Shown piece by piece: positions 1 through 53,276 of a stretch of DNA of 53,276 nucleotides. Both the position numbers and the translations under genes were made by a program. This DNA comes from Thermoflexus hugenholtzii JAD2 (GTDB lineage: Bacteria; Chloroflexota; Anaerolineae; Thermoflexales; Thermoflexaceae): positions 1 through 53,276 of the forward strand of contig NZ_FYEK01000029.1 in the NCBI RefSeq assembly GCF_900187885.1, in the 5' to 3' direction. The notes below the pieces were generated by a model. It worked only from the letters and a program-made list of their open reading frames with translations. It ran no database searches and was not told the DNA's origin. Numbering within the stretch: the stretch's first letter is position 1; the number at the start of each line of letters is the position of its first letter.

Positions 1-621
1 GAAGCGGTGGAACTCTACCGCCAGCTGGCCGTCCAACACCCCCAGGCCTTCCTCCCCAACTTGGCATCGAGCCTCAACAACCTGGGTGATAGGCTCTCCG
101 AAATGGGAGAGCCGGAGAACGCCCTGGCGGCCTATGAGGAAGCCGTGCGCACCCTGCTGCCGTTCTTCCGGCACCTGCCCGCGGCGTTCGCGGATGACAT
201 GCGATATATGCTGCGCAACTATCTGTCCGCGTGCGGGCGGGCGAAACGAGAGCCGGATTGGGAACTGGTGAAGGAGACGCTCTGGGTCGACCCTTCCCTC
301 GCGCTCTCCCCCACGGTCATGGGGCTGGCGCCGCTGCTGCGGGCGGTGGCGGCCGTGGCGCGGGGCACGGCGGGGCTGGAAGTCGTGCAGGCGGTGGAGG
401 AGGCGCTGGCCGGGATGCGCCAGCGGGAGGAGTGGCGGGCGCTGGCGGAGGCCCTGGGGCGGCTGCGGGCGGGGGAGCGGGACCCCCAGGCGCTGCGCCA
501 GGGGCTGGCCTTAGATGCCATCGATGAGCAAGCCCTGGCGCTGGTGGAAGGAGCGGTGGCGGATGAGGAGGTGTGGGCGCTGCTTCAGGGGCTCGCGAAG
601 GAGGAGCAGAGCGCCGAATGA
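1..621 (+). CDS. TPR-repeat protein, C-terminal part (5' end outside window)
   Basis: The reading frame is open from base 1, so the gene begins upstream of the window. The first ~55 residues form tetratricopeptide helices of the kinesin-light-chain/TPR_12 kind: LYRQLAVQHPQAF and SSLNNLGDRLSEMG, then ENALAAYEEAVRTL. The remaining ~145 residues are rich in Ala, Glu and Leu and look like helical solenoid without clear repeats. Such TPR arrays act as protein-interaction scaffolds; in Chloroflexota they often sit at the end of large signalling or CHAT-domain proteins, but nothing visible shows which type this is. The stop TGA is followed directly by dispersed repeats. No enzymatic motif is seen. 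Confidence 0.75.
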   Translation, partial: EAVELYRQLAVQHPQAFLPNLASSLNNLGDRLSEMGEPENALAAYEEAVRTLLPFFRHLPAAFADDMRYMLRNYLSACGRAKREPDWELVKETLWVDPSLALSPTVMGLAPLLRAVAAVARGTAGLEVVQAVEEALAGMRQREEWRALAEALGRLRAGERDPQALRQGLALDAIDEQALALVEGAVADEEVWALLQGLAKEEQSAE

Positions 622-1123
622 ATGCGGCCTCCGGAGGCCTTCGGCCCGCGGTCGGCCCTAAGCGTCGAATGAATTCGACCTGGTGAGGCCTTCGGCCGGC
701 GGTCGGCCTGCGCCGACCGGGAGGTGTCATTTGCGTCGGCAAAGGCCGACGCTTGGCGCGCAAGCGACTTGGAAGGCCGATTTCAATCGGTAGGAGCGGC
801 TTTAGCCGCGACCATGGCGGGATCGAGGAGAAGGGGTTTGGGATAAAGGGCTCCTCCTTCCCAATGATCACTGTTGCCATCGGGACGCCGATTCGGGGCT
901 AAAGCCCCTCCTACAAAAAGCGACCATTGCGGGCAGAAAGCCCTTCCCTCAGAAACGATCGCCGGTGCCATCGGGACCCCCTCCCCGGAGCGAAGGCGCA
1001 GGGCGCGAGAAGGCACCGCGAGGGGCCGAAAGGAATCCCGCCCGGCTGCTCCCCGGCAAGCCCCCGATAAGGCCGAGCCGCCTCATCCGCGTGTTCACGC
1101 CCGATTCGAGGACAGGATGCCCC
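622..1123. repeat. Gene-free block with two dispersed palindromic repeat families
   Basis: About 500 bases without a credible gene. Family II (640-790) consists of short GGCC/GCGTCGGC palindromes, including GTCGAATGAATTCGAC near 664 and a segment at 735-790 whose reverse complement recurs at 4575-4632. Family I (789-980) has the arm TAGGAGCGGCTTTAGCCGCG at 791-810, then a GGGATCGAGGAGAAGGGG spacer, and an opposed arm CGGGGCTAAAGCCCCTCCTA around 894-913. The same unit recurs at 29820-30135 and inverted near 4345-4414. Long open frames through here are by-products of GC-rich sequence. Confidence 0.7.
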
Positions 1124-2194
1124 TCAAAGAATCCCCACCTGACTGTAGTCCCCCAGGGTGAACTTATAGGCCCGGGGCTTCATGGGGGAGTGGGTGATCA
1201 CCACCCGCCGGCCGATCAGGCTGTCGGCGATGCGGGGGATGTCCTCGATGCGGCAGTGCTCCAGGACGATGCTGTGCTCGATCTCGCTGTTGATGATCTC
1301 GCAGTGATGATAGATGCTGGTGAAGGGGCCGATGTAGCTGTTGATGATGCGGGTGTGCTCGCCGATGATGGCCGGTCCGCGGATGCGGCTGTTGATGATC
1401 TCCGCCCCCCGCTCGATCACCACCTTCCCCTCCAGGGCCGAGTCCCGATCCACATAGCCCTCCACCCGCGGCTCCAGCTCCTCCAGCACCAGGCTGTTGG
1501 CCGCCAGCAGGTCGATGGGCTTGCCCGTGTCGATCCACCACCCCGTGTGGATATACGGATAGACCTTGTAGCCCTTCTCCACCAGATACTGGATGGCGTC
1601 GGTGATCTCCAGCTCGCCCCGCCAGCTGGGGCGGATGGCCTCGACGGCCTCGAAGATCGGCGGCCGGAACAGATAGATCCCCACCAGGGCCAGGTTGCTG
1701 CGGGGCTCCCGGGGCTTCTCTACCAGCCGGACGATGCGCCCGTTTTCCAGCTCCGCCACGCCGTAGTGCTGAGGGTCCGGGACCTCCTTGAGGACGATCT
1801 GGGCGTCGTATTCGCTCTCCAGGAACATCCGCACCAGGTGGCGGATCCCGCCCTGGATGACGTTGTCGCCCAAAAACATCACGAAGGGGGTCTGGCCCAG
1901 GTAATCCCGGGAGATCTTCACCGCGTGGGCCAGGCCCAGGGGCGCCTCCTGGCGGATGTAGGTGACCCGCACGCCCCAGCGGCTCCCATCCCCCACCGCC
2001 GCCATCACCTCGGGGGCGGTGTCCCCCACCACGATCCCGACGTCGGTGATCCCCGCGTCTCTCACCGTCTCGATCACTCGGAAGAGCACCGGCTTGTTGG
2101 CGATGGGGAGCAGCTGCTTGGCGCTGGTGAAGGTCAGGGGGTAAAGGCGGGTCCCCTTCCCCCCGCTCAGGATCAGCGCTTTGATCCCGCTCAT
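1124..2194 (-). CDS. rfbA: Glucose-1-phosphate thymidylyltransferase, long form
   Basis: Predicted to make dTDP-glucose (or another NDP-sugar) from sugar-1-phosphate and NTP, the first step of dTDP-deoxysugar supply for surface polysaccharides; cytoplasmic. The N-terminus has the nucleotidyltransferase signature LSGGKGTRLYPLT (residues 9-21) and the metal-binding region FLGDNVIQGG (~107-116). From about residue 245 the chain becomes a left-handed beta-helix with hexapeptide-like repeats (GAEIINSRIRGPAIIGEHTRI). This gives 356 residues, the length of the long RmlA/G1P_TT family rather than the ~290-residue short enzymes. The start has a clear AGGAGGGAAGAGG ribosome site. It heads the capsule genes only in map order: transcription runs away from them toward the repeat block. 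The exact NDP-sugar cannot be read from sequence. Confidence 0.9.
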   Translation of the reverse strand: MSGIKALILSGGKGTRLYPLTFTSAKQLLPIANKPVLFRVIETVRDAGITDVGIVVGDTAPEVMAAVGDGSRWGVRVTYIRQEAPLGLAHAVKISRDYLGQTPFVMFLGDNVIQGGIRHLVRMFLESEYDAQIVLKEVPDPQHYGVAELENGRIVRLVEKPREPRSNLALVGIYLFRPPIFEAVEAIRPSWRGELEITDAIQYLVEKGYKVYPYIHTGWWIDTGKPIDLLAANSLVLEELEPRVEGYVDRDSALEGKVVIERGAEIINSRIRGPAIIGEHTRIINSYIGPFTSIYHHCEIINSEIEHSIVLEHCRIEDIPRIADSLIGRRVVITHSPMKPRAYKFTLGDYSQVGIL

Positions 2195-2231
2195 CCTCTT
2201 CCCTCCTTGTTCGGACTGTTCTCGAAATCGC

Positions 2232-2834
2232 TCAATGCCACAGGATCACACCGAGGACCGGGACGTGGAGCCGTTCCAGGGCCTCCCGGGCGCGGAGCAG
2301 ATCGGCCCGATGGGTGCGGCGGGCGCGGACGACCAGGAGGGCCCCGTCACAATGCTCCGCCAGAGCCAGGGTCCGGCTGGAGCGCTGGGGCGCAGGCGCG
2401 CAGATCAGGATGCGCTCGGCCCGCCGCCGGAGGGCCTGCACGAGCTCCCCCGCCCGCCGGGCCGGCAGGGCGGCCGGAGGCGGCTCCGCGGCGCCGGCCG
2501 GCAGCAGCCATAACCCCGGGACCCCCGTGGCCATCAGGCTGGCGTCGATGGATCCGCCCCCCTCGCCGATCAGGGCGGCCAGCCCGGAGGCAGGCGAAAG
2601 GCCGAACCGCCGGTGCAGCCCCGGGCGCTCCAGGTCCGCGTCCACCAGGAGGGTCTGGCGGCCGGCCTCGGCGAAGGCGATGGCCAGATGGGCCGCCACG
2701 GCGTCGGCCGCCTCCCCCGGGGAGGCGGGGGCCAGGAGGAGCGCCTGCAGCGGATGCTCCAGCCGCAGGGCCTCCAGGTTCATCCGCAGGATGCGATACG
2801 CCTCGGCGACGGGTTGCGGGAGCGACCGTTCCAT
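2232..2834 (-). CDS. CpsD/BY-kinase-like protein with degenerate ATP site
   Basis: 200 residues with the fold pattern of the cytoplasmic tyrosine-kinase partner of Wzz (CpsD/CapB, ParA-like). The start region AYRILRMNLEAL matches the family's Y-R-x-L-R-T-N entry, and Walker A' is well kept (LLVDADLERPGLHRRFGL, ~71-88). However, the Walker A loop that normally reads PGEGKST is PGEAADA here (~49-55), losing the catalytic lysine and the following Ser/Thr. The Walker B segment is ILICAPAP instead of the usual I-I-x-D-x-P-P. No C-terminal tyrosine cluster is present. It is therefore probably not an active kinase and may act as a structural or regulatory partner of the Wzz protein encoded just upstream (13 bases away). 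A GGGGAGG ribosome site precedes the ATG. Confidence 0.75.
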   Translation of the reverse strand: MERSLPQPVAEAYRILRMNLEALRLEHPLQALLLAPASPGEAADAVAAHLAIAFAEAGRQTLLVDADLERPGLHRRFGLSPASGLAALIGEGGGSIDASLMATGVPGLWLLPAGAAEPPPAALPARRAGELVQALRRRAERILICAPAPQRSSRTLALAEHCDGALLVVRARRTHRADLLRAREALERLHVPVLGVILWH

Positions 2835-2847
2835 GCGGAAGCCTCCC

Positions 2848-4149
2848 CTATGGCCGGGGGGTCGGGCCAGGGATCGGCCCAGGGAGGCGGGCGGCCGCCG
2901 GGGCCGCCATCCACCGGCGCAGGTTCTCCAGGCCTTCCTGGAAGAACATCACCCCCAGCCCGAGGGCGAACCCCAGCAGCCCGCCGATGGCGACGTTCAC
3001 CCGCGTCTGGGGCCGAAACCGGGTGTAGATCGGCTCATCCACCAGCAGGGCGTCGATTCGGTCCTCCTGGCGGAGCTTCTTGTTCTCGCTCCGCCGCCAC
3101 TCCACGAATTGCTCCGCCCACCGTTTGGCGATCCGCTTCGCCAGCTCGCCGTCCGGGGCCCGGACCTCCAGGCGGATCACCATGCTGCGCTCGTCCAGGG
3201 AGAGGGACATGTTCCGCCGCAGCGCTTCGGGGGCCATCGTCAGCCCCAGCTCCTGGATCACTCGGCGCGCCGAGGGCTGATCGGGATGGTCGCCGCCGTA
3301 GACGCTGGAGAGGATCGCCAGGTAGCTGTTGAGCAGGGTTTTGGCCGCCTGGCTCTGGCCGAAGTCCGGCCGGGCGGGCTGCACGGCGATGGTCGCCACC
3401 GCCCGGTAAACCGGCGTCTGCAGCCGGCTGAAGACGAAAGCGGCTCCGGCGGCCAGCACGGGGAAGGCCACCAGGGCCCAGCCCCGCCGACGCAACAGCC
3501 GGAGGTAGTGCTGGAGGAGCAGCCACTGTTCGGAGGCCCGGGCGGCCCCCAGCTCCAGCCATCCGGCCAGCAAGGCCAGGGCTCCGCCCAGCACCAGCCC
3601 CAGCACGGCTCCGGCCGCCACGTTGAACGTCGTCTGCGGGCGGAACCGGCCGGCGACCGGCTGATCCACCAGCAGGGCATCGATCTGATCCTCCTGGCGC
3701 AGCCGCTGGTTCTCCGTCCGCCGCCATTCCACGAACAACTCCGCCCACGTGCGGGCGATCTGCTGGGCCACCTCCGGGGCATAGGAGCGGACCTCCAGCT
3801 CGATGAGCAGACTGCGCTCATCGGCGGAGAAGATCGCGTTCCGCTTCAGCTGCTCGGGCGTCATGTCCAGCTGCAGGGCCTGGATCACGCGGCTGGCGGA
3901 GGGCTGGTGGAGATCCCCCCCGCCGTAGGTGCTGGACATGATCTGCACGTAGCTGCTGAGCAGGGTTTTGGCCGCCTGGCTCTGGCCGAAGTCCGGCCGG
4001 GCGGGCTGCACGGCGATCGTCGCCACCGCCCGATAAACCGGCGTCTGCAACCGGCTGAAGACGAAGGCGCTTAAGGCGGTGGCCCCGGCCAGGACCGGGA
4101 TCAGCCAGCCCCATCGGCGCAGGATGTAGATCAGATCCCACAGGCTCAT
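2848..4149 (-). CDS. Tandem-duplicated Wzz/chain-length determinant protein
   Basis: Inner-membrane polysaccharide co-polymerase of the Wzz type, expected to set polymer chain length together with the CpsD-like neighbour. It carries two complete Wzz units in one chain. Each has an entry helix, the segment FSRLQTPVYRAVATIAVQPA, an extracytoplasmic helical region ending near FVEWRR-x-EN, and an exit membrane helix after RFRPQT. That gives about four membrane segments in 433 residues. The first unit spans ~1-215 and the second ~220-430. A 34-residue block is identical in both units at protein level and nearly identical in DNA (3337-3450 versus 3960-4072), while the rest has diverged. The ATG at 4149 is chosen because GGAGGT lies 10 bases upstream and MSLWDLIYILRRWGW is a normal Wzz start; the in-frame ATG at 4200 lacks such a site. 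Confidence 0.85.
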   Translation of the reverse strand: MSLWDLIYILRRWGWLIPVLAGATALSAFVFSRLQTPVYRAVATIAVQPARPDFGQSQAAKTLLSSYVQIMSSTYGGGDLHQPSASRVIQALQLDMTPEQLKRNAIFSADERSLLIELEVRSYAPEVAQQIARTWAELFVEWRRTENQRLRQEDQIDALLVDQPVAGRFRPQTTFNVAAGAVLGLVLGGALALLAGWLELGAARASEQWLLLQHYLRLLRRRGWALVAFPVLAAGAAFVFSRLQTPVYRAVATIAVQPARPDFGQSQAAKTLLNSYLAILSSVYGGDHPDQPSARRVIQELGLTMAPEALRRNMSLSLDERSMVIRLEVRAPDGELAKRIAKRWAEQFVEWRRSENKKLRQEDRIDALLVDEPIYTRFRPQTRVNVAIGGLLGFALGLGVMFFQEGLENLRRWMAAPAAARLPGPIPGPTPRP

Positions 4150-4846
4150 CGATCCGCTGACCTCCTGTCCGGGATCCCCTCTTGGTCCTGCTTGTGCCAA
4201 CCCGGCATCGGCCGCGGCGACAACCTCTCCGTAGAGAGGGCTTTCGGCCCCGAACCCTTGCCCGCAATGGCGTAACCAGCCACTTTTGAAGGGGGGCTTC
4301 AGCCCTGAACCGGTCTCCCGAGGGCCACAGCGATCCTTATCTGAAGGGAAGGCCTTCAGCCTGCAATCCCAATCTTCTTCGATCCCACAAGGTCGCGGCG
4401 GAAGCCGCTCCTACAGGGATTGGCCTCCTTCACCCTCAAACCCTGTTCCGAACCGATCCTGAGGATGGAGACCGAAATTTCTTTCGGCCTACGAGCAAGG
4501 CCGCGCCGAACGCTGCCCCGGCTCATGCCACAAACCCAGGGTTGCCCTGCGCCGGGCGTCGGCCCCTTCGCGCCGATTGAAATCGGCCTTCCAAGGCGCT
4601 TGCGCGCCAAGCGTCGGCCTCCGCCGACGCAAAAGATGCTTTCCCGGTCGGCGCAGGCCGACCCTCGGCCGAAGGCTTTTGCGCTGATTGAAATCAGCCT
4701 CCCAAGGCGCTCCGCGCCGGGCGTCGGCCTCCGCCGACGCAACGGTATCGGTCGGCGCAGGCCGACCGCCGGCCCAAGGCCCTTGAGGTCGAATTCATTC
4801 GACACCCAAGGCCGACCGCCGGCCGAAGGACCTCGCCAGGCCGGAT
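4150..4846. repeat. Gene-free block with dispersed palindromic repeats between two Wzz genes
   Basis: Nearly 700 bases without a convincing gene. At 4345-4414 lies an inverted copy of repeat family I (arm GTCGCGGCGGAAGCCGCTCC, spacer with CAATCTTCTTCGATCCCA). From 4570 to 4846 there are at least three copies of family II: modules such as TTGAAATCGGCCTTCCAAGG and GCGTCGGCCTCCGCCGACGC, GGTCGGCGCAGGCCGACC, and two GTCGAATTCATTCGAC-like palindromes near 4790. The modules are the reverse complement of those at 640-790. The promoter for the 2.2-4.1 kb genes should lie in the left half (4150-4340), but I could not identify a convincing one. Confidence 0.65.
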
Positions 4847-5533
4847 TCATTCGGCGCCTATCCCTCCTCCCTTGGGGATCTCCCCCAGGACCCGCAGGCC
4901 CAGCCGCTCCACGTCCCGGCGATCCCAGATCCGCGGATCGGTGAAATCGGCCAGGAACGCCAGGGTCAGCCCCAGCAGGAGCCCCAGGGCGATCCGGAAG
5001 AGCCCCTCCAGGCGGGCGCGCAGGGAGGGAGCCGTCGGCGAGGCCGCCGGCACATCCAGCGGCGTGAGGGTCCCGGTCCCCACCGCCTGGGGCCACACCC
5101 GGCCCACCTCCTCGCGGGCCACCCAGGCCGCCGCCTGCGCGATGGCCTCGGCCGTCCGGGGATCCGGAGCCGTGACATACAGGACCACCAGGGAGCGCTG
5201 GTAATCCGTGGCGATCGCTCCCTGAACGGCGGGCGCGGAGAGCGCGGGGCCTTGCGCGGAAAGGACCGCCGCCACCCGTTCCGCGAAATCCCGGCTGCGC
5301 ATCCAGGCCGAGGCGGCGGCGGCCAGGTATTCACTGGACAGCCACCGATAGTAGCCGTCGTAATCATAGTCGGCCGACCCTCCCGGCCGAACCCCCACGG
5401 CGAAGCGGATGGAGGCCTGATAGGCCGGCGGGGCGGGCCGGGCCAACGCCGCAGCCAGAACCCCTATCGCCGTCGGGATCAAGGCCAGCCATCCCCAGCG
5501 TTTCAGGACACGGGCCAGATCTTCCAGGGTCAT
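4847..5533 (-). CDS. Wzz/YveK-like polysaccharide chain-length protein
   Basis: A 228-residue single-unit co-polymerase. It has an N-terminal membrane helix after MTLEDLARVLKRWGW, then an extracytoplasmic region rich in helices (ADYDYDGYYRWLSSEYLAAAASAWM). A second membrane helix (FRIALGLLLGLTLAFLADFTD) and a short cytoplasmic tail ending VERLGLRVLGEIPKG follow. That tail resembles the segment that normally joins Wzz to its kinase. The start ATG overlaps the stop of the upstream glycosyltransferase as ATGA, indicating translational coupling. It is related to but clearly distinct from the tandem Wzz protein at 2848-4149, so the locus has three Wzz units in two genes. Its cognate kinase is not adjacent. 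Confidence 0.8.
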   Translation of the reverse strand: MTLEDLARVLKRWGWLALIPTAIGVLAAALARPAPPAYQASIRFAVGVRPGGSADYDYDGYYRWLSSEYLAAAASAWMRSRDFAERVAAVLSAQGPALSAPAVQGAIATDYQRSLVVLYVTAPDPRTAEAIAQAAAWVAREEVGRVWPQAVGTGTLTPLDVPAASPTAPSLRARLEGLFRIALGLLLGLTLAFLADFTDPRIWDRRDVERLGLRVLGEIPKGGGIGAE

Positions 5534-6696
5534 CCCACAGGGCTCCGGAGCGCAACGGTGAGATCCTGAAACCGGGCCAGCAGGGTGGATTCCACCTCCT
5601 GGCCCCGGCGGGCAGCTTCCCACGCCGCTTCCACAATTTCCTCTATTTTTTCCTGGAACCTCCGCCTGTCAAACCGCTCGGCATAGCGGCGGATGTCCCA
5701 GGGATCGAAGCGGAGCTCCTCCAGGTGCCGGACCGCCTCCGCCAGGCTCTCGGGGGTGGGTTCCCGGAAGAACACCCCGGTCACCCCCTCCACCACGGTG
5801 TCTAAGGCGCCGCCGGCGGCGAAGGCGACCACCGGCCGTCCCGCCGCCATGGCCTCCACCGGGGCGATCCCGAAGTCCTCGACCCCCGGGAAGATGAACG
5901 CGCGGCACCGGGCGTAGAGCTCCGCCAGCTCCGCATCGGAGACGCGCCCCCGGAAGGTGACGGTCGGGCCCGCCATCGCCTCCAGCCGGGGCCGATCCCG
6001 ACCGTCCCCGACGATCACCAGGGGCCGCCCCAGCCGGTTGAAGGCCTGGATGGCCAGGTCGATCCGCTTGTAAGGGACCAGCCGGGAGACGATCAGGTAG
6101 TAGTCTTCGACCTGGGAGGCGGGCTGGAAGCGGGACACCTCCACCGGAGGATGCAGGAGGAGGGACGGACGCCGGTAGAACTTGCGGATGCGCCGGGCCA
6201 CCTCCGAGGAGATGGCGATGAAGAGATCCACCCGATCGGCGGCCAGGCGATCCCAGAGCCGCAGGGCGGCGATCAGCGGCCGCAACCCGCCCCGGAGGAA
6301 GCGGGGCAGCCGCTCCCGGGCCACGTATTCCTCGTAGCCCCAGACGTAACGGGTGGGGGTCAGACAATAGCACACGTGGACGGTGGAGGGGCCAGTGACC
6401 ACCCCGTGGCAGAACCCGCTCTTGTTCGACAGCACCACATCGTAATCCGAGAGGTTGAGGGCGTCGAAGGCCATGGGGTAAAGGGGAAGATAGAGCTGAT
6501 GATGGCGGTGGATGAAGGGGAGGGCGTCCAGCCAGGTGGTGCGGATCTCCCACTCCCGGTAGCGGGCCGGCATGCGGTGGCGGTCGTAGATACTGGTGTA
6601 GATGGGGGCCCCGGGGAAGATCTCCTTCAGGGCCTCCAGCACCACCTCCGCCCCGCCCATCTGATTCAGCCAGTCATGGACCAGCGCGACGCGCAT
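5530..6696 (-). CDS. Glycosyltransferase family 4 (mannosyltransferase-like)
   Basis: Cytoplasmic GT-B glycosyltransferase of 388 residues, predicted to add a sugar to a lipid-linked oligosaccharide. The N-terminal domain begins MRVALVHDWLNQMGGAE, the glycine-rich acceptor loop typical of GT4. The C-terminal domain carries YYLIVSRLVPYKRIDLAIQA, then FPGVEDFGIAPVEAMAAGRP with the E-x7-E nucleotide-sugar motif. The pattern resembles WbaZ/mannosyltransferases, but donor specificity is not determinable. An upstream in-frame ATG at 6765 would run into rnhB; MRVALVHDW is the natural family start and lies 7 bases after the rnhB stop. The stop overlaps the Wzz-like start, so GT2, rnhB, GT4 and Wzz look like one operon. 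Confidence 0.87.
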   Translation of the reverse strand: MRVALVHDWLNQMGGAEVVLEALKEIFPGAPIYTSIYDRHRMPARYREWEIRTTWLDALPFIHRHHQLYLPLYPMAFDALNLSDYDVVLSNKSGFCHGVVTGPSTVHVCYCLTPTRYVWGYEEYVARERLPRFLRGGLRPLIAALRLWDRLAADRVDLFIAISSEVARRIRKFYRRPSLLLHPPVEVSRFQPASQVEDYYLIVSRLVPYKRIDLAIQAFNRLGRPLVIVGDGRDRPRLEAMAGPTVTFRGRVSDAELAELYARCRAFIFPGVEDFGIAPVEAMAAGRPVVAFAAGGALDTVVEGVTGVFFREPTPESLAEAVRHLEELRFDPWDIRRYAERFDRRRFQEKIEEIVEAAWEAARRGQEVESTLLARFQDLTVALRSPVG

Positions 6697-6703
6697 CCTC
6701 GGA

Positions 6704-7396
6704 TCACCCGCCTCGAATGTCCCCACAGAAGGACGGTTCCTCCCCCTCGCGGAAGAGGAGGCCATGGACCGGGGCGAAGGTTCGGCGGTGGATGGGGCTG
6801 GGGCCGTGGAGGCGGAGGGCGCGCCGGTGGGCCGGGGTGCCGTAGCCCTTGTGCCGGGCGAAGCCGTAGGCCGGGTAGAGCCGATCCGCTTCCACCATCC
6901 ACCGATCCCGCGTCACCTTGGCCACGATGGAGGCGGCCGCCACGGAGAGGCAGCGCGCGTCCGCCCGCACCAGAACCCGCTGCGGGAGCGAGACCGGCAG
7001 GGTCAGGGCGTCCACGATCAGGGCCTCCGCGGGGATCGGAAGAGCCCGCAGCGCCCGCTCCATCGCCAGGCGGGTGGCCGGGACGATGCCCAGGGCGTCG
7101 ATCTCCTCCGGTCCGGCCATCCCCACCCCCACCGCGAGGGCCACCCGCAGGATCTCCGGCAAGAGCGCCTCCCGCTCCGCCGGGGTCAGCATCTTGGAGT
7201 CCCGCACCGCGGCCAGCGCCGCGCGCAAACGCGCCGGCTCCGGCGGGAGGATCACCGCGGCGGCCACCACCGGCCCCGCCCACGCGCCCCGGCCCGCCTC
7301 ATCCAGGCCGGCGACCCTTCGATAGCCCTGCCGCCAGAAGGCCCTCTCCTCAACCAGGGTCGGACGCGGAAGGGAGGCGGATTTCCGGCCGGGCAT
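6704..7396 (-). CDS. rnhB: Ribonuclease HII
   Basis: Removes RNA from RNA-DNA hybrids and incises at single ribonucleotides in DNA; cytoplasmic. The family signature [19 protein letters not shown] is at ~30-48, giving the first Asp-Glu of the active site. DSKML follows at ~70, and the substrate-binding/catalytic stretch [17 protein letters not shown] lies at ~150-166. It has 230 residues, normal for the family. Two starts are possible, ATG 7414 and ATG 7396; the second has GGAAAGG five bases upstream and is preferred. Either way the 5' end overlaps the preceding glycosyltransferase by about 50-65 bases in another frame. A housekeeping repair gene inside a glycan operon is probably an accident of gene order. 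Confidence 0.93.
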
Positions 7397-8111
7397 AGCG
7401 GCCTTTCCAGGCATTCCAGCGGATCCGAAACAGATCGCGGAACATGTTCAGGCTGTCCCGGAACAGCCGGACCCGGCTCTCCGGGTTGAAATACCAGGTC
7501 ACGGGGACCTCCACGATGCGATAGCCGCGCTGCCGCGCGATGAAGAGCACCTCCACGTCGAAGCTCATGCCGTCCAGCTGCTGGACTCGGAAGAGATCCT
7601 CCGCCACCTCGGCCCGGAACATCTTGAAGCCGCACTGGGTGTCCTGAAAGTCCGGGAGGGCCAGGAAGCGGACGATGGCATTGAAAACCCGTCCGATCAC
7701 ATGGCGATAGAGGGGCTCGCCGATGCGGCGGGCACCGGGGGCCTCCCGGCTCCCGATGGCGATGTCGAAGCCATCCAGCTGCGGGGGGAGGAACTTCACC
7801 ACCTCCTCGATGGGGGTGGAGAGGTCGGCATCGCAGATATAGCGATAACGGCCCCGGGCGGCCAGCATCCCCCGGCGGACGGCCAGCCCCTTCCCCCGGC
7901 GGGGCTCCCGGATCAAACGGACGTAGGGGTGATCCCGGGCGAAGGCCTCGGCGATCTCCGCCGTGCGATCCGTGCTGCCGTTCTCCACCACGATCACCTC
8001 GGCGGAGCGGTCCCACGCCCGCAGGAAACGATCGATCTGCTCCAGGGCCCGCGGGAGCCGGCCCTCCTCGTTGTGGGCGGGGATGATAATCGAAAGAAAG
8101 GGCTCGCTCAT
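7350..8111 (-). CDS. Glycosyltransferase family 2, dolichyl/polyprenyl-phosphate sugar synthase-like
   Basis: A GT-A fold enzyme of 253 residues, most like polyprenyl-phosphate glucose/mannose synthases that load a sugar on the membrane lipid carrier. Visible motifs: [34 protein letters not shown], the metal-binding CDADLSTP (~94-101), and the [10 protein letters not shown] acceptor-site motif (~164-173) highly characteristic of DPG/DPM synthase-like GT2. There is no membrane helix, so it acts at the cytoplasmic face. The ATG at 8111 has GGGAGG seven bases upstream. It is the first gene of the GT2-rnhB-GT4-Wzz transcription unit. A flippase-like GtrA protein occurs at 25021, which would fit use of a lipid-linked sugar. 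Confidence 0.9.
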
Positions 8112-8189
8112 CCGGCCTCCCTTATGGGTCTCGCCGGGAGCCCAGGATATCACGGGGGAATCAGAGGCGCAATGAAGAAGGCTCGACCC

Positions 8190-9317
8190 TCACAGGAGGG
8201 CGGCGCGCGCGGCGATGGCCTCCATGGCCTCAGGAGGCGGCTCCCGCTCCGCGCGGACGATGATCCCCAGACCCAGCACCACCTCCCCCTCATACATCAC
8301 CGCCGCCTGCCCGGGCGTGAGGTCCCGCATGGGCTCGTCGAAGATCACCTGCGCCCGGCGGTCGGGCATGGGCAGGATCCAGGCGGGCACCTCCCGGGCC
8401 CGATACCGGATCTTGACGGTGGCTCGGAAGGGCTCCGAGGGAATCTCGCCGCTGACGAAATGGAGGCCCTCCAGCAGGGCGACGCGGCGGCCCAGCTCCT
8501 CCACCGTCCCCACGATCACCGCATTGCGCTCCGGATCCAGATCCACCACGTAGAGGGGAACCCCGGCGGCGATCCCGAGGCCGCGACGCTGGCCGATGGT
8601 GTAGAAGGCCAGCCCCTGGTGCTCCCCCAGAACCCGACCCCGGGTGTCCAGGATCGGGCCCGGTCGGAGGGCCTCCGGGGCGTGGCGGCGCAGGAAGGCC
8701 CGATAATCCCCGTCCGAGAGGAAGCACAGGTCCTGGCTCTCCGGCTTCTCGGCCACCGGGAGCCCGAAGCGGCGGGCCAGCTCCCGGACCTGCTCCTTGG
8801 TGTATTCGCCCACGGGGAACAGGGCGTGGCGCAGCTCCGCCTGTCCCAGCACGGCGAGCACGTAGGACTGATCTTTGCGGGGATCCACCCCCCGCAGGAG
8901 CTGGTAGCGCCCATCGACCTGGCGGACCCGAGCGTAGTGGCCGGTGGCCAGGAACTCCGCTCCCAGGGCCAGGGCCCGCCGCAACAGCCAATCGAAGCGG
9001 ACGAAGCGGTTGCACCGGAGGCAGGGGTTCGGCGTGCGGCCGGCCAGGTATTCGGCGATGAAGAAATCCACCACCGTCTTCTTGAAGAAATCGGCCACGT
9101 TGAGCACGTAGAAGGGGATGCCGAGATGGTCGGCCACCCGGTAGGCCAGCTCCATGTCCTCCAGGGTGCAGCAGCGGTTGGTCGAGGCGCCGGCGCTCTC
9201 TCCCTCGCCCCACAGACGCAACATGATGCCGATCACCTCGTAGCCCTGCTCCACCAGCAGGGCGGCGGCGACGCTGCTGTCCACGCCGCCGCTCATCGCC
9301 ACCACCACACGGGTCAT
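8190..9317 (-). CDS. mnmA: tRNA-specific 2-thiouridylase MnmA
   Basis: Installs sulfur at C2 of the wobble uridine in tRNAs for Lys, Glu and Gln, using ATP and sulfur relayed from a cysteine desulfurase. The PP-loop SGGVDSS is at residues 9-15. The catalytic cysteines lie in TPNPCLRCNRF (Cys99) and in SQDLCFLSDGDY (around 195). The lid/tRNA-binding signatures ATGHYAR and GEHQGLAFYTIGQRRGLG are also present. 375 residues, full length. ATG 9317 has AAGGAGC upstream and is the family start. The cysteine desulfurase that would feed it lies 2.6 kb upstream on the same strand, the intervening DNA being the interrupted uma2 and a toxin-antitoxin-like pair. Confidence 0.95.
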   Translation of the reverse strand: MTRVVVAMSGGVDSSVAAALLVEQGYEVIGIMLRLWGEGESAGASTNRCCTLEDMELAYRVADHLGIPFYVLNVADFFKKTVVDFFIAEYLAGRTPNPCLRCNRFVRFDWLLRRALALGAEFLATGHYARVRQVDGRYQLLRGVDPRKDQSYVLAVLGQAELRHALFPVGEYTKEQVRELARRFGLPVAEKPESQDLCFLSDGDYRAFLRRHAPEALRPGPILDTRGRVLGEHQGLAFYTIGQRRGLGIAAGVPLYVVDLDPERNAVIVGTVEELGRRVALLEGLHFVSGEIPSEPFRATVKIRYRAREVPAWILPMPDRRAQVIFDEPMRDLTPGQAAVMYEGEVVLGLGIIVRAEREPPPEAMEAIAARAALL

Positions 9318-9560
9318 CCTGCTCCTTTCCAGGCGGCCCACACCTCATCCGGCGTGGGCAACTTCCGGCCGCTTCCGGGCTCGACCAGCCGCAGCCACTC
9401 CCCCTCCGCTCGCAGATCCAGGCCCAGGAGCTCGCTGCGCAGAGTCAGGGGCTCCGCCGTCTGCGGCGGGATGGGACGGTAGCCTTCCGCAGACAGGCGA
9501 AACCCCCGCAGGGGCGGATTCAGGTATTCCCCGAAGGGATCGAACAGGAAATACTCCTGC

Positions 9561-9660
9561 ACCGTTCCGCAGCGCATTGTCATTTGTTTCACCCCGAGGG
9601 GCGAAACCCATGACCGGCTGCTTCCTGCTTCCTCGACCCGTGGCTCGTAGACCGACCAGA
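9561..9660 (-). ncRNA. Putative omega RNA (guide-RNA scaffold) at the element right end
   Basis: In tnpB elements the 3' end of tnpB plus the right end is transcribed as the guide RNA, with the guide taken from flanking DNA. Here the last 74 bases (9561-9634) match the second element end at 53203-53276 at 65 positions. On the minus strand they form a hairpin with 8-base arms: UUUCGCCC-CUCG-GGGUGAAA here and UUUCACCC-UUCG-GGGUGAAA in copy 2. A G-U pair in one is an A-U pair in the other. The guide for this copy would begin GCAGGAGTATTTCC inside uma2. The 5' limit is a guess. Confidence 0.55.
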
Positions 9661-11021
9661 GGCCGTTCCGCCGCCAGAGGGGTCTCCACAGGCGTCACTT
9701 CCCGGGGAACTCCCGGTAGGGCCTTTCAGGACGGCCAGCCCATAGTTTCGCAGGTTGAGGGCCGCGTTGAGATCCCGGTCCATCTCCAGCCCGCAGGCTT
9801 CACAACGGAAGACCCGCCGGGACAGCGGCAGCGCCGGGCCAATCCAGCCGCACCGCGAGCACATCCGGGTGGATGGAAAATGCCACGGCGCCGTAATCAA
9901 TACGGACCCATACCAGCGGCACTTGTATTCCAGCATCCGCCGGAAGGACCCCCACCCCACATCCGAGATGGACCGGGAAAGATAGGGGCTCCGCGCCAGG
10001 CCCCGCACGTTCAAATCCTCCACCACCAGAACCGGCTTGGCTTTCGCCAGCTCGGTGGTGACCTTGTGGAGAAAGTCCCGGCGGATGTTCCGCACCCGAC
10101 GGTGCAATCGGGCCAAGCGCAGGGCGGCCTTCTCGTAGTTGCGGGGGAAAACCGTCCGCTTCCGCTCCTCCCCCGTCTCCGGATCCTGCTCCACCACCGT
10201 CCGCTTCTGCTTGCGGGAGAGCTGCTTCGAACGGCGCTTCAAAAGCCGCAGAGCCCTCGCCAGCGGCTTCGGCGCCTCGATCCGCGTGCCATCGGAGAGC
10301 ACGGCGAACGAATCCAGCCCCACATCGATGCCCACCACGTCCTCCGGCCCCCGGGCCTCCCGGGGCTCGGGATCCAGGCGCTCCACCTCGCAGGTCAGGC
10401 TCACAAACCAGCGATCCGCCTCCCGGGAAACCGTGGCCGAAAGGATGCGGGCTTTCCGATCGTGGAGGAGGGCGACCAGCCTGTCGGTCCGCTCTTTGGT
10501 GCGCACCTTGCCGATGCGGGGAAGCTGGACGTGCCGGGGGGTGACCCGGATGGAGCCGGTGAGTCTCGCCCCGTTGTCCTCAAGGACCTTCTTGCGCCGG
10601 AAGCGGGGAAAGCTGGCCCGACCATCCCGCCAGTTGCGGATAGCCCGCTCCAGGTCCCGGAAGGCCTCCTGGGGGGCGCACTTGGACACCTCCACCCACC
10701 AGGGGGCGTGCTGCCGCTTCCACGCGTTCCACATCCTGTGGAGGTCCATCGCGGATGGGATCCGCTCGCCGTGTGCCAGGGCCTCCCGGCAGCGGGCCAG
10801 GCCCCAGTTGTAGGCGAAGCGGGCGGCGCCCACGTGCTTCGCCAAGGCGATTCGGGCCTCCTGGTTGGGGTCCAGCTCAAAGCGAAAGGCCTGCATCACC
10901 CGCATGCCAGCGCCTCCGGCGCCCGCCGGGCCCGGTTCCGGGCGGGCCACTCTGCTTCCGGGTCCGGTCGGAGCGCTTCATGGCCGAAATCGATGATAAT
11001 AAAAACGGCAGCTGCTGGCAA
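9562..11021 (-). mobile_element. IS1341-type element (IS200/IS605-like, tnpB only), copy 1
   Basis: A 1.46-kb insertion carrying only tnpB, with no tnpA recombinase in it. The right end (downstream of tnpB on the minus strand) finishes with GCGCTGCGGAACGGT at 9575-9561, and the same end occurs at 53203. Both the left flank (CTGGGGGT) and the element end (ACGGT) finish in GGT, so the boundaries are ambiguous by up to three bases. No target duplication is seen, as expected for this family. A stem-loop with arms TTTCGCCC and GGGTGAAA lies ~25 bases inside the right end. With no tnpA here it must depend on a recombinase elsewhere for movement. Confidence 0.85.
9589..10905 (-). CDS. tnpB: TnpB RNA-guided nuclease (IS element accessory protein)
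   Basis: 438 residues. TnpB proteins are RNA-guided DNA nucleases, ancestors of Cas12, that use an RNA from the element's right end. The N-terminal helical/REC-like region starts MRVMQAFRFELDPNQEARIA and has the family helix-turn segment ARFAYNWGLA. The RuvC domain is intact: D in VGIDVGLDSFAVL, E in VLVVEDLNVRGL, and the final D in LEMDRDLNAALNL. A four-cysteine zinc finger (CSRCG and CEACG) sits before the last motif. The C-terminal ~45 residues are Gly/Ser-rich and overlap the putative guide-RNA region; the last codons lie in the end hairpin. ATG 10905 has GGAGG eight bases upstream. All catalytic residues are present, so activity is plausible. Confidence 0.92.
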   Translation of the reverse strand: MRVMQAFRFELDPNQEARIALAKHVGAARFAYNWGLARCREALAHGERIPSAMDLHRMWNAWKRQHAPWWVEVSKCAPQEAFRDLERAIRNWRDGRASFPRFRRKKVLEDNGARLTGSIRVTPRHVQLPRIGKVRTKERTDRLVALLHDRKARILSATVSREADRWFVSLTCEVERLDPEPREARGPEDVVGIDVGLDSFAVLSDGTRIEAPKPLARALRLLKRRSKQLSRKQKRTVVEQDPETGEERKRTVFPRNYEKAALRLARLHRRVRNIRRDFLHKVTTELAKAKPVLVVEDLNVRGLARSPYLSRSISDVGWGSFRRMLEYKCRWYGSVLITAPWHFPSTRMCSRCGWIGPALPLSRRVFRCEACGLEMDRDLNAALNLRNYGLAVLKGPTGSSPGSDACGDPSGGGTASGRSTSHGSRKQEAAGHGFRPSG

Positions 11022-11420
11022 CCCCCAGGGCCTCGTAGAGGCCTTTCTTGGACCCCAGATCTTCCCAGCGAGTGGAGGCCGAGGTCAGCTCGATCACCAC
11101 ATCGGGACCTTTGCCTTCCTCCCACACTTTATAGATCCGACGGGGCCGACGCGGGATCCCGAAGACCACAAAGAGGTCCGGCACCACCACAGCCCGCGGG
11201 TTCCCTTCCACGTAGTAGATCAGCAGGTTGCCGCTGACCACCACATCCGGGCGATGTTCAAAAAAGTGACGAAGGGCAAAGAGGAGGTTGAACAGGTTGT
11301 CCCGATGGATCTCCGTCTCCGCCACCGGCCGCCCATCCCCCTCCGGGTAATGAACGTCTTCCAGCGCCCCCTGAATCCGCTCCACGCGCATCGGCCCTCC
11401 TCCGTACATCCAGACCCAGG

Positions 11421-11666
11421 TTATTCCCCCCGGAGGAAGCCCCTTCGGCTGGCATGAAGGATGGTGTAACCGATCACACGTCCCTCGCGATAACGAACGA
11501 TGATATCCTCATCCGTCAGCTCGCTCTCGGTAGCCGGAAGAGGATCGCCGAAACTCACATACAACACATCCGCCTCTGCATCATACGAGAGCTGGATTGT
11601 TTGCTGCGGAGTCTCCCGGATGTAGGGCAATAGATCGAGATAAATCTCTATCTCTTTCATGGCCAT
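11421..11666 (-). CDS. DUF2283-family protein, putative antitoxin-like partner
   Basis: 81 residues with the DUF2283 core: IQLSYDAEADVLYVSFGD (~24-41), an acidic linker ESELTDEDIIVRYREG, and VIGYTILHASRR at the end. The family is small, beta-rich and of unproven function; it is regularly found beside small toxin-like genes. Here its start overlaps the 3' end of the PBECR-like gene by about ten bases, so the two are translationally coupled. That supports a two-gene toxin-antitoxin-like module. No DNA-binding motif is visible. ATG at 11660 is an alternative start two codons downstream. Confidence 0.75.
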   Translation of the reverse strand: MAMKEIEIYLDLLPYIRETPQQTIQLSYDAEADVLYVSFGDPLPATESELTDEDIIVRYREGRVIGYTILHASRRGFLRGE

Positions 11667-11962
11667 ATCTGCCTCTTATTTCTACGTATTGAGCTAATTT
11701 TTCTGGTAAAGAAAGCCGTGATAACGAAACCATCGTGCTCAAACTCTCGATAAACAACCACAAGCCATTTGCCTGCCTCTACTTCTCGGAGCGCGAGCAA
11801 CTCGTCAAGTGGACCAGCAAAGATCTGTTCTGGATGCTCGATGGTATACAGGATCTCCTGTTCCCAGCCGGCGAGCTCCGGATGTCCTCTCAGAATATGC
11901 AACCAGCGCTCTTGTGTGAGGCGGATAGGGATCCCATTTCGGGAACAGACTTGGGCGAGCAT
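11657..11962 (-). CDS. PBECR-like small protein, putative RNase toxin
   Basis: 101 residues resembling the phage-Barnase-EndoU-colicin-RelE-like (PBECR) nuclease group. The segment IRLTQERWLHILRGHPEL (~13-30) has the typical family histidine, followed by EQEILYTIEHPEQIF. A strand pair WLVVVYREFEHDGFVITAFFT ends in the usual T-A-F-F-T. The family assignment is from recalled pattern similarity, not a search. The gene starts nine bases after the cysteine desulfurase stop and overlaps the DUF2283 gene, so it may be read through from the desulfurase promoter. It could alternatively be a harmless DUF of the same fold. Confidence 0.6.
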   Translation of the reverse strand: MLAQVCSRNGIPIRLTQERWLHILRGHPELAGWEQEILYTIEHPEQIFAGPLDELLALREVEAGKWLVVVYREFEHDGFVITAFFTRKISSIRRNKRQIWP

Positions 11963-11971
11963 CGGTGGCCC

Positions 11972-13144
11972 TCACACCTCTATGGCCTGCATCTCCCGCA
12001 GGCGGGCGACGGCCCGGGGCAGCACCTCCAGGACGGTCTCGATGTCCTCCTCGGTGTTGGACTTGCCCAGGGTGAGCCGTAAGGAGCCGACAGCCCACTC
12101 GTGGGGCAGGCCCATCGCCAGCAGCACCTCCGAAGGCTCGGGCCGGCCGCTGGTGCAGGCGGAGCCGGTGCTGGCGGCGATCCCCTCCACATCCAGAGCC
12201 AGCAGGAGCTCCTCGCCGTTGATGCCCCGGAACACGAAGCTGGCGTGATGGGGCAAGCGCTCGGTGGGATGGCCGGTCAGGCGCGCCTCCGGCACCCGCT
12301 CCAGGATCCCCTGGATCAGGCGGTCCCGCAGCCGCCGCAGCCGGGCGTTCTCGCTCTCTCGGCTCTCCTGGGCCAGGCGCAGGGCCGTGGCCAGCCCCAC
12401 GATCCCGGCTACGTTCACCGTGCCGGCCCGGCGGCCCCGCTCGTGCCCGCCCCCGGTAATGACCGGCAGATACGGCGTCCCCTGGCGGATGTAGAGCACT
12501 CCCACCCCTTTCGGGCCGTAGAACTTGTGGGCCGACAGGGTCATCAGATCCACCCCCAGCCGGTTCACGTCCAGGTCCAACATCCCCCCCGCCTGGACCG
12601 CATCGGTGTGGAAGGGGATCCCTCGGGCCCGGGCGATGCGGGCGATCTCGGCGATGGGCTGGATGGTGCCCACCTCGTTGTTGGCATACATCACGCTGAT
12701 CAGGATGGTGTCCTTGCGGATCGCCCGCCCCACCTCATCGGGGTCCACCATGCCGTATTCATCCACCGGCAGGTAGGTGACCTCGAAGCCGAAGACCTCC
12801 TCCAGCTGGCGGGCGGTGTTGAGCACGGCATGATGCTCCACGGAGGAGACGATGAGATGATGGCCCCGGCCGGCCCGGCGCTGGGCGAACGCCACCCCCC
12901 GCAGGGCCAGGTTGTCGCTCTCGGTCCCCGACCCGGTGAACACGACCTCGGTGGGATGACAACCCAGGATCTCCGCGACCGTCCGGCGGCTCTCCTCCAG
13001 GGCCCTGGCCGCCGCCCGGCCGAAGCGATGGATGGACGCCGAGTTGCCGTAGATCTCGGTGAAATAGGGCTGCATTGCCTCCACCACCCGAGGATCCACC
13101 GGCGTGGTGGCGGAATGATCGAGATAGATCCACCGCATCCCCAT
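11972..13144 (-). CDS. Cysteine desulfurase (NifS/IscS class V aminotransferase family)
   Basis: PLP enzyme that takes sulfur from cysteine for Fe-S clusters and tRNA thiolation. It starts [24 protein letters not shown], the canonical N-terminus. The PLP-binding lysine is in [19 protein letters not shown], and the catalytic cysteine loop is [21 protein letters not shown], which matches the IscS/NifS group I loop. 390 residues, full length. ATG 13144 has AAGGAGGG seven bases upstream; an ATG at 13270 in the same frame would add an unsupported 42-residue extension. It lies upstream of mnmA on the same strand, the usual sulfur-donor arrangement. PLP for it would come from PdxST encoded 4 kb away. 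Whether it is iscS, nifS or sufS in function is not decided. Confidence 0.92.
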
Positions 13145-13391
13145 GGCCGCTCCCTCCTTCCAGGCCTCGCTCCCGACAAGGCCCGGCGGTAATGGGCTCC
13201 TGTGAGAGAAGATCAGGAGGGCCCCCTTCTGGGCACACGCCGAGAGGGAGCCCTTCCGAACCCAATCCATTTGAGGGACAAATTCGGGCTGCTATGTCAT
13301 TTTAAATCCGTAGAGAAGGGGCAACAATCTTTCAGAGAGGAGGGGAACCCGGCGCCCGGACCTGGCCTCCGCCGGCCTGTCCGGGGAGCGC

Positions 13392-14240
13392 TCAGCGGCC
13401 GGCAGTCGGGCGAGGGCCGGGCCCCTCATGGCGGTAGGGCATGGGGATGTATTCCACCGAAGGCCGTCGCGGGGTGGCCTGGGGGAACATCTCCATCAGG
13501 TGGTAGATCTCCTCCGGCAGACCCACCCGGACGGGCAGGCCCAGGGCCTGAGCCTCCCGCACCGAGATGGGGTAATCGTGGGTCCAGCGACCGCTGCTTA
13601 AGGCCTCGGCGATGGCCGCCGCCCGCTCTTCCTCCATACCGTTGGCGGTGAGCAGCTCGATCACCGTGGAGCGGACCTGGGCCATCGCCTTGCGGGCGAT
13701 ATCCGCCAAGATCAGGGTGTGATCCTCGATGTGGGCCAGGGGCTTGGTCTCCACGACCTTCAGGATAGAGGCCGCGGGATACTGGCCCAGCTGGGGGTCC
13801 ACCGGCCCCAGGACGGCGTTCTCATCCATCACGATCTCATCGGCGGCCAGGGCGATCAGCGTCCCGCCCGACATGGCATAGTGGGGGATGAAGACGGTGA
13901 CCTTCGCCGGGTGCCGCACCAGGGCCTGGGCGATCTGCTCGGCGGCCAAGACCAGCCCGCCCGGTGTGTGGAGGATGAGATCGATGGGCATGTCGGGAGG
14001 GGTCAGGCGGATGGCCCGCAGCACCTGCTCAGAGTCCTCGATATCGATGTAGCGGGAGATCGGGAGACCGAAGAACCCGATGGTCTCCTGGCGATGGATC
14101 ATGGTGATGAGCCGGGTCCCTCGTCGGCGCTCAATCTGACGGATGAGCCGCGTGCGGGCCTCTTCCAGCAGGCGCCGCTGCAAGGCCGGGAACATGGTGC
14201 TGAAGATCAGGAAGATCCAGAACAGGTCGAAGACGCTCAT
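13392..14240 (-). CDS. SDH-type membrane serine protease (ClpP-like fold)
   Basis: 282 residues of the SDH_sah family (ClpP/SppA-related serine proteases). An N-terminal hydrophobic segment FDLFWIFLIFSTMFP anchors it in the membrane. Then come RGTRLITMIHRQETIGFFG, the oxyanion-region LILHTPGGLVLAAEQIA, and the nucleophile motif YAMSGGTLIALAADEIVMDE with Ser at ~139. LGPVDPQLGQYPA follows, a family hallmark. It would degrade membrane or misfolded proteins on the cytoplasmic side. The last ~25 residues are proline-rich. It stands alone, with 68 bases before the next minus-strand gene and ~250 bases of apparently empty DNA on its other side. Confidence 0.87.
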   Translation of the reverse strand: MSVFDLFWIFLIFSTMFPALQRRLLEEARTRLIRQIERRRGTRLITMIHRQETIGFFGLPISRYIDIEDSEQVLRAIRLTPPDMPIDLILHTPGGLVLAAEQIAQALVRHPAKVTVFIPHYAMSGGTLIALAADEIVMDENAVLGPVDPQLGQYPAASILKVVETKPLAHIEDHTLILADIARKAMAQVRSTVIELLTANGMEEERAAAIAEALSSGRWTHDYPISVREAQALGLPVRVGLPEEIYHLMEMFPQATPRRPSVEYIPMPYRHEGPGPRPTAGR

Positions 14241-14308
14241 TCATCGCCCTCCGGGACGGCAATCACAGCGAGCCCAAAGACACCACACGAATCATGCGCG
14301 GGACACCT

Positions 14309-15412
14309 CTACAACGGGCGCACGGCGGAGACGATCTGACCGACCAGGCGCTGGACCGCGCTGGCCACGGGCCCGCTGGGATGGCTGAGGATCAGGGGCG
14401 TCCCCTGGACCAGAGCGGTGGCCTGGTGGGGATCGAAGGGAATGGTCAGGAGGAGCGGGCGGCCCAGCGCCCGTTCGATGGCCTGAGGGGTCAGGGTGCC
14501 CGGACCGGCGGCGTGATTCAGCACCACCTGAACCCGCTCCATCGAGATCCCCACCCCTTGCAGGGCCCGTAGGGTCATCACGGTCGTTTGCAGCGCCCCC
14601 ACCTCGGGGCTCATCACCAAGAAGAGCGCATCCGCCAGCCGGCAGAAGGCCAGGCCGATGGGCAGCAGGGTGGCCGGGCCATCGACCACCACAAAGACGA
14701 ACCGCTCGCGCAGCAGATCCAGTGTCGGCCCCACCTGAGTCTCATCCAGCATCCCGGTCGGAGGCACCAGAGGAGCCGGGAGCAGGCGGAGCCCGCTGGG
14801 ATGCGCCATCAGGTAGTTTTCCAGCTCGACGGGCGACCGCCCGCTCTCCCACCAGTCCAGCCAGGAGGAGCGAGGGGCCAGCCGCAGATGCAACCCGGCG
14901 TGTCCGGAGTTCAGGCTCGCGTCCCACAGCACCGTGGGGCCGCTCCGAGCCAGGGCCAGCGCGGTGTTAACCGCCAGGGTGGTCGTCCCCGTCCCCCCGC
15001 GCAGGCCCAGGAAGAGCACCACATGCCCCGCCTCACCCGCACGCCGGCGTCGGTTCAGGAGCTCCCGGATTCGATCCCGGAGCTCCTTATGGGAGACCGG
15101 CTTGGCCAGGTAATCATCCGCTCGGGCAGCCAGGGCAGCCTCCCGATCCACCGGCTGCGCCCGGGCGGTGAGCACCAGGACCGGCGTGTCACTGACGATC
15201 GGATCGTTGCGGATGGCCTGGAGCACCTGGAAGCCGTCAACCTCCGGCATCATCAGATCCAGGATGACCAGATCCGGCTGCAGCTGGCGCGTCTTGGCGA
15301 TCCCATCCGCCCCATCGGCGGTGGTGAACACCTCGTATCCGTCCTGCTCCAGCATCAGGCGGATCATCTGCAACAACTCGAGATCATCATCGATCACCAG
15401 GATCCGAGTCAT
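14309..15412 (-). CDS. Response regulator fused to TadZ/CpaE-type atypical ATPase (paralogue 1)
   Basis: 367 residues. Residues 1-120 are a complete receiver: acidic pair in ILVIDDDLEL, phospho-acceptor Asp in DLVILDLMMPEVDG, Thr in VLVLTARAQ, and Lys in DDYLAKPVS. Residues ~128-360 are a ParA/MinD-like domain with P-loop LRGGTGTTTLAVN, where both the signature lysine (K to R) and the P-loop lysine (K to T) are replaced. Loss of the second lysine is known for TadZ/CpaE proteins, which position Tad pili. The Walker B-like strand FVFVVVDGPATLL is kept. It is translationally coupled (ATGA) to the gene at 15409. No tad/flp pilus genes are in the window, so a pilus role is only inferred from family. 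Confidence 0.85.
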   Translation of the reverse strand: MTRILVIDDDLELLQMIRLMLEQDGYEVFTTADGADGIAKTRQLQPDLVILDLMMPEVDGFQVLQAIRNDPIVSDTPVLVLTARAQPVDREAALAARADDYLAKPVSHKELRDRIRELLNRRRRAGEAGHVVLFLGLRGGTGTTTLAVNTALALARSGPTVLWDASLNSGHAGLHLRLAPRSSWLDWWESGRSPVELENYLMAHPSGLRLLPAPLVPPTGMLDETQVGPTLDLLRERFVFVVVDGPATLLPIGLAFCRLADALFLVMSPEVGALQTTVMTLRALQGVGISMERVQVVLNHAAGPGTLTPQAIERALGRPLLLTIPFDPHQATALVQGTPLILSHPSGPVASAVQRLVGQIVSAVRPL

Positions 15413-15942
15413 CCCTGGGCTACCTCTCCGCTGAGGGAGAACAGGCCAATGAAATCGCGGTTGATGAAGATCAGCTCGCCGGAGAAACGGCTCTCCGGCC
15501 GCCCGGTCATCACCGCCTGGGCGTTCAGGATCGGGAGGAAGCGCTCGACATTGGTGACCAGGAGGGCGTGGAGATCCGGACGGCCGTGGAACTCCATCGT
15601 CCCTTCGATCTCGAAACCCGGTATCGTGACGAACACGCCATACACCTTACGGGTGCCATAGGTGGGGGAGATGGCCTTCACCGCCAGCTCGACGCCCACG
15701 TTCACGATCGCCATCGTGATATGGTTCTTGCTGAGGATAGCTGCTCCAAAGCTTTTGAGGATGCGGGCAGGCTCTTCCAAACGGGAGAGGAACACCGCCT
15801 CCAGGGGAAGGAAGGAGGTGCGGACGTCGTTCAGGACGTCTGCCAGCACACGGCCTCTCAGCGTCATCTGGGCTGAGATCCGATGGGTGGGCGTAAGGAA
15901 ATCCACCGTAATGGTTCCGGATCGGATTCCAGGCTGCGTCAT
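15409..15942 (-). CDS. Conserved protein of unknown function with an internal domain duplication
   Basis: 177 residues; not recognised with certainty. The two halves are alignable. TVDFLTPTHRISAQMTLRGR-VLADVLND-FLPLEAVFL-GAAILSKNHITM in the first matches VFVTIPGFEIEGTMEFHGR-DLHALLVT-FLPILNAQA-GELIFINRDFIGL in the second. Each is a strand-strand-helix-strand-strand unit ending in N-[HR]-[DI], similar in outline to small DUF6812-like domains. No signal peptide or membrane segment. It overlaps the receiver-TadZ gene as ATGA, so it is probably a partner of that signalling protein. ATG 15942 is preferred to 16005 because a TATAAT box overlaps the latter. Confidence 0.7.
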   Translation of the reverse strand: MTQPGIRSGTITVDFLTPTHRISAQMTLRGRVLADVLNDVRTSFLPLEAVFLSRLEEPARILKSFGAAILSKNHITMAIVNVGVELAVKAISPTYGTRKVYGVFVTIPGFEIEGTMEFHGRPDLHALLVTNVERFLPILNAQAVMTGRPESRFSGELIFINRDFIGLFSLSGEVAQG

Positions 15943-16003
15943 GAAGGAACCCCCGTTCCAGGGCCCATCCGACCGCCCCCGCCGCTCAGGCTGGAACACC
16001 CCC

Positions 16004-16009
16004 ATTATA
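16004..16009 (-). promoter_or_regulatory. -10 box (TATAAT) for the 15409/14309 operon
   Basis: The minus strand reads GCCGGTATAATGGGG. TATAAT matches the sigma-70 -10 consensus perfectly, and a start about seven bases downstream would give a leader of ~55 bases before ATG 15942. No good -35 hexamer is found 16-18 bases upstream, so recognition may depend on the extended region or an activator. Confidence 0.55.
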
Positions 16010-16047
16010 CCGGCAACAGCCTTCCTCCAGATCCAGGGGGAGAGGGC

Positions 16048-16872
16048 TCACTTCCTCGAGATGCCGCCGCATGGCCAGAGATGCGTCTGGCAGGGAAAAG
16101 CGGGAAACACCGATGCCCCGGCTTCCACATCTTCTGGGACCGAGGCAGGCACCGGGATCGCGATCCAGCGGACCATCCGCCAGAGCGAGAAGGCCGGCTG
16201 GAAGCCCAGCTCTCGCAACGCCCTCGCGATCTCCGGGGTTTCCCGTCGCACCTGCACGTAGACCGGATGCCGCCACCGAGGGCCCAGCTCCCGGATGCAA
16301 CCGGCCAGGGTGGAGAGGGGATCCTCCCGGGTATGACGCAGCTCCTCCAGCCAGGCCCCTCCGGGCCCCCGATGGAGCGCCCATCGGGAGAAGCCTTCCG
16401 GATCCGCAGGGATCTGGAAGGCATGCTCCACAACCTGAGCGGAGCCGGCCCATACCGGATCGCGTCGCAGGGGCTGGAACCCCACCTGACGCAGAAAGGC
16501 CAGCCGGAGCTCGTCCCCACCGACCTCTGCGATCAGCCGTCGGGTGCCGCTCCTCGCGGCCCATTCCACCAGCGCGTGAAACAGCGCTTCCCACCCGGCC
16601 ACCGCCTCCGGATCCGGGGAGGAGGGAATAGGGGCTCCGAACAACAGGCGCAGCTCCTCCCCCTTTCGCCGATCGCTCAGCTGAAGGAAGCGAGAACCCT
16701 CGCCGTCGGTCACCGTCCGCACCGGGATCAGATCGGGGAAGAACAACGAAGCGGTGGCCGCTTCCACCGGTCGGAAGCGGCCCACCCGTGCCGCCCGCTC
16801 GTCGAGATAGAAGCCTTCGTGGAGGACGGCCAGGAACCGCGGCCCATCCCGCAACCGGAAGAACCGGATCAT
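16048..16872 (-). CDS. GNAT-like acetyltransferase-family protein
   Basis: 274 residues. Two segments resemble the C-terminal part of GNAT domains: AFLRQVGFQPLRRDPVWAG (~134-152) and RALRELGFQPAFSLWRMVR (~228-246), each with the A-x-x-x-G-F turn. It may therefore be a tandem GNAT protein with one or both acetyl-CoA sites degenerate; no clear Q-x-x-G-x-G/A pyrophosphate loop is visible. This is a weak fold-level inference. The start overlaps the pdxT stop as ATGA, so it is co-translated with pyridoxal phosphate synthase genes. A much longer frame extending upstream through pdxT is a shadow. Confidence 0.55.
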   Translation of the reverse strand: MIRFFRLRDGPRFLAVLHEGFYLDERAARVGRFRPVEAATASLFFPDLIPVRTVTDGEGSRFLQLSDRRKGEELRLLFGAPIPSSPDPEAVAGWEALFHALVEWAARSGTRRLIAEVGGDELRLAFLRQVGFQPLRRDPVWAGSAQVVEHAFQIPADPEGFSRWALHRGPGGAWLEELRHTREDPLSTLAGCIRELGPRWRHPVYVQVRRETPEIARALRELGFQPAFSLWRMVRWIAIPVPASVPEDVEAGASVFPAFPCQTHLWPCGGISRK

Positions 16873-17462
16873 CCGCGGGCTACCTGACGGACCAGCTCCA
16901 GGAAATACCGATGGAACCGAGTGTCCTCGGTCAGCTCCGGATGGAAAGCGGTGGCCAGCAGGTGCCCCTGCTGCGCCGCGACGATGGACCCGTCCTCCAG
17001 CCGGGCGAGGACCTCCACCCCAGGCCCCACGGCTTCGATGAGGGGCGCCCGGATGAACACCGCATGGAACGGACGGGGGTCGCCCAGGCGGGCCAGGGCC
17101 GGGATCTCCAGGTCCACCTCGAAGCTGTCGATCTGCCGGCCGAAGGCGTTCCGCCGCACCCGGATGTCCATCAGCCCCAGGGTGGGCTGGGGCCGCCCCA
17201 CGTCCTTCGCCAGGAAAATCATGCCGGCGCAGGTGCCCCAGATGGGCTTCCCCGCCTCCGCCATGCGGCGGAGGGGATCCATCAACCCGTAGCGTTCCGC
17301 CAGGGCTCCGATGGTCGTGCTCTCCCCGCCCGGGATGATCAGGCCATCCACCCCTTCCAGATGCTGCGGGAGGCGCACGTCCACCGTCTCCACCCCCAGG
17401 CGGCGGAGCACCTGGTGATGCTCCAGATAATCCCCTTGCAGGCCCAACACGCCGATCCTCAC
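16869..17462 (-). CDS. pdxT: Pyridoxal 5'-phosphate synthase glutaminase subunit
   Basis: Hydrolyses glutamine and channels ammonia to PdxS for de novo vitamin B6 synthesis. 197 residues of the class I glutamine amidotransferase type: IGVLGLQGDYLEH at the N-terminus, the family-specific GLIIPGGESTTIG (~40-52), and nucleophile Cys78 in WGTCAGMIFLAK. The His/Glu pair is in TAFHPELTED near 173-175. Its ATG lies 35 bases after the pdxS stop, and the stop overlaps the GNAT-like gene, forming a pdxS-pdxT-GNAT unit. Full length and intact. Confidence 0.96.
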   Translation of the reverse strand: MRIGVLGLQGDYLEHHQVLRRLGVETVDVRLPQHLEGVDGLIIPGGESTTIGALAERYGLMDPLRRMAEAGKPIWGTCAGMIFLAKDVGRPQPTLGLMDIRVRRNAFGRQIDSFEVDLEIPALARLGDPRPFHAVFIRAPLIEAVGPGVEVLARLEDGSIVAAQQGHLLATAFHPELTEDTRFHRYFLELVRQVARG

Positions 17463-17497
17463 GCTTCACCTCCCGATCCAGGATCCCGGACAGGCGC

Positions 17498-18397
17498 TCA
17501 CCAGCCCCGCAGGGCCAGGCGCTGAGCTTCAGTCAGCTGCCGGATGTCGATGCCATACATGGGCTCGCCGAGGTTGCGGCTGACCATGGCCAGGATCTCC
17601 GGCTCCTGCCAGTAGGTCACCGCCTCGACGATGGCTCGCGCCCGCTTGTAGGGGTTCTCACTCTTGAAGATCCCGCTCCCCACGAAGACGCCGTCCATCC
17701 CCAGCCACATCATCAGGGCGGCGTCCGCAGGGGTGGCGATCCCCCCGGCGGCGAAGAGCACCACCGGCAGTCGGCCCAGGCGCTTGGTCTCCAGGACCAG
17801 CTCGTAGGGCGCGCCGATCTCCCGGGCGTAGGCCACCAGCTCCTCATCCCCCATTCCCTGAATGCGCCGGATGGCCCCCATGATGGCCCGGGCGTGGCGC
17901 ACCGCCTCCACCACGTTGCCGGTCCCCGCCTCCCCTTTGGAGCGAATCATCGCCGCCCCTTCGGCGATCCGCCGGAGCGCCTCCCCGAGATCCCGCGCGC
18001 CGCAGACGAAGGGGACCTTGAACTCCCACTTGTTGATGTGATACTGCTCGTCGGCGGGGGTGAGAACCTCGGACTCATCGATGAAATCCACGCCCAGGGC
18101 CTCGAGGATGCGGGCTTCCATGTAATGGCCAATGCGACACTTGGCCATCACCGGGATGGTCACAGCCTCCATGATCTCCAGGACCTTCTCGGGGTCCGCC
18201 ATACGGGCCACCCCGCCCTGAGCCCGGATGTCCGCGGGGACGCGTTCCAGGGCCATGACCGCGACGGCCCCTGCCTCCTCGGCGATCTGCGCCTGCTCCG
18301 CGTTGGTCACATCCATGATCACGCCGCCCTTGAGCATCTGGGCCAGCCCCCGCTTCACCGTCACCGTCCCATAAGCGCGCTGAACTTCCTGCGCCAT
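17498..18397 (-). CDS. pdxS: Pyridoxal 5'-phosphate synthase lyase subunit
   Basis: Builds PLP from ribose-5-phosphate, glyceraldehyde-3-phosphate and ammonia in a dodecameric complex with PdxT. 299 residues of a (beta/alpha)8 barrel. The two active-site lysines are visible: Lys86 in [14 protein letters not shown] and Lys154 in [31 protein letters not shown] and [19 protein letters not shown] are hallmark segments. It is the first gene of the unit and diverges from the Asp23-fakA-fakB operon. A possible -10 (TAAAAT on the minus strand near 18513) lies ~115 bases upstream. Confidence 0.97.
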
Positions 18398-18747
18398 GGT
18401 CGCCTCCCTCAGGATCTCGGTTTCCTTCGCCGGCCGCTCTCCTCACAGCCTCCGCCCCTCCGGATGGCCCGCAGGAGAAGCGAAGGGATGATCCGTCCCG
18501 CAAGTGCTTTTCTATTTTAACGCAAGCGCTCCCGGGAAGCGGCCCTCTCTCCAGGGCCTGCCGCCCCGCTCCCAAACCTTCCCAGGCGGAACGATGGCAA
18601 CTTCAGGTTAAGATAGTAACCGGATGTCCGGAGATCGCCGCCGGTCGACCCGGCTGAGCGGGCACACCCGCCCGGACACCGGACCCAGGGAAAAGCGCCA
18701 TGGGGTGGTCTCAAGGGTTTCCTGACAAGCAGGAAGGAGCGCAAGGC
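18398..18747. promoter_or_regulatory. Divergent control region pdxS / asp23
   Basis: 350 bases without a gene. On the plus strand GGAAC (18588-18592) is followed after exactly 13 bases by GGTTAAGAT (18606-18614), the same bipartite arrangement as found upstream of tpiA (30173-30199). A ~130-base leader would then precede asp23. On the minus strand a TAAAAT-like box near 18513 may serve pdxS. A GTCGACCCGGCTGAGCGGG stretch around 18643-18662 shows no clear riboswitch fold by eye. Confidence 0.4.
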
Positions 18748-19116
18748 ATGCACGAACAGAGCGCGCTGGGACGGATTGAGGTCCTGCCTTCCGCGATCGC
18801 GACAGTGGTCGCCCGGGCTCTCACCCAGTGCTACGGGGTGGTGGGGTTGGCTCCCCATCGGATGACCGACGCGGTGGCCAACTTCTTCGCGCCCGACGCC
18901 CGGCGCAGCATCCAGATCCGGGAACGTCCGGAAGGTCTGGTCATCGACGTGTATCTCATCCTGGCCCACGGCGTCCGCCTGATCGCCGTCGCCCACAGCG
19001 TCCAGCAGGCCATCAAATATCAGGTGGAGCGCATCGTCGGCCTGCCGGTCGCCGAGGTGAACGTCCACATCCAGGGCCTGCAAGCACCGCCTTCCTCCCG
19101 CCCGGGGCGAGGATGA
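18748..19116 (+). CDS. Asp23/Gls24 family envelope-stress protein (YloU-like)
   Basis: 122 residues. The family core is visible as RIEVLPSAIATVVARALTQCYGVVGLA, then a central region and IDVYLILAHGVRLIAVAHSVQQAIKYQVERIVGLPVAEVNVHIQGL. Asp23 proteins are small alpha/beta proteins linked to cell-envelope homeostasis. In Firmicutes and Chloroflexota one typically precedes fakA (yloU-yloV), exactly as here with 66 bases between. The ATG at 18748 follows GGAAGGAG; an ATG at 18700 is less well supported. No membrane segment. Confidence 0.9.
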   Translation: MHEQSALGRIEVLPSAIATVVARALTQCYGVVGLAPHRMTDAVANFFAPDARRSIQIRERPEGLVIDVYLILAHGVRLIAVAHSVQQAIKYQVERIVGLPVAEVNVHIQGLQAPPSSRPGRG

Positions 19117-19182
19117 GGGAACGCTTCCCATGCGGGATGGAAGAGACAGGAGGCATAAACTTTTACGAACCCGGAGGAAAAT

Positions 19183-20853
19183 GTGGAGGCAGGAGAGGCT
19201 CGACCCATCCGCCGTCCGCTGCACGAGGTGGATGGACAGACCTTCAAACGAATGTTCCGGGCCGGGTTGCTCTGGCTCCGCCGGCACCACCACCTGGTAA
19301 ACGCCCTGAACGTGTTCCCGGTGCCGGACGGGGATACGGGGACGAACATGCTCCTGACCATGGAGGCGGCCTGGCAGGAGATCGCCGGGATGCCGGACCG
19401 GGAGGTCGGGGCCGTCCTCCAGCGGATGGCCCGCGGGGCCCTGATGGGCGCCCGGGGGAACTCCGGGGTGATCCTCTCTCAAATCTGGCGCGGGATGGCG
19501 GAGGCCATGGATCACCGCCCCACGATGACGGCCGAGGATCTGGCTCGAGCCCTCCAAGAAGCCACCCGCACGGCCTATCGAGGGGTGATGAGGCCGGTGG
19601 AGGGAACCATCCTCACGGTGATCCGCGAGGCCAGCGAGGCCGCTGCCGAAGCCCTGGGCCGGGGCGCGGACATCGTAGAGCTGCTGGAGCAGGTGGTTCA
19701 TCGCGCGCGCGAAGCGGTGCGCCGCACCCCTGAGCTGCTCCCTATCCTGAGGGCGGCAGGCGTGGTGGATTCGGGCGGACAGGGCCTTTACCTGATCCTG
19801 GAGGGGATGTTGCGCGATCTGCGCGGGGAGCCCGTGGAGCCGGAAGAACCGACGGCGGAGTCCCTGCCCTCCGGCGCCCCGGTCGCTCAGGCGCTGGAGC
19901 CCGGCGCGGAGGGCTACGGCTATGACGTCCAGTTCATCCTGGTCGGCCGGAACCTGGACGTCCAGCGGATCCGCCGCGACCTGGAGGCGATGGGCGACAG
20001 CGTCCTGGTCGTAGGGGATGCCAACACGGTCAAAGTGCACCTGCACGTCCATGACCCTGGCCGCCCGCTGAGCTACGCCGTCCGATGGGGGAGCCTGCGG
20101 GATGTGGTGGTGGAGGACATGCAGGCTCAGTATGAGGCGTTCATCCGGGAGCGGGCGCAGACCCCAGAGCCCCCCGCCCCGCGGGTGGCGCCCGGCCAGG
20201 TGGCCACCCTGGTGGTGGTCCCCAGCGCCGGCTGGGGACGGATCTTCGAGAGCCTGGGGGCCAGCGCGGTTCTGCCCGGCGGGCCTACCATGAATCCCAG
20301 CGCCCAGCAGTTCATTGAACGCCTGGAAGCCCTCCCCACGGATCGGATCATCGTGCTGCCGAACCATCCGAACGTGATGATGGCCGCTCAGCAGGCAGCC
20401 CAATTGACCCCCGGGAAGCAGGTGGAGATCCTACCGGCCCGCACCCTTCCCCAGGGGGTGGCCGCCATGGTCGCCTACCGGCCGGAAGCGGATCTCGAGG
20501 ACAACCGGCGGGCGATGGAGGAGGCCATCAGTCGGGTGCGCAGCGGCGCCCTTACCCGGGCCACTCGGGATGCCGTGCTGGAAGGCGTGACCGTCCGCCG
20601 GGGCCAGTGGATCGGACTGGTCGAGGATCACCTGGTGGCCGCCGGGGACGACCTGGAAGCGGTGGCCGGAAAGACCCTGGAAGAAATGGGCGCGGCCTCC
20701 GCCGAGCTGATCACCCTCTACGTCGGCGCCGAGGCGGAGCCCGACCAGACCGCCTCCCTGGCGGAGGCCATCCGGAGGCGCTATCCGGATTGTCAGGTTG
20801 AGATCGTGGAAGCGGGGCAGCCTCATTATCCTTATATTCTGAGCGCGGAATAG
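19183..20853 (+). CDS. fakA: Fatty acid kinase catalytic subunit (DAK2 domain, YloV-like)
   Basis: Phosphorylates fatty acids bound to FakB proteins, feeding exogenous or recycled acyl chains into phospholipid. The N-terminal DhaL/DAK2 nucleotide domain has the Mg-ATP ligands in FPVPDGDTGTNMLLTM (Asp49, Asp51) and the loop LMGARGNSGVILSQIWRG (~87-104). A middle domain (from ~245) and a C-terminal DegV-like domain with LPNHPNVMMAAQQAA and AMVAYRPEADLEDN complete 556 residues, the normal length. The GTG start has GGAGG five bases upstream. The FakB partner follows 30 bases downstream. Confidence 0.92.
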   Translation: MEAGEARPIRRPLHEVDGQTFKRMFRAGLLWLRRHHHLVNALNVFPVPDGDTGTNMLLTMEAAWQEIAGMPDREVGAVLQRMARGALMGARGNSGVILSQIWRGMAEAMDHRPTMTAEDLARALQEATRTAYRGVMRPVEGTILTVIREASEAAAEALGRGADIVELLEQVVHRAREAVRRTPELLPILRAAGVVDSGGQGLYLILEGMLRDLRGEPVEPEEPTAESLPSGAPVAQALEPGAEGYGYDVQFILVGRNLDVQRIRRDLEAMGDSVLVVGDANTVKVHLHVHDPGRPLSYAVRWGSLRDVVVEDMQAQYEAFIRERAQTPEPPAPRVAPGQVATLVVVPSAGWGRIFESLGASAVLPGGPTMNPSAQQFIERLEALPTDRIIVLPNHPNVMMAAQQAAQLTPGKQVEILPARTLPQGVAAMVAYRPEADLEDNRRAMEEAISRVRSGALTRATRDAVLEGVTVRRGQWIGLVEDHLVAAGDDLEAVAGKTLEEMGAASAELITLYVGAEAEPDQTASLAEAIRRRYPDCQVEIVEAGQPHYPYILSAE

Positions 20854-20883
20854 AGCGCGGATCCTCAAAGGAGAACGTCATCG

Positions 20884-21720
20884 ATGCCGGTGCGGGTGCT
20901 GGTGGATAGCGCGGCCCTTCTGGACGCTCCCGACCTGCCGGGGGAGCTCCTGATCCGGATCCCCCTGACTATCCGGGCGGATCACCGGGCGTTTCGGGAA
21001 GGGATCGACGAGATCCCGCCGGATCTGTGGCCACCGGCGGATCGTTCGATCGGTTTCCGTCTGGAACCGCCGGGCGAGGAGGCGCTGCGGGAGCTTTATC
21101 TTCGGCTGGCCCCCGGCACCTCCGCCATCGTAGCGGTGCTGCACTCCGGTCGGCTCTCGCCGCTGGTGGCGCAGGCCCAGGCGGCCGCCTCGGCGGTGCT
21201 GGGACGGTGCCCGGTGCATGTGCTGGACACCCAGACGCTGGGGGCGGGGCAGGGATGGATGGCGGAGACGGCGCTCCGGCTGGCTGCCCAGGGTCAGCCC
21301 GCGGAGGAGATCGTCCGACGCCTGCGGGGGATGCTCTCCCGGATCTACACTGTCTTCATCACCGAAAGCCTGGAGCCCCTGGAGCGGAACCGCTTGCTGA
21401 GCAAGACCCAGCGGATCCTGGGGACGATGCTGGGGATCCGCCCCTTCCTGATGATGGAAGAGGGGGCCCTGCTCCCTCTGGAGAAAGCGCGCTCTACGGA
21501 GAAGGCCCTGGAGAAGCTGCTGGAGTTCGCCGCGGAGTTCTCCCGGGCCGAACGGGTGGCGGTTCTGTATGGCCCGGCGCGCGCCCCTCAGGAGGCCCAC
21601 GCTTTCGCCCAGCGCCTTCAGGAGGTCCTTCGGGCGCGGGAGCTCCGGGTGTATCCCTACGGGCCCTCCCTGGCCGCCTGGATCGGCTTCGACGGCCTGG
21701 GCGTGACCATCCAGGAGTAG
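20884..21720 (+). CDS. DegV-family fatty-acid-binding protein (FakB)
   Basis: 278 residues. FakB presents a fatty acid to FakA for phosphorylation. The N-terminal VRVLVDSAALLDAP corresponds to the family V-D-S-[TS]-x-D-L start, and VHVLDTQTLGAGQGWM plus ETAL to the S-x-x-x-S-x-G-x-G helix. VFITESLEPLERNRLLSKTQRILG matches the central DegV helix, and IRPFLMMEEGALLPLEKAR is typical. Some ligand positions are unusual: the S-G-L-S-G-T loop reads HSGRLSPLV, and the C-terminal G-P-x-x-x-x-H-x-G-P motif reads GPSLAAWIGFDGLGV, with His replaced by Ile/Phe. Binding preference may therefore differ from model FakBs. Second gene of the pair after fakA. Confidence 0.85.
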   Translation: MPVRVLVDSAALLDAPDLPGELLIRIPLTIRADHRAFREGIDEIPPDLWPPADRSIGFRLEPPGEEALRELYLRLAPGTSAIVAVLHSGRLSPLVAQAQAAASAVLGRCPVHVLDTQTLGAGQGWMAETALRLAAQGQPAEEIVRRLRGMLSRIYTVFITESLEPLERNRLLSKTQRILGTMLGIRPFLMMEEGALLPLEKARSTEKALEKLLEFAAEFSRAERVAVLYGPARAPQEAHAFAQRLQEVLRARELRVYPYGPSLAAWIGFDGLGVTIQE

Positions 21721-21850
21721 AGGCGCAGGGGGCGTCAGGCCCCGCCACATCCCTCCCGCCCCGGACGGGCTATGGGCGCATCGTCGCCGGAGTGAGCAGG
21801 CGGAAGGAATCCTCGCCATCCATTTGGCGGAACCATCAGGAGGGAGATCG

Positions 21851-22510
21851 ATGCTTTCCCGGGTGCTGTCGGCGATCGTGGTGATCTCTGTTCCGGTTGT
21901 GCTGCTTCTCCTCAACGTCCGGTTGCTGATGAACGACTGGTTCATCCGGCTGGAATACGCCCGCCCGGATTTCCCGCCCGACCTTTATGGGATGAGCCGG
22001 GAGGAGCGGCTTTCGCTGGCCCTCACCGGCCTGCGCTCCGTCACTCAGCCCCCTGGGGCCAGCATCCTGCGGGAGGTCCGGTTCGCCGACGGACGGCCGG
22101 CCTTCAACGAGCGGGAGGTCCGCCACATGCAGGATGTCTACGTCCTGCAGGGCCTCGCCTTCCGGGTCGGCGGGATCCTAACGCTGCTTCTATTGGGCGC
22201 GTGGCTGTGCCTGTGGTTCTCCCCGGGAACCCGAACTCTGGCCTGGCGCAGCCTGGGCTGGGGCGGCTGGCTCACCCTGGGGCTGGTGCTGCTGCTCACC
22301 CTGGGTTTCGCCCTGGCCTTCGATACCGCCTTCACCCTGTTCCACCGCTTGTTCTTCGAAGGGGACACCTGGCTCTTCCTCCCCAGCGACACCCTGATCC
22401 GCCTGTATCCAGAGAAGTTCTGGTTCGACGCGGCCCTCTTCATCGGCGGGCTGACCATGCTGGAGGCCGCCGTGTTGATCCTGGTCACAAGGGGGCGGCC
22501 GGTGTCCTGA
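21851..22510 (+). CDS. DUF1461 (TIGR01906) integral membrane protein
   Basis: 219 residues with an N-terminal membrane helix ([22 protein letters not shown]), a large extracytoplasmic loop, and three further helices. The family signature [20 protein letters not shown] followed by [18 protein letters not shown] (~160-200) is clear. Function is unknown; members are widespread in Firmicutes and Chloroflexota. The ATG at 21851 has AGGAGGGAG six bases upstream; an earlier in-frame ATG at 21824 is not needed. It lies 130 bases after fakB and 60 before the decarboxylase gene. Confidence 0.88.
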
Positions 22511-22570
22511 CGAACGGAGGATAGATCCCGTCCCTCACGCAGAATGAGACCCACATTTGAGGAAAGCCCC

Positions 22571-23512
22571 ATGCGTATCCTGATCACCGGCGCCGCCGGC
22601 TTCATCGGATCCCACCTGTGCGATCGGTTCATCGCCGAGGGCCACGAGGTCATCGGGGTGGACAACTTCCTCACCGGGAGCCCGGACAACATCGCCCATC
22701 TCATGGGGCATCCGCGCTTTCGCTTGATCCGGCATGACGTCACCCACTTCCTGTATGTGGAGGGCCCCCTGGACGCGGTGTTGCACTTCGCCTCCCCGGC
22801 CAGCCCCGTGGATTACCTGAAGTATCCGATCCAGACCCTCAAGGTGGGCGCGTTGGGAACCCATAACACCCTCGGCCTGGCCCGGGTCAAGGGCGCCCGC
22901 TATATGCTGGCCTCGACCAGCGAGGTCTACGGCGACCCCCAGGTCCACCCCCAGCCGGAGACCTACTGGGGTCATGTCAACCCCATCGGCCCGCGCGGCG
23001 TCTACGACGAGGCCAAGCGGTTCGCCGAGGCCATGGTGATGGCCTATCACCGGGTCCACGGCCTTCGCACCCGCATCGTGCGCATCTTCAACACCTATGG
23101 CCCCCGCATGCGGCTGGATGACGGCCGGGTCGTCCCGAACTTCATCGGCCAGGCCCTGCGTCGGGAGCCCCTCACGGTCTACGGGGACGGCTCCCAAACC
23201 CGCAGCTTCTGCTACATCGACGACCTGGTGGAGGGGATCGTCCGGCTGCTGGAGGTGGAGGAGCCGGAGCCGGTGAACCTGGGGAACCCGGAGGAAGTGA
23301 GCATCCGCGCGTTCGCGGAGATCATCAACCGGCTGACGGGGAACCCGGCCGGGATCCGCTTCTTGCCGGATCGTCGGATCCCGGGAGATCCCCAGCGCCG
23401 CTGTCCGGATATCACGAAAGCACGCCAGCGGCTGGGGTGGAGCCCCCAGGTCCCCTTAGAGGAAGGCCTGCGGCGAACGATCCGCTGGTTTGCGGAACGG
23501 CTGCAAAGGTAG
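22571..23512 (+). CDS. UDP-glucuronate decarboxylase-like NAD-dependent epimerase/dehydratase
   Basis: Extended SDR enzyme of 313 residues, best match UDP-xylose synthase type (UDP-glucuronate to UDP-xylose), supplying a pentose for surface glycans. The NAD loop is [18 protein letters not shown] (3-20). STSEVYGDP gives the catalytic Ser/Thr, and [17 protein letters not shown] the Tyr-x-x-x-Lys pair with the E-A-K-R-x-A-E motif characteristic of [12 protein letters not shown] and [18 protein letters not shown] are further UXS-type motifs. The ATG at 22571 is the family start. Downstream are an O-antigen ligase and GtrA protein, so it belongs to a glycan cluster. Confidence 0.9.
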
Positions 23513-23545
23513 GTCGGAATCCATTTCGACTTAGCGAATCATCGA

Positions 23546-24988
23546 ATGCAGATGCTTCGGTGGCGGATCCGCTTATTCGGATGGGAGGCGCTCTGGGGCC
23601 TGATGGCCCTCGGAACAGGCGCGCTGACGCTGCTCGGCCCGGATCCCCGGATCCTCGGGGGGGTCCTCCTGGCCCTCCTTCTGTTCATCGGGATCTTCTG
23701 GGTCCCGGAGGCCGGGCTGGGGCTGGCGCTGATCGCCGGGCCCTTCGCCCCCCTGGAGAACGAGATCGCCCGTCCTCCCCTCAACAGCGCCCAGGTCTTC
23801 CTCGGCCTGGCGCTGCTGGCCTGGACCTGGAGGGGGCTGGCCCGCCGGGATCTGCGCGTCCCCTCCTGGGGTTGGGGATGGGCTTACGGGCTCTACCTGG
23901 GATACATCCTCCTCTCCCTGCTGTGGGCCGCCTCCTGGGAGGAAGGGCTGCCGGAGTGGATCAAGTGGGTCCAGATTGGGCTGGTGGTGATCCTGGTTCG
24001 AACGGCCCAGCCTCCCGTTCAGCGCGGGCTCCTGGGGGCGGCGCTCCTCTCCGGCGCCCTTCAGGCCGGCGTCGGGCTCTGGCAAGCGGTCCTGCGGGGG
24101 ACAGGCCCGGAACACTTCCGCCTCCCTGGGCTCCCCTTCTACCGGGCCTATGGGACCTTCCAGCAGCCCAATCCCTTCGCCGGGATGATGGGGTTGATCG
24201 CCCCGGTGGCCCTGGGGCTGGGATGGAGCCTGTGGCGGGATCCAGAGATGCAGCGTTGGAGGTGGGCCCGGCCTGTCGGGTTGGGCGCGCTGGGGGTGGG
24301 CATTCTGTCCCTCCTCGGCCTGCTGGCCTCGTGGTCCCGGGGGGCGTGGCTGGGGGCTGGGATGGCCGGGCTGGTTTTGTTGCTGATGCTGCCGGCCCGC
24401 GCCCGCCACGGGCTGGCCGTCGGGAGCCTCCTGGTGCTGCTGAGCGCGCTGGCCTGGACCGCCGGGATGATCCCGACGCCGATCCAGGCCCGGCTGGCTG
24501 GGGCCCTGGAGGAGATCCGGGTGATAGATGTGCGGGGGGTGGAGGTGAATGAAGCGAACTTCGCGGTGATCGAGCGGCTGGCCCACTGGCAGGCGGCTGT
24601 GGAGATGTTCCGGGCTCACCCCTGGCTGGGGGTGGGGTTCGGGAACTACGCCGCCGCCTACCCGGCCTACGCGCTGATCCGCTGGCCGAACCCCCTGGGA
24701 CATGCCCACAACATCTATCTGAACGTAGCGGCCGAAACCGGCCTTATCGGGCTGGCCCTCTATCTGCTGCTCTGGGCCGCGATCGGGGCCCGGACCTGGG
24801 CGGCATGGCGGGGAAATGTGGGATGGCGTCGCGGGTTGGCGGCCGGGCTGATGGCCGCCTGGGCGCACTTGCATATCCATCAGATTTTCGATAACCTGTA
24901 TGTGGCCAACCTGCCCCTGCTGCTGGCTCTCTACGGAGCGTGGGCCGAGATCCTGATCTCAGAGGGGAAGCCGGGAAAGAGAGGCTAA
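23546..24988 (+). CDS. O-antigen ligase / Wzy-type polymerase family membrane protein
   Basis: 480 residues with about 11-12 predicted membrane helices. The large periplasmic loop contains WQAAVEMFRAHPWLGVGFGNY and HAHNIYLNVAAETGLIGLALY, the Wzy_C/WaaL signature (H-x-H-N and G-x-x-G). Such enzymes ligate or polymerise lipid-linked oligosaccharides at the outer face of the membrane. The start at 23546 follows the decarboxylase by 33 bases. With the glycosyltransferases and Wzz proteins at 2.2-8.1 kb it could form one Wzy-dependent pathway, but the loci are 15 kb apart and on opposite strands. Confidence 0.88.
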   Translation: MQMLRWRIRLFGWEALWGLMALGTGALTLLGPDPRILGGVLLALLLFIGIFWVPEAGLGLALIAGPFAPLENEIARPPLNSAQVFLGLALLAWTWRGLARRDLRVPSWGWGWAYGLYLGYILLSLLWAASWEEGLPEWIKWVQIGLVVILVRTAQPPVQRGLLGAALLSGALQAGVGLWQAVLRGTGPEHFRLPGLPFYRAYGTFQQPNPFAGMMGLIAPVALGLGWSLWRDPEMQRWRWARPVGLGALGVGILSLLGLLASWSRGAWLGAGMAGLVLLLMLPARARHGLAVGSLLVLLSALAWTAGMIPTPIQARLAGALEEIRVIDVRGVEVNEANFAVIERLAHWQAAVEMFRAHPWLGVGFGNYAAAYPAYALIRWPNPLGHAHNIYLNVAAETGLIGLALYLLLWAAIGARTWAAWRGNVGWRRGLAAGLMAAWAHLHIHQIFDNLYVANLPLLLALYGAWAEILISEGKPGKRG

Positions 24989-25020
24989 GCATTCTGTTCT
25001 CATCTCAGGAGGATCCCATC

Positions 25021-25485
25021 GTGGAGAGAAAAGAGGTCATCCGCTTCGCCGCCATCGATCTCGTCCCCCCGACTTATCGAAAAGAGTTGCGTCGGTTCCT
25101 GAAGTTCTGCGTGGTGGGGACAGTAGGGTTCATTGTGGACACCGGGCTCCTGAACGGGTTGATCTTCCTGGGCGGGGTGATCCCGGTGATCGCCAAGGCG
25201 ATCTCTTTCATCGCCGCGGTGACCAACAATTTCCTGTGGAACCGTTACTGGACTTACCCGGAGTCCCGCTCCAAGCCCCTCTGGCAGCAGATCTCCCAGT
25301 TCTTTGTGGTGAACACCGCGGGACTGGGGATCAACCTGATGGTGTTCGGGACGGCCTCCGCCTTTCTGATCCCCCGTCTGGGGATGAAATGGGGGGTGAA
25401 CCTGTCTCAGATCCTCGCCGTGGGGGTCGCCCTCTTCTGGAATTTCTTTGTGAACCGCTTCTGGACTTTCAACGACGTTCCCTGA
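25021..25485 (+). CDS. GtrA-family membrane protein
   Basis: 154 residues, four membrane helices: KFCVVGTVGFIVDTGLLNGL, VIAKAISFIAAVTNNFLWNRYW, FFVVNTAGLGINLMVFG, and ILAVGVALFWNFFVNRFWTF. The N-terminal F-x-x-V-G and the two N-F-x-x-N-R-x-W-T motifs are classical for GtrA, thought to flip polyprenyl-phosphate sugars. The GTG start (25021) is preferred since AGGAGG lies eight bases upstream. The only polyprenyl-phosphate sugar synthase-like GT2 in the window (7350-8111) would be a natural partner. The selenoprotein gene follows 56 bases downstream. Confidence 0.9.
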   Translation: MERKEVIRFAAIDLVPPTYRKELRRFLKFCVVGTVGFIVDTGLLNGLIFLGGVIPVIAKAISFIAAVTNNFLWNRYWTYPESRSKPLWQQISQFFVVNTAGLGINLMVFGTASAFLIPRLGMKWGVNLSQILAVGVALFWNFFVNRFWTFNDVP

Positions 25486-25541
25486 TCGAGGGAACGGATG
25501 CCAGCTCGAGCGCTAAGAACCTTTCACGCAGGAGGGTAAAG

Positions 25542-25784
25542 ATGCTGCGGGTGGAGATCGAGTATTGCGCGGTCTGAGGGTATCTCCCTCGAGCGGTCAG
25601 GTTGACCGAGGAGCTGTTGAAGGAGTTTGAGGGCCAGGTGGCCTCGTGGACGCTGATTCCCTCCAGCGGGGGCGTCTTCGAGGTCCGGGTGAACGGGGAG
25701 CTGGTGTTCTCGAAGAAGCAGCTGGGGCGTCACGCGGAGGTGGAGGAGATCCGCCAGGCGCTGGCGGCCCGGCTGCGTCCATAA
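25542..25784 (+). CDS. SelW/Rdx-family selenoprotein with in-frame UGA (CxxU motif)
   Basis: An 80-residue thioredoxin-like Rdx (SelW/SelT/SelH) protein read through a UGA at 25575-25577. Before it lies MLRVEIEYCAV; after it, in the same frame, GYLPRAVRLTEELLKEFEG and the family segments LIPSSGGVFEVRVNGELVFS and KKQLGRHAEVEEI. The family redox motif C-x-x-C-G-Y becomes C-A-V-U-G-Y, with Sec exactly at the position used by SelW proteins. The ATG has GGAGGG five bases upstream, whereas a separate start after the UGA (TTG 25602) has no ribosome site. A SECIS-like hairpin sits 22 bases past the UGA. Probable role: thiol-selenol redox chemistry. The alternative is a point mutation or sequencing error of a Cys codon. 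Confidence 0.85.
25587..25611 (+). promoter_or_regulatory. Putative bacterial SECIS element
   Basis: Directly after the UGA the RNA can fold as CCUC-(GAGC bulge)-GGUCA-[GGU]-UGACC-GAGG. The upper stem is five perfect pairs, the lower stem four, and the three-base apical loop starts with G. The loop begins at the 23rd base after UGA. These features match the described bacterial SECIS model (G among the first loop bases, loop about 16-37 bases past UGA). The hairpin lies within the coding sequence, as required in bacteria. Confidence 0.7.
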
Positions 25785-25786
25785 CC

Positions 25787-25819
25787 GGGGGTGGGCGAAG
25801 CGCCCGCCCCCCCTTCTTT
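25787..25819 (+). terminator. Terminator after the selenoprotein gene
   Basis: GGGGGTGGGC (25787-25796) pairs with GCCCGCCCCC (25802-25811), with one G-U pair and a GAAGC loop, followed by the pyrimidine tract CCTTCTTT. It starts three bases after the stop codon and supports this stop as the true gene end. Confidence 0.7.
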
Positions 25820-25917
25820 GTGCCATTTGCATCGTTGTGCTACAAAGATCCCGCTCATGGACTTTTGTCTCGATCCTCAATAGCCTAAAGGTATTAAGAA
25901 GACTCGCAATGCCCTTC

Positions 25918-26145
25918 TCATTGCTTGGTCCTTACCGCTCGGATTTCCGCCAGGACCTCCTCATCGGTGATGCCGCGTTCTTGGGTGATCGCCCGGGCCT
26001 CTTTCACAGCGACGGCAAAGTGCTGCCAGGCCCTTTCCATCTCCCGGCGGAACTTCAAGAAAAGAATGAACTCCAGCACCTCCCGGAGCTGGTCCTCAGG
26101 CAGTCCCTCCAGCTCCTGCAGGATGGTCTCACGAGGGACCGCCAC
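25918..26145 (-). CDS. Small DUF2281/VapB-like protein, orphan antitoxin candidate
   Basis: 75 residues, GTG start. The N-terminal ILQELEGLPEDQLREVLEFILFLKFRR is the DUF2281-like helix pair seen in many antitoxin-like proteins. The C-terminal EARAITQERGITDEEVLAEIRAVR resembles the toxin-wrapping tail of VapB-like antitoxins. No toxin gene (PIN or RelE) lies next to it on either side, so it is either an orphan or acts elsewhere. The ribosome site AAGGAGAG is 12 bases from the GTG; a closer GAGGAG is almost adjacent. Somewhat lower GC than its neighbours. Confidence 0.6.
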   Translation of the reverse strand: MAVPRETILQELEGLPEDQLREVLEFILFLKFRREMERAWQHFAVAVKEARAITQERGITDEEVLAEIRAVRTKQ

Positions 26146-26214
26146 GCTCCTCAGGGCCTCTCTCCTTCTGACCGCAGAGATGCACCCTTTGAGCCAATAA
26201 AAAAGGGGAACAAC

Positions 26215-27294
26215 TTAAATCAACGGAACCAGCTCCGCCACCCATTCCCGGATTCGTCGCGCGGTGGGGCTTTCAGGCTCGATTTCATGGATCGGCCGGC
26301 CTTCCTGGAGCGCCCGGTAGGCGGTCACCGGGTCCACCGGCCACGTCCGGATCGGGACATCGTTCAGGCGATGGCGGATCTGCGCCTCGGTCCACGGCTC
26401 CGGGACCGCCCAGCGGCGCACCCAGACCGGCTCGACCGCAGGCAGACCGATGCCGATCCCCTCCAGCCCGCGGAGCACCGCCCGGGCCCGCCGCAACCCC
26501 GGCCCATGGCTCTCAAAGGTGAGGAGAACCCGCTGGCATCGGGGGAGCACCCGCGCAGCCACCGGTCCTAGGGGCTCCCCCGGCATCCAGACCACAAACC
26601 GGGCCTGGGAGGTCAGCTGCTCCGCCACTCGGTCCACCAGCGCCGGACCCAGTGGGCGATCGACAGACCACACCTGAAGCCCTTCCCGTGGAGCGCCCAG
26701 ACCCCGCGTGGGATCCACGCCCGCCTCCAGCTCCTCCAGACTCATCCGGGGCTCGAGATCAAACACGAAGGCGCCCCGTCCGTTCCCCTCCACATCGATC
26801 AGCAACGTGGGGGCATGTTCGGCCAGCGCCGCCGCCAGGGCGGCGGCCAGGAGCTCTCCCGCGCACCCCGGCCAGCTCTCCACGCAGGCGATCTCCAGAG
26901 CCCAGCGCTCCCCTGATGCCGGGATCCGAACCTCAGTCAGCACCTCCTGCACCGTGCGGACCAGGGTCTCCGCGGAGACAGGTTTGGTGAGATAGGCGTG
27001 GACGTTCATCGGCTTCGATTCCACGATGGGTTCCAGCTGGGCCTTGGCGGTCAGAACCACCACCGGCATCGTCGCCAGGCTCGGCCGTTGCCGCATGGCC
27101 TCCAGAACCTCGAAGCCATCCATCCCGGGCAGCATCAGGTCGAGGATCACCAGGTCGGGCTGCTCCCGCTCCATCAGCTCCAGCGCCCGGAACCCATCCT
27201 CGGCGTAGAGGGGCTCGTGACCAGCGCGCCGGAGCACGAGGCCGATCAGCCGGCGGGCATCCGGATCATCGTCCACAATGAGCAAGCGGGCCAT
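26215..27294 (-). CDS. Response regulator fused to a fully degenerate TadZ/CpaE-like domain (paralogue 3)
   Basis: 359 residues. The receiver (1-~120) keeps every key residue: LLIVDDDPDARR, phospho-acceptor Asp in DLVILDLMLPGMDG, VVVLTAKAQ, and YLTKPVS. The rest has the order of a ParA/MinD fold but has lost the ATP site: where KGGVGxST should be it reads CVESWPGCAGELLAAALA. The Walker A'-like strand (TLLIDVEGNGRGAF) and Walker B-like strand (RFVVWMPGEPLG) are only vestigial. It is the last gene of a unit with endonuclease V and paralogue 2. Probably a phosphorylation-dependent binding protein without ATPase activity. Confidence 0.75.
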   Translation of the reverse strand: MARLLIVDDDPDARRLIGLVLRRAGHEPLYAEDGFRALELMEREQPDLVILDLMLPGMDGFEVLEAMRQRPSLATMPVVVLTAKAQLEPIVESKPMNVHAYLTKPVSAETLVRTVQEVLTEVRIPASGERWALEIACVESWPGCAGELLAAALAAALAEHAPTLLIDVEGNGRGAFVFDLEPRMSLEELEAGVDPTRGLGAPREGLQVWSVDRPLGPALVDRVAEQLTSQARFVVWMPGEPLGPVAARVLPRCQRVLLTFESHGPGLRRARAVLRGLEGIGIGLPAVEPVWVRRWAVPEPWTEAQIRHRLNDVPIRTWPVDPVTAYRALQEGRPIHEIEPESPTARRIREWVAELVPLI

Positions 27295-27319
27295 GGCCTT
27301 CCCCCGCGGTGGATTCGAA

Positions 27320-28021
27320 TTACAACAGACGAGGCTGACGGCCGGCAGCGAGGACGTCGGCTCCGCCAGCGGCCAGGTGAGCCAGTCGGGTGGGCTCCGG
27401 CAGCCGGTGGCCCCGCACGCAGGCCATCACCGTGGCGATGGCGTTCTCCAGCGAGATCCGGTGGCCGATGGAGACGAACACCGGGGAGGCTCCGGCCTGG
27501 GTGCGCAGGACCGCCCCGATCATCTCCTCCCCATCCCAAAGCGGTGACCATGCGCCAGGCTCATCCGGCGGCATCTCATAGCGCCCCCACAGTTTCGACT
27601 TCGCACACCCGATGGAGGGAAGATCCAGATAGACCCCCAGATGGGTGGCGATCCCCATCCGCCGGGGATGGGAGATCCCATGGCCATCCACCATCAGCAC
27701 CTGCGGGGAGAGCGGCAGGCGCTCCAGAGCGGCGAGGATGGCGGGGGCCTCCCGGAAGGCCAGCAGGCCTGGGATGTAGGGAAAGGTCACCGGGACCTCC
27801 GCCACCGCCTGGGCCAGTGGAGTGAGATCCGGAAAGCGGACCGCAACAGCGGCGGCGCGGGCGAGCTCCCCGCGGAAGCCCACGTCGACCCCTACGATCA
27901 CCGTCCCCGGCCCCGGCATGGGCCCCTCCCGGATCACCTGCTCACGCAGCCGTTGCTGGATCGCCACGGCCTCCTCAGGGGAGACGTTCCATGGATGGGG
28001 ATGACGAACCGGCAGGGGCAT
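27320..28021 (-). CDS. nfi: Endonuclease V (deoxyinosine 3' endonuclease)
   Basis: Nicks DNA near deoxyinosine, initiating repair of deaminated adenine, relevant to a hot habitat. 233 residues. The catalytic Asp is in VIVGVDVGFRG (~45), the wedge region YIPGLLAFREAP at ~82-93, then VLMVDGHGISHPRRMGIATHLG with Asp/His of the metal site. PSIGCAKSKLWG and FVSIGHRISLENA are also family segments. The ATG starts three bases after the stop of receiver-TadZ paralogue 2 and its own stop precedes paralogue 3 by 25 bases, so these are very likely co-transcribed. Confidence 0.95.
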   Translation of the reverse strand: MPLPVRHPHPWNVSPEEAVAIQQRLREQVIREGPMPGPGTVIVGVDVGFRGELARAAAVAVRFPDLTPLAQAVAEVPVTFPYIPGLLAFREAPAILAALERLPLSPQVLMVDGHGISHPRRMGIATHLGVYLDLPSIGCAKSKLWGRYEMPPDEPGAWSPLWDGEEMIGAVLRTQAGASPVFVSIGHRISLENAIATVMACVRGHRLPEPTRLAHLAAGGADVLAAGRQPRLL

Positions 28022-28024
28022 CGC

Positions 28025-29206
28025 TCACCTCGTCAGCGCGACCAGACGTCGGGCGAGCTCCCGGAACTGTTCCGCCACCAGGCCCTCCGGCTGCATCATC
28101 ACCATCGGCACCCCTTGATCGACCGCCTGATGGGCCAGCTCGGGAGCCGGGGAGATGAAGCCGATGGGCTCCAGGGAGAGGGCCTCCTCGATCTGGCGCC
28201 GGGTCATGGCGACCCCCGAGGCGGCCCGGTTGACCACCACCAGACCGAGCTGTTGCGGGACCCAGCCGACCTGGAGCAGGACCTGGATCAATTCCCGAGC
28301 ATGGAGGAGACACAGGGAGGTCGGCTCCATGACCAAGACCAGATACCGCAGCTCCCCCAGCAGGGCCCGCGCCCCATCATCCAGTGTATGTCCCATCTCG
28401 AAGATCACGTAATCGCCGAGGGCAGCCAGGTGGCGGGCGATGACCCGGATGTGGGCGGTGGAGAGCATGACCGGCCGGGGCGTGTAAGGGGTCAGCAGCA
28501 TTCGCAGCCCGCTGACGTGCGGGGTCAGGTGCTTCCCGATCGTCGGAGGGTCCAGTTCCTGGGGGGGATACGCCAGGACACTGGGCAGCCCCAGGGCCTG
28601 AGAGAGGCGGAGCAAATGCGCCAGGCCGCCATGGGGAGCCAGGTCCGCGAGAAGCACCTGGGGGAATCGGAAATCCGGGGGCGGCGTGCGCACCGTGGGC
28701 GGCAGATGGCCGCCCCCCAGCGCCAGGGTCACCGCCGTGTTCAAGGCGACCGTGGAGGTCCCCACCCCTCCTTTCACGCCCAGGAAGCCGATGGTAGCGG
28801 CATGCACCCGCGCCGTGGCCTCCGCCTTCAGGCGGGCGGCCCGCTGGAGCAGGGCCTCCACGCGGGAGATCAGCTCCGCCGGATGCACCGGCTTGGTCAG
28901 GTAATCATCCGCGCCGGCCTGGAAGCCGGCGATCTTATCCCCTACCGCCGTCTTCGCCGTGAACATCAGGATGGGGATGGCGGAGGTGCGCGGGTTGGCC
29001 CGCAGGCGCCGGCAGACCTCCAGACCATCCATATCCGGCATCATCACGTCCAGGATGATCAGGTCCGGCTGCTCGGTCTCCGCTTTGGCCAGGGCCTGGG
29101 CGCCGCTGGTCGCCGGGAGGATCCGATAGCCCTTGCGTTGCAACAGGAGGCTGATCAGCTTCACCGTCTGCAGATCATCATCCACCACCAGGATCGTCTC
29201 GGCCAT
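28025..29206 (-). CDS. Response regulator fused to TadZ/CpaE-type atypical ATPase (paralogue 2)
   Basis: 393 residues. Intact receiver at 1-120 (ILVVDDDLQTVK, DLIILDVMMPDMDG, ILMFTAKTA, ADDYLTKPVH). The ParA/MinD-like part begins IGFLGVKGGVGTSTVALNTA (~135-154). It retains the signature lysine of deviant Walker A but has Thr instead of the second lysine, the TadZ/CpaE pattern. Walker A' is LLADLAPHGGLAHLL and Walker B-like DYVIFEMGHTLDD. It is the best preserved of the three paralogues in this window. ATG 29206 has GGAG nine bases upstream. It lies between the pterin dehydratase and endonuclease V genes. Confidence 0.86.
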   Translation of the reverse strand: MAETILVVDDDLQTVKLISLLLQRKGYRILPATSGAQALAKAETEQPDLIILDVMMPDMDGLEVCRRLRANPRTSAIPILMFTAKTAVGDKIAGFQAGADDYLTKPVHPAELISRVEALLQRAARLKAEATARVHAATIGFLGVKGGVGTSTVALNTAVTLALGGGHLPPTVRTPPPDFRFPQVLLADLAPHGGLAHLLRLSQALGLPSVLAYPPQELDPPTIGKHLTPHVSGLRMLLTPYTPRPVMLSTAHIRVIARHLAALGDYVIFEMGHTLDDGARALLGELRYLVLVMEPTSLCLLHARELIQVLLQVGWVPQQLGLVVVNRAASGVAMTRRQIEEALSLEPIGFISPAPELAHQAVDQGVPMVMMQPEGLVAEQFRELARRLVALTR

Positions 29207-29232
29207 GCCGGGATGCTCCGAAGCCGAATCCT

Positions 29233-29586
29233 TCACGATCCTCCGGACCGCCGGGAGAAGAGGGCGTCGGTCTTCGCGGCCATGATGAAGTCGTTCCGAT
29301 GCAACCCACGGATCTTATGGGTCCACCAGATCACAGTGACGGACCCCCAACGGGTGATCAGGACGGGGTGATGGCCCTCGGCCTCCGCCAGCTCGCCCAC
29401 CTGAAGGGTGAACGCCAGGGCCTCCCGGAAGTTGGGGAAGCGGAAGGTCCGCTCCAGCTGCGGGATCCCCTCGCGCACCACGACCTGCCATCCCGGGACA
29501 TGAGGAAGCCAGGCGGCGATCTCCTCCTCCGTCAGCGGAGGCTCCCCGCCCCGGCACGGCACGCACCTCATCTCGGTCAATTCCAT
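29233..29586 (-). CDS. Pterin-4a-carbinolamine dehydratase family protein
   Basis: 117 residues. Recycles the 4a-hydroxy-pterin made by aromatic amino acid hydroxylases, or acts in a related pterin step. The family core AEGHHPVLITRWGSVTVIWWTHKIRGLHRNDFIMA (a piece at ~74-108) contains the catalytic His pair (G-H-H-P) and the W-T-H motif; the N-terminus has W-x-x-x-P-G-W as PHVPGWQVV. Full length. A GGGAGG ribosome site precedes ATG 29586. No hydroxylase is in the window. It appears to be first in the unit with the receiver-TadZ and endonuclease V genes. Confidence 0.9.
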   Translation of the reverse strand: MELTEMRCVPCRGGEPPLTEEEIAAWLPHVPGWQVVVREGIPQLERTFRFPNFREALAFTLQVGELAEAEGHHPVLITRWGSVTVIWWTHKIRGLHRNDFIMAAKTDALFSRRSGGS

Positions 29587-30236
29587 CGCCTGGCCTCCCT
29601 CGGCCCTTTGAAATCCCGGATTCGTCCGGCGGGGAGGAAGAGCAATCCTTGCTTTCGTAAATTAGCATCGGGAAAGGGGACCGTCAAACCCTATCCCTTG
29701 CGGGGAATCGAGGGGGGAGCCCCCGCAACCCTTTTCCGAATCGCCCGGCCGGACCCCTCCCATCCCACCCGGGACAGTCCGAGCGTCTTTCGCCGTGACT
29801 CCAAGAGTGGAATCGAAGGCGGAGGTTCGGGGCGAAAAGCCCCTCCTACAAAAACCGATTTTCGTAGGATCGGCTTTCACCGCGAATATTCCAGGATCGA
29901 GGAAAGGGGGTTTAGGATTGAAAGCTCTCCCTTCAGAAACGATCACCGTTGTCGTGGAGACAGCGGTTCGGGGCTGAAGCCTCTCCTACCGAAAAAAACG
30001 TTTCCTGCAGGAGCGGCTTTCGCCGCGACTATTGCGGGATCGAGAAAGAGGGACTTGGGATTGAAGGCTCTCCCTCCAGAAACGATCCCCCTTGCCATCG
30101 GGACGCCGGTTCGGGGCGAAAGCCCCCCTGCAAAAGGACCTGTTCTTTTCCGCCGCGACCGGTTGGGGGAGAGGAACATGGGCCGACCTGGGTTAAGATT
30201 AGGATGAAGGCTCATCCTCCCGAAGCGAGGTGAACG
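29587..30236. repeat. Intergenic region with tandem copies of repeat family I, upstream of tpiA
   Basis: 650 bases without a gene. At 29820-29962 and 29963-30108 lie two diverged tandem copies of a ~145-base unit, with a third partial copy to 30135. Each unit has GGTTCGGGGC-x-AAAGCCCCTCCTAC, then AGGAGCGGCTTTCGCCGCGA, then GGGATCGAG-A-rich-GGGATT, then CAGAAACGATC and GCCATCGGGACGCC. The same order occurs at 789-980. The arms are palindromic, so transcripts would form strong hairpins. The tpiA promoter candidate lies at 30173-30199. Confidence 0.7.
30173..30199 (+). promoter_or_regulatory. Candidate tpiA promoter, GGAAC-N13-GGTTAAGAT
   Basis: GGAAC (30173-30177) and GGTTAAGAT (30191-30199) are separated by 13 bases, exactly as upstream of asp23 (18588-18614). 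TAAGAT resembles a -10 box and the start codon lies 38 bases on. GGAAC is also the -35 core of many ECF sigma factors. The assignment rests on two examples only. Confidence 0.35.
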
Positions 30237-31001
30237 ATGCGGCAGCCGCTCATCGCCGGGAACTGGAAGATGCATAAGACGGCCGCGGAGGGGCAGGCCC
30301 TCGCTCAAGCGATCCGCCAAGGCCTTCAAACCGATCAGGTGGAGGTGGTGCTCTGCCCACCTTTCACCGCCTTGTCCGCTGTCCATGCGGTCCTCCATGG
30401 CTCCTCCATCCGGCTGGGGGCTCAGAACATGCACTGGGAGGACGCGGGGGCGTTCACCGGGGAGATCTCCCCGGTGATGTTGAAGGAATGGTGCCGGTAT
30501 GTCATCCTCGGCCATTCGGAACGGCGGCAGCACTTCCACGAGGACGATGAGATGATCCGCCGCAAGGTGGCCGCCGCCCTGCGCCACGGCTTGACACCCA
30601 TCCTCTGCGTGGGGGAGACGCTGGCCCAGCGGGAAGCCGGGGAGACCGGTGCGGTGGTCGCCGCCCAGACCCGCCGCGCCCTGGAGGGGCTCACCCCGGA
30701 ACAGGCCATGGGAGTCGTCATCGCCTATGAGCCGGTCTGGGCCATCGGGACCGGACGGGCGGCCACCGGAGCCGACGCAGAGGAAGTGATCCGGCGCTGG
30801 ATCCGGGGAACCCTGGCGGAGCATTTCGGCGTGGAGGTGGCCCAGCGGGTGCGCGTGCTTTACGGGGGCAGCGTCACCCCGGAGAACATCGCGGAGTTCG
30901 TATGCCGTCCCTCCATTGACGGTGCCCTGGTCGGGGGAGCCAGCCTCCGGGCGGAGAGCTTCCTGGGGATCATCCATGAGACCGCACGGGCGAAGGCGTG
31001 A
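30237..31001 (+). CDS. tpiA: Triosephosphate isomerase
   Basis: Interconverts dihydroxyacetone phosphate and glyceraldehyde-3-phosphate in glycolysis; cytoplasmic TIM barrel. 254 residues. Active-site Lys is in AGNWKMHKTA (~11), the His in VILGHSERRQHF (~97), the Glu in AYEPVWAIGTGRAAT (~168). The phosphate loop VLYGGSVTPENIAEF and GALVGGASL complete the enzyme. The ATG follows GAGGTG. The ketopantoate reductase gene starts nine bases after the stop, suggesting an operon with it. Glyceraldehyde-3-phosphate is also a PdxS substrate. Confidence 0.97.
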   Translation: MRQPLIAGNWKMHKTAAEGQALAQAIRQGLQTDQVEVVLCPPFTALSAVHAVLHGSSIRLGAQNMHWEDAGAFTGEISPVMLKEWCRYVILGHSERRQHFHEDDEMIRRKVAAALRHGLTPILCVGETLAQREAGETGAVVAAQTRRALEGLTPEQAMGVVIAYEPVWAIGTGRAATGADAEEVIRRWIRGTLAEHFGVEVAQRVRVLYGGSVTPENIAEFVCRPSIDGALVGGASLRAESFLGIIHETARAKA

Positions 31002-31010
31002 GAGGATCCG

Positions 31011-32081
31011 ATGCCTCCGGAGGGCGTATCCCCTCAACGGATCTTGATCTTCGGCGCGGGAGCGGTGGGCGGTTACCTGGGGGCGATGCTCCAGGCTTTC
31101 GGGCACGAAGTGATCCTCCTGGGCCGCCCACCGGTTGCGGAGGCGATCCGGCGACGCGGACTCACCCTGCAGCGCCCCGATGGCCTGACCCTCACCGTTC
31201 GGCCCCACGCGGTCTCAGAGCCGGAAGCGATAGATGGGGAGGTGGACGCTCTCTTCCTCACCGTGAAAGCCTATGACATGGAGGCGGCGATCGCCGCGCT
31301 CCGGCGGAAAGGCTGGGGCCGGGCCCTGGTGTTTTGCTGGCAGAACGGTGTGGATGGAGAGACCCAGCTGGCCGAGGCCTTCGGGGCCGAGCGGGTGGTG
31401 GCCGGAACACTGACCCAACCCGTCTCGGTCGTGGCCCCGGGGATCGTCCGCCTGGAACGGCTCCGGGGAGGCGTCGGGCTGGCCCCCATGGACCGGCATC
31501 TCGATCTCCGGCGGTGGGCCGCGGCCCTGCGTCTGGCCGGCTTCCCCACCCGCCTCTATGCGGACCCAATGGCCATGAAGTGGTCAAAGCTCCTGCTCAA
31601 CCTGATCGCCAACGCCACGTGCGCCATCCTGGACTGGAGCACGGAGCAGGTGTTGCGGGATCCCCAGGCCTTCGCCATCGAACGGGCGGCCTTCCGGGAA
31701 GCCCTGGCCGTCATGCGGGCGCTCGGCCTGCGGCCGGTCTCCTTGCCCGGCTATCCGGTTCCCCTCCTGGCCTGGGCCATGTCGCACGGGCCTGACGCCC
31801 TGCTCCGTCGGATCCTGAGCGCGATGGGCGCACGGGGACGCGGGGGGAAGCTGCCTTCCCTTCACATGGACCTGCGTCGGGGAACCCGCCTGGAAGTAGA
31901 GGCTTACACCGGGGCTGTGGTCCGTCACGGGACCCGCCTCGGGGTGCCCACGCCGGTCCATCAGGCCCTCACGGAGATCCTGACCGGGTTGGCCGATGGC
32001 CGGGAACGCCCGGAGACATGGCGTGGGAACCCCGCCGCCCTGCTGGAACGCGCCGGCCTGGCGCCGATCCCTCGCCGCTGA
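31011..32081 (+). CDS. 2-dehydropantoate 2-reductase family protein
   Basis: NADPH-dependent reductase of the ApbA/PanE family, 356 residues, longer than typical PanE (~300). The Rossmann loop RILIFGAGAVGGYLGAML is at ~10-27. VDALFLTVKAYDMEAAI carries the conserved Lys, FCWQNGVDGE the N-G motif, and MKWSKLLLNLIANATCAIL the catalytic K-x-x-x-N-x-x-x-N region. The C-terminal domain includes HMDLRRGTRLEVEAYTGAVV, matching the S-M-x-x-D-x-x-x-G-R-x-T-E-x-D-x-x-x-G pattern loosely. Role in pantothenate synthesis is likely but not certain. Between tpiA (9 bases) and an ABC ATPase gene (21 bases). Confidence 0.87.
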   Translation: MPPEGVSPQRILIFGAGAVGGYLGAMLQAFGHEVILLGRPPVAEAIRRRGLTLQRPDGLTLTVRPHAVSEPEAIDGEVDALFLTVKAYDMEAAIAALRRKGWGRALVFCWQNGVDGETQLAEAFGAERVVAGTLTQPVSVVAPGIVRLERLRGGVGLAPMDRHLDLRRWAAALRLAGFPTRLYADPMAMKWSKLLLNLIANATCAILDWSTEQVLRDPQAFAIERAAFREALAVMRALGLRPVSLPGYPVPLLAWAMSHGPDALLRRILSAMGARGRGGKLPSLHMDLRRGTRLEVEAYTGAVVRHGTRLGVPTPVHQALTEILTGLADGRERPETWRGNPAALLERAGLAPIPRR

Positions 32082-32102
32082 CCTTTGCATCGGGGAACCC
32101 AC

Positions 32103-33218
32103 ATGGCGCGCCTCCGGGTTCTCGCCCTCACCCGACGATATGAAGGCCGAACGGTCCTGGACCATGTCTCTTTCGAGGTGGCAGATGAGGAGATCCTGGT
32201 CATCCTGGGTCCAAGCGGGAGCGGCAAGACCACCCTGCTGCGCCTGATCGCCGGCCTGGAGCCTCCAGATGAGGGACATGTCCTTCTCGACGGCCAGGAT
32301 ATCACCGAGGTCCCACCACATCGCCGCCGCATCGGGATGATGTTCCAGGAATACGCGCTCTTCCCCCATCTCAACGTTTTCGAGAACGTGGCTTTCGGCC
32401 TGCGCATGCAACAGCTCCCGGAGCCGGAGATCCGGGCACGGGTTCGCGCCCTGCTGGAACAGGTTGGGTTGCCCGGCTATGAACGCCGGGATGTCCATAC
32501 CCTCTCAGGAGGGGAGAAACAGCGGGTGGCCCTCGCCCGCAGCCTGGCCCCGCGCCCGGCGGTGTTGCTGCTCGACGAGCCCCTGGGATCTCTGGATCGA
32601 GCCCTGCGGGAGCAGCTGATGGGAGAGATCCGATCGCTCCTCAAAGCGGAACGGATGACCGCCCTCTATGTGACCCATGATCAGGCGGAGGCCATGGCCA
32701 TCGCCGATCGCGTGCTGATCCTGCACCAGGGGCGCATTGAGCAAATCGCCGCTCCGGAGGAGCTCTACCGGGATCCGGCCACACCCTTCGTGGCCCGCTT
32801 CCTGGATGTGGGCACCCTTCTGGAGGGTCGCATCCTCAGCGGGGGAGATCCCGCGGAGGTCGAAACTCCGGTAGGGAAGCTGTGGGGACGCCCCCGCGGG
32901 ACCATCCACGCGGGGATGCGGGCCTGGGTGCTCCTCCCGCATTACGAAGGCACAACGCGAATCCTTCAGGGAGCCCCTTACGATGAAAGCGAAAAACCCG
33001 GCGGCCCCGTAAACGTCCTGGATGGGGAGGTCCTCGAGCGCCGCTTTCGAGGGCTCTACGTGGAGCTTCGGGTGCAGGTGGCGGGAGGGATGCTGCGCCA
33101 GCTCCTCCCCGCAGGGAGCCTCCGGATCCATCCGGGACAATCCATCCGGATCCACATCCCGGCGGATGCCGTGCGGATCTGGCCGAGGGACGCGAAACGC
33201 ACCCGATCTTCCGGATAA
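32103..33218 (+). CDS. ABC transporter ATP-binding protein (PotA/FbpC/CysA-like), orphan
   Basis: 371 residues. Walker A is LGPSGSGKTTLLRLIAG (~38-54), the Q-loop FQEYALFPHLNVFENVAFG, signature LSGGEKQRVALARSLAPRP, Walker B VLLLDEPLGSLD and H-loop YVTHDQAEAMAIADR. A C-terminal TOBE-like region follows residue ~240 with a GTIHAGMRAWVLLPHYEG segment. Such ATPases energise uptake of spermidine, iron, sulfate or molybdate. No permease or binding protein lies beside it, so substrate is unknown; the ATPase may be shared by permeases encoded elsewhere. Last gene of the tpiA group before tRNA-Ser. Confidence 0.9.
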   Translation: MARLRVLALTRRYEGRTVLDHVSFEVADEEILVILGPSGSGKTTLLRLIAGLEPPDEGHVLLDGQDITEVPPHRRRIGMMFQEYALFPHLNVFENVAFGLRMQQLPEPEIRARVRALLEQVGLPGYERRDVHTLSGGEKQRVALARSLAPRPAVLLLDEPLGSLDRALREQLMGEIRSLLKAERMTALYVTHDQAEAMAIADRVLILHQGRIEQIAAPEELYRDPATPFVARFLDVGTLLEGRILSGGDPAEVETPVGKLWGRPRGTIHAGMRAWVLLPHYEGTTRILQGAPYDESEKPGGPVNVLDGEVLERRFRGLYVELRVQVAGGMLRQLLPAGSLRIHPGQSIRIHIPADAVRIWPRDAKRTRSSG

Positions 33219-33252
33219 GAAAGACCCCCCTCGCGGCGCGAGCAGCATGGTG

Positions 33253-33258
33253 TATAAT
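33253..33258 (+). promoter_or_regulatory. -10 box for tRNA-Ser
   Basis: TATAAT in the context GGTGTATAATTAAAAGC, 11 bases before the mature tRNA 5' end, so transcription would start just in front of it. No good -35 hexamer is seen 17 bases upstream (GC-rich sequence). Confidence 0.6.
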
Positions 33259-33269
33259 TAAAAGCGCCA

Positions 33270-33358
33270 GGAGGGGTGGCCGAGTGGACGAAGGCGCGCG
33301 CCTGGAGAGCGCGTAGGGGTGTTCTCGCCCCTCGTGGGTTCGAATCCCACCCCCTCCG
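33270..33358 (+). tRNA. tRNA-Ser(GGA)
   Basis: Acceptor GGAGGGG (33270-33276) pairs with CCCCTCC (33351-33357), discriminator G at 33358. D arm GCCGAGTGGACGAAGGC, anticodon arm GCGCG-CCTGGAG-AGCGCG region with anticodon GGA reading UCC/UCU. A long variable arm (AGGGGTGTTCTCGCCCCT) is as expected for serine tRNA. T arm GTGGGTTCGAATCCCAC. The CCA end is not encoded. Confidence 0.96.
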
Positions 33359-33368
33359 CTGAACCTTC

Positions 33369-33412
33369 GGGCTCCGGAGTTCGCCGCTTCCAGCCTCCGG
33401 AGCCCGCTTTTT
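33369..33412 (+). terminator. Rho-independent terminator after tRNA-Ser
   Basis: GGGCTCCGGAG (33369-33379) and CTCCGGAGCCC (33395-33405) form a perfect 11-base-pair stem with a 15-base loop, followed by GCTTTTTG. It is ten bases after the tRNA end. Confidence 0.9.
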
Positions 33413-33896
33413 GTTCCGCTATTCTCTCAGAACGCGCGATCCCTATCTGTCTGAAGAGCACTTCGCTCCCTCACCATCCCTATGCCCTCGGATCCTTTGA
33501 CCTCTGAGCACAGGATCGTTTCCTTCCATCTCAAATTCGTCCATGGGATGAAGGTCATGCACTTTTCTCGAGACCTCTTTGAAAACCACTCCGAAAACGC
33601 CCTCAAATCCGGGGAATCGAGAGAGGCCGATCCATCTACGCTCCCTCTTGACGTCTTCCGGATCCTGTGATAGGTTTAAATAGGCCGGATTTGGGCGGAC
33701 AGGAGGGCCGATATCATCCGATCGCATCGGGAAGGATTTTCATCATTTCGAAGGTCGAGAAGGGAAGAATTCCGGAGTGTTCATAATGAAGAGCGCCTGT
33801 GGGAGGGCGAGGGCGCCCTCCTGAGGTGAAGTAAGGGCAGACGGTGGTCTGTTTCAAAACCCTTGATCCCATCCTATCGAACCGGAGGTTTCTGCC
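33413..33896. other. Intergenic region, no gene supported
   Basis: About 480 bases of lower GC content than the surroundings. Small open frames exist on both strands (33443-33727 minus, 33482-33670 plus). They lack a ribosome site and any recognisable motif, and their composition is unlike the neighbours, so I do not call them. GAGGGCGAGGGCGCCCTCC near 33804 is a small palindrome. It could be remnant DNA of an old gene. Confidence 0.5.
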
Positions 33897-34301
33897 ATGA
33901 AGGAGATCCTGGAAAGCCGCATCAATCTGTTGCGATCGCAGCTGGCTGACATTGAGCAGCGTCGGGATTACGTGCAGGCGCAGTTGCGGTTGCTGGAGGA
34001 TATCGCCCAGCTGCTCGAGAAATACCCCACGTTGGGGGAGGGACTGGTCGGTCTGTTCCGGCAGACCACGATGCCGCGCCGCCGCCGCACCCGAGAGCTG
34101 GTGAACGCGCTGATGGATGTGTTGAAGACCAGCCCTCAGGGGATGGAGCTCGAGGCCATCCGCAAGGCGTTGCTGGAGCGCGGGATCCAGGTCCCCGGGA
34201 AGAACGAGCAGATGCAGCGCGCCCGGCTGACCTTGATCTTCCGCAAGAACCAGGATCTGTTCCAGCGGGTTCGGCGCGGGGTCTACCAGCTGAAGGTGTA
34301 A
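33897..34301 (+). CDS. Small coiled-coil plus HARE-HTH/winged-helix-like protein
   Basis: 134 residues. Residues 1-45 form an amphipathic coiled coil (ILESRINLLRSQLADIEQ and AQLRLLEDIAQLLEK). Residues ~65-132 resemble the HARE-HTH (ASXL/RpoE-delta-type) winged helix: ELVNALMDVLKTSPQGMELE, IRKALLERGI, ARLTLIFRKNQDLFQRV and RRGVYQL. Such domains occur in DNA-modification-linked or RNA-polymerase-associated proteins. A basic patch PRRRRTR joins the two parts. No operon partner; a strong hairpin follows. Function not known. Confidence 0.72.
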   Translation: MKEILESRINLLRSQLADIEQRRDYVQAQLRLLEDIAQLLEKYPTLGEGLVGLFRQTTMPRRRRTRELVNALMDVLKTSPQGMELEAIRKALLERGIQVPGKNEQMQRARLTLIFRKNQDLFQRVRRGVYQLKV

Positions 34302-34332
34302 GCAGGGGATGGGCGACAGGCCCACGCAGGAA

Positions 34333-34363
34333 GGGGGACGGACGCCTTCGGCGTCCGTCCCCC
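34333..34363 (+). terminator. Strong hairpin after the HARE-HTH gene
   Basis: GGGGGACGGACGCC (34333-34346) pairs perfectly over 14 bases with GGCGTCCGTCCCCC (34350-34363) around a TTC loop. There is no T tract after it, so termination may be Rho-assisted or the hairpin may be bidirectional, serving the minus-strand gene that ends at 34395 as well. Confidence 0.65.
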
Positions 34364-34394
34364 CGTGCCTCTGGCCCTGAAGGGCGCCGCATCC

Positions 34395-34919
34395 TCACCC
34401 GGGATCCCAGCGGATGAGCCGATGGGAGGACCCGCTCATCGCCCCGATGTCAAGAAGCCATGAGCGGGTTTCGCGCAAGGGGCGCAGGAGAAGCTGACGC
34501 TCCGCCCCTTCGAGAGGAAGCTCCGACAGATCCTGGGCCCCGAGCAGGCGTTCCCCCGTGGTCAGCAGGAAGGTGAACCGCCGCCAGCGCCGGCTGAACA
34601 GGGGATGAGGGAGGGATCGCAACGGGCCCAGCTGCAAGAGATAATAGAGCTCCTCCGCCCGCGGATGATTGGGCTCCTCCGGGAGCACATCCCGTCGTCG
34701 GACCAGCTCGTGGCCCCGGACCGGGGCGTAGTGCCGCACGGACCAGCGCTCCGCTTCGAAGGCGGCGGTGTGGTAGAAGGCCAGGAAATCCACCATAGGG
34801 GTCAGCGGCGGCGCATAGCGAACGGGGATCCGGTATGCCTGATGCGTCTGGATCCAGCGCCAGTCCCGCGGGCTGCGGACCACGGCCACCAACACCATCG
34901 CTTCCGGGAAGAGCTCCAT
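34395..34919 (-). CDS. Conserved hypothetical protein
   Basis: 174 residues; not recognised as a named family. The N-terminal half has strand-like hydrophobic segments and a high content of Arg, Trp, His and Tyr (MVLVAVVRSPRDWRWIQ, RYAPPLTPMVDFLAFYHT, WSVRHYAPVRGHELVRR). Then come HPRAEELYYLLQLGPLRSLP and RRWRRFTFLLTTGERLL. The pattern of aromatic and basic residues suggests a nucleic-acid or nucleotide-binding enzyme, but no catalytic motif is evident. ATG 34898 is an alternative start. It stands alone between a convergent hairpin and ~250 bases of empty DNA before the transporter operon end. Confidence 0.65.
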   Translation of the reverse strand: MELFPEAMVLVAVVRSPRDWRWIQTHQAYRIPVRYAPPLTPMVDFLAFYHTAAFEAERWSVRHYAPVRGHELVRRRDVLPEEPNHPRAEELYYLLQLGPLRSLPHPLFSRRWRRFTFLLTTGERLLGAQDLSELPLEGAERQLLLRPLRETRSWLLDIGAMSGSSHRLIRWDPG

Positions 34920-35167
34920 CCCGAGGGCTCCGGGGACGCCTCACCGTCGCGCTCTATCATGATGATAGCCACTTCGCGGATCGCTTCCCCTCCCTCCGCC
35001 CCGGAGCAGCGGGCCATCCACATGTGGAGGCGCGAATGAGCGTATGGGCGGGGCTCCGAAAGCCGGATCCGTGCATTCGCGCCCCGGTTCGTGGGCGGCC
35101 CCTATCCCTTCCCCGCACACGGAACGAGGCCCCCCTTGCCCATCGCCAGGGCTTCGCCCGTCCGGGC

Positions 35168-36166
35168 TTACTCTTCCTCGAAGGCCATGCCCAGGGCAGC
35201 GGGTGGAGAGACCTGGAGGCTGCGCAGGATCCGCAGGGCCAGGCGGCGACCGGATTCCGGCAGGCGGGCCAGCAACGTCTGGACCCACTCCGTGCTGCCC
35301 AGGTTGGTCAGCAACAACGCGAAGATCATCAGAGGGAACGGCGCGACGTTCAGGACCTGAGAAGGAACGCCAGGGAGCTGTGGCTGGAGGACCAGGCTGA
35401 GCCATTGAAGGAGGGCGAAGAGCAGGGCGCCGAAGGCTCCGCGCACGGGATGCCAGCCCCCGAAGATGGTGATGGCCAACACGATCCAGCCCACTCCATC
35501 GATCCCGGAGATCGGGCCCTGCCAGCCGCCCTTGAGATCCAGGGTGTAGGCGGCTCCGGCGAAGCCAACCATGGCCCCCCCCAGGACCGCGTAGGCATAA
35601 CGCACTCGGGTCACCGGGATGCCTCGGACGAAAGCGGCCGGCGGGCGCTCTCCAACGCATCGGAGCACCAGCCCAGGCCGGGTGCGGAAGATCCAGATCC
35701 AGGCCAGGATCACGCTCAGCACGGCGATATAAACAAGCGGGCTCTGGCGGAAAAGCAAGGGGCCGAGGAGCGGGAGATCCTGCAGCACCGGCACCGGGAG
35801 CGCCCCCACCCGGGGCCCGGGCACGCCCATAAACGGGTTGCCCAGGAAATACGCCAGATCCCGCCCGAGGAGGGCCAGCACCAGCCCCACGGCCACCTGG
35901 GATTGGCGCAAGGTCAGGCTGGCGAAGGCCACCACGAGCGCCATCCCTGCCCCGACCAGGATGCCTGTCAGGAAGCCCAGCTCCAGGCTGCCCGTGCGCA
36001 CGGCGACGGCGAAGCCGGCCATCGCCGCCAGCAGCATTGTCCCGTTCACCGACAGGTTGACCACACCGGCCCGCTCGGAGAACGTCTCCCCGATCACCGC
36101 GATGAGGAGCGGGGCCGCTGCGGCCAGCACCCCTGCCAGACCCATGATCCACTCAGGCGCCATCAT
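35168..36166 (-). CDS. Nucleoside-type ABC transporter permease (NupQ/YufQ-like)
   Basis: 332 residues with about nine membrane helices. It belongs to the branched-chain-amino-acid/ribose permease superfamily, BMP-nucleoside branch: APLLIAVIGETFSERAGVVNLSVNGTML (first part) is the family hallmark. RVRYAYAVLGGAMVGFAGAAY and GIDGVGWIVLAITIFGGWHPV mark the cytoplasmic coupling and later helices. The start at 36166 lies inside the end of the upstream permease gene (14-base overlap); ATG 36163 is equally possible. It forms the membrane channel with the YufP-like partner. The last gene of the operon. Confidence 0.9.
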   Translation of the reverse strand: MMAPEWIMGLAGVLAAAAPLLIAVIGETFSERAGVVNLSVNGTMLLAAMAGFAVAVRTGSLELGFLTGILVGAGMALVVAFASLTLRQSQVAVGLVLALLGRDLAYFLGNPFMGVPGPRVGALPVPVLQDLPLLGPLLFRQSPLVYIAVLSVILAWIWIFRTRPGLVLRCVGERPPAAFVRGIPVTRVRYAYAVLGGAMVGFAGAAYTLDLKGGWQGPISGIDGVGWIVLAITIFGGWHPVRGAFGALLFALLQWLSLVLQPQLPGVPSQVLNVAPFPLMIFALLLTNLGSTEWVQTLLARLPESGRRLALRILRSLQVSPPAALGMAFEEE

Positions 36167-37238
36167 CGGACTCCACGGTCGTTTTCGCTTGCCAGCGGGC
36201 ACGCACACCCTGCATCAAGAGCACGAAGAGGACCAGCGCTCCCTGCATCACCCCGGAGAGGGTGGAGTCCAGCTTCAGCGTGATCGGCAGCTGGATGCTT
36301 CCGATGTTGAGGGCAGCGAAGAAGAAAGCAACGGGGACCGACCAGGTTACGCGGTAGTTGGCGAGCATGGCCACCAGCAGGCCCAGGTATCCATAGCCGC
36401 TGGAGATGGGTGGAATCAGGCGGTGATACACCGCCGTCACCTGGATGGATCCGGCCAGCCCGGCCATCGCGCCGCAACCCAGCAGGGCAAGGAAGAGATA
36501 ACGGGTGGTGGGCACCCCCAGCAGGTGGGCCGCCCGCAGGTTCTTCCCGATGGCCTTCAACCGGAGGCCGAAATAGGTATTGCGGAGAAGCACATAAACC
36601 AGCGCCACGCTCAGGAGGGCCATCCCGAGGGCCCACGGGCTCAAACGCAGGCCGGGCAGCGTGGGCAACATCAGCCGCTCCGGAAAGGGCTCGGTGCCAC
36701 TCATCGAGCCGATCCCCGGCCGCTTCCAGGGCCCGAAGATCAGCCAGAGGATAAGCGTGGTGGCCACGAAGTTCAGCCCAAGCCCCCCGAAGATCTCGTG
36801 GACGCCGCCGTAGACCTTCAGCAGGCCCACCAGGCCGGCCCAGGCCGCGCCCCCCGCCATCCCGGCCAGGAGCGCCAGGACCAGGATGATCGGAGGAGGC
36901 AGGTCCGTATGCTGCAGCGCGCGGACCACCCCTGTGGTGGCGATGGCCCCCAGCACGATCTGCCCCTCCACGCCGATGTTCCAGAGCCCGGCGGTGAAGG
37001 TGAGCAGCAGGCCGGAGGTCACCAGCATCAGCGGCACCCAGGCCACCAGGATGTCGGTGGCCCGCTTGAGGGAGCCAAAGGCCCCCTCCAGAACCTGGCG
37101 GTAGGCCTCCAGGGGAGGAGCCCCTGTTAGCAGCAGGACCAGCGTGGTGAACAGCAGGGCCATCAGAATGGAAAGGCCCTGCCATCCGACCGCCAGCCAG
37201 CGCGAGGTCCGCACGCGAGGCAGAAGGATCTCTTTCAT
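36153..37238 (-). CDS. Nucleoside-type ABC transporter permease (NupP/YufP-like)
   Basis: 361 residues. Family features: an N-terminal helix followed by ALLFTTLVLLLTGAPPLEAY, then LMLVTSGLLLTFTAGLWNIGVEGQIVLGA (N-I-G-x-E-G-Q is diagnostic of the BMP-type permeases). GGVHEIFGGLGLNFVATTL and KNLRAAHLLGVPTTRYLFLAL follow. About ten membrane helices. Pairs with the YufQ-like permease directly downstream. The gene begins 34 bases after the ATPase stop. Confidence 0.92.
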   Translation of the reverse strand: MKEILLPRVRTSRWLAVGWQGLSILMALLFTTLVLLLTGAPPLEAYRQVLEGAFGSLKRATDILVAWVPLMLVTSGLLLTFTAGLWNIGVEGQIVLGAIATTGVVRALQHTDLPPPIILVLALLAGMAGGAAWAGLVGLLKVYGGVHEIFGGLGLNFVATTLILWLIFGPWKRPGIGSMSGTEPFPERLMLPTLPGLRLSPWALGMALLSVALVYVLLRNTYFGLRLKAIGKNLRAAHLLGVPTTRYLFLALLGCGAMAGLAGSIQVTAVYHRLIPPISSGYGYLGLLVAMLANYRVTWSVPVAFFFAALNIGSIQLPITLKLDSTLSGVMQGALVLFVLLMQGVRARWQAKTTVESDDGA

Positions 37239-37272
37239 CGGATCAATGCGCTCCGCATCCGACGATGATCTC

Positions 37273-38736
37273 TCACCACCCTCGCCCGGCGATCATGTGG
37301 CCGAGCCGGTCAAGGGTGAGCTGCTCGGCGTCAATGGGCTCGGAAACCCGGCCGCTGAAGAACACCACGATGCGATGGCAATACTGCATGAGCTCCTGAA
37401 GGTCTGAAGAGACGACCATCAGCGCGGTGCCCTGGCGGGCCCGCTCCTTCAGCCGCTCCCAGACCCACAGGCTGGACTCCACATCCAGTCCCCGGGTGGG
37501 ATGCTCCAGGAGCAGCAGCCGGGCGGGCGTCCGGATCAGGGCCAGGAGCGTGCGCTGCTGGTTCCCGCCGGAGAGGGCTTCCACGGGCGTCTCCGGCCTC
37601 CCCCGGATGTGGAACTCCCGGATGCGGCGCTGGGCTTCCGCCCGGGCCTGCTCCCAATCGATCAAATGGCGGCCGTTGGGATACACCAGCTGGAAGTGCT
37701 CCGTCAGCGTCAGCCCGGGGATCAGCCCCTCCTCCAGGCGGTTGGCCGGAACATAGAGCACCCCTGCCTCCAGGAAGGCCGAGTAGGGCTTCCCGGTGAG
37801 ATCCCGGCCGGACACCCGGATGGTGCCCTCCCAGGGGCGGATGAGGCCGGCGCAGGCGCGCATCAGCAACTGCTGGCCGCTGCCTTCCATCCCGGCCAGC
37901 CCGATGATCTCACCGGCCCGCACGGTGAGCCGAACCCGGCTGAGCCGGAGCCGGTGATCCCCGACCACCAGGTCCTGCACCTCAAGGACCGGCTCCCCAA
38001 GGGGGATCCGCTCCCGCTCCGGCATGGGCACCGGCCGACCGAACATCAGCTCGATCAGGCGGGCGGGCGAATAGGGAGGGATGACTTCCCCGGCCAGGCG
38101 GCCCTGGCGCAGCACGGTGACCCGATGGCAGAGCTCCTCCACCTCCTCCAGCTTATGGGTGACGAAGATCACCGCCTTCCCCTCCTCGGCGAGGCGGCGC
38201 AGTGTGGCGAAGAGGCGAACCTTCTGAGGCGCGCTGATCCCGGTGGTCGGCTCATCCAGGATGAGCACCCGCACCCCACGCCAGAGCAGACGGAGCAGCT
38301 CCAGCTGCTGACGCTCGCCCACCGTCAGACTGTCCACCCGGGCATCTGGATCCAAGTCGAACCCGAAGGCATCGGCCAGCTCCTTCAGGGCGCGCCGCGC
38401 TCCCCGCCGGTCCAGCCACAACCCACCCTCATGGCCCATCATGAAATTGTCCAGGACGGAGAGGGCGGGGAAATCCATGGGGTCCTGGTGGAGCATCCCG
38501 ATCCCATGCCGGAGGCCTTCCGCGGGGGATCGAAAGCGAACCGCCTGGCCATCCAGCAGGATCTCCCCCCGATCCGGCCGCAGATACCCGGAGAGGATCT
38601 TCATCAAGGTGGTCTTGCCGGCCCCGTTCTCCCCCAGCAGGCCGTGGATCGTGCCCGCCTGGACGGTGAGGCTGACGTCCTGGAGGGCCCGAACCGGCCC
38701 GAAGGACTTATAGATATGGCGCATTTCGACTTTCAT
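37273..38736 (-). CDS. Nucleoside-type ABC transporter ATPase with two nucleotide-binding domains (NupO/YufO-like)
   Basis: 487 residues with two ABC domains. The first has Walker A GLLGENGAGKTTLMKILSG (~33-51), signature LTVGERQQLELLRLL and VLILDEPTTGIS. The second (from ~255) has GLAGMEGSGQQLLMRACAG, in which the Walker A lysine is Gln, as is usual for the second domain of this branch; LSGGNQQRTLLALIRTPARL and LLLEHPTRGLD follow. The start ATG 38736 (MKVEMRHIYKSFG) is the family start; the long frame upstream of it is non-coding. It drives import of the substrate bound by the lipoprotein encoded upstream. Confidence 0.93.
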   Translation of the reverse strand: MKVEMRHIYKSFGPVRALQDVSLTVQAGTIHGLLGENGAGKTTLMKILSGYLRPDRGEILLDGQAVRFRSPAEGLRHGIGMLHQDPMDFPALSVLDNFMMGHEGGLWLDRRGARRALKELADAFGFDLDPDARVDSLTVGERQQLELLRLLWRGVRVLILDEPTTGISAPQKVRLFATLRRLAEEGKAVIFVTHKLEEVEELCHRVTVLRQGRLAGEVIPPYSPARLIELMFGRPVPMPERERIPLGEPVLEVQDLVVGDHRLRLSRVRLTVRAGEIIGLAGMEGSGQQLLMRACAGLIRPWEGTIRVSGRDLTGKPYSAFLEAGVLYVPANRLEEGLIPGLTLTEHFQLVYPNGRHLIDWEQARAEAQRRIREFHIRGRPETPVEALSGGNQQRTLLALIRTPARLLLLEHPTRGLDVESSLWVWERLKERARQGTALMVVSSDLQELMQYCHRIVVFFSGRVSEPIDAEQLTLDRLGHMIAGRGW

Positions 38737-38867
38737 ATGAAGAGGCGCCTCCGGATCAAGCCTCCGTCTGCTGCCAAAGCCCCTCCCTAGAGCCCGTGCC
38801 CTCCTGCGGCTTTGACCCCAAGGACCGGGCAAGAGACCTCCGCGTTTTATTTTACGCCTGTTACACA

Positions 38868-38896
38868 GGAGGGGCGGTTCCAGACCGCCCCTCCTG
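38868..38896 (-). terminator. Intercistronic hairpin between binding-protein and ATPase genes
   Basis: AGGAGGGGCGGT (38868-38879) and ACCGCCCCTCCT (38885-38896) make a perfect 12-base stem with a five-base loop, 35 bases after the binding-protein stop. There is no T tract on the minus strand, so it is better seen as an attenuator or mRNA-stabilising hairpin that gives more binding protein than ATPase, a common layout in ABC operons. Confidence 0.6.
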
Positions 38897-38930
38897 CTCC
38901 TTGGACCCAACCCTCTGAGCCTGGCGGTGG

Positions 38931-40229
38931 CTACTGCGTCGGGACGCTCTGGCCTTCCATTCCCTCCAGCAGCTGCGGCAGATACCAGATCTGCTGCGGG
39001 GTGGCCACCTTCCCCTCCTCCACGTAGAGCGTCCCATCCTGCAGGCGGATCGGCCCCTTCCACAGCTGGATGGAGCCATCGCCCAGGCCCTTGATGAACT
39101 CATCCAGCTTCGCCGAAGCCTCCGGGCTCAGGGCCTTGCCCTTCAGGAACCCCACGTGGCTGGTGTCCGGGTTGTTGATATCCTTCCAGTCCGGCCCCAC
39201 CCAGTCCCAGGACGGCTTCCAAGTGCCCTCCATGACGGCCTTGATATGGGCCAGGTAGGAAGGACCCCAGTTGAAATACGGGACGCCCAGGCAGACGTCG
39301 GGGGCCTCCTCGCAGGCGCCGATGTAATCATAAGGGATAGCCCACACCTTCTTCCCGGCCTGGGTCGCCTTGGCAGCCTCCCGGAGGGCCTCGGTGGTGT
39401 CGATGCCAGAGATGATCACATCGTAGCCGGAGTTGATGAAGTCCTGGGCCACCTGGGTGGGATCGGCTGTCACGCCCGGGATGTGGAACCAGAAGCCGAT
39501 CCAGGTCACCTTGAACTTGAGATCCTTGGCCGGCTTGCCGAGATACTTCTCCCAGCAATACTTCGCCCCCAGATAGGCGGAGGCAGCCAGACGGCGGGTT
39601 TCATCGTTGATCAGCGGCCCCAGATACCCGATCTTGCCGGTCTGGGTGGTCAGGGCTGCCGCGCACCCGGCGATCATCTTGCCGTATTCCATCTGGCCCA
39701 TCACGTTGGCCAGGTTGGGGATGCCCTTGTAGTTCTTCCCCTCCTTCCAGGCGTCATCCCCGGAGGCGTGGATGACCACGATGTCCGGATGGGCCTTGGC
39801 GAACTTGATGGCCTCGTCCTTGTGGTCATCGGAGTTGAAGATGATCACCTTCGCGCCTTTGGCCACCAGCTCTTCGGCCAGCTGGGAGGCAGTGGTCCCC
39901 GGACGATCGGCGGGGTTGACTTTGTCGATGTAAAGCATCTTCGCCCCAGGGAGCTTCTGCTCCACGTATTTGCCGGCCTCATAGTGGGCCTGGCTCCAGC
40001 CCCGGTCGTTGTAAGGCCCCACCAGCAACATCCCGAAGATGATCTCCTTCGGCGCGGCGGTGGGGGTGGCGGTGGGCTGGGCAGGGGCGGGCGTGGGGGT
40101 CGGCTGAGGCGCGGCCGGAGCGGTGGCGGTTGCCGGGGCAGGCGTGGGCGTCTGGGCACACGCCGCGAGGATCAGGGACACACCAAGGAACAGGCTGACC
40201 ACGATCCAGTGCCGCCGATGAGGAACCAT
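38931..40229 (-). CDS. BMP-family substrate-binding lipoprotein (nucleoside-type)
   Basis: 432 residues. A lipoprotein signal peptide with lipobox ILAAC (Cys24), then a ~40-residue Pro/Thr/Ala linker (QTPTPAPATATAPAA...). The BMP/PnrA-type periplasmic binding fold follows: IIFGMLLVGPYNDRGWSQAHYEAG, then YIDKVNP-x-DRPGTT, and VIIFNSDDHKDEAIKFAKAHPDIV. N-D-x-G-W-x-x-A/S is diagnostic. It likely binds nucleosides or related purines outside the membrane. ATG 40229 has GGGAGGAG four bases upstream. First gene of the four-gene importer operon with a promoter at 40262-40290. Confidence 0.93.
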   Translation of the reverse strand: MVPHRRHWIVVSLFLGVSLILAACAQTPTPAPATATAPAAPQPTPTPAPAQPTATPTAAPKEIIFGMLLVGPYNDRGWSQAHYEAGKYVEQKLPGAKMLYIDKVNPADRPGTTASQLAEELVAKGAKVIIFNSDDHKDEAIKFAKAHPDIVVIHASGDDAWKEGKNYKGIPNLANVMGQMEYGKMIAGCAAALTTQTGKIGYLGPLINDETRRLAASAYLGAKYCWEKYLGKPAKDLKFKVTWIGFWFHIPGVTADPTQVAQDFINSGYDVIISGIDTTEALREAAKATQAGKKVWAIPYDYIGACEEAPDVCLGVPYFNWGPSYLAHIKAVMEGTWKPSWDWVGPDWKDINNPDTSHVGFLKGKALSPEASAKLDEFIKGLGDGSIQLWKGPIRLQDGTLYVEEGKVATPQQIWYLPQLLEGMEGQSVPTQ

Positions 40230-40261
40230 CTTCTCCTCCCACAAAGGGGATCTTAGCCTAT

Positions 40262-40290
40262 ATTTTATCGAGCCCCTATGGACCGCGCAA
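40262..40290 (-). promoter_or_regulatory. Promoter of the BMP-type importer operon
   Basis: On the minus strand TTGCGC (40290-40285), a 17-base spacer and TAAAAT (40267-40262) form a sigma-70-like promoter, with a leader of ~25 bases before the ATG at 40229. Confidence 0.55.
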
Positions 40291-40490
40291 CCGATCTACA
40301 GACTATAACCCGATCTATGGGCACCAGAGCAACACCGGCATCATCAGGATCATCCGCGATTACGCGTAGGAGAAAAAGGATCCTTAGGCACCAGGCCTTG
40401 TGGACAGCCCTTGCGTGCCCCAGCGGCAACTATCCCATGGCAAGTCTCATGTCCGGTGAAATCCCTCCCCCACCCCATCGGGATCCGCCC

Positions 40491-40922
40491 TTACGTGAAG
40501 GTGGCCGCGACCCAGTCCCCGATCAACCAGTAGCGGAAATCCTCCCCCCGGCTGCACGCAACTCCCCCCACCACCCCATACGCCAGCGCCCCCAGGGGGA
40601 TCAGAGACGCCAGGCATGCGACCGGCATGAGGCAGAACCCGATGATCACGGCGGTCAGCGGCAGAGAAACCACCCACAGCGCCGCTGCGATCACCCCAGC
40701 GACCACCCAGGCGAACAGCTGAAAGATCAGCGCCTGCAGCGCTTGGGAGGCCACGTAGCGGGATCGCTCCCGGTAAAACAGGTAGATCAGGAAGGCCGCG
40801 ATGGGGCCGCCCAGGGCAGTGACCAGGTTCAGCAGAACGCTCAGGTGGGCCAGCATCGCCCACTGCCGTTCCTCGGCGGAGGGCCCTGCTTCCGGGCCTG
40901 CAAGGGGCATCGCTTCGCCCAT
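40491..40922 (-). CDS. DUF4870 (Tic20-like) membrane protein
   Basis: 143 residues. EERQWAMLAHLSVLLNLVTALGGPIAAFLIYLF is the DUF4870 entry motif (W-x-x-L-x-H-L-S/A), followed by RSRYVASQALQALIFQLFAWV (the F-V-x-x-x-A-x-Q-A-L/I-x-F motif) and two more membrane helices. Function unknown; these small four-helix proteins are common in thermophiles. ATG 40922; a second ATG four codons downstream (40910) also exists. It stands alone, divergent from recJ. Confidence 0.88.
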   Translation of the reverse strand: MGEAMPLAGPEAGPSAEERQWAMLAHLSVLLNLVTALGGPIAAFLIYLFYRERSRYVASQALQALIFQLFAWVVAGVIAAALWVVSLPLTAVIIGFCLMPVACLASLIPLGALAYGVVGGVACSRGEDFRYWLIGDWVAATFT

Positions 40923-41047
40923 GGGAATCCCTCCCGCTCCAGGATGCCCTCATCTTCCCATGCGCCGAAGGCTTTGACAAGTCCCTCACAGCTGATCTCT
41001 GAGAGCGGAAAAGCGCCGGATGTCCAACAGCGGCATCTCGCCGCCTG

Positions 41048-41077
41048 TTGACGCGTGGCCGCACGCGCTTCTACAAT
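41048..41077 (+). promoter_or_regulatory. recJ promoter
   Basis: TTGACG (41048-41053), 18-base spacer, TACAAT (41072-41077): a good sigma-70 promoter. Transcription would start near 41084, excluding recJ starts upstream of that point and leaving ATG 41113 (28-base leader) or a leaderless ATG 41086. Confidence 0.65.
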
Positions 41078-41112
41078 CAGGACCGATGATCCTGCCCTCA
41101 GGATGCGGAAGG

Positions 41113-42837
41113 ATGCGCCCACCGGAGGCTCCCATCGTCGGGCGAGGACGTCGGGTCTGGCAACTGGCCCCGCCGGCCCCGGAGGCCGTTCGGGCAGCGC
41201 TGGCCGGATGGCCTCCGCTGCTCCAGGATCTCCTCTATCATCGGGGGATCACCTCCGCAGCCGAGGCCGCGGCGTTCCGGCGTCGCGCCGGGACGGCCGG
41301 CGATCCCTTCCAGATGAAGGGGATGATCGAAGCCCTCGAGCGCCTGGAGCGGGCCATCCGTCAGGAAGAGCTCATCGCCGTTTACGGGGACTACGACGTG
41401 GATGGCGTCACGGCCACCGCCATGCTGGTCCAGGCGCTACAGGCCCTGGGCGCGCGGGTGCGCCCGTATATCCCGCACCGGGAGACGGAAGGCTACGGCC
41501 TGAACGGGGAGGCCCTCAGAGGATTGGCCGCGGCGGGGGTGCGGGTGGTCATCAGCGTGGACTGCGGGGCCCGGGCGGTGGCGGAGGCCGGCTTGGCCCG
41601 TGAACTGGGATTGGAGCTTATCCTCACCGACCACCACCTGCCCGGCCCGGTCCTCCCCCCGGCCCTCCTGATTAATCCGCGGCAGCCGGAGTGCCCCTAT
41701 CCCTTCAAGGATCTGGCCGGGGTGGGCGTGGCCTTCCGGCTGGTGCAGGCGTTGAAGGCGCAACATCCGCGCGCGCCCTTCTCGCCGGAGGATTTCCTGG
41801 ATCTGGTGGCCCTGGGAACGGTCGCTGATATGGTCCCGTTGCTGGGGGAGAACCGGGGTCTGGTCGCCGAAGGACTGGAGCGGCTGCGGGATCCGGCCCG
41901 CCCGGGCTTGCGGGCCCTCTGCGAGGTGGCCGGTCTGGAGCCCTCCCGGGTGGATCCCTGGGCGATCTCCTTCATCCTGGCCCCCCGCCTGAACGCCGCG
42001 GGGCGGCTGGAGCACGCTCAGGCCGCCTACCGGCTTCTGACCACATCGGACCCGGCGGAGGCCCGGGCCATCGCCGAGGAGCTGGACCGCCAGAACCGGG
42101 AGCGACAGGCCCTGACCCAGATCACCGAGGAGGCTGCGCGTGCCCTGGCGATCCCAGGAGACACGGTGCCCTGGTTGCTGTTCGCGGCCTCCGAGGCCTT
42201 CCGGCCGGGGGTGGTGGGGCTGGCTGCCGGCCGGCTGGCGGAGGCGTTCTACCGCCCGGCGGTCATCGTCAGCCTGATGGGGGAGGAGGGCCGCGGCTCC
42301 GCCCGCAGCATCCCGGAGTTCCACATCACCCAGGCCCTGGACGCCTGCGCGGATCTCTTGGTGCGCCACGGGGGCCACGCGGCAGCCGCAGGGTTCGTGG
42401 TGCGGCGGGAGAACCTGGAGCGGCTCCGGGAGCGCCTGATGGAGCTGGCGACGCAGGCCCTCAGCGCCCGCGAGCTGCAGCCCGCCCTCACCGTTGAAGC
42501 GGTGCTTCCCCTCCAGGAGGTGAACTGGCAGCTGTATGAATGGATCGCCAGCCTGGAACCCTACGGTTACGGCAACCCGGCTCCCCGCTTCCTGTGCCGC
42601 AACGCCATCGTCCGCCAGGCGCGGACGGTGGGGAACGACGGCCAGCACCTGCGCATGGTGCTCACTCTGCCCGAGGGCGGACCGGTGTGGGACGCCATCG
42701 CCTTCCGGCAGGGGGATCGAGCCGCAGAGGCCCGCCCGGGAACGCGGCTGGACCTGGTGTTCGAGCTGCGGGCGGAGCGCTGGAACGGAGAGCCCCGCCT
42801 GACCCTCCACGTGGAGGACTTCGCCCCCGCTTCCTGA
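41113..42837 (+). CDS. recJ: Single-stranded-DNA-specific exonuclease RecJ
   Basis: Degrades 5' single-stranded ends in recombination and repair. 574 residues. DHH-phosphoesterase motifs: VYGDYDVDGVTATAML (~94-109), VVISVDCGARA, LILTDHHLPG with D-H-H, and LGTVADMVPLLGENRG. The DHHA1 domain has GGHAAAAGFVVRREN (~420-434), and the C-terminal OB-like domain EPYGYGNPAPRFL follows. The chosen ATG agrees with the promoter; ATG 41086 would be leaderless. The UPF0104 gene follows after 26 bases. Confidence 0.95.
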   Translation: MRPPEAPIVGRGRRVWQLAPPAPEAVRAALAGWPPLLQDLLYHRGITSAAEAAAFRRRAGTAGDPFQMKGMIEALERLERAIRQEELIAVYGDYDVDGVTATAMLVQALQALGARVRPYIPHRETEGYGLNGEALRGLAAAGVRVVISVDCGARAVAEAGLARELGLELILTDHHLPGPVLPPALLINPRQPECPYPFKDLAGVGVAFRLVQALKAQHPRAPFSPEDFLDLVALGTVADMVPLLGENRGLVAEGLERLRDPARPGLRALCEVAGLEPSRVDPWAISFILAPRLNAAGRLEHAQAAYRLLTTSDPAEARAIAEELDRQNRERQALTQITEEAARALAIPGDTVPWLLFAASEAFRPGVVGLAAGRLAEAFYRPAVIVSLMGEEGRGSARSIPEFHITQALDACADLLVRHGGHAAAAGFVVRRENLERLRERLMELATQALSARELQPALTVEAVLPLQEVNWQLYEWIASLEPYGYGNPAPRFLCRNAIVRQARTVGNDGQHLRMVLTLPEGGPVWDAIAFRQGDRAAEARPGTRLDLVFELRAERWNGEPRLTLHVEDFAPAS

Positions 42838-42863
42838 GCCCACCCGAAGACCGGAGCGTTCCG

Positions 42864-43856
42864 ATGCAACGACGGATCGGATTGCTGCTCGGCGTTCTCC
42901 TCAGCGCAGCGTTGCTGGCGTGGACCCTGCGGGGGATGCATCTCGAGGAGACGGCGCGGATCCTGTGGAGCCTGCGGATCGAATGGCTTGGAGCGGGGGC
43001 GATGTTTTACTTCATCCCCGTCCTCCTGCGCACGTGGCGCTGGGGGATCCTGCTCCACGGCCTTCCGCCCGCTCGCTTCGGGGACCGCTTCGTTGCCCTG
43101 GCCATCGGCTATATGGGGAACAACCTGTATCCGGCGCGGGCCGGGGAGGTGCTGCGGGCTTATGTGTTGCAGCGCCGGAGCGGCATCCGCATCGGCGCGT
43201 CCCTGGGGACCATCGTGGTCGAGCGGGTGTTCGACGGGTGGATGATGCTGCTGTTGGGGATGGCCGCCTTGCTTGCTTTCCCCCTGCCGGGCCTCCTGCG
43301 CCCCGCGGTGATCGGGAGCAGCCTGCTCTTCGGCGGAGCGCTGGCGCTCCTCGTGGGGATCGCCCACGCAGCGGAAAGGCTGCGGACGGTTCTGGAACGG
43401 ATGGCCCAGCGGTGGCCCGGGCGACCCGGGGAATGGCTGTTCGGGTTCCTCTCTCGGTTTATGGACGGCCTGCAGGTGCTGCGAGCGCCTTCGCGGGCCC
43501 TCGCCGTGGCCGGGCTGACTGCCCTGATTTGGCTGGCGGAGGCCGGGACCTACGGGCTGGTTCTGATGGCTTTCCCATTCCGCACCTCGTTCTTCTCCCT
43601 GCTGACGATGACCGCGGCGGTGAACCTGGCCACCGCCCTCCCCTCCGCGCCGGGCTACATCGGGACCTTTGAGGCGCCCGGGGTGGCGGTGCTGAGGGCC
43701 TTCGGGATCCCGGGCCCCGTCGCCCTTGCCTATACCCTGATCCTCCATCTGGTCCTCTGGCTGCCCATCACCCTGGTCGGCCTCCTGCTGTTCCTCCGGG
43801 AAGGACTGCGCGGAGCCGATCGCCCGCTCCCGAAAGGATCCAATCTTCCCTCCTGA
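42864..43856 (+). CDS. UPF0104 / lysylphosphatidylglycerol synthase-like membrane protein
   Basis: 330 residues with about eight membrane helices. Family signatures are LLRTWRWGILLHG, ALAIGYMGNNLYPARAGEVLRAY (N-N-x-x-P-x-R-x-G-E is diagnostic), GTIVVERVFDGWMMLL and ALPSAPGYIGTFEAPGVA. This is the flippase-like domain shared with MprF, here without the synthase part; members may move lipids or polyprenyl-linked molecules. Start ATG after CCGGAG. An in-frame extension back into recJ is not used. Probably co-transcribed with recJ. Confidence 0.9.
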   Translation: MQRRIGLLLGVLLSAALLAWTLRGMHLEETARILWSLRIEWLGAGAMFYFIPVLLRTWRWGILLHGLPPARFGDRFVALAIGYMGNNLYPARAGEVLRAYVLQRRSGIRIGASLGTIVVERVFDGWMMLLLGMAALLAFPLPGLLRPAVIGSSLLFGGALALLVGIAHAAERLRTVLERMAQRWPGRPGEWLFGFLSRFMDGLQVLRAPSRALAVAGLTALIWLAEAGTYGLVLMAFPFRTSFFSLLTMTAAVNLATALPSAPGYIGTFEAPGVAVLRAFGIPGPVALAYTLILHLVLWLPITLVGLLLFLREGLRGADRPLPKGSNLPS

Positions 43857-43942
43857 GGCGTCAGACGGAGCGTCGCTCTGTCGAGATGGGTAAAATTAGG
43901 TAAGATGGAAAGCACACGGGAAGGGAGCCAAACGGAGTCCGG

Positions 43943-45019
43943 ATGTCCCGTTACGTCATTCGTCGCACGGCCGCGCTGATCCCGGTGTTCCTCGGGATCC
44001 TCCTGGTGGTCTTCGTCATGGTGCGCCTGATCCCGGGGGATCCCTGTCTGGTCATGTTGGGGGAGCGGGCCACCAAGGCCCAGTGCGAGGCTTTCAAAGA
44101 GCGCTTCGGCCTCAAGGATCCTCTCCCCGTCCAATTCGCCCGCTATGGGATCCAGATCCTGAAAGGGGATCTGGGGACCTCCATCAGCACTGGGCGGCCG
44201 GTGGCGGTGATCCTGGCGGAGCGGCTGCCCATGACCATTGAGCTCACCATCGGGGCCATCCTGTTCGCCACCACCGTGGGCATCACCCTGGGGGTCCTCT
44301 CCGCCATCCATCAGAACTCTCCCATCGATGTCGCCACCATGGTGCTGGCCAACGTCGGGGTTTCCATGCCGGTTTTCTGGCTGGGCCTGATGCTGGCTTA
44401 CGTGTTCGCGCTGGTCTTCAAGGACACGCCTCTCTTCCTGCCGCCCTCCGGGCGCCTTTCCCCCGGCCTCTCCCTGCCCCCTTTGAGCCGGGTCTGGGGG
44501 CTGGAGGATGTAGAGGGCTTCCCCCGGGTGGCGCTCATCTTCCTCTCGAACTCGGTGCTTTTCAACAGCCTGGTGACGGGGAACCTCGCGGCCTTCTGGG
44601 ATGCAGTCCGCCATCTCATCCTCCCCTCGGTGGCCGTGGGCACCATCCCGCTTTCCATCATCGCCCGCATGACCCGGTCCAGCCTGCTGGAGGTGCTGGG
44701 GGAGGACTACATCCGGACAGCGCGGGCGAAGGGCCTGCGGGAACGCATCGTGCTGGTCCGCCACGCTATGCGCAACGCCATGATCCCCATCGTCACGGTG
44801 GTGGGGCTGCAGACCGGCAGCCTGCTCTCCGGAGCGGTGCTCACGGAGACGGTCTTCTCCCTCCCTGGCGTGGGAACCCAGCTGGTCTCCGCCATCCTCG
44901 CCCGGGACTACCCGGTGGTCCAGGGCTTCACCCTGGCGGTGGCGGTGATGTTCGCTCTGATCAACCTGATCGTGGATCTTTCGTATGCGTATCTGGATCC
45001 TCGCATCCGGTTGGATTGA
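43943..45019 (+). CDS. Oligopeptide/dipeptide-type ABC transporter permease (DppB-like)
   Basis: 358 residues, six membrane helices. The N-terminus MSRYVIRRTAALIPVFLGILLVVFVMVRLIPGDP is characteristic of DppB/OppB. RMTRSSLLEVLGEDYIRTAR continues into AKGL, the EAA coupling loop, and LLSGAVLTETVFSLPGVG is the conserved exit segment. A ~45-residue insert (residues ~160-205) in the external loop is longer than in classic DppB. Forms a heterodimer channel with the DppC-like protein encoded three bases downstream. No binding protein or ATPase gene is in the window. Confidence 0.92.
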   Translation: MSRYVIRRTAALIPVFLGILLVVFVMVRLIPGDPCLVMLGERATKAQCEAFKERFGLKDPLPVQFARYGIQILKGDLGTSISTGRPVAVILAERLPMTIELTIGAILFATTVGITLGVLSAIHQNSPIDVATMVLANVGVSMPVFWLGLMLAYVFALVFKDTPLFLPPSGRLSPGLSLPPLSRVWGLEDVEGFPRVALIFLSNSVLFNSLVTGNLAAFWDAVRHLILPSVAVGTIPLSIIARMTRSSLLEVLGEDYIRTARAKGLRERIVLVRHAMRNAMIPIVTVVGLQTGSLLSGAVLTETVFSLPGVGTQLVSAILARDYPVVQGFTLAVAVMFALINLIVDLSYAYLDPRIRLD

Positions 45020-45022
45020 ACG

Positions 45023-45961
45023 ATGCGCGCGGTCGCCCAACCCCTGACTCAGGAACTGGTCCTGCCCCGGCGCTCGCCGACCCTGGAGGCGCTGCGCCGT
45101 CTGATCCGCCATCGGTCAGCCCAGGTGGGTTTCTTCCTGCTGGGCCTGATGGTGTTCACGGCGATCTTCGCCGATGCCATCGCCCCTTACGATCCCATCA
45201 AGCCCCTCCCCAACGTGCAGCGCCGCTCGCCGCCTTGCATCCATCTGCTCGGCTGCCCCCGTGATCGGCCCCAGCACCTCTTCGGCATCGACGGGAACAA
45301 CCGGGACCTGTTCTCCCGGGTGGTTCACGGCTCGCGGCTCTCGCTGCAGATCGGCTTCTCCACCATCACCTTCGCCATCATCGTGGGCGGGCTGTTGGGG
45401 GCCATCGCGGGATACGCGGGGGGCTGGCTGGACAACGCCATCATGCGGGTGATGGACGTGATCCTCGCCTTCCCCAGCCTGTTGCTGGCCATCGCCATCG
45501 TCAGCGTGCTGGGCCCCGGGCTGATCAATGCCCTGCTGGCCATCGGCTTCGTTTCCATCCCGGTCTATGCCCGCATCGTCCGGGCCAGCGTCCTGGCGGT
45601 CAAGGAGCTGGATTACGTGATGGCCGCCCGGGCGGTGGGCGCCTCGCCCCTGCGGCTCCTCTTCGTCCACATCCTGCCCAACGCCCTGACCCCCCTGATC
45701 GTCCAGGGAACCCTGGGGATCGCCACGGCCATCCTGGATGCGGCCGCCCTCTCCTTCCTCGGGCTGGGGGCGGAGGTGCCCAAGCCGGAGTGGGGGCTGA
45801 TGCTGGGGGAGGAGCGCAACAGCGTCTTCAACGCCCCTCATCTGGTCTTCTTCCCCGGCATCGCCATCATGCTCACCGTGCTGGCCTTCAACCTGCTGGG
45901 AGACGGCCTGCGGGACGCCCTGGACCCGCGGCTGAGCGGGCGAGGATATGAACGACGATGA
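45023..45961 (+). CDS. Oligopeptide/dipeptide-type ABC transporter permease (DppC-like)
   Basis: 312 residues. An N-terminal cytoplasmic tail and first helix (AQVGFFLLGLMVFTAIFADAIAPYDP) are followed by HLFGIDGNNRDLFSRVVHGSRLSLQIGF, the DppC hallmark. ELDYVMAARAVGASPLRLLF is the EAA loop and DAAALSFLGLGAEVPKPEWG the late conserved region. Three bases after DppB-like. The external loop holds an unusual CIHLLGCPRDRPQ insertion with two cysteines. Substrate unknown. Confidence 0.92.
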   Translation: MRAVAQPLTQELVLPRRSPTLEALRRLIRHRSAQVGFFLLGLMVFTAIFADAIAPYDPIKPLPNVQRRSPPCIHLLGCPRDRPQHLFGIDGNNRDLFSRVVHGSRLSLQIGFSTITFAIIVGGLLGAIAGYAGGWLDNAIMRVMDVILAFPSLLLAIAIVSVLGPGLINALLAIGFVSIPVYARIVRASVLAVKELDYVMAARAVGASPLRLLFVHILPNALTPLIVQGTLGIATAILDAAALSFLGLGAEVPKPEWGLMLGEERNSVFNAPHLVFFPGIAIMLTVLAFNLLGDGLRDALDPRLSGRGYERR

Positions 45962-46190
45962 GGAATCCTTGCTGGCCGGAGCCGGACGGCTGCTCCGGGC
46001 AAAGCCCAGCCTGCTGAAAGACGCTCCCCGGACCGGACCCATCAGGAAGACCCGGGTAAGCAAGGGGCAAAAATGACATGGCGAATTCCTCTTCCTCTCG
46101 AATAAAATTAGAGGAAGGGGCCAAAAAGACTGAAGCGGGCCCCAAGGCATGCCCAGCCGTTGATGGCTGATTCCCGCCGGGTAGCCGAAC

Positions 46191-46475
46191 ATGACAGCGA
46201 AGCACATCGTTTTCCGAGCCCACGCGTTGCAGCGGATGCTAGAACGCCATATATCGATGGAAGAGGTTGAATCCGTACTGAAAACAGGAGAGACGATTGC
46301 GACCTATCCGGATGACGAGCCTTATCCGAGCCGGCTGATCTTAGGTTGGGTCGGCGATCGCCCTCTTCACGTGGTTGTAGCAGATGATCCAGTTGGAAAC
46401 GTCCTGATTGTGATCACAGTATATGAGCCTGATCCCGCTTTGTGGGAAAGCGATTTCCGGAGGCGGCGCAAATGA
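46191..46475 (+). CDS. DUF4258 family protein, putative toxin of a DUF4258/MqsA pair
   Basis: 94 residues. VFRAHALQRMLERHISMEEVESVLKTGE is the DUF4258 core (S/A-x-H-A-x-x-R-M-x-x-R-x-I), followed by a Y-P-x-D-x-P-Y-P-S-R-L region and HVVVADDPVGNVLIVITVYEPD. The fold resembles RelE/BrnT-type toxins. The stop overlaps the start of an MqsA-like zinc-finger gene (ATGA), the usual toxin-first order. No strong ribosome site is seen before the ATG. A small inverted repeat at 46103-46130 lies upstream. Confidence 0.82.
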   Translation: MTAKHIVFRAHALQRMLERHISMEEVESVLKTGETIATYPDDEPYPSRLILGWVGDRPLHVVVADDPVGNVLIVITVYEPDPALWESDFRRRRK

Positions 46476-46705
46476 AATGTGTGATCTGCAAACACGGAGA
46501 GACCCGGCCGGGCACCACAACGATCGTCTTTCAACGAGCCGGAGCAACCCTGGTGATTCGCAATGTGCCGGGGGAAATCTGTCAGAACTGCGGAGAGGTG
46601 TATTTGAGCCCTGAGGTGGCCCAGGAACTCCTTGCGAAGGCCGAGGATGCCCTGCGGGCAGGGGTGGTGGTCGACGTGCGAGAGTTCCTGCCTGCGGTGG
46701 CATAG
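46472..46705 (+). CDS. YgiT/MqsA-type zinc-finger antitoxin
   Basis: 77 residues. Two CxxC pairs, KCVICKHGET at the start and EICQNCGEVYLS (~37-48), form the zinc site of the MqsA N-terminal domain. The C-terminal stretch EVAQELLAKAEDALRAG is helical, but the DNA-binding HTH of full MqsA is absent, as in other short YgiT-type antitoxins. The ATG overlaps the DUF4258 stop. Its likely role is to neutralise the DUF4258 protein. Confidence 0.85.
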   Translation: MKCVICKHGETRPGTTTIVFQRAGATLVIRNVPGEICQNCGEVYLSPEVAQELLAKAEDALRAGVVVDVREFLPAVA

Positions 46706-46751
46706 CAGGGGCTCGAAGCCAGGGATCGAATCGGATGGCCATCTGTGATCC

Positions 46752-46831
46752 GGGTGTGCCCCAAAATCGTAGGACAACTGCTCGCAGTTGTCCTACAAGG
46801 TGGCCAGGCCCACCAAAATCGGGACACACCC
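46752..46831. mobile_element. 80-bp MITE-like insertion with 8-bp target duplication
   Basis: Terminal inverted repeats GGGTGTG-C-CCC (left) and GGG-A-CACACCC (right) are flanked on both sides by TGTGATCC (46744-46751 and 46832-46839), an 8-bp direct repeat. Inside is a perfect 13-base palindrome pair GTAGGACAACTGC / GCAGTTGTCCTAC around TC (46769-46796), and CCAAAATCG occurs twice. No coding capacity. It sits 28 bases before the alaS start, so it must lie in or near its leader. Confidence 0.7.
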
Positions 46832-46859
46832 TGTGATCCCTCCGGAGGAGTAGCGGGTT

Positions 46860-49616
<2,757 letters not shown>

Positions 49617-49657
49617 GACCGGCGCCCTCTCTCCGCCCACGACAGGATTGCGAAAAG

Positions 49658-49686
49658 CCCGGGGAGGCGACAACGGCCTCCCCGGG
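49658..49686. terminator. Terminator hairpin between alaS and the convergent secreted-hydrolase gene
   Basis: CCCGGGGAGGC (49658-49668) pairs with GCCTCCCCGGG (49676-49686), an 11-base perfect stem with a seven-base loop, followed by TTCATC. It lies 42 bases after alaS and 24 before the end of the minus-strand gene, so it may serve both. Confidence 0.7.
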
Positions 49687-49709
49687 TTCATCCTCAAGCC
49701 ATCCCCATA

Positions 49710-51134
49710 TCACCGCATGATCAGCGGCAGGTAATCCCGGTAGACCTCCGGCACCACCCGGAGGACCACCGTCAAGTCCTGATCCCGCCCCTCGACGGGA
49801 AGGTTCATCGGCGCCCACGGCGCCGCCCGCACCCGGACAGTCGCGGTATACACCCCCAGAGCCTTCCCAGACGGATCTGCCCGGAACGGAAGAGGCTGAC
49901 GATAGGTCCCTGAAGAGGAATCCACCCAGAGCGGGAAATCCGGGGAGGAAACCGACAGCACGGTCCACTGAAGCGGCTCGGGGGAGCGGTTGTGCACCCA
50001 GAAGGCCCCGCGGAGCACGGCCGGCGCATCCACATCTGAAAGGAGCAGCTGCGGGCTGTTCCAGACCGGGCGGGCCGGCACCGGGTTCTTGGCCATGTTG
50101 CGAAGAGCGGTCTCCGCCGGACGGCCTTTGATGTCATAGAAGCCCATCTGGTCGCAGCTGCCGGGGTTATAGAAGCCATAGTTGAACAGAAGCATTGCGC
50201 CCATCCACGGCCAATTCGTCTCCGCCCACTGATAAGCCTGGACCAGGTAATCCGCCTGCTGCTGGGGAGAAACCAGCTGCCACAACCGGCCGCTGAAAGA
50301 AGGATCATTTCGGCACTCGGGCCGCCCCACCTGGGCGGGATCGATCAGCCAGCCGAACTCCGTCGCCCAGATGGGCTTGTCCACCCCGAACTCGCTCACC
50401 ATGATCTGCCGGATCACCTCGACCGTCCGGAAACAGAAGTCGTTTGGGCCGCACTCCGGCGAGCCCGGGGCGGCGGTAGCGGGAGCCGCGAACCCATAGG
50501 GGTGAAAGCCCAGCGCATCGAAGCAATTCGCCGCGCCGGCCTGAAGCATCTCCCGCAGGAACTCCCGCTCATCCTGGTAGTAACCCGGGCACCACCCCAC
50601 GCCCGGCGCACAGTAGCCGCGATGGCCGCTCCAGGTGAAGGGAACCCGGCCCGTGGGTGCCAAGCCGGCAGAGACCACGATGGCCGTGGGATCCGCCCGC
50701 TTGATCCGGCGGTACGCCTCACATAGGACCCGGGTGTAATCCGCTGCATTGGGAGGCGCCGCCCAGCCGTAAGAGGCGTCGAGGTTCGGCTCGTTGCCGA
50801 TCTCCCAGGCCTCGATGAAATCCGCCTGAGTCCGCGCCTCATTCTCAAGCCAGTCCCCCCATGCGCTCAGGTTCCCCAGCACATCCGCATCGACATCCAG
50901 CCGGCGCAGGACCCGATACGGGAGCCGGGTGCCAATGGGACCGAAGACCTTCGTCCAATCGAAGCCCATGGCCCCGATGCCGGGATCAGCCGCGGAGGTG
51001 GGGTTCACCCCGTAACCCAGATGGGGGGCCGACTGGGCCTGCGCGGGGGCCGCGCTGGGGGAAAAGCGGACGCTGAAAAGCATCCCAATGACCAGAAGCC
51101 ATCTGCCGATCGGAATCCATCGTCTCGGCATCAT
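49710..51134 (-). CDS. Secreted glycoside-hydrolase-like TIM-barrel protein with C-terminal LPLIMR motif
   Basis: 474 residues with a signal peptide (WLLVIGMLFSVRFSPSAAPAQA). The catalytic barrel pattern of clan-A glycosidases (GH5/GH39-like) is visible: the acid/base in FIEAWEIGNEPNLDASYGW (N-E-P) and the nucleophile in KPIWATEFGWLIDP. YHPYG-like FDALGFHPYGF lies between them. Six or more cysteines suggest extracellular disulfides. After ~345 comes a beta-sandwich-like domain, and the protein ends VYRDYLPLIMR. Substrate unknown; a role in polysaccharide turnover outside the cell is plausible. ATG 51134 (MMPRRWIP) follows GGAGGCGGAG; ATG 51131 is adjacent. Confidence 0.8.
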   Translation of the reverse strand: MMPRRWIPIGRWLLVIGMLFSVRFSPSAAPAQAQSAPHLGYGVNPTSAADPGIGAMGFDWTKVFGPIGTRLPYRVLRRLDVDADVLGNLSAWGDWLENEARTQADFIEAWEIGNEPNLDASYGWAAPPNAADYTRVLCEAYRRIKRADPTAIVVSAGLAPTGRVPFTWSGHRGYCAPGVGWCPGYYQDEREFLREMLQAGAANCFDALGFHPYGFAAPATAAPGSPECGPNDFCFRTVEVIRQIMVSEFGVDKPIWATEFGWLIDPAQVGRPECRNDPSFSGRLWQLVSPQQQADYLVQAYQWAETNWPWMGAMLLFNYGFYNPGSCDQMGFYDIKGRPAETALRNMAKNPVPARPVWNSPQLLLSDVDAPAVLRGAFWVHNRSPEPLQWTVLSVSSPDFPLWVDSSSGTYRQPLPFRADPSGKALGVYTATVRVRAAPWAPMNLPVEGRDQDLTVVLRVVPEVYRDYLPLIMR

Positions 51135-51346
51135 CTCCGCCTCCGCTCCTGGGAAGGATAGAGGACACGAAGGTAAAACGATTCTATCCTCTATCCTCTG
51201 CGCGTGGCAAAGGAGGGAGGACGCGGGTGGCCCCACGGGTATCCCATCCAGATGCCTGGGGATTCCGAGGGCCTTCTCCGGTTAGGGATAGAGGAGCAGA
51301 AGCGCGCTGGAGGCGGTTTCTCATCTCCCCATGGGATCCTTTGCGC
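51135..51346. repeat. Intergenic region with three copies of the decamer GGATAGAGGA
   Basis: Copies at 51156-51165 and 51286-51295 are direct and an inverted copy (TCCTCTATCC) lies at 51187-51196. TATCCTC is also tandemly repeated at 51186-51199. The first and inverted copies could pair into a 10-base stem with a 21-base loop. The region may hold the promoter of the hydrolase gene, whose start is at 51134, and the terminator of the upstream gene. Confidence 0.5.
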
Positions 51347-52189
51347 TCACCGTTGCCACCAGTCCTTCCGGGAGCGAGGATCCATGAAGACGTTGTTGTC
51401 TCGAATTCCGACATCGATTTGGGTTCCCCGCGCCCGGCCAAGGGGTTGGCCGCCCCGCAACGCCGGCAGCCGACTCCGCCCCCACGCGTTCCACTGGCGA
51501 TACAGCGCCAGCAATGAGGGTTCCACGCAGAGGTTCGTGATATACGCTGTATATCCTTGAGCCGTGCTGTCCTCCGCGGTGTATTTCAAGGTAATCTGGT
51601 TCTCGTCCGCGTAAAGGACGTGGGCCTGGAAATCGAGCCCGATGCGATAGCCGCTGTCCGGGAGATAGAGGATCTCCCCCGGGCTCACGGCGAAGCCGAC
51701 GACGCTGACCGGAGGCCATCCCGGCGGAGGCGGCAGCCGCTGATGGCGCTCCCAGTCCCACCCGTTGTTCTTATAGGTGTTGAGGATGACCGGGATCCGA
51801 TGATCCCCGAAGAGGAAGCGAAGCTGGGGCGCACCGGGATCGAAGCCTCCGCCGTAATCGACCAGGCCCTTGTATTCATTCACCGGCACATACCCCAGGA
51901 GCAGCAGATTGTAGTCCGGGTTATCCGCCACATTGAAAGAGACCGGGTTGATCACTGGGAAGACCTCATAGGTGACGCCCGGGATCGGCGCGCAGATGCT
52001 CCGGAGGACCAGGGGCAAAAAGACCCGGTAAGTGGCCTCCGCCTCGACGGTCCCGGAGGGAGCCGGCGATGGAACGGGAGGGGAGGACGCTGGGGCACCT
52101 GCCAGACCGTGAAGGGTGAAAAGGATCATCCCACCGATGGCTCCCAGTCCTCCCGGGCCGGTGATCCATGACCTTCTCCGGATGTCCAT
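51347..52189 (-). CDS. Secreted protein of unknown function with N-terminal LPLVLR motif
   Basis: 280 residues. A signal/anchor segment (GGLGAIGGMILFTLHGLAGA), a Pro/Ser-rich linker (ASSPPVPSPAPSG), then TYRVFLPLVLRS (54-64). The body is beta-rich: PDYNLLLLGYVPVNEYKGLV, LRFLFGDHRIPVILNTYKNN, VLYADENQITLKYTAEDST, GYTAYITNLCVEPSLLALY and RARGTQIDVGIRDNNVFMDP. I do not recognise the family with confidence; the last third looks like a conserved extracellular beta domain. ATG 52189 has AGGAGGG six bases upstream. It lies between the frameshifted CAP gene and the secreted hydrolase, all on the same strand. Confidence 0.78.
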   Translation of the reverse strand: MDIRRRSWITGPGGLGAIGGMILFTLHGLAGAPASSPPVPSPAPSGTVEAEATYRVFLPLVLRSICAPIPGVTYEVFPVINPVSFNVADNPDYNLLLLGYVPVNEYKGLVDYGGGFDPGAPQLRFLFGDHRIPVILNTYKNNGWDWERHQRLPPPPGWPPVSVVGFAVSPGEILYLPDSGYRIGLDFQAHVLYADENQITLKYTAEDSTAQGYTAYITNLCVEPSLLALYRQWNAWGRSRLPALRGGQPLGRARGTQIDVGIRDNNVFMDPRSRKDWWQR

Positions 52190-52223
52190 CGTATACCCTC
52201 CTTGTGGATTCCGCAGGGGATCT

Positions 52224-53203
52224 TCAGCGAACCTGCGCCTCGGGCACGATGGCGGTCGCCGAGGCACCGGCGGCGACGAAGAACGACCAGGTGTAGCTCC
52301 GGCCGTTGACCGTGATCGAGACGGTGTAGCGTGAGCCGGGGCCCAGGGGATCCCGCGGGAGGATCACCACCGCGTCCCGGCTGTTCAGGATGGCCCGGCC
52401 CAGGGATCGCTGGGCGGAGTCCGGGTGCGTGTAGGTGGTCTCGTCGAAAACGCAGTGCGCCACCGGCGTCCCATCTCGCAGCAGCTGATGCGCGGTGATG
52501 GAAGGTGTGAAGGAGCCGGTGCCGAACAGCATCAGGATGGGGAGCCCGGCGGGGGCCGAGTACCCACAATGGGCCAGGGGATCGGGATACTCGCCGACCT
52601 CGAAGGCCCGCAGGAAGGTGGTGGTCCCCTCCCCGGGCCAGCGGATCGGGAAAGCGATCCCCTCTGGGATCCCTTCCCATCCCCGCAGCACATCCAGGGC
52701 GGCCCCCATCTGCCATCCGCCGTCCGCCTCCCGGTAAGCGCCGTAGCCGACCCGGAGGAGACGGGGATCCAGCATGCCCACGGCGTGGAAAGGCGCCTGC
52801 ATCCAGACATCGATGGCATAGGCGTCGGAGGCGGTGGCGCTCGAGCTCACCATGACGTTGGCGTGCCGTCCGCAGGCGTCCCCCTCCGGGGTATACCAAG
52901 GGTTAGCGGGGTCCTCCGCATGGGTGATGACATCGTTTTTCACCATGTAGCGGGCTTGCTTCTCGCACCCATCCCCCAGTCGGGGTTCTCCACCACCGGC
53001 GGCAGGCCGGCCATGGCCCGGTAGGCGTTCAGTCGGGGCAGCCACTCCAGAGGCGGGGCGGTGACCGCGGGGGACCGCATGACCAAGGGGAGGAACACCC
53101 GATAGGAGGGCGTGCTCTCCGCAGCCCCCCGGGCGCCCAGACCGGGGGCCGGTCTCCCCAACCCACCGGCAAGGATCAGCATCCCGATGATCACCCCCTT
53201 CAA
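52224..53203 (-). pseudogene. CAP-domain (SCP/PR1-like) secreted protein, frameshifted, 5' end at an IS junction
   Basis: Frame A (53203 to about 52973) encodes a signal peptide (VIIGMLILAGGLGRPAPGLGA), YRVFLPLVMR at ~34-43, and the start of a CAP domain: WLPRLNAYRAMAGLPPVVEN. At a run of five G (52973-52977) the frame is lost. Frame B continues the CAP domain: GCEKQARYMVKNDVITHAED, PFHAVGMLDPRLLRVGYG, followed by a beta domain ending GRSYTWSFFVAAGA. One extra G would restore D-W-G-D-G-C-E-K. CAP proteins are extracellular, roles uncertain. The IS right end stops directly before the TTG at 53203, so the native promoter and start may be lost; ATG 53182 is another possible start. A homopolymer sequencing error or -1 slip cannot be excluded. 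Confidence 0.8.
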
Positions 53204-53276
53204 CCGTTCCGCAGCGCATCGTCATTGATTTCACCCCGAAGGGTGAAACCAACGACCGGCCGCTTCCTGCTTCATC
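53203..53276 (-). mobile_element. Right end of a second tnpB element copy, running off the window
   Basis: These 74 bases match 9561-9634 at 65 positions, including the ACCGTTCCGCAGCGCAT terminus and the hairpin TTTCACCC-CGAA-GGGTGAAA (plus strand 53230-53249). Orientation is the same as copy 1, so its tnpB should start beyond the window's right edge on the minus strand. The flanking guide-equivalent sequence begins TGAAGGGGGTGATC, inside the CAP gene start. Confidence 0.85.

Follow-up and report, generated by a model that had tools for sequence, protein, structure and literature searches.

A putative selenocysteine codon in a SelW-like gene of Thermoflexus hugenholtzii JAD2

The DNA analyzed here, referred to as the window, was the stretch of 53,276 nucleotides of contig NZ_FYEK01000029.1 from Thermoflexus hugenholtzii JAD2. 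In this window the standard genetic code cuts a short gene in two at a TGA, one frame running from 25236 to 25577 and ending at this codon, and a TTG-start ORF following at 25602-25784. The question raised by the locus is whether this TGA is a true stop or is read as selenocysteine (Sec). The reading favored by our analysis, with a probability of about 0.97, is that SelB, tRNA-Sec and a SECIS hairpin bring about the insertion of Sec at the UGA of codon 12, within a single-gene unit encoding an Rdx/SelW-like protein with a CxxU redox site.

Reading frame, family and fold

An earlier note, made from the letters of the sequence, had proposed that the two short frames were a single 80-codon gene of the Rdx family, with Sec at the U position of CxxU, which is the SelW position. 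When TGA was translated as Sec, the protein obtained was MLRVEIEYCAVUGYLPRAVRLTEELLKEFEGQVASWTLIPSSGGVFEVRVNGELVFSKKQLGRHAEVEEIRQALAARLRP*, and both proposals held. The product of 25542-25784 matched the Rdx profile PF10262 (83.4 bits, E 1.3e-23; cut-off 22.6), and two models of the SelT/SelW/SelH family were also matched, TIGR02174 (71.2 bits, E 6.7e-20; cut-off 34.2) and NF041051 (96.3 bits, E 9.2e-28; cut-off 88). In the two alignments built (A1 and A2), C9 and U/C12 were invariant, and the frame downstream of the TGA was conserved. Judged by these profiles and alignments, the protein is a member of the Rdx/SelW-like family with a CxxU motif placed after the first strand. A ribosome site of its own and a terminator right after the stop, both described previously, were recovered as well (Table 1).

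Table 1. Features of the SelW-like gene in the window and of selD in the same genome
Feature	Coordinates	Strand	Basis
Rdx/SelW-like selenoprotein gene (predicted)	25542..25784	+	80 codons and TAA stop; family profile matches
Ribosome-binding site AGGAGG, 6 nt 5' of the ATG	25530..25535	+	sequence; duplex with anti-SD -10.8 kcal/mol
Redox motif C-A-V-U (CxxU), codons 9-12	25566..25577	+	translation; alignments A1, A2
In-frame TGA, predicted Sec, codon 12	25575..25577	+	site common to 108 distinct homologues; full Sec machinery in the genome
Putative bSECIS hairpin: stem CGGTCA (25594-25599) / TGACCG (25603-25608), loop GGT (GGU; 25600-25602)	25594..25608	+	fold, conservation, bSECIS model
Intrinsic-terminator-like hairpin with T-rich tail, after the TAA	25787..25811	+	11-pair stem with 10 G-C pairs; -25.2 kcal/mol
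selD, same genome	L017 1405-2454; own genome C12:58065-59000	minus	profile match and in-frame TGA

The AlphaFold2 model built from the window protein and the homologues of the locus reached a pLDDT of 95, and its best PDB matches in Foldseek were the SelW-related structures 2fa8, 3dex, 2obk and 2p0g, with TM scores of about 0.9. The predicted fold is thioredoxin-like and of the SelW type. Among proteins of solved structure, the relatives found by sequence were likewise SelW-related proteins and mouse SelW, whose structure 2npb was matched both by sequence (E 4e-7) and by fold (TM 0.70). The nearest named relatives, with identities of 91-99%, were from Candidatus Thermoflexus tengchongensis, Ca. 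T. japonica, Ca. T. sinensis and Thermoflexus sp. SKYG36, together with one Chloroflexota bacterium bin, in accordance with the assignment of the window to Thermoflexus.

Directly upstream, on the same strand, lie O-antigen ligase (Wzy_C) and GtrA-like genes (23546-25485). Relatives of these two genes were found at the locus in other Thermoflexus genomes only, and in other families the neighbors were different. Since the neighbors differ outside the genus, the context gives no clue to function. The SelW-like gene appears to stand alone.

Selenocysteine machinery and distribution of the TGA form

The Sec machinery was searched in the same genome as the window, which is 97.7% complete. A tRNA-Sec was detected (78.1 bits; called tRNA-SeC with anticodon tca, that is UCA, by ARAGORN), as were selB (323.6 bits over its frame), selA (559 bits) and selD (379 bits). 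The selB frame included SelB-wing_2 and SelB-wing_3, the part of SelB that binds SECIS elements. The earlier note had supposed that the host decodes Sec and had named the lack of selB or selC as the observation that would speak against it; both genes were found, and the supposition was upheld. Codon 17 of the selD gene is itself a TGA in frame (SCAGUASK), which makes SelD a second predicted selenoprotein.

Within the same genome, in-frame TGA codons were not found in the molybdopterin oxidoreductases (L154-L158), the superfamily of formate dehydrogenase, nor in the AhpC/TSA peroxiredoxins (L159-L165), nor in the Fe-S_biosyn (HesB-like) gene or genes (L166). From these three families, the selenoproteome of Thermoflexus may be very small.

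To place the gene among its relatives, 298 genomes of the class to which Thermoflexus belongs were surveyed. An Rdx gene was present in 129, and in 126 of these, spread over many families and genera, it contained one in-frame TGA. The comparison of relatives for Cys or Sec at this site, suggested beforehand, was made with 108 distinct TGA-containing and 13 distinct Cys-containing sequences, and in all 108 the TGA fell at the same CxxU site. Given its presence in 126 genomes and its constant site in these sequences, the in-frame TGA is not a chance occurrence. Only the Cys form was found in three genomes (G153, G135 and G146), and both forms coexisted in three others (G170, G199 and G251).

The presence of selA and/or tRNA-Sec was observed in 124 of the 126 genomes with a TGA-containing Rdx gene, compared with 139 of the 172 genomes without one (Fisher p 7e-7, to be taken as a guide only because the genomes are related). 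One of the Cys-only genomes, G146, had neither selA nor tRNA-Sec. Neither marker was found in G132 and G204, the two remaining genomes with TGA-containing genes (L049 and L030, respectively); these assemblies are 86% and 77% complete, and incompleteness is probably the cause. Over the whole class, selA was found in 250 of 298 genomes (about 84%) and tRNA-Sec in 224. With these factors so common, decoding of Sec is the rule in the class and does not set the lineage apart, contrary to what had been anticipated.

The hairpin downstream of the UGA

A hairpin with a GGU loop after the UGA had been described as a nine-pair stem starting 22 bases downstream. The hairpin and its loop were found, but 22 nt is the distance to the loop, the stem beginning after 16 nt. 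Likewise, six contiguous pairs were confirmed, but the other three (CCT 25587-25589 with AGG 25609-25611) can be formed only across a four-base bulge and brought no gain in energy (-7.8 kcal/mol either way). The folding energy was -7.8 kcal/mol for 25591-25611 and -6.5 for the bare 15-nt hairpin, and the six pairs formed with a probability of about 0.56-0.85 within a long stretch of mRNA. The published rules for bSECIS elements (PMC13188914) comprise a loop of 3-9 nt with a G within its first two positions, a stem of 4-16 bp, a spacing of 16-37 nt and an MFE of -7.5 or lower. The window hairpin agrees with all of them (3-nt loop with G first, 6 bp, 22 nt, -7.8 kcal/mol), which, together with the conservation of the stem in Sec genes described below, bears out the proposal of a bSECIS-type element.

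Over the first 48 nt, the window gene folded with a total energy that was ordinary among synonymous variants (fraction 0.18). As a test for SECIS elements this measure was rejected: it did not separate Sec from Cys genes, and for this reason a fixed six-pair stem was tested instead (+19..+24 with +28..+33, the T of TGA being 0) in the 108 TGA and 13 Cys genes. Under the null model, amino acids were fixed and codons redrawn in 400 replicates, which is a simple codon null. The Sec genes had on average 5.45 of the six positions paired, against 3.98 under synonymous recoding (replicate maximum 4.21), and the stem was complete in 68 of 108 (63%), against an expected 5%. When one partner was slid by 1-6 nt, at most 3.29 pairs were obtained. 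The Cys genes had a mean of 2.92 pairs and none of the 13 was fully paired; these counts for Sec and Cys genes are not independent because the sequences are related. The pair +20/+32 was C-G in 86 sequences, T-A in 6 and G-C in 7, the latter being those of Thermoflexus, where both sides of the pair have changed through the third positions of Ala and Thr codons. Read from these codons, the replacement of C-G by G-C is a silent compensatory change.

Fourteen other genes, mostly with a broken stem at +19..+33, were examined for an alternative register. In most of them a second hairpin was present whose loop, located around +17 to +21 (CGUGA, GUG or CGGGC, for example), agrees with the published limits on loop and spacing; this hairpin was weak in L125 and L126. 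Most clades have the loop at +22 (..CA-GGU-UG..) and others at +17/18 (..GGGC-CGUGA-GCC..). In the Rdx genes L080, L090, L091, L109, L132, L136, L142 and L151, the hairpin is closer to the UGA by about 4-5 nt and has a CGUGA, GUG or GUU loop. A tentative proposal, to which we give somewhat less than even odds, is that, within this one class, the SECIS hairpin of the gene shifted from one register to another with Sec retained throughout, and that the machinery of Thermoflexus serves little beyond SelD and the SelW-like protein.

Could the pairing follow merely from protein conservation and codon bias, with no SECIS element at all? The encoded residues (A-V-R/S-L/M-T/A) are indeed conserved and the stretch as a whole folds with unremarkable energy, as such an explanation would have it. 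Against it stand the excess of complete stems over synonymous expectation, their absence from Cys genes, and the unusual codon choice in the stem region, where AGG encodes Arg in 26 of 41 cases and AGT encodes Ser in 49 of 59, compared with 7% and 5%, respectively, elsewhere in these genes. The other register found in some clades also fits the bSECIS model, and the explanation by protein and codons alone is very improbable. That a near-cognate tRNA inserts Trp or Cys at the TGA, for which no support was found, is more improbable still: the genome encodes a tRNA-Sec with the matching anticodon and a SelB with its SECIS-binding domains, conservation of the hairpin is confined to TGA members, and the Cys members use TGC or TGT.

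The splitting of the frame by standard gene calling is what would be expected if a Cys codon had mutated to a stop in a decayed Rdx gene, or had been misread. The recurrence of this TGA in 126 of 298 genomes of many families and genera refutes such a reading, and the conserved downstream frame and the Sec machinery present also stand against it; a sequencing error is unlikely as close relatives show the TGA too. Taken together, a pseudogene or an error has next to no probability, and Sec is almost certainly inserted at the UGA. A single-gene transcription unit would give rise to an 80-residue Rdx/SelW-like protein of thioredoxin fold; SelB would bind the SECIS hairpin that follows shortly after the UGA in the mRNA and bring Sec-tRNA to this codon, and the Sec at codon 12 would complete a CxxU selenol/thiol redox site. 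The protein would presumably act as a thiol/selenol oxidoreductase.

Relation to known SelW-like proteins and significance

SelW-like proteins were counted in 2006 as one of 25 selenoprotein families of bacteria, when three selenoproteins from Chloroflexi were already listed (PMC1794560), and in 2008 they were the most abundant selenoprotein family in ocean metagenomes (PMC2398784). Sec factors were reported in Anaerolineales in a single-cell study of Chloroflexi in 2016 (PMC4959059). The window gene resembles bacterial SelW-like selenoproteins in size, CxxU motif, thioredoxin-like fold, family core and downstream bSECIS, and differs only in its host; the one paper retrieved that mentions both Thermoflexus and selenocysteine does not report it in the passages located, and the reviews consulted on SelW or Chloroflexi contained nothing of the kind. 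The Cys-form protein 3dex shares fold and family with the window protein but has CxxC in place of CxxU, and the 13 Cys-form genes of our set, unlike the TGA genes, have no SECIS hairpin. Mouse SelW (2npb) belongs to the same family by sequence and fold, with lower similarity. In eukaryotes, the SECIS element on which Sec insertion relies is located in the 3' UTR (PMC12013277), whereas the hairpin here lies just downstream of the UGA.

SelW-like Sec genes are therefore already known in bacteria and common in the class of Thermoflexus, and their biology is known in outline. The analysis restores as one gene a frame that is split by standard calling. Machinery, distribution and SECIS constraint are independent lines that point to the use of Sec in a SelW-like redox protein by Thermoflexus and by much of its class, and these class-wide Sec genes, with their two SECIS registers, may offer a set for studying the evolution of SECIS elements inside a fixed protein sequence.
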